A stretch of 34,027 nt of DNA from Acetobacteraceae bacterium AT-5844. GTDB lineage: Bacteria; Pseudomonadota; Alphaproteobacteria; Acetobacterales; Acetobacteraceae. The position numbers and the translations under genes are program-made. The DNA lies in contig JH599967.1 of the NCBI GenBank assembly GCA_000245075.1, positions 1 to 34,027 of the forward strand, in the 5' to 3' direction. The notes beneath the pieces were generated by a model. It did not search any database and was not told the origin of the DNA. It worked only from the letters and a program-made list of their open reading frames with translations. This document shows, piece by piece, positions 1 through 34,027 of this stretch (its first letter is position 1; every line of letters begins with the position of its first letter).

Positions 1-551
1 GGCTGGCGGCGGCGGACCCGGAAACGGCGGCCCGGCTGCGCCCGAGCGACAGCCAGCGCCTGGCGCGTGCCTGGGAGGTCTGGCGCGGCACCGGGCGCGG
101 CCTTTCCTCCTGGCAAAAAGAAGAGGGCACCGGCCCGGCAACGTGCGACGGCACGCCCTGGCGCTTTGCCGCCATTCGGCTGGACCCGCCGCGCGACCAG
201 CTCCGCGCTGCCATCGGCGCGCGGTGGGAGGCGATGATGCGGGCCGGTGCGGTGGAGGAGGTGAGGGGCCTTCTGGCGCGGCGGCTGGACCCCAGCCTGC
301 CGGCGATGCGTGCCCACGGGGTGCCGGAAATCTCGGCGGCCCTGCGCGGAGAGATCGACATGGCGGAGGCCGGGCGGCGCGCCTGCCTGGCCATCGGCCA
401 GTACACCAAGCGCCAGGCAACGTGGTTTCGGCACCAACCACTCGTGGATGTGAGCCACGCGCATACGATCCATGCGCGAGTGACGGGTCTGGAGCAATTT
501 TCGGAAAGTGAGAGGGCGGAAATTATATCTTTTATTGATCGGCATCGTTGA
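1..551 (+). CDS. miaA: tRNA dimethylallyltransferase MiaA, C-terminal part
   Basis: This is the 3' part of miaA; the 5' end lies outside the window. The open frame runs from base 3 to the TGA at 549-551, about 182 residues. MiaA transfers a dimethylallyl group to A37 of tRNAs that read codons starting with U. The C-terminal signature is clear: HGVPEI, then the basic stretch QYTKRQATWFRHQ that contacts the tRNA. The last codons (about 518-548) are unusually AT-rich for this genome (ATT, ATA, TCT, TTT), which may reflect a promoter for the downstream ilv genes embedded in the gene end. The next gene starts 80 bases downstream on the same strand. Family assignment is firm; the N-terminal P-loop half cannot be seen. 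Confidence 0.93.
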   Translation, partial: LAAADPETAARLRPSDSQRLARAWEVWRGTGRGLSSWQKEEGTGPATCDGTPWRFAAIRLDPPRDQLRAAIGARWEAMMRAGAVEEVRGLLARRLDPSLPAMRAHGVPEISAALRGEIDMAEAGRRACLAIGQYTKRQATWFRHQPLVDVSHAHTIHARVTGLEQFSESERAEIISFIDRHR

Positions 552-631
552 CGCGCGGGCAGCGGACGCGTTAGACGAACGGTGCCCGTGGCATGCCGCG
601 TGGCCAACCCTGTCAGGAACCCAACGTCACC
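518..631 (+). promoter_or_regulatory. AT-rich stretch and short leader before ilvB
   Basis: Bases 520-537 form an AT-rich island inside the end of miaA, in otherwise very GC-rich DNA. It contains TTATAT (523-528), which could act as a -10 element; the matching -35 (TTCGGA, 500-505) is weak. Downstream, AGGAA at 615-619 lies 12 bases before the preferred ilvB start, a usable but distant ribosome site. No terminator-like hairpin with a T run is present between 552 and 631. This is a candidate promoter only. Confidence 0.35.
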
Positions 632-2428
632 ATGTCTCCCCAGACCCTTCAAGCCGCATCCGCCACCTCGTCGCTGACGGGTGCCGAGATTGTCCTGCGC
701 GCGCTGAAGGAGCAGGGCGTAGACGTAATCTTCGGGTATCCCGGCGGCGCGGTACTTCCGATCTACGACGCCATTTTCCAGCAGAATGCCATTCGCCACA
801 TCCTGGTGCGGCATGAGCAGGCGGCGGTGCATGCCGCCGAGGGCTATGCCCGCTCCACCGGCAAGGTGGGCTGCGTGCTGGTCACCTCCGGCCCCGGTGC
901 CACCAATGCGGTGACCGGGCTGGTGGACGCGCTGCTGGACAGCATTCCCATCGTCTGCCTGACCGGCCAGGTGCCCACGCACCTCATCGGCAACGATGCC
1001 TTCCAGGAAGCCGACACCACCGGCATCACCCGCCCCGCGACCAAGCACAACTATCTGGTCAAGGACATCACCAAGCTGGCCGAGACGGTGCATGAGGCGT
1101 TCTACGTCGCCCGCGCCGGCCGCCCCGGCCCGGTGGTGATCGACCTGCCGAAGGACATCCTGATCGGCAAGGGCCCCTATAAGGAGGCGCCGAAGGCCGA
1201 GCACCGCAGCTATCGCCCGCAGGTCGAGCCCGACATGGCGCAGGTCCGCAAGGCCGTGGCGATGCTCAAGGCCGCGAAGCGCCCCATCGTCTATGCCGGC
1301 GGCGGCGTCATCAATGCCGGCCCCGAGGCATCCGAGCTGCTGACGAAGTTCGTCCGCATGGCCGGGCTGCCCTGCACCAACACGCTGATGGGCCTGGGCG
1401 CCTATCCGGCCAGCGATCCGCAGTTCCTGGGCATGCTGGGCATGCACGGCACCTACGAGGCGAACCTCGCCATGCATGGGTGCGACGTGATGTTCAACAT
1501 CGGCGCCCGGTTCGATGACCGCGTGACCGGCAGGCTGAACGCCTTCGCGCCGAACTCGCTGAAGATCCACGCCGATATCGACCCGTCCTCCATCAACAAG
1601 AACGTCAAGGTCGAGGTGCCGGTGGTGGGCGACGCCGCCTCCGTGCTGCGCGCCATGATCGCGGCGTGGCAGGATGAGCCGGCGCAGCAGGACAAGCAGG
1701 CGCTGGCGACCTGGTGGCGCCAGATCGACGAGTGGCGCGGCAAGAAGTGCCTGGCCTATGTCCAGGAGAGCAAGATCATCAAGCCGCAGCACGCCGTGCG
1801 CCGGCTGTATGAGCTGACGCGCGAGAGCGGCAAGGAAACCTTCATCACCACCGAGGTGGGCCAGCACCAGATGTGGGCTGCCCAGTATTTCGGCTTCGAG
1901 AAGCCGAACCACTGGATGACCTCCGGTGGCCTGGGCACCATGGGCTACGGCCTGCCGGCCGCGATGGGCGTGCAGATCGCGCATCCGAATGCGCTGGTGA
2001 TCGACATCGCCGGCGAGGCCTCCATCCTGATGAATATTCAGGAGATGGCGACCCTCGCCCAGTACCGCCTGCCCGTGAAGGTCTTCATTCTCAACAACCA
2101 GTACATGGGCATGGTGCGCCAGTGGCAGGAGCTGCTGCATGGTGGCCGCTACTCTGAAAGCTACAGCGCCGCTCTGCCGGACTTTGTGAAGCTGGCGGAA
2201 AGCTTCCACGGCGTCGGCATGCGGGCGGAGAGCACGGACGACCTCGACCGCGTCATCAAGGAGATGATCGCCATCGACCGCCCGGTGATCGTCGACTGCG
2301 CTGTCGACGAGAAGGAGAACGTCTTCCCGATGATCCCCTCGGGCGCCGCGCATAACGAGATGCTGCTGGCCCCCGGGCAGGAAGGCGGCGTTGCCGGCGT
2401 CACGGATGAGGGGAAGGTACTGGTCTGA
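632..2428 (+). CDS. ilvB: Acetolactate synthase, large (catalytic) subunit
   Basis: This is the thiamine-diphosphate enzyme that condenses pyruvate with pyruvate or 2-oxobutyrate, the first common step of valine, leucine and isoleucine synthesis. The 598-residue product has the usual three-domain layout: TPP Pyr domain with the catalytic Glu62 in RHEQAAVHAAEG, a central FAD/transhydrogenase-like domain, and a C-terminal TPP-PP domain. The diphosphate motif, classically GDG, reads GEA here (residues 461-463), followed by the expected Asn and LNNQYMGMVRQW. An in-frame ATG at 593 exists, but the ATG at 632 starts the conserved part and has AGGAA upstream. It is followed 54 bases later by the small subunit gene, so the two are surely co-transcribed. 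It could also be named ilvI; the isozyme type cannot be told from sequence alone. Confidence 0.95.
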   Translation: MSPQTLQAASATSSLTGAEIVLRALKEQGVDVIFGYPGGAVLPIYDAIFQQNAIRHILVRHEQAAVHAAEGYARSTGKVGCVLVTSGPGATNAVTGLVDALLDSIPIVCLTGQVPTHLIGNDAFQEADTTGITRPATKHNYLVKDITKLAETVHEAFYVARAGRPGPVVIDLPKDILIGKGPYKEAPKAEHRSYRPQVEPDMAQVRKAVAMLKAAKRPIVYAGGGVINAGPEASELLTKFVRMAGLPCTNTLMGLGAYPASDPQFLGMLGMHGTYEANLAMHGCDVMFNIGARFDDRVTGRLNAFAPNSLKIHADIDPSSINKNVKVEVPVVGDAASVLRAMIAAWQDEPAQQDKQALATWWRQIDEWRGKKCLAYVQESKIIKPQHAVRRLYELTRESGKETFITTEVGQHQMWAAQYFGFEKPNHWMTSGGLGTMGYGLPAAMGVQIAHPNALVIDIAGEASILMNIQEMATLAQYRLPVKVFILNNQYMGMVRQWQELLHGGRYSESYSAALPDFVKLAESFHGVGMRAESTDDLDRVIKEMIAIDRPVIVDCAVDEKENVFPMIPSGAAHNEMLLAPGQEGGVAGVTDEGKVLV

Positions 2429-2482
2429 TCCCCCGGACCAAGCTGCGTTACCTTCCTCCCTTCTGCTGACTGGACGATTTCC

Positions 2483-4058
<1,576 letters not shown>

Positions 4059-4080
4059 GCCTCTTCCAGGCTTCTAGAAG

Positions 4081-4113
4081 AAGCGCCGGTCCGAAAGGGC
4101 CGGCGCTTTTTTT
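4081..4113 (+). terminator. Intrinsic terminator after ilvC
   Basis: A 12-base-pair stem (4081-4092 with 4097-4108; one G-T pair) is capped by a GAAA tetraloop, and seven T residues run from 4107 to 4113. It ends the ilv operon just before the convergent solute-binding protein gene stops at 4121. The reverse strand lacks a good T run, so it acts mainly in the plus direction. Confidence 0.93.
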
Positions 4114-4120
4114 GTGCGCA

Positions 4121-5722
4121 TCACCTCCGGCGAAGGTTCCAGAACACGGGTGCGCCCTTCACCATGCCGGTCAGGTCGCTGCGGTAGGCGGTGCTCTGGT
4201 AGAACAGCCCCGCCGGGATGAAGGGCACGTCCTCGAACGCCGCCGCCTGCATCTCCCGCCCCAGCGCCGCCTGGCCTTCCGGCGGTGTCTCGAACCAGCG
4301 GTCCCGCAACGTCTCCAGCCGCTCGCTCACAGGCCAGCCGACGATGCTCCGCGTGCCGTTGCCACGCAGGTAGTTATGCGCGGCCGGGTTCACCCAGCTT
4401 GCCCCCGCCGTGCTAACGCAGACGCTGTTCCACCCGCCGCGCTCCGGCGGTTCCTGGTTGGCAATGCGGCGGATGAAGGTGCCGAAATCCATCGCCTGCA
4501 ATTCCACATTCATGCCGCAGCGGCGCATCATGTCGGCGGCCACCACATTCATCGCGCTGACGGAGGGGTAGTCCGTGGGCTGCAGGTGGATGATGCGCTC
4601 GCCCTTGTAGCCAGCGGCCTCCAGCGCGCGCTTCACCGCATCCAGGTCGCGTGGGCCGGTGAGGGCGGACATGCCCTCATCGCTGGCCATGGGGGAGCCG
4701 GGCAGGAAGAAGCCGAGATCGGCGCGCCAGAGCGAACGGTCGTCACCCGCCACGGCCTGCATGAAATCCGCCTGCGAGACGGCACCCAGCAGGGCGCGGC
4801 GCATCTCCGGCCGGTTGAAAGGCGGATGAAGCTGGTTGAAGCGCAGGAAGCCGGGGGAGCCGAAGGTGTCCAGCACCTCCTGCGTGATGTTCCGGTTGCG
4901 CTTCATCGCCTGCGCCAGATCGGCGGGCGGTTGCTCCCACCAGTCGATCTCTCCCTGCTGGAGCGCGGCGGCGGCGGTGGAGGGGTCGGGCACGGACACC
5001 CATTCCACACGGTCGAAATGCACGATCTTGGGCCCGGCCAGCAGGCTCGGCGTTCCGCCCTCGCGCGGCACGTAGCCGGTGAACTTCTCATAGACCGTGC
5101 GGGCACCGACGACATGCTCATTCGCCACGAAGCGGAAGGGGCCGCTGCCGACCATTTCCGTCACCTGCGTGGCGGCATCGGTCTGCGCCAGCCGCTCGGG
5201 CATGATGAAGGCGTTCATCGTGCCTGGCTTGCCCAGCGCATCCGCCAGCATGGGGAAGGGGCGCTTCAGGCGGAATTGCAGCCGCGTGTCGTCCAGCGCC
5301 GAGAGCTCGTCGGTGATGGCCATCAGCGCGATGCCGAAGGTGTCCCGCTTGCCCCAACGCTGGATGCTGGCCACTACGTCCCGCGCGCGGACGGGCTCGC
5401 CGTCATGGAAGCGCAGGCCGGGGCGCAGAGTGATGATCCAGCGGCGGCCGTCATCCTCGATGACATGACCGGCGGCCATCTGTGGCTGCGGGCGCAGCTC
5501 GGCATCCACGCCGTAGAGCGTGTCGAACACCATCAGCCCGTGGTTGCGGCTGACGATGCCGGGAGTCCAGATCGGGTCCAGGATCGTCAGGTCTGCCTGG
5601 GCCACGAAGCGGAGCGGCCGGGCCGCCTGCGCATGGCCCAGGCGAGGGGAGGCGAGCAGCCCTGCCCCGGCGCTCAGCGCGGCGGCGAGGGTAGCGCGTC
5701 GGGTGGGGCTGTGAATTGTCAT
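4121..5722 (-). CDS. ABC transporter solute-binding protein, family 5 (peptide/nickel type)
   Basis: This is a periplasmic binding protein of the SBP_bac_5 family that delivers oligopeptides, opines, glutathione or similar solutes to an ABC permease. From the ATG at 5722 it is 533 residues. It begins with a Tat-like signal (twin Arg in PTRRATLAAAL, cleavage probably near GHAQA), then shows the family hallmarks: RFVAQADLTILDPIW at the mature start, the WIITLRPGLRFHDGEPV motif, and IQRWGKRD. An in-frame start at 5782 would place 20 extra residues before the signal peptide and is less likely. No permease or ATPase gene lies beside it, so its transporter partner must be elsewhere. The substrate cannot be deduced. 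Confidence 0.88.
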   Translation of the reverse strand: MTIHSPTRRATLAAALSAGAGLLASPRLGHAQAARPLRFVAQADLTILDPIWTPGIVSRNHGLMVFDTLYGVDAELRPQPQMAAGHVIEDDGRRWIITLRPGLRFHDGEPVRARDVVASIQRWGKRDTFGIALMAITDELSALDDTRLQFRLKRPFPMLADALGKPGTMNAFIMPERLAQTDAATQVTEMVGSGPFRFVANEHVVGARTVYEKFTGYVPREGGTPSLLAGPKIVHFDRVEWVSVPDPSTAAAALQQGEIDWWEQPPADLAQAMKRNRNITQEVLDTFGSPGFLRFNQLHPPFNRPEMRRALLGAVSQADFMQAVAGDDRSLWRADLGFFLPGSPMASDEGMSALTGPRDLDAVKRALEAAGYKGERIIHLQPTDYPSVSAMNVVAADMMRRCGMNVELQAMDFGTFIRRIANQEPPERGGWNSVCVSTAGASWVNPAAHNYLRGNGTRSIVGWPVSERLETLRDRWFETPPEGQAALGREMQAAAFEDVPFIPAGLFYQSTAYRSDLTGMVKGAPVFWNLRRR

Positions 5723-5826
5723 GATGCACGCAGGGTGCCTGTAGGTTCTCCGGCAAGTCAATACGGAAGCGGATGCAACCACGGCCGTGGCGTGGCATTA
5801 CGGGCCCGCCGGGAGGAGCATGAGCG

Positions 5827-6924
5827 ATGCGTCTGTTCAACTGCCAGGTCTGCGGCCAGATGCTGCATTTCGAGAACACGCTCTGCGTTAAATGCGGCGC
5901 CATGCTCGGCTATCTGCCCCAGCGCAACGTGCTCTCCGCCCTGGAGCCGGCGGAAGAGGCGGGTGGCGACGGGCCCGCCCTTTGGCGCCCCAAGGCAATG
6001 CCCCGCAGGCTGGCGCGCTTCTGCGAGAACGCCCGGCACGAAGCCTGCAACTGGATGGTTCCGGCGGAAAGCGAGGAACGCTTCTGCCTCTCCTGCCGCC
6101 ACAACCGCACCATCCCGGACATTTCCGACCCGGTGAACAAGGCGCAGTGGCAGAAGATCGAAATCGCCAAGCATCGTGCCATCTACAGCTTCATCCGCCT
6201 CTGGCTGCCTTTGCGCAACCAGACGGATGACCCTGAGCGCGGCCTGGCTTTCGACATCCTGGCCGACATGCCGGAGGCTGGGCAGCGTGTCATGACGGGC
6301 CATGACAACGGCCTGATCACCGTCGCTCTGATCGAGGCGGACGATACCGAGCGGGTGAAGCGCCAGACCGCCATGGGCGAGCCCTACCGCACGCTGCTGG
6401 GTCATTTCCGCCATGAATCCGGCCACTACTACTGGGACAGGCTGGTGCGGGATGGAGGGCGGCTGGAAGAATGCCGCGCCATTTTCGGTGACGACACGCA
6501 GGATTACGGCGCCGCGTTGCAACGGCATTACAGCGAAGGCCCGCCGCCCGGCTGGCGGGAGAATTTCGTCAGCGCCTACGCCGCGGCGCATCCTTGGGAA
6601 GATTTCGCGGAAAGCTGGGCGCATTACCTCCACATCGTCGACACGCTGGAAATGGCGCGGGCCTTCGGCATCGGTATCGCCCCCGTGGCCGACCGCACGG
6701 GCGAGCTGGCGGCGGAGGTGGATTTCAACCCTTACCGCAGCACGGACATCCAGGCGGTGATGGACGCCTGGGTGCCGCTGACCGTCACGCTGAACAGCCT
6801 GAACCGCTGCATGGGGGAAGGGGATCTCTATCCCTTCGTGCTCTCGCCCGCGGTGGTCGCCAAGCTGGGCTTCATCCAATCCCTCGTGCATGGCGAGGTG
6901 CCGCCGGACGAGGAAGCCCTCTAG
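5827..6924 (+). CDS. Zinc-ribbon putative metallopeptidase (Peptidase_Mx / COG4307 type)
   Basis: The 365-residue protein starts with a zinc ribbon (Cys6, Cys9, Cys20, Cys23) followed by a second Cys cluster (NARHEACNW and FCLSCRHN). The central part carries the gluzincin-like motif HESGH (residues 196-200) with the nearby DFAESWAHYLHIVD, which probably gives the third metal ligand. This combination defines the putative zinc-binding metallopeptidase family; as far as I know its substrate is unknown. No signal peptide is visible, so it is probably cytoplasmic. The start at 5827 is supported by GGAGGAG at 5812-5818. The gene converges on the LysR gene, with only two bases between their stop codons. 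Confidence 0.85.
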   Translation: MRLFNCQVCGQMLHFENTLCVKCGAMLGYLPQRNVLSALEPAEEAGGDGPALWRPKAMPRRLARFCENARHEACNWMVPAESEERFCLSCRHNRTIPDISDPVNKAQWQKIEIAKHRAIYSFIRLWLPLRNQTDDPERGLAFDILADMPEAGQRVMTGHDNGLITVALIEADDTERVKRQTAMGEPYRTLLGHFRHESGHYYWDRLVRDGGRLEECRAIFGDDTQDYGAALQRHYSEGPPPGWRENFVSAYAAAHPWEDFAESWAHYLHIVDTLEMARAFGIGIAPVADRTGELAAEVDFNPYRSTDIQAVMDAWVPLTVTLNSLNRCMGEGDLYPFVLSPAVVAKLGFIQSLVHGEVPPDEEAL

Positions 6925-6926
6925 AC

Positions 6927-7820
6927 TCAGGTCAGCGCCAGCCGGATTTCCTTCACGAAGCGCCGTGCCAGCTCTGAGGGCGGCTTGCGCGTGGACCAGA
7001 AGGCCCAGGCGATAGAGGGAATGGCGGGCTCGAAGGGCCGCACCACGATATTCCGCCGGCCGGTATAATTGGCGGAGAAGGGGTCCACGACCGAGGCGCC
7101 CATCCCCGCCTCCACCAGCACGCAGGCGGTGTTGCAGTAGCGGACCTCGGCGTTGAAATTGAAGGGCTGCCTCGCCGCCTGGAAGGCCTCGCGCACCGCC
7201 GTGCCCATGCGGGTGTGCGCATCGAGGGCAATGAAAGTCTGGCCCTGAAGGTCGGCCGGCGTCACGACCTCCAGCTGCGCCAGCTTGTGCCCCACGGGGC
7301 AGACGCAGACCATCCGTCCTTCATAAAGCGGCTCCATCTCCAGCGTCGGCTGCGGCCCGAGGCTGAGCCCGAAGCCCAGGTCGGTCTTGCCGCTCTCGAC
7401 GCTGCGAATCACCTCGTCCAGCTCGCGGATGTCGAAGAAGGTCCGCAGGCGCGGGTGGCGGCGGGAGAAGGCGGTGAGCGCGGCGGGAATGACGCCATCG
7501 CCCAGCGGCGGCGTGCTCAGGATGCGCAGCCGGCTGACCTTCGCCTCCCGCAGATCCTGGAACCGGTCCTCCAGCGCCGCGTGCATGGCGAAGAGGGGCT
7601 CGGATTCCTCGTAGATGATGTTGGCGCCGTCGGTGGGGAAAAGCCGGTTGTTCAGCCGCTCAAACAGCGCAAAGCCAAGCTGCGACTCCATCTGCTTGAT
7701 GGCGTTGCTGACCGCGGGCTGGGACATGTTCATCATCTTGGCCGCGGCCATGGTGGTCTGGCCGCGGATCACCGCGCGTAAGATCTCAAGCTGACGAAGC
7801 GTGATGGCGGGTTTGTTCAT
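6927..7820 (-). CDS. LysR-family transcriptional regulator
   Basis: This is a 297-residue regulator with a typical winged helix-turn-helix at residues 8-66 (LRQLEILRAVI, then the recognition region MSQPAVSNAIKQMESQLG) and a periplasmic-binding-protein-like effector domain from about residue 95. It is transcribed divergently from the leuA leader, with the 7821-8223 region between them, so it may control its own promoter and perhaps leuA. LysR proteins of this kind often regulate neighbouring catabolic or transport genes, but no obvious target is adjacent. No clear Shine-Dalgarno precedes the ATG at 7820. The effector is unknown. Confidence 0.92.
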   Translation of the reverse strand: MNKPAITLRQLEILRAVIRGQTTMAAAKMMNMSQPAVSNAIKQMESQLGFALFERLNNRLFPTDGANIIYEESEPLFAMHAALEDRFQDLREAKVSRLRILSTPPLGDGVIPAALTAFSRRHPRLRTFFDIRELDEVIRSVESGKTDLGFGLSLGPQPTLEMEPLYEGRMVCVCPVGHKLAQLEVVTPADLQGQTFIALDAHTRMGTAVREAFQAARQPFNFNAEVRYCNTACVLVEAGMGASVVDPFSANYTGRRNIVVRPFEPAIPSIAWAFWSTRKPPSELARRFVKEIRLALT

Positions 7821-7986
7821 GGCCCGGGCAATTCATAGGCAGCGTCAATGGGAGACAGGTCCTTACCATAACCGCGATAGATGATTCCGCACCCTTTCCA
7901 TGCGCTGGCGTGGCTGCCGTTTCCCGCCCAGCACATTCCTCCCCTGTGCATCAGACGCAAATCATTGCTTGCGGGGGGCGTATGAC

Positions 7987-8115
7987 ATGCCTATCGTTAC
8001 CCGCATGAACGCTCCCGTGCGTGCCCCTCTGCTGCTGACCGGCGCTTCCGCCGGCGCCGCTGCGCGCGCGTTCTCTGGCCTCCTTCTCCTTCGACTTAGC
8101 CGCCCCTGGGCGTGA
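7987..8115 (+). CDS. leuL: Putative leu leader peptide
   Basis: This short reading frame, 42 codons from the ATG at 7987 (or 36 from the ATG at 8005), lies upstream of leuA. A G-rich stretch (GGGGGG, 7973-7978) could serve as ribosome site for 7987. The peptide contains CTG CTG CTG at 8029-8037 and, near its end, four consecutive Leu codons CTC CTT CTC CTT (8080-8091) plus another CTT (8095-8097). CTT is uncommon in neighbouring genes, which favour CTG. The frame ends at TGA 8113-8115. Leu-codon clusters in a short frame before leuA are the hallmark of leucine attenuation. The Leu run lies within a segment that can pair with the downstream control stem. It is inferred, not proven; a longer frame open from 7900 is possible. 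Confidence 0.65.
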   Translation: MPIVTRMNAPVRAPLLLTGASAGAAARAFSGLLLLRLSRPWA

Positions 8116-8214
8116 CGCCCGGCTGACCTGCCGGCATCGCTCAGGGGATACCCCTGGGGGCCTCTGAGGAAAGACCTCTGGCCTCCTTGTTGCCCGGCTA
8201 GAGTCAACGAAGGA
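8072..8214 (+). promoter_or_regulatory. Putative leucine-responsive leader with alternative helices, including sequestration of the leuA ribosome site
   Basis: Four segments can pair in chain. Segment 1 (8072-8083) overlaps the leader Leu codons. Segment 2 (8156-8169) complements segment 1 and equally segment 3 (8175-8186), because CTCTGGCCTCCTT occurs exactly twice (8073-8085 and 8176-8188). The end of segment 3 with the next bases (8184-8192) complements 8205-8214, which holds the leuA Shine-Dalgarno AAGGA (8210-8214); that stem has nine pairs and one bulged G. Two small hairpins lie between: 8108-8120, with the leader stop codon as its loop, and 8142-8156 (six pairs, ATA loop). Stalling at the Leu codons would mask segment 1, favour 2:3 and free the ribosome site. 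If instead the 2:3 stem followed by TTGTT acts as a terminator, the logic would differ. Confidence 0.6.
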
Positions 8215-8223
8215 ACGCACCCC

Positions 8224-9810
<1,587 letters not shown>

Positions 9811-9821
9811 AAATAGGCCAC

Positions 9822-9849
9822 AAAAAAGCCGGTCCCTTGCGGGACCGGC
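9822..9849 (-). terminator. Intrinsic terminator for the small lipoprotein gene (possibly bidirectional)
   Basis: A perfect nine-base-pair stem (9828-9836 with 9841-9849) with a TTGC loop is flanked on its left by six A residues (9822-9827), which become a T6 run on the minus strand. This is a proper terminator for the convergent lipoprotein gene that ends at 9900. On the plus strand the stem also follows leuA by 17 bases but lacks a T run, so it would end leuA transcripts less efficiently. Confidence 0.85.
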
Positions 9850-9899
9850 CGTGGTTTGAAAGCCGCCGATGCCCTGACGGGCCGCCGGTTTCCGTTATG

Positions 9900-10139
9900 T
9901 TAGCGCCAGACAGGGCGGCCCAGGTTGACAGTGTTCGGGCTGGTGGCCGCGCCGCCCAGCGCGCCCGCCGCGCCACCGATCAAGGCGCCGGCGCCGGCAT
10001 TGCCCGACAGCGAACCCACCGCCGCACCCGCGCCGGCACCCAGAAGGCCGCCGGAAGCAGCGCGATCGCCCGTGCTGTAGCCGCAGGCACCCAGGGTCAT
10101 GCCAGCCAGGGCCAGGAGGAGGAGGGACGACTTACGCAT
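9900..10139 (-). CDS. Small glycine-zipper lipoprotein
   Basis: The 79-residue protein has a lipoprotein signal (MRKSSLLLLALAGMTLGAC) with the lipobox LGAC, giving lipidated Cys19. The mature part is almost entirely Gly/Ala-rich, with repeated GxxxG spacing (GGLLGAGAGAAVGSLSG, then GALIGGAAGALGG), the pattern of glycine-zipper domains that pack as membrane-associated hairpins. Such proteins are probably anchored in the outer membrane and are often linked to envelope stress. The gene is transcribed away from mreB and has its own terminator at 9822-9849. No precise function can be given. Confidence 0.85.
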   Translation of the reverse strand: MRKSSLLLLALAGMTLGACGYSTGDRAASGGLLGAGAGAAVGSLSGNAGAGALIGGAAGALGGAATSPNTVNLGRPVWR

Positions 10140-11380
<1,241 letters not shown>

Positions 11381-11383
11381 CCT

Positions 11384-11411
11384 GTTCACGGGCAGGTTAG
11401 CGCCCGTGAAC
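11384..11411 (+). repeat. Inverted repeat (hairpin) between mreB and mreC
   Basis: A perfect ten-base-pair stem (GTTCACGGGC at 11384-11393 with its complement at 11402-11411) encloses an eight-base loop. It starts four bases after the mreB stop codon. No T run follows, so it is not a classical terminator; it may be a 3'-end stabiliser or partial terminator that lets MreB be made in excess over MreC. Confidence 0.7.
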
Positions 11412-11462
11412 GAAAGACTGCTTTGGGCGTTCCTCTGACATTCGCACCGAGAAAGGTGGCGC

Positions 11463-12326
11463 GTGATCCGTCTCAGCATTCCGCTGCGCCAGGCCCTGTC
11501 GCGTCTGTCTCTGCCGGTGCTGGTGGCCCTGGCTTTCGGGACCATGCTGATCGGCAAGGCGGATACTGTGTTGGTGGACCGCGCTCGCATGGCGCTGTCC
11601 GACACGCTGGCGCCCATCTACGCCGTGGTGGCGGAGCCCTTGGGCGCCGTGCGGAACGCTGTGCAGGAAGCGCGCGCCTTGTGGGAGATGCGTGCCGAGA
11701 ACGCCCGGCTGCGGGAGGAGAATGACCGCCTGCACCGCTGGCAGGCCGCCGCCCTCTCGCTGGAAGCCGAGAACACCCTGCTGCGCCGCCAGCTCAGCGT
11801 CATTCCCGAAGCCCCCGCCAGCCTGCACACCGCCCGCGTGGTGGCCGATGCCGGTGGCACTTATGCCCGCGCGGTGCTGCTGGCCCTGGCACCTGGTGTG
11901 GAGGTCCGCCGCGGCCAGGTGGCACTGGATGAGCGCGGACTGGCTGGCCGTGTCACCGAGGTCGGCAGCCGCTCGGCCCGCGTGCTGCTGGTGACGGATA
12001 TGAACAGCCGCATTCCCGTCGCGCTGGAGGGCAGCCGGGCCCGCGCCATCCTGGCCGGCACGAATGGCGAGAACCCCCGCCTGCAGCATTGGCCGGAAGG
12101 CACTCGCCCGCAGGAGGGCGAGCGTGTCGTCACCAGTGCGGAGGCCTCGGTCTTCCCCGCTGGCCTGCCGGTCGGCACCGTCCACTGGACGGAAGGCGGC
12201 ACGCCGGAGGTGCATCTCTTCGCGCGCATGGACCGGTTGGACATGCTGCGGATCTTCGATTTCGGCCTGAACGGCATTCTCCCACCCGAGTCCGTCGCTC
12301 GCCCTGAACCGCGCGCGCGCCGCTGA
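11463..12326 (+). CDS. mreC: Rod shape-determining protein MreC
   Basis: MreC is a single-pass inner-membrane protein whose periplasmic part links the MreB/MreD core to PBP2. The 287-residue product has an N-terminal membrane helix (about residues 15-33, LPVLVALAFGTMLIG), a coiled coil (about 75-115, with MRAENARLREENDRLHRW and LEAENTLLRRQL) and the paired beta-barrel region with VLLVTDMNSRIPVALEGS. Translation starts at GTG 11463, with the AAGGTGG stretch (11453-11459) just upstream. It is followed six bases after its stop by mreD. Confidence 0.93.
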   Translation: MIRLSIPLRQALSRLSLPVLVALAFGTMLIGKADTVLVDRARMALSDTLAPIYAVVAEPLGAVRNAVQEARALWEMRAENARLREENDRLHRWQAAALSLEAENTLLRRQLSVIPEAPASLHTARVVADAGGTYARAVLLALAPGVEVRRGQVALDERGLAGRVTEVGSRSARVLLVTDMNSRIPVALEGSRARAILAGTNGENPRLQHWPEGTRPQEGERVVTSAEASVFPAGLPVGTVHWTEGGTPEVHLFARMDRLDMLRIFDFGLNGILPPESVARPEPRARR

Positions 12327-12332
12327 GGGCCG

Positions 12333-12866
12333 ATGAAGGGCAGGCATGAACCCGCGCCCGGATTGTTGCGGCGGCTGGATGCCCTGGCCCGCGCCGCCTT
12401 CCCGGCCATTACTACCGCGTTGATGATGGTGCTGGTCTCGGCGCCTGTCGGCCTTCCTTCCGCCATGCCGGCGGTGGCGCTGGCCTGTGTTTTCTTCTGG
12501 ACCCTGTTTCGTCCTGCCGCCATGTCGCCGCTGATGTGTTTCGTGCTGGGGCTGTTGCAGGACCTGCTGACCTTTTCCCCTCTCGGCATCGGGGTTCTCA
12601 CCATGCTGGTCGTGCACGGGCTGGTGCTGCGCCTGCGGCGCTTTCTGGCACGGCAGCCCTTCTGGCTCGTCTGGCTGGTGTTCTCCGGCTTCGCGGCGGG
12701 GGCGGCGCTGCTGGGCTTCCTGTTGCAGGCCGTGCTGAACTGGCACCTGCCGCCCTTGTGGCCGGGTGTGGTGCAATTCCTGCTGTGCCTGGGGCTCTAT
12801 CCCGCCATGGCCGCAATGCTGACGCCCTTGCACAAGGCCATGCAGCGCGCCGAGGATCTCGCCTGA
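12333..12866 (+). CDS. mreD: Rod shape-determining protein MreD
   Basis: This 177-residue, very hydrophobic protein has about five membrane segments; its position between mreC and mrdA is diagnostic. MreD family features include the acidic turn in LGLLQDLLTFSPLGIGVLTMLV, which is the conserved part of this otherwise variable family. It is an integral component of the elongation complex together with MreC and RodA. Its TGA stop overlaps the mrdA start by one base (TGATG at 12864-12868), which indicates translational coupling. Confidence 0.88.
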   Translation: MKGRHEPAPGLLRRLDALARAAFPAITTALMMVLVSAPVGLPSAMPAVALACVFFWTLFRPAAMSPLMCFVLGLLQDLLTFSPLGIGVLTMLVVHGLVLRLRRFLARQPFWLVWLVFSGFAAGAALLGFLLQAVLNWHLPPLWPGVVQFLLCLGLYPAMAAMLTPLHKAMQRAEDLA

Positions 12867-14806
12867 TGAGCAAGAAAGAGGAAGAGCGCAGGCGCAGCGT
12901 CTTCACCCGCCGGGCATTGCTCCTGGGCGCGGGGCAGGCGGGCTTGCTCAGCTTCCTGGTCTACCGGCTCCAGAAGCTGCAACTGGAACAGGGGGAGCGC
13001 TACGCCACCCTGGCCAATGAGAACCGCATCTCCGCTCGCCTGCTCGCACCGCCCCGCGGCCGTGTGCTGGACCGGGCCGGGCGCGTCATCGCCGCCAATG
13101 ATCTCAACTGGCGCGCGCTGCTGACAGCCGAGCAGACCCAGGATGTCGGCGCCACGCTGGAGACCTTCAGCCATCTCATCCCGCTGACGGAGCAGGAGCG
13201 CGCCCGCATCGAGCGCGAAGTGCGCCGCCGCCGCCGCTTCGTGCCCGTGACGGTGCGGGAGTTCCTCACCTGGGAGGAAATGGCGAAGATCGAAGTGAAT
13301 GCGCCGGACCTCCCGGGCATCAGCATCGATGTCGGCACCACCCGGCATTATCCCTGGGCCGAGCATCTGGCCCATGTCGTCGGCTATGTCGCTCCGCCGG
13401 CCGAGGCGGATATGGATGGCGACCCGTTGCTGGAACTGCCAGGCATCCGCGTTGGCCGCTCCGGCGTCGAGCGGTTCCACGACAAGATTTTGCGCGGCAA
13501 TGCCGGCACCGTGCAGTTCGAGGTCAATGCCGTCGGCCGCGTGATCCGGGAACTGGACCGGCGGGAAGGCGCGCGGGGCCAGGATGTCGGCATCTCGATC
13601 GATGCCGAGTTGCAGAAGGCGGTCCGCGACCGGATCGAGGAGGGCACCAGCATCGTGGTGCTGGACGCCCGCAATGGCGAGGTGCTGGCCATGGCCAGCC
13701 AGCCCAGCTTCGACCCCAACCTGTTCAGCTCGGGCATCTCGTCGGCGCAGTGGCGGGAGTGGACCCGCAACCGTTCCACCCCGCTCATCAACAAGACGAC
13801 CAATGGCCTCTACGCGCCCGGCTCCACCTTCAAGATGGTGGTCGGGCTGGCGGCGCTGGAAGCCAAGACCGTCACCTATGGCGAGCGCATCTACTGCCCG
13901 GGCCATTACGACCTGGGCGACACGCGCTTCCACTGCTGGCGCCGCTTTGGCCATGGCAGCATGGATATGCGGGCTGCCATCAAGCATTCCTGCGATGTCT
14001 ACTTCTACGAGCTCGCCAAACGCACGGGCATCGACAGGATTTCGGCCATGGCCAAGCGCTTCGGGCTGGGCGTGGATCTGGAAATTGAACTGCCCGGCAC
14101 CCGCAGCGGCTTCACCCCCACCCGGCAATGGCGCATCGACCAGGGCAAGCCCTGGAACCTCGGTGATACCATCGTGCACGGCATCGGCCAGGGCTTCTAC
14201 CAGTTCACGCCGCTCTCCCTGGCCACCATGACGGCCAGGCTGGCGACGGGGCGCGCCGTACAGCCGCATTTGACGCACAGCATCGATGGCAAGGAGGTGC
14301 GTGGCGTCCGTGCGGAGGACTGGCCCAGCCTCGGCATTCCCGAGCGAGACCTGAAGCTGATGCGCGAAGGCATGTGGGCGGTGGTCAACGAGCAGGGCGG
14401 CAGTGGCGGCAGTGCCAGGCTGGCGGCGAATATTGGCGTGATGGCCGGCAAGACCGGCTCCGTGCAGGTCCGGCGCGTCTCCCGTGAGCAGCGCGAGCGT
14501 GGCTTCCGTGTGGAGAGCATGCCACGCGAATGGCGCCCCCATGCGCTATTCGTGGCCTTCGCCCCCTACGATAACCCGCAATACGCTATTTCCGTGGTGG
14601 TGGAGCACGGCATGGCCGGTGGCGCCGCCGCCGCCCCCCTGGCCAAGGAGGTGCTGACAGACGTGCTGAACCGCTTCCGCACGCCCGCACCTCCCTCCGG
14701 CCCCACGCCGGCGCCACCCCCGGCCCCCGGCGCCCGCTCCGCCGAGGGGCCCGCCAGCACGCAGATCGCCGAAGCGCCGCAAGGGCAGGGACCCAGCCGC
14801 CGATGA
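12866..14806 (+). CDS. mrdA: Penicillin-binding protein 2 (elongasome transpeptidase)
   Basis: PBP2 cross-links peptidoglycan during cell elongation, working with RodA. From the ATG at 12866 the protein has 646 residues: a cytoplasmic basic start, one membrane helix (about residues 26-45), the PBP dimer/pedestal domain (with PPRGRVLDRAGRVIA) and the transpeptidase domain. Active-site motifs are all present: Ser320-T-F-Lys323, Ser375-C-D377 and Lys529-T-G531-S. The frame is open further upstream to 12536, but the overlap with mreD and the conserved start favour 12866. The C-terminal 40 residues are Pro/Ala-rich and probably disordered. Its stop overlaps the rodA start (ATGA, 14803-14806). Confidence 0.96.
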   Translation: MSKKEEERRRSVFTRRALLLGAGQAGLLSFLVYRLQKLQLEQGERYATLANENRISARLLAPPRGRVLDRAGRVIAANDLNWRALLTAEQTQDVGATLETFSHLIPLTEQERARIEREVRRRRRFVPVTVREFLTWEEMAKIEVNAPDLPGISIDVGTTRHYPWAEHLAHVVGYVAPPAEADMDGDPLLELPGIRVGRSGVERFHDKILRGNAGTVQFEVNAVGRVIRELDRREGARGQDVGISIDAELQKAVRDRIEEGTSIVVLDARNGEVLAMASQPSFDPNLFSSGISSAQWREWTRNRSTPLINKTTNGLYAPGSTFKMVVGLAALEAKTVTYGERIYCPGHYDLGDTRFHCWRRFGHGSMDMRAAIKHSCDVYFYELAKRTGIDRISAMAKRFGLGVDLEIELPGTRSGFTPTRQWRIDQGKPWNLGDTIVHGIGQGFYQFTPLSLATMTARLATGRAVQPHLTHSIDGKEVRGVRAEDWPSLGIPERDLKLMREGMWAVVNEQGGSGGSARLAANIGVMAGKTGSVQVRRVSREQRERGFRVESMPREWRPHALFVAFAPYDNPQYAISVVVEHGMAGGAAAAPLAKEVLTDVLNRFRTPAPPSGPTPAPPPAPGARSAEGPASTQIAEAPQGQGPSRR

Positions 14807-15960
14807 TGACCCGCGCCTTCTTCGAGCGCCGCCTTCTCACGCGGGACCGCGGCGCCGGCATCCTGGAAAAGCTGTGGCTGATCCCCTGGAGCTTCGTGCT
14901 GCTGCTCTGTGCGGTCGCGGCGGTGGGCTATGTGGCGCTGTATTCGGCGGGTGGCGGCGCGCCGGAGCCCTATGCCAGCAAGCACGCGCTCCGCTTCGGC
15001 TTCGGCGTGGTGATGATGCTCTCCATTGCCATGATCGACATCCGGCTGATCGCGAAGCTCTCCTGGCTGGGCTATGCGGCGGGGGTGGGGCTGCTGGTGC
15101 TCGTCGCCGTGCATGGGCAGGTGGGCAAGGGCGCCCAGCGATGGATCGATATCGGTCCGGTGCAGCTACAGCCTTCGGAGTTGATGAAAATTCTCCTGGT
15201 GCTGGCCCTTGCGGCCTGGTTCCACCGGGCGAGCTGGGAGCGGATGGGGAACCCCCTGTTCCTCATTCCTCCCCTGATCGCGACCCTGATTCCGGTCGGG
15301 CTGATCCTGAAGCAGCCCAATCTGGGCACGGGCATGATCACGCTGATGGTGGCAGGCTCGGTGTTCTGGGCGGCGGGCGTGCGGTGGTGGAAATTCGCCG
15401 CGATCCTCGTGGCCGCCGGGGTGGCGGCGCCGATCGCCTATGAGCACCTGCACGACTATCAGCGCGCCCGCATCACCACCTTCCTGGACCCGGAGAGCGA
15501 CCCGCTCGGGGCAGGCTATAATATTATCCAGTCCAAGATCGCACTGGGCTCCGGCGGGCTATGGGGGAAGGGGTTCCTGCAAGGCACGCAGGGGCACCTG
15601 AACTTTCTGCCGGAAAAGCAGACCGACTTCATCTTCACCATGATCTCGGAGGAGTTCGGGCTGGTGGGCGCGCTGACCACGCTGCTGCTGCTGGCGTTGA
15701 TCATCGCTTTCGCGTTGCTGGTCGCCATACGCTGCCGCCACCAATATGGCCGGCTGGTCGCCATCGGGCTGGGCACGAATTTTTTCTGCTACGTCTTCGT
15801 CAACATCGCCATGGTCACGGGCAGCATCCCCGTCGGCGGTGTTCCGCTGCCGCTCATCAGCCATGGCGGCTCCGCCATGATTACCACCATGCTGGGCTTC
15901 GGGCTGTTGATGTCTGTGTATGTGCATCGGAACGCAGAATTTGGTGCCGCACGCGATTGA
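14803..15960 (+). CDS. rodA: RodA, SEDS-family peptidoglycan glycosyltransferase
   Basis: RodA polymerises lipid II into glycan strands for the side wall, paired with PBP2. The 385-residue protein has about ten membrane helices and the SEDS hallmarks: GKGAQRWIDIGPVQLQPSELMK, KQPNLGTGM, and near the C-terminus EEFGLVGALTTL and GGVPLPLISHGGSAM. The first ATG (14803) overlaps the mrdA stop by four bases, and a second ATG follows directly at 14806. It is the last protein gene of the cluster; tRNA-Lys follows 78 bases downstream on the same strand. Confidence 0.96.
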   Translation: MMTRAFFERRLLTRDRGAGILEKLWLIPWSFVLLLCAVAAVGYVALYSAGGGAPEPYASKHALRFGFGVVMMLSIAMIDIRLIAKLSWLGYAAGVGLLVLVAVHGQVGKGAQRWIDIGPVQLQPSELMKILLVLALAAWFHRASWERMGNPLFLIPPLIATLIPVGLILKQPNLGTGMITLMVAGSVFWAAGVRWWKFAAILVAAGVAAPIAYEHLHDYQRARITTFLDPESDPLGAGYNIIQSKIALGSGGLWGKGFLQGTQGHLNFLPEKQTDFIFTMISEEFGLVGALTTLLLLALIIAFALLVAIRCRHQYGRLVAIGLGTNFFCYVFVNIAMVTGSIPVGGVPLPLISHGGSAMITTMLGFGLLMSVYVHRNAEFGAARD

Positions 15961-15965
15961 GGGGG

Positions 15966-15993
15966 TTGCGTAATCCTCCAAAACCGCTAAAAG
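15966..15993 (+). promoter_or_regulatory. Possible promoter for tRNA-Lys
   Basis: TTGCGT (15966-15971) and TAAAAG (15988-15993), spaced by 16 bases, resemble a weak sigma-70 promoter. They would start transcription about 40 bases before the tRNA. The match is partial, so this is a suggestion. Confidence 0.3.
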
Positions 15994-16038
15994 CCCGCTC
16001 CACCAACGGGGCGGCTGAGCCGCTTCCGAAAATGAGAT

Positions 16039-16114
16039 GGGCGCTTAGCTCAGTTGGTAGAGCAGCTGACTCTTAATCAGTAGGTCCACGGTTCGAGCCC
16101 GTGAGCGCCCACCA
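16039..16114 (+). tRNA. tRNA-Lys (anticodon CTT)
   Basis: The 76 bases fold as a complete cloverleaf: acceptor stem GGGCGCT paired with AGCGCCC, D stem GCTC/GAGC with AGTTGGTA loop, anticodon stem GCTGA/TCAGT (one G-T closing pair) with loop CTCTTAA giving anticodon CTT, T stem CACGG/CCGTG with loop TTCGAGC, discriminator A at 16111 and an encoded CCA at 16112-16114. It reads AAG, the dominant Lys codon in this GC-rich genome. No copy of its 3' end was noticed elsewhere in the window, so there is no sign of an island integrated at this gene. Confidence 0.97.
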
Positions 16115-16142
16115 TCTCAACCCTTCTAAATCAAGAAGTTAG

Positions 16143-16166
16143 AAACGCCCCGCTAGGGGGCGTTTT
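16143..16166 (+). terminator. Intrinsic terminator after tRNA-Lys
   Basis: A perfect nine-base-pair stem (16143-16151 with 16157-16165) with loop GCTAG is followed by T residues (16163-16166, and again at 16170-16173). It lies 28 bases after the tRNA end and very likely ends its transcript. The next 150 bases up to 16325 hold no recognisable gene. Confidence 0.9.
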
Positions 16167-16325
16167 GCATTTTAAGGGCGTCAACTCGGACGCTTAGCCC
16201 TCCGCTCGGATCATCCCCCTGAAGCGGGGCAACCTCGTGCGTATGCGTCGGCTGCTTGGCAGATCCAAATGCCCACGGTGATGATCCCGGTGACCCGTGC
16301 CCTCTCCAGCACGGGCCAAGCCTGT

Positions 16326-17321
16326 TCAGCCCCGCGGGAAGCCGTACAGACTTGCCGGGTTATCCACGAGTACCTGCTTGCGCGCAGCCTCATCGGGCAC
16401 CCACTCGGTCAACAGGTCGAAAAGCGCCGCGTCATCCGGCTTCTCGGCCGGCTCAGTGACATGCGGCCAGTCGCTCGCCCAGACGCAGCGCTCCGGAGCA
16501 CCTGTCGCATAGCCCCGCGCGACGGGCACCGTATCGGACCACCGCCCGGCCGGCCCCACTTTCGTATCCATGTAAGCTCCGGAGAGCTTCACCCAGGTCT
16601 TCCCACGTTCCAGCAGCCGGCGGACCGTCCGGTAGCCCGGATGCTCCACCCCCTTATCCATCGGGATGCGGCCAAGATGGTCAAAGACGATCGGGGCAGG
16701 CAGGCGCATGAAAAGCGCCTCATTCTCCGCGATCTGGTCACCCAGCATATGGATTTGCGTATGCCATCCCAGTGCCTGAACGCGCGCCGAGAGCGGCTCC
16801 AGCATATCGATGGTCGTTACCCCGGCCTGAACCAGATTGAAGCGGATACCTCGCACCCCGGCTTCATGCATCTCGCGCAGCTGCGCGTCAGTCACGCTCG
16901 TATCCACCACCGCAACCATGCGTGTCCGCTCTGGCCCCAACTCCCGCATCGCTTGCAGATGCAGCCGGTTGTCAGTGCCATAGGTGGAAGGGGTGACGAG
17001 CACGGAGCGCTGCGTGCCCAGCCTGCGCGCCAGCGCCCGGTAATCCTCCGCCGAGGCATCCGGTGGCCTGAGCTGGGTACGGGGGTCCGGCGGAAAGCGG
17101 GCATCATAGACGTGGTGGTGGCAGTCCGTGGCCAGGGGAGGGGCGGGGGTGCGCGGAGGCGCCGTTCCACCAGAGAATTTTACCTGCCCGGCGGCGCCTC
17201 TCACCATGTTTGAAGCATCTCCCACGGGCTGGGCGCTCGCGGATATGCTTCTCAGCGCAGGACCAACGGCAGCCATTCCCACACCGCCCAGAACGGCGCG
17301 GCGAGTTTGAGCCTTATCCAT
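16326..17321 (-). CDS. Amidohydrolase-2 family protein, exported
   Basis: The 331-residue protein belongs to the metal-dependent amidohydrolase-related family (PF04909; relatives include lactone hydrolases such as sulfomuconolactone hydrolase and galactarolactone isomerase). It carries a Tat-like signal (twin Arg in AQTRRAVLGGVGMA, Ala-rich cleavage region SASAQ), then the TIM-barrel metal motif DCHHHVYD (His68, His70), a mid-barrel His in HTQIHMLGDQ, FDHLGRIP, and the terminal Asp motif WASDWPH. The start is well supported: AGGAGG precedes ATG 17321 by six bases on the minus strand. It is probably periplasmic and acts on a small lactone or ring compound; the substrate is unknown. Confidence 0.87.
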   Translation of the reverse strand: MDKAQTRRAVLGGVGMAAVGPALRSISASAQPVGDASNMVRGAAGQVKFSGGTAPPRTPAPPLATDCHHHVYDARFPPDPRTQLRPPDASAEDYRALARRLGTQRSVLVTPSTYGTDNRLHLQAMRELGPERTRMVAVVDTSVTDAQLREMHEAGVRGIRFNLVQAGVTTIDMLEPLSARVQALGWHTQIHMLGDQIAENEALFMRLPAPIVFDHLGRIPMDKGVEHPGYRTVRRLLERGKTWVKLSGAYMDTKVGPAGRWSDTVPVARGYATGAPERCVWASDWPHVTEPAEKPDDAALFDLLTEWVPDEAARKQVLVDNPASLYGFPRG

Positions 17322-17480
17322 TCGTTTCCTCCTACCACGCCTGTTTCAGCCGGCGCGGCGAGGAGCATGACGGGTGTTGGCAACGAGGTCGACAGCCTCT
17401 TTGCGCCCCCTTCCGGCCCCGCCGGAAAACAGACGATGGCCAACGTCCCCTGGGGTGTGCGACAGGCCGCGTGGCGCCTG

Positions 17481-18365
17481 TCAGGCCAGTTCCGCTTGAA
17501 TGAAGGCGCCTACCTCGGCCAGCGAGCGGCGGCCCGGCTCCAGCTGCTGATAGAACAGGGGCCAGGCATGGATCATGTCCGGCCAGACCTCCAACCGTAC
17601 CCTCACATCCGCGGCCCCCACCGCGCCGGCCAGGCGGACCGCGTCATCGAGCAGGATCTCGGCGGAGCCCACCTGGATCAGCATCGGTGGCAGGCCCCGC
17701 AGGTCGGCGTAAAGCGGTGAGGCGAGAGGCGTACGGGGATCGGCGCCGTGCAGATAGGCAGAGGCGAGCTCTTCCAGATAGGGCTTCTGCAGCAGTGGAT
17801 CCTCCGCCGCCTTGGTGGCCACGCTGGCGCCGGTGATACCGAGATCGACCCAGGGCGAACTGCACCAGATGCAGCCGGGCAGAGCCACCCCCGCATCCCG
17901 CAACGACACCAGCGCCGCAACCGCGCAGCCACCACCCGCGCTCTCGCCCGCCATGGCGATCCGCGACGGCGCGATGCCCTGGGCCAGCAGGTAGCGGTAG
18001 CCTGCGACGGCATCCTCGAGCGCCGCGGGGAAAGGATGCTCGGGGGCAAGACGATAGGCGAGCGCCAGGGTGCGTGCCCGCGCCTGCCGCCCGGCCTCGG
18101 CAATCATGTGGCGGTGGCTGTCGAGCGAGCCGGAGATGTAGCCGCCGCCATGCAGGAACAGGATCACCCGCGATGGGTCCGCCCCGGGTGTCGTGGTCCA
18201 CTCCGCGACGACGCCGTTCGCCCGCACCGGCTCAACCCGCACATCCGCCGGCAGCGCGTATTGCTGCCCGAGTGCATCGAGGCGCTGGCGCCGTTCGGCC
18301 AGGTCCGCAGGGCGGGGATGCGCGGCCAGCGCGCTGCGGATGGCCATGATCTCGGCATCTGCCAT
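17481..18365 (-). CDS. Alpha/beta hydrolase, HSL-type carboxylesterase
   Basis: This 294-residue esterase of the hormone-sensitive-lipase group hydrolyses short acyl esters. The oxyanion motif HGGG is at residues 72-75 (LFLHGGGYISGS), the nucleophile Ser142 lies in GESAGG, and the rest of the triad is probably Asp240 and His266 (DMIHAW). There is no signal peptide, so it is cytoplasmic. The start at 18365 is chosen because AGGAG lies eight bases upstream; the frame is open to 18626, but the extension is Arg-rich and resembles non-coding translation. It is a separate unit from the amidohydrolase, with 159 bases between them. Confidence 0.9.
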   Translation of the reverse strand: MADAEIMAIRSALAAHPRPADLAERRQRLDALGQQYALPADVRVEPVRANGVVAEWTTTPGADPSRVILFLHGGGYISGSLDSHRHMIAEAGRQARARTLALAYRLAPEHPFPAALEDAVAGYRYLLAQGIAPSRIAMAGESAGGGCAVAALVSLRDAGVALPGCIWCSSPWVDLGITGASVATKAAEDPLLQKPYLEELASAYLHGADPRTPLASPLYADLRGLPPMLIQVGSAEILLDDAVRLAGAVGAADVRVRLEVWPDMIHAWPLFYQQLEPGRRSLAEVGAFIQAELA

Positions 18366-18561
18366 CGGACATCTCCTGCGCACTCCGCAGCCCTGCCCCC
18401 GCATCCTGCATGGACCGAAGCGCCGCGACCGCCACGCTCCGCCTTTGCCTTCGCATGATCGGGCTGCCAGCGAGCCCGGCAGTCTCGCATGTGCCGCTGC
18501 CACAGCCAATCGCAAACCCGGTCGCCGGCGCGGAGGGCGATCCGCGCCGGGGCGCCCGGCT

Positions 18562-20184
18562 TCAGCTGTGCAGGCCCGGCGCCTCCTGCCCGGTGCGCGC
18601 CACATACTCGGTGTAGCCGCCGCCATATTGATGAATACCCTCCGGCGTCAGCTCCAGCACGCGGTTGGACAGCGCGGCCAGGAAGTGCCGGTCATGCGAG
18701 ACGAACAGCATGGTGCCCTCGTATTCCGAGAGAGCCGCGATCAGCATCTCCTTGGTTGCCATGTCCAGGTGGTTGGTCGGCTCGTCCAGCACCAGGAAGT
18801 TCGGCGGGTCGTAGAGCATGCGCGCCATCACCAGCCGTGCCTTCTCCCCGCCCGAGAGCACGCGGCACTTCTTCTCGACCTCGTCGCCCGAGAAGCCGAA
18901 GCAGCCGGCCAGCGCCCGCAGCGAGCCCTGCGCCGCCTGCGGAAAAGCGTCTTCCAGCGATTGAAATACCGTGCGCTCGCCATCCAGCAATTCCATGGCG
19001 TGCTGGGCGAAGTAGCCCATCTTCACGCTGCCGCCGAGCGATACGGTGCCTTGGTCCGGCGCGGTGGCACCCGCCACCAGCTTCAGCAGCGTGGACTTGC
19101 CGGCGCCGTTGATGCCCAGCACACAGCAGCGTTCCTTGCGGCGCACCAGGAAGTCCAGCCCCTTATAGATCACCTTGCTGCCGTAGCGCTTGTGCACGCC
19201 CTTCAGGTTCACCACGTCGTCGCCCGAGCGCGGCGCCTGGCCGAATTCGAACATCACGGTCTGCCGGCGCTTCGGCGGCTCCACGCGGTCGATCTTCTCC
19301 AGCTTCTTCACACGGCTCTGCACCTGGGACGCGTGCGAAGCGCGTGCCTTGAAGCGCTCGATGAACTTGATCTCCTTGGCCAGCATCGCCTGCTGGCGCT
19401 CGAACTGCGCCTGCTGCTGCCGCTCGTTCATGGCGCGCTGCTGCTCGTAGAACTCGTAGTCGCCGGAATAGGAATTCAGCGTGCCGCCATCGATCTCCAC
19501 TACCTTGTTGATGATGCGGTTCATGAACTCGCGGTCGTGCGAGGTCATCAGCAGCGCGCCCTCGAAGCCCTTCAGGAACTGCTCCAGCCAGATCAGGCTT
19601 TCCAGGTCCAGGTGGTTGCTGGGCTCGTCCAGCAGCATGACATCGGGGCGCATCAGCAGGATGCGCGCCAGCGCCACGCGCATCTTCCAGCCGCCGGAGA
19701 GCTTGCCGACATCCCCCTCCATCATCTCCTGACTGAAGCCGAGGCCCGCCAACACCTCGCGCGCGCGGCCTTCCAGCGCATAGCCGCCCAGCTCCTCGAA
19801 GCGCCCCTGCACCTCGCCGAAGCGCTCAATGACGGCGTCGAGGTCGTCGGCCTGCTCTGGGTCCGCCATGGCGGCTTCTAGCGCCGCCAGCTCGGCCGCC
19901 ACGGTGCTGACGTCGCCGGCGCCGTCCATCACTTCCGCCACCGGGGTGCGGCCGGACATCTCCCCCACATCCTGGCTGAAGAAGCCAATGCTGACGCCGC
20001 GGTCCACCAGCACCTGGCCTTCATCAGGCTCCTCCCGCCCGGTGATCATGCGGAACAGGGTGGTCTTGCCCGCGCCGTTGGGGCCGACCAGCCCGATTTT
20101 CTCGCCCCGCTGGAGCGCCGCCGAGGCCTCGATGAAGAGAAGCTGCTGGCCGTTCTGCTTGCTGATGGAGTCAAGGCGGATCAT
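18562..20184 (-). CDS. ABC-F family ATPase (YbiT-like)
   Basis: This soluble protein with two ABC ATPase domains and no membrane part acts on ribosomes (translation factor or ribosome-protection type). The first domain has Walker A GPNGAGKTT, signature LSGGWKMR and Walker B VMLLDEPSNHLD; the second has GINGAGKST, LSGGEKAR and FLVLDEPTNHLD. Between them lies the basic P-site tRNA interaction motif linker, rich in Gln/Glu/Arg/Lys (EQQRAMNERQQQAQFERQQ). The 540-residue length and sequence style match the YbiT group rather than Uup, since there is no C-terminal coiled-coil extension. The frame runs past the upstream end of the esterase gene without overlapping its start at 18365. Confidence 0.93.
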   Translation of the reverse strand: MIRLDSISKQNGQQLLFIEASAALQRGEKIGLVGPNGAGKTTLFRMITGREEPDEGQVLVDRGVSIGFFSQDVGEMSGRTPVAEVMDGAGDVSTVAAELAALEAAMADPEQADDLDAVIERFGEVQGRFEELGGYALEGRAREVLAGLGFSQEMMEGDVGKLSGGWKMRVALARILLMRPDVMLLDEPSNHLDLESLIWLEQFLKGFEGALLMTSHDREFMNRIINKVVEIDGGTLNSYSGDYEFYEQQRAMNERQQQAQFERQQAMLAKEIKFIERFKARASHASQVQSRVKKLEKIDRVEPPKRRQTVMFEFGQAPRSGDDVVNLKGVHKRYGSKVIYKGLDFLVRRKERCCVLGINGAGKSTLLKLVAGATAPDQGTVSLGGSVKMGYFAQHAMELLDGERTVFQSLEDAFPQAAQGSLRALAGCFGFSGDEVEKKCRVLSGGEKARLVMARMLYDPPNFLVLDEPTNHLDMATKEMLIAALSEYEGTMLFVSHDRHFLAALSNRVLELTPEGIHQYGGGYTEYVARTGQEAPGLHS

Positions 20185-20248
20185 GGATACTCTGGGGCCT
20201 GGGATACGGGCGGCGCGACAGCGCCGGGAGGAGCCGTCCGACGTTGGG

Positions 20249-20374
20249 GCAATTTCGCTCTACCACCCCTCATGCACTCTCCTGGCGGCCAAGACGAGGG
20301 CGTTTGTTGATCTCGTGGCGGAAGCGTTCAAGCGCGACCGTCTGGCGGAGCGGCTCGCCGGCAGCGGCGGATGA
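20249..20374 (+). pseudogene. Remnant of a LysR-family regulator (C-terminal end only)
   Basis: About 40 codons ending at TGA 20372-20374 read as the characteristic last part of a LysR effector domain: the SLYHPS strand, then AAKTRAFVDLVAEAFKRD and a short tail. This resembles the usual LysR pattern (Tyr-x-Pro-Ser, Lys-x-Arg-Ala-Phe-x-Asp). Nothing upstream in this frame (20185-20248) or on this strand resembles the rest of a regulator, and the region before it is occupied by the start of the ABC-F gene on the other strand. It is therefore a truncated leftover, probably from a deletion or insertion event. Confidence 0.6.
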
Positions 20375-20380
20375 TGCGTT

Positions 20381-20563
20381 CTACCGAAACCGGATGGCGC
20401 AATAAGCGGCGGCTCCAATGGCCGCTACAATCAGCCACTTGCCTACGGGGGGAATCCAGGACTCACATATCTCAAGAACGGCCCAAAGCAGCGCAGCCGA
20501 GAGCAGAACGATAAATATCGCTTCGCTGATCCTGACGATCTTTGGATCTTCGTAACTGGGCAA
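20381..20563 (-). CDS. Small two-helix membrane protein
   Basis: The 60-residue protein begins at TTG 20563, preceded on the minus strand by a perfect AGGAGG five bases upstream, which strongly argues that the frame is translated. After a short polar start (MPSYEDPKIVRISE) come two hydrophobic helices, roughly residues 15-33 and 40-58, separated by ESWIPPVGK, and a basic end (AIRFR). No family is recognised. Its base composition is lower in GC than the flanking genes, and it sits beside a regulator remnant, so it may have been acquired by transfer. Confidence 0.6.
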   Translation of the reverse strand: MPSYEDPKIVRISEAIFIVLLSAALLWAVLEICESWIPPVGKWLIVAAIGAAAYCAIRFR

Positions 20564-21202
20564 ATGCGCCTCCTGCGCTTGCGAACGACCTCCTCTTCAA
20601 TGTTGTTACTATTTCGACTTCGCTACGATCCATGGTCGCGATATGCAAGGTACCTTTGCGTTAAACACAACCTTCTCCCCCCTGCCGACCCGTCCGGAAA
20701 ATAGGGACAGCGTCTGCGGAAGGTTCTAACCGCCACGAAGTATGGGGCCTGCGGGCGCCCGGGGAACGCCTCCTGAGGGCGTGTGCGGCGCGGAGCAGGA
20801 TCACCGCCGGAAGAGAGAAACACAGGATAGCTGCACGCTGTCCCACAGATTGGCCGCTGTGCCCAGCCCCTATCCTCCGCGATAAGGGGAAGCTGCGGCT
20901 GCGGTCACAAGAATAGGGAGCCGGCCGCGCTCAGTAGGCTCGTTCAGGAGACGCCCGCCCCCTCAGGCGGCGCCCCGCCCTGCCGAGGTCATTGCCAAGG
21001 CTTTCGACCATACTGCTGGTGGACGATGAAAGCCACCCGGCCATCTTTCCAGACTTTCCGGCACCGATGGCCGGACCGCGAGTTCAGGTCGCGCTTCTGG
21101 AAGCTCACGCCCAAGCGTGCTCGCGACAGAGCAGGCATAGCTGCCCCAGCTCCTCTGGAGCGGGCGGCGCGATGCCACGTCCTGCGGCATCGCCCCCGTC
21201 AA
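20564..21202. other. Long stretch without a recognisable gene
   Basis: In these 639 bases I see no convincing gene. Several short open frames exist on both strands (for example minus 20963-21202 and plus 20992-21240), but they lack family similarity and good ribosome sites. A hairpin-like pair CCCCTATC...GATAAGGGG lies near 20869-20889 with one bulged base. Frequent stops and lower, uneven GC fit degenerate DNA next to the LysR remnant. Confidence 0.5.
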
Positions 21203-21421
21203 TCAGTGCTCGGCCGGGACAGGCAGGCGGCACCGCATAAGAACAAATATCAGAAGTGCTGTGGCAATGCCGGGGAGTACTCCAGCAGCCATGCCTACAA
21301 TAAGCCCATGCAACCACAGATTGATCGTGACGAAAATCAGAAGGGCGAGCAGAGCTGATAATACGCCTTGGGTTTCCCGGAGATCATTCTGGATTATCAA
21401 TAAATTTCCGATGAAAGACAT
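21203..21421 (-). CDS. Small hydrophobic membrane protein
   Basis: The 72-residue frame starts at ATG 21421, with GGAGAGAGGG just upstream on the minus strand as a plausible ribosome site. After a short amphipathic start it has two long hydrophobic segments (about residues 20-45 and 47-62, including LLALLIFVTINLWLHGLIVGM) and ends in a basic and polar tail. GC content is only about half, clearly below the surrounding genes, and TTA, ATA and AAT codons are used freely, a sign of foreign origin. No family is recognised. Confidence 0.5.
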   Translation of the reverse strand: MSFIGNLLIIQNDLRETQGVLSALLALLIFVTINLWLHGLIVGMAAGVLPGIATALLIFVLMRCRLPVPAEH

Positions 21422-21721
21422 TCTTGCCCTCTCTCCGAAAGTAAGGATCGTAAGGCTTTTTACTGATATGAAATTTTTCGGGAATAGGTTGACTGATCCC
21501 CTTTTCTTGAGGCTTACGGCCCTGCCGTCACATGTGGCTTTTGTGCTTCAGGCTCAGCCATGCTGGCGCACCCGGCCTGGGCACAGCCCGGGCCGGGAGA
21601 GGGTGCTCATTTCCTGAGAAGAAGGGCGGAACCGGCGACGCGGCGCGTCCAGGAGCCAGCCAGTATGATGGCGCCGGGCTCTGGTCCCGGCGCTGAAGAC
21701 ACAATCGCTGGCAGCGGTTTC
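21422..21721. other. Gene-free, partly AT-rich region
   Basis: Bases 21422-21530 are notably AT-rich and carry no gene I can support. The rest (21531-21670) is GC-rich again, with only short frames. A perfect eight-base-pair hairpin at 21671-21693 (GCGCCGGG with its complement, loop of seven) lies about 30 bases beyond the stop of the minus-strand cupin gene and could end its transcript, although no T run follows. Confidence 0.45.
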
Positions 21722-22054
21722 TTAGTCGACGATGAACAGGCGCGCGCCGGTCACAGTGGATGAGCGGTGGGGTGAGTCGCCGAAATCGGAAACGGTGTAG
21801 CCATGGCCCTTGCCGAAAGTGAAGGTCCGGCCGTCCTTCAGTTCCGTTTTCAGCTCACCCTCCAGCACGTAGATGACATGGCCACGGTCGCACCAATGGT
21901 CCGCCAGATAGCCGGGGGAATATTCGACAACGCGCATCCGCACATCGCCATTGTTCAGCGTGCGCCAGATGGCCGTGCCTGTTTCGCCCTTATGCTCGGT
22001 GGCGGGCAGGGCGTCCCAGTGGGCGGGGGTGAAGGGGAGGGGCGGCAACTTCAA
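21722..22054 (-). CDS. Cupin-fold protein of the DHCW-motif type
   Basis: The 110-residue single-domain cupin starts at TTG 22054, chosen because relatives begin with a similar KLPxLPF stretch; GAGG lies nine bases upstream. It shows the family pattern HKGETGTAIWRT near residue 20, then the metal-cupin part YLADHWCDRGHVIYVLEGEL (about 48-67), whose His/Cys/His residues could bind a metal, and FGKGHGYTVSDFGDSPHRS. Such small cupins usually bind or isomerise small molecules, but no reaction is established for this group as far as I know. It lies 101 bases downstream of the dehydratase gene, separated by two GC palindromes. Confidence 0.8.
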   Translation of the reverse strand: MKLPPLPFTPAHWDALPATEHKGETGTAIWRTLNNGDVRMRVVEYSPGYLADHWCDRGHVIYVLEGELKTELKDGRTFTFGKGHGYTVSDFGDSPHRSSTVTGARLFIVD

Positions 22055-22095
22055 GGCTTCAATCCTCGGCAAGGCAGAGGGTGCCGACCTTGCGC

Positions 22096-22133
22096 GCCGG
22101 CGCGCCGGCAGGCAACCCGGCGCGCCGGGTTGC
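22096..22133. repeat. Two consecutive perfect GC palindromes
   Basis: Bases 22096-22109 (14 bases) and 22112-22133 (22 bases) are each perfect palindromes, and both centre on CCGGCGCGCCGG. They lie between the dehydratase gene (ends 22156) and the cupin gene (starts 22054) on the minus strand. They could form strong RNA hairpins acting as transcript stabiliser or terminator, or be a dispersed palindromic element. No T run is present. Confidence 0.75.
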
Positions 22134-22155
22134 TGGCATGGTGGAAGTGGGCTGC

Positions 22156-23082
22156 TCAGCGCCCCCAGCGCAAAGCCATCACGTCCAGCCGCCGGCCAAT
22201 CTCCAGCAGCCCGGCCCGGGTCGCGGCATGCAGCGGGGCCAGCGGGTGCCGCCCGGCATCGCTGCGGATGATGCCGCCTTCCTTCATCAGCGCCTTGGCC
22301 GCCAGCAGCCCGCACTGGCGGTTCTCGTAATTGATCAGTGGCAGCCAGCGGGCATAGGCGTCGGTGGCCGCTGTTTTGTCGCCCTTCCGCCAGGGGTCAA
22401 GGATCTGCCGGATGCCATCGGGGTAGCCACCACCTGTCATGGCGCCGGTGGCTCCGGCTTCGAGGTCCGCCATCAGCGTGATGGCCTCCTCGCCATCCCA
22501 TGGGCCGACGATGGCCTCGCCCCCCAGCGTGATCAGCTCGCGCAGCTTGTTGGCGGCGAAGGGCACCTCGATTTTGAAGTAGGAGACATTGGCAATCTCC
22601 CTGGCCATCCGCGCCAGGAAGGCGGCGGAAAGCGGCGTGCCCGCCACCGGCGCGTCCTGAATCATGATGGGAATGTCGATGGCGTCGGAGACAGCGCGGT
22701 AGAATTCGTAGATGCCCGGCTCTCCCACGCGGATGGTGGCGCCGTGATAGGGCGGCATCACCATCACCATGGCCGCGCCCGCGTCCTGCGCGCGGCGGGA
22801 CCTCTGGGCGCAGAGGCGCGAGCTGAAATGCGTGGTGGTGACGATCACCGGCACGCGGCCCGCGACATGGTCCAGTATGGCGTCCTGCAGCGTTTCCCGC
22901 TCATTGTCGGACAGCACGAATTGTTCGGAGAAATTGGCGAGGATGCAGAGGCCCTCGGACCCGGCATCGATCATGAAGTCCACGCAGCGCCGCTGACCCT
23001 CCAGGTCCAGCGCACCAGTCTCGTCGAAAATGGTGGGAACCACCGGAAAGACGCCCTGATACGGCCCGGTTGCCTTCGCCAT
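22156..23082 (-). CDS. L-2-keto-3-deoxyarabonate dehydratase-like protein (DHDPS/NAL superfamily)
   Basis: The 308-residue protein belongs to the class I aldolase-like superfamily of dihydrodipicolinate synthase. It closely resembles, as I remember the sequence, the Azospirillum L-2-keto-3-deoxyarabonate dehydratase, which converts L-KDA to 2-oxoglutarate semialdehyde in oxidative arabinose breakdown: GVFPVVPTIF, DFMIDAGSEGLCILANFSEQ, PPYHGATIRV, and IMIQDAPVAG where true DapA has a Tyr-containing motif. The Schiff-base lysine is Lys170 (SYFKIEVP). The missing Tyr argues against lysine biosynthesis. The start at 23082 has AGGAGGAG seven bases upstream. No other pentose-pathway gene is adjacent, so the in vivo substrate is open. 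Confidence 0.85.
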   Translation of the reverse strand: MAKATGPYQGVFPVVPTIFDETGALDLEGQRRCVDFMIDAGSEGLCILANFSEQFVLSDNERETLQDAILDHVAGRVPVIVTTTHFSSRLCAQRSRRAQDAGAAMVMVMPPYHGATIRVGEPGIYEFYRAVSDAIDIPIMIQDAPVAGTPLSAAFLARMAREIANVSYFKIEVPFAANKLRELITLGGEAIVGPWDGEEAITLMADLEAGATGAMTGGGYPDGIRQILDPWRKGDKTAATDAYARWLPLINYENRQCGLLAAKALMKEGGIIRSDAGRHPLAPLHAATRAGLLEIGRRLDVMALRWGR

Positions 23083-23267
23083 GCCTGTGCTCCTCCTCAT
23101 TCCGCCGGCTTCCGCGGCGTGCGGCATCAGCTTCGCATGAGATTATCCCGATCACCAGAAGCGCGGGCGCCACAATTGAGGCACCGTCTGCCTTGTCCTC
23201 GCCATGGTCGGGTGTTTCGCTCCCGCAACTTGCTCGGCTGGTCGTGGCAAGCTTGGAAACGAACGTC

Positions 23268-23600
23268 ATGCGCCAAAACATCCTCGCGGCCACATTCTTC
23301 GCTGCCGCCGCCATGCTATCCTTCGCCGCGCCCGCCGAGGCAGCGGACCGTCGCGTGGAGATTGTCAACGCCTCCGGCCGCACGATGATGGAATTCTACG
23401 CTTCCAATGTTTCCCGTTCCTCCTGGGAGGAAGACATCCTGGGCAATGACGTGCTGCGGGCCGGCCGCTCCGTCGTCATCAATATCGACGACGGCTCCGG
23501 CGCCTGCCGCTTCGATTTCCTGGCCGTGCTGGATGGCGGCCGCCGCGTCGAGCAGCGGGACGTGAATGTCTGCGAGATCAGCCGCTACACGGTGCGCTGA
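23268..23600 (+). CDS. Small secreted protein of unknown function
   Basis: The 110-residue product starts with a clear Sec signal peptide (MRQNILAATFFAAAAMLSFA, probable cleavage after APAEA). The mature part begins VEIVNASGRTMMEFYASN and has two Cys residues (Cys80 and Cys102), likely a disulfide in the periplasm. The pattern (N-terminal beta strand, ILGNDVL, INIDDGSGACRFDFLAVLDGG, VNVCEIS) resembles small uncharacterised alphaproteobacterial periplasmic proteins that I recall without a function. It stands alone on the plus strand between minus-strand genes. The upstream frame continues to 23070, but the signal peptide fixes the start. Confidence 0.8.
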   Translation: MRQNILAATFFAAAAMLSFAAPAEAADRRVEIVNASGRTMMEFYASNVSRSSWEEDILGNDVLRAGRSVVINIDDGSGACRFDFLAVLDGGRRVEQRDVNVCEISRYTVR

Positions 23601-23621
23601 TACAAGCGCGGGCGGCGTCCT

Positions 23622-24461
23622 TCACGGCGCCGCCTGCCCGACTGAGCGGGCCAGGCGCTCCGCCATGCCGCCCGCCAGCGTCTCCGCCATACACAGATAG
23701 CCAAGATCGTTCATGTGCAGGCCATCGGCCGAGAGCATCGGAACGTGCTGCGGCAGCGCGTCCCAGTACCGCATGATGGCATAGCGCCGCATCAGTGGAA
23801 TTCGCCTTTCCGCTGCCACCATCTCGATAGTTTGCACGAAGGACCGGTAGGTCTCGCTGCTCGCTCTGCGCCGCAAATATTGCGGGTCGATCAGCAGCAG
23901 ATCCAGCCCACGCCCCAGCACGAAATCCACGCCCTCGCGCAAGGTCTGAGCGAAGGCTTCAGGAGTAACGCGCCTTAGCGCATCATTAGTGCCGAGCTGC
24001 CACAGCACCACATCCGGCTTCCACTCTTCCACCGACTTCTTGAGCCGCACCAGCGTCGTGGATGCCACCTCACCGCCGATTCCGTCATTGCGTACCGTGA
24101 TGTCGGCACCGGGAATCAACCGCTGCAGCGCATCCCGCAGCCGGGGCGGGTAGGCGTTGGCGGGCGCCGATGCGCCCACCCCCGCCGTGGTGGAGGAACC
24201 GATGGCCAGGATGCGGACCTTCTCCTTCTCCCGCAGAAGGCTGGCCATGCGGGGCAAGGCGTGCCCCAGATCCTGCAATTCGCCCGGCACCAGGCAGCTC
24301 TCCGGCACATTGCCCACCGGTGGCGGCGCCGTGCTGCCAGGAGCGGCGGGCAGGGGTGGAGCGGGGGCCGGCGCAGGGGAGGGCACGGAGGGCGCCTGCC
24401 CTCGCACGCTCCTGCCTACTGTCATCGCCACGATGCCGGAAAGAAGAAGCGTGCGCCGCAT
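23622..24461 (-). CDS. SGNH/GDSL-family hydrolase, exported
   Basis: The 279-residue protein has an N-terminal signal or anchor, a Pro/Ala-rich linker (about residues 22-50), and an SGNH esterase domain: block I IGSSTTAG (probable nucleophile Ser90), block II NDGIGG, block III GTND (157-160) and block V DGLH (Asp246, His249). It should cleave or transfer acyl groups on extracytoplasmic sugars. Its ATG overlaps the stop of the upstream OpgC gene by one base (TGATG), so the two are translationally coupled and probably act on the same glycan. The substrate is not evident. Confidence 0.88.
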   Translation of the reverse strand: MRRTLLLSGIVAMTVGRSVRGQAPSVPSPAPAPAPPLPAAPGSTAPPPVGNVPESCLVPGELQDLGHALPRMASLLREKEKVRILAIGSSTTAGVGASAPANAYPPRLRDALQRLIPGADITVRNDGIGGEVASTTLVRLKKSVEEWKPDVVLWQLGTNDALRRVTPEAFAQTLREGVDFVLGRGLDLLLIDPQYLRRRASSETYRSFVQTIEMVAAERRIPLMRRYAIMRYWDALPQHVPMLSADGLHMNDLGYLCMAETLAGGMAERLARSVGQAAP

Positions 24462-25639
24462 CAGGGCCTCAGAGCCGCCGTGGAGGCGCGGGTTGCGCTC
24501 CGCTCCCGCCGCCGCTCCGTCATTGTCAGCAGCCATGCCACGAGGATCTGTACCGTGATGCCAAGGGCGACATAGACGATGTCGAACCCGGCGCCATCAT
24601 GGCCCGTCTGGCGGAGCGTCACGCCCAGCATGCTGATGACGAGGCCGGTGCAGAACACAGGCAGGGAATGGCGGCCCATCATGGCCAGCGCGTTGGTCGG
24701 CGGCCGGGAGGCGGCCCAGAGCTGCAACGGCGAGTGCACCACCACATAGGCCAGCGCCAGCACATGCAGCAGCCGCGGCACGGAGAGATATTGCTTCTCG
24801 GGCACCATCAGCATGTCCCGCAACACCACGCCTTCCGCTTCCGGCGCGAGCTGAAACACCGTCACCACGAAGGAGAGCATCAGGAAGCCCAGCGCCAGCA
24901 ACCAGGGTCCCCGGCGGAACGGCACGGTAATGCCCGTGCGCTCCCGCTTCACACCCAGCAGGAAGCCGATGGTGAACAGGAATTGCCAGCTCAGCGGGTT
25001 GAAGAACCAGCCGCCTTCCATCGGGTAGCTCGGCAGGTTGATACGGGCGAGCCCCACCGCCGTGTACAGCGCCGCGGAGACGGCCAGCGTGGCCGAGAGG
25101 CTGCGCGAACTCATCCACAGCAGCAGCGGCAAGATGCCGATGAGCACGAAATAGAGCGGGAGGATGTTCAGATAGCCCGGCTGGTAGCTGAGCGTCGCAG
25201 CCTTCACCAGCGCCTGGATGGGGTCCAGCAGGAAGGGGTCCAGGGCAACGACATTGAACAGCCCGGCATCGCCGGTGCGCAACACCGCCCAGGCAAAAAC
25301 GGCACTGCCCAGCACCAGCATGGCGAGGTGGGTGGTATAGAGCCCGGCAGCCCGGCTCATCACCTTCAGGGAGACGTTGAAGCGCTCCTCCGTCGGCCCT
25401 TCATAGCGGCGCGAATAGGCACAGGCGGCGGCATAGCCAGCGAAGAGCACGAACAGCTCGGCCGCATCGGAGAAGCCGAAATTCTTATGGGTCCAGTTTT
25501 CCAGCACATTGCCGGAAACGTGGTTGATGAAGATGGAGACGAGTGCAAAGCCCCGCCAGAAGTCGAGCGCCGTGTCCCGGCCGGGCGTGGCCGGGGCCTG
25601 GCTGCCTCGCGTCGCAACAGGGGGTGCCGTCGCCGCCAT
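24461..25639 (-). CDS. OpgC-family membrane acyltransferase
   Basis: The 392-residue integral membrane protein with about ten helices matches the OpgC_C family: near the N-terminus RDTALDFWRGFALVSIFINHV, then ELFVLFAGYAAACAYSRRYEG, and later LPVFCTGLVISMLG. OpgC proteins transfer succinyl or other acyl groups from the cytoplasm to osmoregulated periplasmic glucans and relate to acyltransferase-3 enzymes. The start at 25639 is preceded by GGAGGAAC on the minus strand. It forms a coupled pair with the following SGNH hydrolase, suggesting acylation plus deacylation or transfer on a periplasmic glycan. No glucan synthase gene (opgG/H or ndvB type) is visible in the window. Confidence 0.87.
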   Translation of the reverse strand: MAATAPPVATRGSQAPATPGRDTALDFWRGFALVSIFINHVSGNVLENWTHKNFGFSDAAELFVLFAGYAAACAYSRRYEGPTEERFNVSLKVMSRAAGLYTTHLAMLVLGSAVFAWAVLRTGDAGLFNVVALDPFLLDPIQALVKAATLSYQPGYLNILPLYFVLIGILPLLLWMSSRSLSATLAVSAALYTAVGLARINLPSYPMEGGWFFNPLSWQFLFTIGFLLGVKRERTGITVPFRRGPWLLALGFLMLSFVVTVFQLAPEAEGVVLRDMLMVPEKQYLSVPRLLHVLALAYVVVHSPLQLWAASRPPTNALAMMGRHSLPVFCTGLVISMLGVTLRQTGHDGAGFDIVYVALGITVQILVAWLLTMTERRRERSATRASTAALRP

Positions 25640-25833
25640 CCTGCTGTTCCTCCCAGGCTAGAGCGCGATGGCCCGCGGCAAGACACCCACGGGCACGAAG
25701 CGCGATGAAACAACGGCCTAGATGATGCTTTCCCACCGCTCATGGAAGGGGGGCATTCCATCCAGGCACGTTGCCTCGCACTGCCCGGACAACGGGCGGG
25801 GCCAGCGTCGGTTGCCCGGCTTAAGGCCGCCGG

Positions 25834-26688
25834 TCAGCCAGGAGCGAGATCGACACCGACCTCCAGCCAGTGCCGCCCGCCACCCAGAATAATGCCCCGC
25901 AGCGGCGAGACATCGCTGAAATCCCGCCCCCAGCCGAGCACCACATGCTCCTCGGCCACCACGAGATTGTTGGTGGGGTCCAGGTCGATCCAACCATGCT
26001 CGGGCCCCAGCCAGGCGCTGACCCAGGCATGGGACTGATCCGCCCCGCGCCGTGCGGCGCCCCCCGGCGGCGGCCGTGTGCGGATGTAGCCCGAGACGTA
26101 TCGCGCCGGCAGGCCCAGCCCGCGCAGCCCGTTGATCATGAGATGCGTGAAGTCCTGGCAGACCCCCTCCCGCTGCGCCAGCACCTGGGAGACGGGGGTG
26201 GCGATGCCGGTGGCGCCGGCGCGGAAGGTGAAATCCCGCCCGATGCGCGCGTTCAGCTCCAGCAGCCCCGCCAGAATGCTGCGGCCGGGCGGGAAGGAGG
26301 CCGCGGCGTAATGCCGCGCCGCCACGTTCTCCGGCAGCATCGGGGAGGGGAAGGTGAACTCGGCCACATCGGCGGGCTGGGTGGCGGCCACGCTCTCCCA
26401 GCCGGGCGTTTCCTCGGCAGGAGGCGCGGGCGGAAAGGCGCAATCCACCAGAGCCTCGGCGATCACCTCGAACCGGTCATGCGGCCTGTCGACGGAAAGC
26501 CACGTCACCCTGTTGCCGAAATGGTCGGCGCCCTGTGTCACCCGCGCCGGCTCGGGCAGGCAGCGAATGCTCTCCTCCAGCACGCGCTGGTAGGGCAGCG
26601 CACGCGGCGTCAGGTGCAGCATGTGGGACGCCATGTCCACGGTCTCGGCGTAGCGATAGGTGGTGACGTGGCGGACGCGCCAAAGCAT
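25834..26688 (-). CDS. Transglutaminase-like cysteine peptidase family protein
   Basis: The 284-residue cytoplasmic protein has an N-terminal bacterial transglutaminase-like beta domain (from residue 1, RVRHVTTYRYAETVDMASHMLHLTPR) and a catalytic transglutaminase-core domain with Cys177 (QREGVCQDFTH), His220 (DQSHAWVSAW) and Asp237 (WIDLDPTN). Family members may act as peptidases or amide-bond transferases. It is the last gene of the operon with the ATP-grasp/alpha-E and DUF2126 genes, 17 bases after the preceding stop. All three triad residues are present, so it should be active. The natural substrate is unknown. Confidence 0.9.
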   Translation of the reverse strand: MLWRVRHVTTYRYAETVDMASHMLHLTPRALPYQRVLEESIRCLPEPARVTQGADHFGNRVTWLSVDRPHDRFEVIAEALVDCAFPPAPPAEETPGWESVAATQPADVAEFTFPSPMLPENVAARHYAAASFPPGRSILAGLLELNARIGRDFTFRAGATGIATPVSQVLAQREGVCQDFTHLMINGLRGLGLPARYVSGYIRTRPPPGGAARRGADQSHAWVSAWLGPEHGWIDLDPTNNLVVAEEHVVLGWGRDFSDVSPLRGIILGGGRHWLEVGVDLAPG

Positions 26689-26705
26689 GCGGGGGCTGTG
26701 CTCTC

Positions 26706-29186
26706 TCAGACCAGGGCGACGGGAGCCGTCGCGGCCTCCGTCTCAGTGGAGCCGCCCAGCGTCTGGGTGGCTGGCAGCAAGGCGAAGTAGCGGCGGGTAA
26801 TGGCGTCCGACAACGCGGCGACCTCCGCCTCGATATGCCCCAGCCGAGGCGCCAGGGCAGAGGTGGCCGCCGCCTGCTCCCGGCTGGCCAGAATGGTGGC
26901 TGGCATGGCCGAGACTTCCTCCACCAACCGCGCGGAGGCTTCCGTCAGCTCGCTCGGCGCACCTTCGGCCAGTTCCGCAAGCTGGCGGTGCAGTGCATGG
27001 AGCTGGAAGCCGAGCCCGCGCGGATTACCCGGGTCGGCCAGTACCAGGTCCAGCGCCGGGGCTGGCTGCAACACGCCCAGATAGCGGCTGCGATAGGTGA
27101 TGACGGAATCGCACAGCTCCAGCGCCAGCCGCAGCCCGCCCTCAATGCGCGATGGCGATTGTCCCAGCGCGAAGCGAAGCTGCGCCGCCACGCTCTGCGC
27201 GCGTTCCACCCGCCGCCCGAGGTCGAGGAAGGCATAGCCGCCTGCCCGGACCATGTTCTCGGCGGCCACCCCTGCCAGGCTGGCGGTGTAGCGCAGCACG
27301 CCGCCCATCGCCTCGCCCAACGCTTCCAGGTCCCGCGCCCGGGCGGCATCGTTCCGCAACCCACGCAAGGGCAGGGTGAAGGTGGCGTACATGTCGTTCG
27401 TCAGCCGGTCCCGCACCGCGTCGGCCAGACGCGCCACCTGGGCGAAAAGCTGGGCGACCACGCCGCCATCGGCCAGGTTGCGCATCAGCGCCGCACGCAA
27501 TGGCGCGGTGGCGCCGCCCACGGGCCGGTCCTCCGGCGCCGCCAGCCCGGCATGGCACAGGCAAAGCGCCAGGGCCTGCAACTCGGCGACTTCCCGGGGC
27601 AGCAGCGGCCCACGCTCCAGGCGTGAAAGCGTGGCGCGGATCAGCCGTGCCGAGGCCTCCAGCCGTTCCGCATAGCGGCCGAGCCAAAAAAGGTTGTCGG
27701 CCACGCGGCTCGGCAGGTCCCCCGTGGCCCGGCGGATGGCGAGCGGCGGCTGCGGCTGTGCCACCGTGCCGGTGACGTGGCTGCCATCCTCGCTGAGCAC
27801 CCACACATCCTTGGCGGCGATACCCGCCTCGTCCTCCACCCGCGCCAGCCCACCCGGCAGGGCGTGCCAGCGCGCGCCATCCTGCACCAGGAACATGCGC
27901 AGCCGCACAGGGCGGGGCGCCAGCCTGTCTCCCACCACGCAGGGAGCGACGGAGCCGGGGAAGGAGCGCTGGGCGGCGTAGTCCTGCGGCCGGGCGGCGA
28001 TGCGCGCCGCCAGTTCCGCACGCTCGGCCAGATCCAGCTGTGCCGGCTCGATGGGCCGGCCCCGTACGGTCGCGGGGCGGATCGCCCAGCCCGCCAAATC
28101 GTCCAGCACCATGCGTGCGGCGGCCGGGTCTGCCAGCCAATGGGCTTCCGCCTGCGGCAGCAGCAATTCCTCGCCCAGCAGGCGCTGGCAAAGCGCGGGG
28201 AGGTAGGCCGCCAGCCCGGCGGCCTCCACGGCGCCCGCGCCGGGTTCATTGGCGATCTTCACCGTGCCGTGCCGCGCGGCATCCAGCAGGGCGGGCACGC
28301 CACCGGCCGCGCCGTCGAATTCCAGCGGGTCCAGCGCAGGCCCGGCGACGCGCCGCAGCAGCACGTCCACCGGCTGCAACCCCTTCAGCGTCTTGATGAA
28401 GACGGCGCCGTTGCGCACCGTGAGGTCGTTGGGCTCGACCAGGGCGCAGGAGAGCTCGCGCGCCAGCAGCACATGCTCGAACCACATCCGGTGATCCACG
28501 CCGGGCGTCAGCAGGGCGATGGAGGGGCCATCCTGCCCCGGATGCTCCCGCGGCGGCGCCATCCGTTGCAGCGCGTCCTGCCACAGGTCGAAAAACGGGC
28601 GCAGCGGGCGGATCTGATAGCCACGGAAGGCGGCGGGCAGCACCCGGCCCAGCAGGTGCCGGTTCTCCAGCGCGTGGCCAATGCCATCCGCGCGGCTCGT
28701 CAGGTCCGAGACCACGTGCCAGCGGCCATCCGGCGCGCGCAGCAGATCCGCCGCATAGCAGTGCAGGAAGGGGCGCCGCACAGCGGCCTCGCTGGCATCC
28801 CGGCACTGGCGCAGGAAGAGCGGGTTGGTGAAGACGAGGGCGGGCGGGATGGCACCTTCAGCCAGCAGCGCCTGGGGGCCGTAGAGATCGGCCAGCACGG
28901 CCTCCAGCAACCGGCCCCGCTGCACCAGCCCCGCCGAAAGCTGCTCGAACTCCGTAGCGGAGAGCACCAGCGGCACGGGGTCGCAGCGCGCGGGTGCCTG
29001 GGCCGGAGCATCCCCGGGCAGGAGGGAGGTGACGCCCTCTTCCTCCAGCGCGCGGTCCATTCGCCGGGCGCAGGCTTCGATGCCACCCGGCGGCAGGTCG
29101 GCGAAGCCCGCCAGCACGCCCCGCCATTGCGGGCGCACATGGCCGCGGCCATCGACCATCTCATCGCGCGGGGGGAGGGTGCTCAC
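26706..29186 (-). CDS. Circularly permuted ATP-grasp and alpha-E domain fusion protein
   Basis: The 826-residue protein joins two domains often encoded separately: a circularly permuted type 2 ATP-grasp domain (about residues 1-470, with PLVLSATEFEQLSAGLVQRGRLLEAVLADLYG-like start, EPNDLTVRNGAVFIKTLKGL near 251-270 and ALPGGLARV near 442) and an alpha-helical alpha-E/DUF403 domain (from about 491, SRVADNLFWLGRYAERLE). It is predicted to form amide bonds at the expense of ATP. The expected Lys of a VIKPA-like strand is Arg370 here (WAIRPATV). The start used is GTG 29186; an ATG at 29159 would remove nine residues, and neither has a clear ribosome site. Gaps to its operon neighbours are 13 and 17 bases. 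Confidence 0.87.
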   Translation of the reverse strand: MSTLPPRDEMVDGRGHVRPQWRGVLAGFADLPPGGIEACARRMDRALEEEGVTSLLPGDAPAQAPARCDPVPLVLSATEFEQLSAGLVQRGRLLEAVLADLYGPQALLAEGAIPPALVFTNPLFLRQCRDASEAAVRRPFLHCYAADLLRAPDGRWHVVSDLTSRADGIGHALENRHLLGRVLPAAFRGYQIRPLRPFFDLWQDALQRMAPPREHPGQDGPSIALLTPGVDHRMWFEHVLLARELSCALVEPNDLTVRNGAVFIKTLKGLQPVDVLLRRVAGPALDPLEFDGAAGGVPALLDAARHGTVKIANEPGAGAVEAAGLAAYLPALCQRLLGEELLLPQAEAHWLADPAAARMVLDDLAGWAIRPATVRGRPIEPAQLDLAERAELAARIAARPQDYAAQRSFPGSVAPCVVGDRLAPRPVRLRMFLVQDGARWHALPGGLARVEDEAGIAAKDVWVLSEDGSHVTGTVAQPQPPLAIRRATGDLPSRVADNLFWLGRYAERLEASARLIRATLSRLERGPLLPREVAELQALALCLCHAGLAAPEDRPVGGATAPLRAALMRNLADGGVVAQLFAQVARLADAVRDRLTNDMYATFTLPLRGLRNDAARARDLEALGEAMGGVLRYTASLAGVAAENMVRAGGYAFLDLGRRVERAQSVAAQLRFALGQSPSRIEGGLRLALELCDSVITYRSRYLGVLQPAPALDLVLADPGNPRGLGFQLHALHRQLAELAEGAPSELTEASARLVEEVSAMPATILASREQAAATSALAPRLGHIEAEVAALSDAITRRYFALLPATQTLGGSTETEAATAPVALV

Positions 29187-29199
29187 CCCGCGCCCGGTA

Positions 29200-32100
29200 T
29201 CACGCGAAACGGCGCAGGTCGAGAGTGCGGCTCAGCTCCGCCCCCTGCACAGGCTGCGGTTCCTGCATGCTGCCGGCCGTGTGGCCGAAGGGGAAGAAGC
29301 GGGCACGGCGGCGCGCCTCCGCCTCATTGGCATTCACCGGGAAGCGGTCGTAATTCCGCCCCCCCGGATGCGCCACATGGTGAGTGAAGCCGCCCAGGCT
29401 GCGCCCGGTCCAGCTATCCCACACATCGAACACCAGCGGTGCCTGCGCGGGGATCATCGGGTGCAGGGCGGAGGGCGGCGCCCAGGCCTTGAAGCGCACG
29501 CCCGCCACGAACTCGCCGGCCACGCCTGTCGCCTGCATCGGCAGGGCCTTGCCGTTCACGGCCAGGGTGTAGCGTTCCGGCGTGAAGCCGCTGGCCTTCA
29601 CCTGCAAGCGCTCCGTGCTGCTGTCCACATAGCGGGCGGTGCCGCCTGCGGTGCTTTCCTCGCCCAGCACGTGCCAGGGTTCCAGCGCATTGCGCAGTTC
29701 CAGCTTCATCCCCGCCACGGGCACCTCGCCCACCAGTGGGAAGCGGAACTCGGCATGGGGCCTGAACCAGGTGGGGTCCAGCGGGGCGCCAAGGGCGCGC
29801 AGCTCCTCGATGGCGTCGTTCAGGTCCTGCACCGCATAGTGGGGCAGCATGAAGTCGTCATGCAGCCGCGTGCCCCACCGCACCAGCCGCCGCTCATAGG
29901 GCCGGTTCCAGAAGGCGGCGAGGGCGGCGCGCATCAGCAGCATCTGCGCCGCCGCCATACGCGGGTTGGGCGGCATCTCGAAGGCGCGAAACTCCACCAG
30001 CCCCAGCCGGCCGCTGCTGCTGTCCGGCGAGTACATCTTGTCGATGCAGAACTCGGTGCGGTGGGTGTTGCCGGTCATGTCCGCCAGGATGTTACGGAAC
30101 AACCGGTCCGTCACCCAGGGCGCCATCTCCTCGAAGGGCTTCACCTGCTGGAAGGCGATCTCGAGGTCGTTCAGCACATCCTGCCGCGCCTCATCGATGC
30201 GCGGATGCTGGCTGGTCGGGCCGATGAACAGCCCGGCGAACAGGAAGCTCAGGCTAGGATGGTTGTGCCAGAAGCCCAGCAGCGATTTCAGCAGGTCCGG
30301 CCGCCGCAGGAAGGGGCTGTCCGCCGGGGTGGCGGCCCCCATCACCACATGGTTGCCGCCGCCGGTTCCGGTGTGCCGCCCGTCCAGCATGAATTTCTGT
30401 GCTGCCAGCCCTTCCTGCCGCGCGGCTTCGTAAAGCTGCTCCGTACGCTCCACCTGTTCGTCCCAGCTAAGGGCTGGGTGGATGTTCACTTCGATGACGC
30501 CCGGGTCCGGCGTGACGGAGAAGCTCTGCACGCGCGGGTCGCGCGGCGGGCCGTAGCCTTCCAGCACCACGCGCCGGCCGGTGGCCGCCGCCGTGTCCTC
30601 CACCGCAGCGCAGAGATCGAGCCAGTGCTCGATGCGGTAAAGCGGGGGGAAGAACACATGCAGCCGCCCCTCCCGCGCTTCCACCGCCAGGGCGGTGCGG
30701 ACAAGCCCCGGTTCCTCCCGCCCGATCTCGGGCACGGGCTGATGGAAGACGGGGAAGCGCTCGCTGCCCTCTACCGCGCCCGGCGCACCGGGGATGGAGA
30801 ACTGCCGCTGGTCCTCCAGCGGTGCCGGTGGGCGATGCCGTGCGCGGATACGCGCCATGAAGGCCTCGGCGGGGGGAAGCTCGTCGCGCGGCGCGAAGGG
30901 GTCTGCCTCGAACTCCGCCGGGATGCTGCCGGGGTCGGCCCAGGGCAGGCTTTCCAGCGGCAGGCGGAAGCCGATGGGCGAATCGCCGGGAATCAGGAAC
31001 AGGGTATCGTCCCGGAAGAACCACTTCCCGGACTCCCAACCCCGCCCATCCGCGCGGTAGCGCAGGGGCAGCACGGAGCCGACGCTCGCCGCCAGCCCCT
31101 GGCCGAACACCCTCGCAAGCCTGGCCCGCTCCAGCGGGTCCCGCAGCCTGGCGTCCTCCGCCAGCACGTTGGCGGGCAGGCGCTTCTCCCGCCATAGGTA
31201 ATAGTGGATGTCCTCATGGGCCGGGTTCACCTGCGCGGGGTCCACTCCCAGCCGCTCGGCCAGGACGGCGGCGAATTGCGCGGCATCGGCGGCACGGGCC
31301 GTATCCACATGGTCGTCGTCGGAGAGCAGGGCGGCATCGCGCCATACCGGCTGCCCATCCGCCCGCCAGTAGGCATTCAGCGCCCAGCGCGGCAATTGCT
31401 CGCCTGGATAGTGCTTGCCCATGGCGTGTTGCACCACGCCGCCCCTGGACCAGAGGGGGATCAGCCGCTTCAGCAGCCGCCCCGCCATCCTGCGCTTGGT
31501 GGGGCCCAGCGCGGCCGTGTTCCACTCGGCGCCTTCCTGGTCCGTCGCGGAGACGAAGGTTGGCTCGCCGCCCATCGTCAGCCGCATGGCGCCAGCCTCG
31601 AGTTGCCGGTCCACCTCCTGCCCGGCAGCCTTGATGGCCTCCCATTCTGCCTCGGCATAGGGCTTGGTGACGCGGGGCGTCTCTCGCACCCGGCGCACGC
31701 CCATGCCGAAGTCGAAGCTCACCTTCGCCTTGGACATCAACCCACTGATGGGCGCCGCCGATTGCGGCTCGGGCGTCGCGGCCAGGGGAATGTGCCCTTC
31801 GCCCGCCAGCAGGCCGGAGGTCGCGTCCAGCCCCACCCAGCCTGCACCGGGGAGATACACCTCCGCCCAGGCATGCAGGTCCGTGAAGTCAGCGGCGGGC
31901 CCCTCCGGGCCTTCCAGCGGCTTTTCATCCGCCACCAGCTGGATCAGATAGCCGGAGACGAAGCGCGCGGCGTAGCCCAGGTTGCGCAGCAGCTGCACCA
32001 GCAGCCAGGCGCTGTCCCGGCACGAGCCCTTGGCCTTCTCCAACGTCTCCTCGGGCGACCAGACGCCCGGTTCCATCCGCACTACATAGGCCACGCTGCG

Positions 32101-32559
32101 GTTCACCAGGGCGTTCAGCTCCATGAGCATGCCCACCGTGCCCTGCTCCTCGCGCTTCACCTGCGCCAGCAGAGCGGCCAGGCGCGGACCGGGGGCCTCC
32201 GCGCGGCGGAAGGGGGCCAGCTCGTGCTCCAGCACCGGGTCGTAGGTGAAGGGCCACTGCTCGGCCTCAGGCTCCAGGAAGAAGTCGAACGGGTTGATGG
32301 TGGCCATGTCGGCCACGAGGTCCACCGTCACCTCGAAGCGCGTCACCGTCTCCGGGAACACCACGCGGGCCAGGAAATTGCCCTGCGGGTCCTGCTGCCA
32401 GTTCAGGAAATGCGGCTTGGGCTCGATCTTCAGCGTGTAGGAGAGGATGGGCGTGCGGGCATGGGGCGCCGGGCGGAGCCGGATGGTTTGTGGCCCCAGA
32501 GAAACAGCGCGGTCATAGCGGTAGCTGGTACGATGGGTCAGCGCGACATGGATCGACAT
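29200..32559 (-). CDS. Transglutaminase-like and DUF2126 domain protein
   Basis: The large 1119-residue protein begins with a transglutaminase-like N-terminal beta domain and a catalytic core with Cys180 (AKGSCRDSAW), His229 (DLHAWAEVY) and Asp245 (VGLDATSG). The rest, from about residue 330, is the DUF2126 region, with HTGTGGGNHVVMGAATP, FWHNHPSLSFLFAGLFIGPTS and RTEFCIDKMYSP. My recollection is that this region has been related to amidoligases of the glutamine-synthetase type; that link is uncertain. It is the first gene of the operon that continues with the ATP-grasp/alpha-E fusion and the second transglutaminase. There is no signal peptide. The ATG at 32559 has only a weak ribosome site. 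Confidence 0.9.
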   Translation of the reverse strand: MSIHVALTHRTSYRYDRAVSLGPQTIRLRPAPHARTPILSYTLKIEPKPHFLNWQQDPQGNFLARVVFPETVTRFEVTVDLVADMATINPFDFFLEPEAEQWPFTYDPVLEHELAPFRRAEAPGPRLAALLAQVKREEQGTVGMLMELNALVNRSVAYVVRMEPGVWSPEETLEKAKGSCRDSAWLLVQLLRNLGYAARFVSGYLIQLVADEKPLEGPEGPAADFTDLHAWAEVYLPGAGWVGLDATSGLLAGEGHIPLAATPEPQSAAPISGLMSKAKVSFDFGMGVRRVRETPRVTKPYAEAEWEAIKAAGQEVDRQLEAGAMRLTMGGEPTFVSATDQEGAEWNTAALGPTKRRMAGRLLKRLIPLWSRGGVVQHAMGKHYPGEQLPRWALNAYWRADGQPVWRDAALLSDDDHVDTARAADAAQFAAVLAERLGVDPAQVNPAHEDIHYYLWREKRLPANVLAEDARLRDPLERARLARVFGQGLAASVGSVLPLRYRADGRGWESGKWFFRDDTLFLIPGDSPIGFRLPLESLPWADPGSIPAEFEADPFAPRDELPPAEAFMARIRARHRPPAPLEDQRQFSIPGAPGAVEGSERFPVFHQPVPEIGREEPGLVRTALAVEAREGRLHVFFPPLYRIEHWLDLCAAVEDTAAATGRRVVLEGYGPPRDPRVQSFSVTPDPGVIEVNIHPALSWDEQVERTEQLYEAARQEGLAAQKFMLDGRHTGTGGGNHVVMGAATPADSPFLRRPDLLKSLLGFWHNHPSLSFLFAGLFIGPTSQHPRIDEARQDVLNDLEIAFQQVKPFEEMAPWVTDRLFRNILADMTGNTHRTEFCIDKMYSPDSSSGRLGLVEFRAFEMPPNPRMAAAQMLLMRAALAAFWNRPYERRLVRWGTRLHDDFMLPHYAVQDLNDAIEELRALGAPLDPTWFRPHAEFRFPLVGEVPVAGMKLELRNALEPWHVLGEESTAGGTARYVDSSTERLQVKASGFTPERYTLAVNGKALPMQATGVAGEFVAGVRFKAWAPPSALHPMIPAQAPLVFDVWDSWTGRSLGGFTHHVAHPGGRNYDRFPVNANEAEARRRARFFPFGHTAGSMQEPQPVQGAELSRTLDLRRFA

Positions 32560-32619
32560 GCAGGGTCCCGACAGCTTCGTGCTGGGGACAGCATAAGCAT
32601 GGCTTGCCGCACTGCGATA

Positions 32620-32655
32620 CAGAACAAGACAAGGGATTCGGCGGCCCTCCCGCCG
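32620..32655 (-). terminator. Possible terminator after the hypothetical lipoprotein gene
   Basis: CGGCGG and CCGCCG (32639-32644 with 32650-32655) form a six-base-pair stem with a five-base loop. On the minus strand it is followed by AATCCCTTGTCTTGTT, only moderately T-rich. It lies nine bases past the lipoprotein stop (32664) and before the DUF2126 gene, so it may separate the two units. Confidence 0.4.
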
Positions 32656-32663
32656 GCGCCGCT

Positions 32664-33206
32664 TCAGCCGGCGCGGCGGTTACCCAGGGCGTTGATATCG
32701 CGATGAACCGAGCCAGCGGCGGCGGTGACGCTGGGCAGATTCGGCATGTCGGAGAGGCGCCGCAGCGTCTCCTCGCCACCCAGAGGGAAGGCGGGGCCGC
32801 TGAGGGCGGCGCGGGCGCCGGCCGGGTTCATGCCCTCCAACGCCGTACTGGCCCGGCGCAGGGAATCCATCACCACCTGTGCCGGGGCATCGGCTGGGAT
32901 GCCCAGGGCGCGCCGTGCATCATCACGCGCACGCTGCAATTGCTGGGTGGTCAGAGGATTGATGCGGTCCTGCCAGTAGGGGTCCTGTGGTATCCGGTCC
33001 GCCAGGAATTCAAGCTGTACCAGAGACAGGGCAACCCGCCCCGGCTGGCCCCGCTGGTTGCGCAGATCGCCGAAATTGAAGGGCGCATTGAGGGCGGCAC
33101 CCGTTACCGGGTCTCCGATTCCCCAGAGATAGTTGCCCGCCGGGTCCCGCGTGCAGGCGGCAAGCAGCGGCAACAGCAGCAGGAGGGGCCGGGCGCGTCG
33201 TTTCAT
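32664..33206 (-). CDS. Hypothetical lipoprotein
   Basis: The 180-residue protein has a lipoprotein signal peptide with lipobox LAAC (Cys18) after a Leu-rich core. The mature part holds an N-terminal segment with Asn-Tyr-Leu-Trp and a Gly-Ile-Gly-Asp-Pro turn, and a helical middle (ARDDARRALG, PAQVVMDSLRRA). I recognise no family. It is probably anchored in the inner or outer membrane. It lies between hisZ, which is divergent, and the DUF2126 operon on the same strand, 104 bases upstream of that operon, so it may or may not be co-transcribed with it. Confidence 0.75.
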   Translation of the reverse strand: MKRRARPLLLLLPLLAACTRDPAGNYLWGIGDPVTGAALNAPFNFGDLRNQRGQPGRVALSLVQLEFLADRIPQDPYWQDRINPLTTQQLQRARDDARRALGIPADAPAQVVMDSLRRASTALEGMNPAGARAALSGPAFPLGGEETLRRLSDMPNLPSVTAAAGSVHRDINALGNRRAG

Positions 33207-33364
33207 GGCCGAGAGTTGAGCACGCGGCTGTTCATTTTGCCAACAGCACGGCGCCGTGAGCGCTGCAATGGCCAGCGGGGAGGGGACGCATGCGCGATCC
33301 GCCCTTGCTCAATGGGCCATGCGCTGCCACACACCCCGCCGCCACGTGCCTTTCCGCCGGGATC

Positions 33365-34027
33365 ATGACCGAAGACCTGCCCAGCCCCGCCCTCCTGCCC
33401 TCCGGCCTGACCGACCTGCTGCCCCCCGAGGCGGCGCGGGAAGCCGCACTGGTCGAGGCGATGCACGCCGTCTTCGCCGCCCATGGCTATGAGCGCGTGA
33501 AGCCGCCGCTGCTGGAATTCGAGGACAGCCTCCTGGCCGGCTCCGGCGCCGCCATGGCGGACCAGACCTTCCGCGTCATGGACCCGGACAGCCACCGCAT
33601 GCTGGGCCTGCGTGCCGACACCACGCCACAGGTGGCGCGCATCGCCGCCACCCGCCTCGGCGCCGTGCCACGCCCTCTGCGCCTTTCCTACTCCGGCCAG
33701 GTGCTGCGCGTGCGCGGCACCCAACTCGCGCCGCAGCGGCAGATCCCACAGGTCGGCATCGAACTGATCGGCACCGATTGCGCCGAGGCCGATGCCGAGG
33801 TGGCGCTGGTGGCGGTGGAGGCCCTCGCCGCCGTGGGCATTGCCACGCCCAGCCTGGACATCACCCTGCCCACCATGGCGCCCACGCTGCTCGATGCCGC
33901 GGGCGTCGAGGGCGACCTGCGCCGCAAGCTCGCCCGCGCGCTGGACCGCAAGGACGCCGCGGCGGTGCGGGAACTCTCGGCCATCGCCGGCCCGCCCGCG
34001 AATGGCCTCGCCGCCCTGCTGACCGCC
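33365..34027 (+). CDS. hisZ: ATP phosphoribosyltransferase regulatory subunit HisZ, N-terminal part
   Basis: The open frame from ATG 33365 runs off the window end (221 codons seen). HisZ is a catalytically inactive histidyl-tRNA-synthetase paralogue that forms an octamer with the short HisG and controls histidine synthesis. Diagnostic parts are LPSGLTDLLPPEA at the start, FRVMDPDS, the motif 2-like LGLRADTTPQVARIAATRLG, RPLRLSYSGQVLRV and RQIPQVGIELIGTD. The start of true HisS (the KGxxD segment) differs, and the divergence of the catalytic residues fits HisZ. The 158 bases upstream hold the divergent promoter region shared with the lipoprotein gene; no clear Shine-Dalgarno is seen. Confidence 0.9.
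   Translation, partial: MTEDLPSPALLPSGLTDLLPPEAAREAALVEAMHAVFAAHGYERVKPPLLEFEDSLLAGSGAAMADQTFRVMDPDSHRMLGLRADTTPQVARIAATRLGAVPRPLRLSYSGQVLRVRGTQLAPQRQIPQVGIELIGTDCAEADAEVALVAVEALAAVGIATPSLDITLPTMAPTLLDAAGVEGDLRRKLARALDRKDAAAVRELSAIAGPPANGLAALLTA

Follow-up and report, generated by a model that had tools for sequence, protein, structure and literature searches.

The leuA gene of Acetobacteraceae bacterium AT-5844 is preceded by a short open frame with a run of leucine codons, which raises the question of whether leucine controls the gene through this leader and which segments of the leader would do so. The window, meaning the whole stretch of DNA that was analyzed here, is 34,027 nucleotides long and contains the gene in question.

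8224..9810, forward strand: leuA, 2-isopropylmalate synthase (NF002087, 814.9 bits against a cut-off of 729; TIGR00973, 687.2 bits against a cut-off of 598.7).

Among relatives of LeuA that carry names, the best-scoring ones come from Pseudoroseomonas and Roseomonas species, and the nearest relative of the window leader is that of locus L002. The preliminary description of this DNA had proposed an attenuator of four segments that hides the leuA ribosome site. The gene, the amino acid and the likely level of control named there hold up, but the segments held responsible were the wrong ones. The comparisons reported here make it fairly probable, though far from assured, that the leader is a leucine-responsive translational attenuator in which the sensing codons are themselves the anti-Shine-Dalgarno strand.

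Some of the parts expected of an amino-acid attenuator are found in the window: a short predicted ORF, in-frame leucine codons within it, and LeuA encoded downstream. The features at the start of the leader are as follows.

7969..7997, forward strand: probable promoter, with TTGCGG at 7969-7974, a 17-base spacer and TATCGT at 7992-7997; the pattern recurs in relatives and ends 7 bases before the leader ATG at 8005.
8005..8115, forward strand: leader ORF, an open frame of 36 codons from the inferred start, ending in GLLLLRLSRPWA and a stop codon.
8080..8097, forward strand: sensing codons CTC CTT CTC CTT CGA CTT (Leu Leu Leu Leu Arg Leu); the common codon CTG is absent, and Leu is conserved before CGA.

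The final codons of the window leader ORF are GGC CTC CTT CTC CTT CGA CTT AGC CGC CCC TGG GCG TGA. The stretch CTC CTT CTC CTT at 8080-8091, to which the preliminary description drew attention, is present and in frame with the end of the ORF at 8115, and the run continues through CGA CTT to 8097, a continuation that had not been listed. In 15 ORFs of the window, CTG accounts for 72.5% of leucine codons, CTC for 16.0% and CTT for 5.0%, and CGA for 1.1% of arginine codons. The last sensing codons contain no CTG and use the rarer CTC and CTT, a choice that would suit stalling. The earlier part of this ORF does contain three CTG codons (8029-8037).

Transcription probably begins at the leader start codon itself. 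Of the 92 Acetobacteraceae leaders, 44 have a pattern of TTG-N16..18-TAnnnT ending 5-9 bases ahead of an in-frame ATG, and none of 184 out-of-frame tests gave it. Against a promoter here, a stricter general consensus scan of 7750-8400 reported none. With 7 bases between the promoter-like boxes and the leader ATG, the window leader transcript is probably leaderless and starts at 8005. A leader start at 7987, as assumed earlier, is the less likely one since that position would fall inside the probable promoter. Leaderless starts are not rare in Alphaproteobacteria, as the relevant passages of two reports indicate: 375 leaderless mRNAs are given for Caulobacter (PMC4117421), and trpL of Sinorhizobium meliloti is described as leaderless (PMC10117765). 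As is probably true of the leader described here, the latter encodes a biosynthetic leader peptide of an alphaproteobacterium on leaderless mRNA, but according to those passages it belongs to the trp genes and to a tryptophan attenuator (PMC10117765).

A search with the DNA of the leader and the leuA start matched 27 of 38 genomes, its own included. The leader sequence was matched in all 16 other members of the genus (70-86% identity) and in four of five other members of the family, and several of the more distant matches cover the leuA start alone. Reading of loci placed the succession of CTTCGACTTA, four bases, CCCCTG, a loop and CAGGGG ahead of leuA well outside the family. Unbiased support for this element comes from 80 loci selected solely by their LeuA protein, 79 of which carry it; in the one exception the available DNA starts only 49 bases upstream of the protein match, and the leader region lies outside the data. 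Measured against the 13 fixed letters of CGACTTA-N4-CCCCTG, 62 of these loci are perfect, 14 have one mismatch and three have two. The element was also present in all 16 genus loci (16/16), and the earlier claim of a leucine-codon leader ahead of leuA is thereby borne out as a conserved feature.

The wider distribution was assessed by pattern and by a model, R1. The class-wide sample consisted of the 49 loci examined out of 54 non-window LeuA matches at a strict E of 1e-40. By pattern, 34 of these carry the element; five of the remaining 15, which the script failed to parse, have a model R1 match just upstream of leuA (G170, G160, G270, G241 and G231), and ten of the 49 have the element neither by pattern nor by model R1. 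A stricter pattern matched 63 of 385 class genomes, with a backward control giving one match each in G210 and G386. Model R1 matched 95 of 289 class genomes, once per genome except in two genomes. Across the phylum it matched 23 of 150 genomes, 21 of them (own included) in the class and two weakly (E 4e-4 and 1e-3), and the element is essentially alphaproteobacterial in this phylum sample. A loose 20-base pattern matched 109 of 120 genomes in the family, but its backward control matches often and the count was not used.

Comparisons of leaders were made on a set of 139, derived from 201 loci in which a script found the leuA motif. From these, 50 near-duplicates (8-mer overlap above 0.6) and 12 loci with more than three mismatches to CGACTTA-N4-CCCCTG were removed, and none failed the distance limit of 60-330. 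Loci L191-L220 were fetched by pattern, and 13 of these 30 sit in the set; family leaders (92) and non-family leaders (47) were separated by locus numbers. CTT is present in 137 of the 139 leaders and CGA in 128, but these counts and the fixed spacing are biased because the selecting pattern includes CGA CTT A and fixes its distance to CCCCTG. The codon preceding CGA is a leucine codon in 127 leaders, and the leader stop lies five codons past CGA in 71 and seven codons past it in 63, or 134 of 139 together. Conservation of the heptamer CGACTTA (8092-8098 in the window, and the corresponding site in relatives) is stricter than the stem described below appears to require, even though its partner near the start codon varies; the heptamer may have a second function.

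As far as comparison of sequences can establish them, the leader is conserved, it contains a covarying hairpin, and one of its strands is complementary to the leuA start region in a matched way. The hairpin is the best conserved structure of the leader and had been omitted from the preliminary description.

8103..8147, forward strand: conserved hairpin across the leader stop, 8103-8112 paired with 8138-8147, inner stem 8117-8123 with 8130-8135.
8140..8158, forward strand: possible alternative partner of the hairpin right arm, 8140-8147 with 8151-8158, duplex -14.7 kcal/mol.

The hairpin comes shortly after the last leucine codon. It was evaluated in an alignment, A2, to which 68 leaders were offered, namely 44 of the 47 from outside the family (three were excluded by hand), every fourth family leader and the window. 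Three further leaders were dropped for stem or length, leaving 65 in use, 41 of them from outside the family. The ten-pair stem is paired in 95.0% of cells in A2 (30-57% when slid). Both sides have changed at 7 of the 10 pairs, and none of 500 shuffles reaches any of the five observed values. The alternative pairing of the right arm gave -10.8 against -8.9 for shuffled sequences in Acetobacteraceae (n=89), and in other alphaproteobacteria it was not stronger than shuffled (-5.7 against -6.2, n=44).

The second structure joins the leucine codons to the region in front of leuA and forms the base of the fold.

8087..8101, forward strand: left strand of the base stem, in which the Leu codons act as anti-Shine-Dalgarno, 15 pairs with 8196-8214, -18.3 kcal/mol.
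8196..8214, forward strand: right strand of the base stem, placed by pairing tests and by the fold, containing the leuA Shine-Dalgarno AAGGA at 8210-8214.

AAGGA is a good Shine-Dalgarno for leuA, as had been claimed. In a swap test, the leader strand between 20 bases upstream and 10 bases downstream of the CGACTTA start was set against the final 45 bases ahead of leuA, which came either from the same locus or from another. Own pairs were stronger than swapped pairs over the 139 leaders (-18.9 against -15.9 kcal/mol, z -11.9), outside Acetobacteraceae (-21.0 against -16.2, n=47, z -10.1) and inside the family (n=92, z -7.9), with 0 of 5000 permutations as good in each case. When the 13 pattern-fetched loci were left out, z was -10.6 for the remaining 126 leaders and -8.3 for the 35 from outside the family, again with 0 of 5000 permutations each. 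The test restricted to the genus has little power (z -1.6, 270 of 5000 permutations). With swaps matched for GC outside the family, the own pair beats the median in 38 of 43 cases. With shuffled start regions as the reference, the leader strand was exceptional in 44 of 139 leaders at the 5% level, and three other segments were not (9/139, 12/139 and 9/134 at the same level).

The exactness and position of the pairing were also compared. Runs of at least eight consecutive perfect pairs occur outside the family in 15 of 47 own pairs against 3.5% of swapped ones; inside Acetobacteraceae there is no real excess (8 of 92 own against 6.8% swapped). Runs of at least seven perfect pairs occur in 56 of 139 leaders at a median of 9 bases from the start codon, 43 of the 56 lying within 15 bases of it. 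With the Shine-Dalgarno position defined crudely, here and in the block tests below, as the longest piece of TAAGGAGG, the best own duplex covers at least three of its bases in 86 of 139 leaders, which is no more than for swapped duplexes (660 of 1107). This weighs against the present reading, since the matched extra pairing lies largely beside the Shine-Dalgarno. The equal cover by swapped strands is explained by the fact that CUUC-like leaders meet GAAG-like start regions anyway.

Within the genus, alignment A1 (17 sequences, window included) has the base stem paired in 88.5% of cells (24-53% when slid), but 102 of 500 shuffles are as good and there is too little variation in the genus for this comparison. 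In the minimum-energy fold of 8080-8235 the base stem encloses the conserved hairpin and a second hairpin that is the species' own (z -3.27, 0 of 200 shuffles), and the whole Shine-Dalgarno is paired. The longer fold of 7987-8240 gave z -2.75, with 2 of 200 shuffles.

8156..8186, forward strand: species-own second hairpin in the fold of 8080-8235, 8156-8162 and 8166-8169 paired with 8175-8178 and 8180-8186; it corresponds to the earlier 2:3 helix and holds most of the second repeat copy.

This second hairpin was considered as a conserved element and rejected, as it was not above slid controls in A1.

From these structures we infer that the leader is translated, that ribosomes stall in it, that leucine shortage raises leuA expression, and that control is at the translational rather than the transcriptional level. 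The leader mRNA would probably begin at the leader ATG at 8005. When leucine is plentiful, the ribosome would clear the leucine codons, terminate at the stop codon and leave. The freed Leu-codon strand 8087-8101 could then pair with 8196-8214, with the conserved hairpin enclosed, and leuA would be poorly translated. When leucine is scarce, the ribosome would stall on the rarer CTC and CTT codons and keep the Leu strand unpaired, so that leuA would be translated.

Folding models back this mechanism in part only. A ribosome was represented by a block of 31 bases on CGA/CTT, and a control block was placed 35 bases upstream. In the window, the probability that the Shine-Dalgarno is unpaired was 0.01 in the free leader, 0.33-0.40 with the stall block and 0.01 with the upstream block. 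Over the 92 Acetobacteraceae leaders the corresponding means were 0.25, 0.44 and 0.22, and a rise of more than 0.2 was obtained in 38 leaders with the stall block against 7 with the control. Outside the family the block test hardly separates stall from control: the means for the 47 leaders were 0.24 free, 0.37 with the stall block and 0.34 with the upstream control, and the rise exceeded 0.2 in 14 against 9. The preliminary description expected a stalled ribosome to free the ribosome site. In these models the window Shine-Dalgarno opens, but the start codon becomes less free when the leader is blocked (0.65 to 0.11-0.37 in the window; 0.52 to 0.48-0.51 as a mean of 139). Also, the Shine-Dalgarno is opened nearly as well by a ribosome placed on the leader stop (mean 0.38, window 0.41). 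The switch must therefore depend on dwell time or fast release.

It is possible, though we consider it unlikely, that the leader acts instead by transcription attenuation, with the hairpin as a terminator whose left arm is blocked by a ribosome stalled on the last CTT. The conservation of the hairpin and its position close behind the last leucine codon would agree with this, as would a few relatives: L070 has a hairpin of 19 pairs followed by eight T (2005-2069, reverse strand), a textbook terminator, and in L035 and L062 a T run likewise follows the conserved hairpin, which gives the impression that this leader turned into, or had been, a transcription terminator. However, at least five T in the eight bases after the hairpin were found in only 5 of 139 leaders. 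The window is not among them; an intrinsic terminator with a T run was sought there and none was found, in agreement with the earlier statement that no good T run exists. A terminating ribosome would cover the left arm too, and it would be left unexplained why the leader strand matches its own start region. The scarcity of T runs, together with a fold that pairs the whole Shine-Dalgarno, makes hiding of the ribosome site the likely output, as had been supposed.

A further alternative to translational attenuation, and an improbable one, places the primary switch at the mRNA level, through Rho-dependent termination or RNA decay by which untranslated, exposed mRNA is lost. GC-rich leaders that mostly have no T runs would suit a Rho-type mechanism, but the stem at the start region points to initiation as the first step. 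Control by a regulatory protein or another ligand that binds CTTCGACTTA or the hairpin, or by the LysR-type regulator whose gene (6927-7820, reverse strand) is divergent from the leader, appears very improbable. CGACTTA and CCCCTG are unchanged in 62 of the 80 LeuA-chosen loci, beyond the needs of pairing with a varying partner, and this speaks for such binding; however, the reading frame, the leucine codon before CGA and the stop position are kept as well, which indicates translation. The LysR gene was considered as a conserved neighbor and rejected: with about 1.5 kb of flank per locus (a few shorter), two of the 101 relative loci had it next to leuA, and these two are one contig.

The four-segment switch of the preliminary description rested on a 13-base repeat, CTCTGGCCTCCTT, which is exact at 8073-8085 and 8176-8188 as claimed. 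Repeats of at least 13 bases are uncommon: 2 of 1000 dinucleotide shuffles of 7987-8224 gave one, and among 284 real 238-base windows of the contig there were 2 with such a repeat, the leader being one of them. Segments 8156-8169, 8184-8192 and 8205-8214 are able to pair in the way proposed, the 3:4 duplex having -9.1 kcal/mol. In A1, however, none of the three helices does better than slid controls as a conserved device: pairs form in 71% of cells for 1:2 (42-78% when slid by 1-3 columns), 65% for 2:3 (31-70%) and 43% for 3:4 (28-47%). Among related leaders the conservation of the Leu run is supported, and that of complementary segments 1-4 is not. The second repeat copy is absent from 17 of 17 genus relatives compared, where the longest shared stretch is 5-10 bases. 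The 3:4 helix, in which the Shine-Dalgarno pairs with the second repeat copy, forms in window folds with the leader Leu strand left out, a point that also weighs against the favored reading. Segments 2 and 3 make up the window species' own hairpin, and segment 4 pairs with the neighborhood of segment 1. That the second copy at 8184-8192 hides the Shine-Dalgarno is therefore scarcely credible, exact repeat and possible pairings notwithstanding, given a base stem twice as strong in the window (-18.3 kcal/mol for the Leu-codon strand 8087-8101), a repeat copy missing from relatives and helices that match slid controls.

The favored reading, translational attenuation by the Leu-codon strand, shares features with several known systems. 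The leu operon attenuator of the E. coli type (Rfam Leu_leader) has a terminator as its output. In that system as in the present element, leuA is preceded by a leader ORF with leucine codons, but T runs follow the hairpin in just 5 of the 139 leaders here and there is no Rfam match to the leader at gathering score. At that score, Rfam gave nothing in 12 loci and a single match in the window, a tRNA gene at 16039-16111 (forward strand); within 7940-8260 it gave two chance-level matches (E 2.7 and 4). In translational attenuation of cat and erm genes, a drug-induced stall of the leader ribosome opens a strand that hides the downstream ribosome site. A stalled leader ribosome would likewise hold the site-hiding strand open here, but the stall would come from amino-acid starvation at sense codons.

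A closer likeness in outline is found in another phylum. The LEU element before actinobacterial leuA encodes a leader peptide with leucine codons (Seliverstov et al. 2005, PMC1262725), and the passages of that paper on the element predict a base stem between the Leu-codon run and the leuA Shine-Dalgarno and give the usual attenuator parts as absent. The authors considered classical attenuation unlikely there and proposed a protein regulator, and they report that the effects of mutations in the Streptomyces coelicolor leuA leader were inconsistent with classical attenuation (PMC1262725). This counts against a translational attenuator in the present case as well. In both elements a Leu-codon strand is predicted to pair with the leuA Shine-Dalgarno; here this pairing is seen in the window and in the matched complementarity, with Shine-Dalgarno cover no higher than in swapped pairs. 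In the account of PMC1262725, what lies inside the LEU stem is either a pseudoknot or an alternative hairpin, whereas the alphaproteobacterial stem encloses one conserved hairpin across the leader stop. The resemblance is one of outline between two descriptions, and membership is not claimed.

No published alphaproteobacterial leuA leader was found in the literature searched, though Vitreschak et al. 2004 or Lopatovskaya et al. 2010 may describe one, and an ilvB leader peptide is mentioned for Alphaproteobacteria in a passage of PMC1273637. A broader proposal is made only tentatively, and we would not bet on all of it: that this is a class-wide, uncatalogued alphaproteobacterial leuA leader with sensing codons that double as anti-Shine-Dalgarno, often leaderless, standing before two LeuA families, and either separate in origin from the actinobacterial LEU element or an ancient relative of it. 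If this is true, starvation-controlled translation initiation would be a main mode of leucine control in the class. The usual teaching is that amino-acid attenuation works by terminating transcription, and many of the alphaproteobacteria considered here appear to use translational control. The design would be an economical one, with sensing and locking done by a single strand. Thanks to the covarying hairpin and the matched stem, the mechanism can be tested with a few paired changes in an alphaproteobacterium that grows in culture, and model R1 provides a means to find such leuA leaders and unannotated leader peptides elsewhere.

The two LeuA families came to light among 67 loci fetched by pattern or model as the best-scoring of the matches listed (L191-L257, some of them the same place twice). 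The script finds the leuA motif downstream in 54 of these, and 11 of the other 13 have a 2-isopropylmalate synthase frame on reading. Seven of the 11 carry the variant DTTMRDGEQ, and four (L196, L197, L253 and L257, near 1500 in each) have another LeuA type. With TIGR00970, the yeast-type LeuA family, the gene of L197 scores 722.2 bits, above the cut-off of 697.4, and the type of L196, L253 and L257 was judged by eye; on these grounds the same leader stands before two LeuA families. This suggests either gene replacement behind a kept leader or transfer of the leader. L191 looks like a chance match. One relative, G002, has two leuA leaders with equal match scores, L016 on contig 109 and L028 on contig 24, which may reflect either a duplication of leuA or the assembly.
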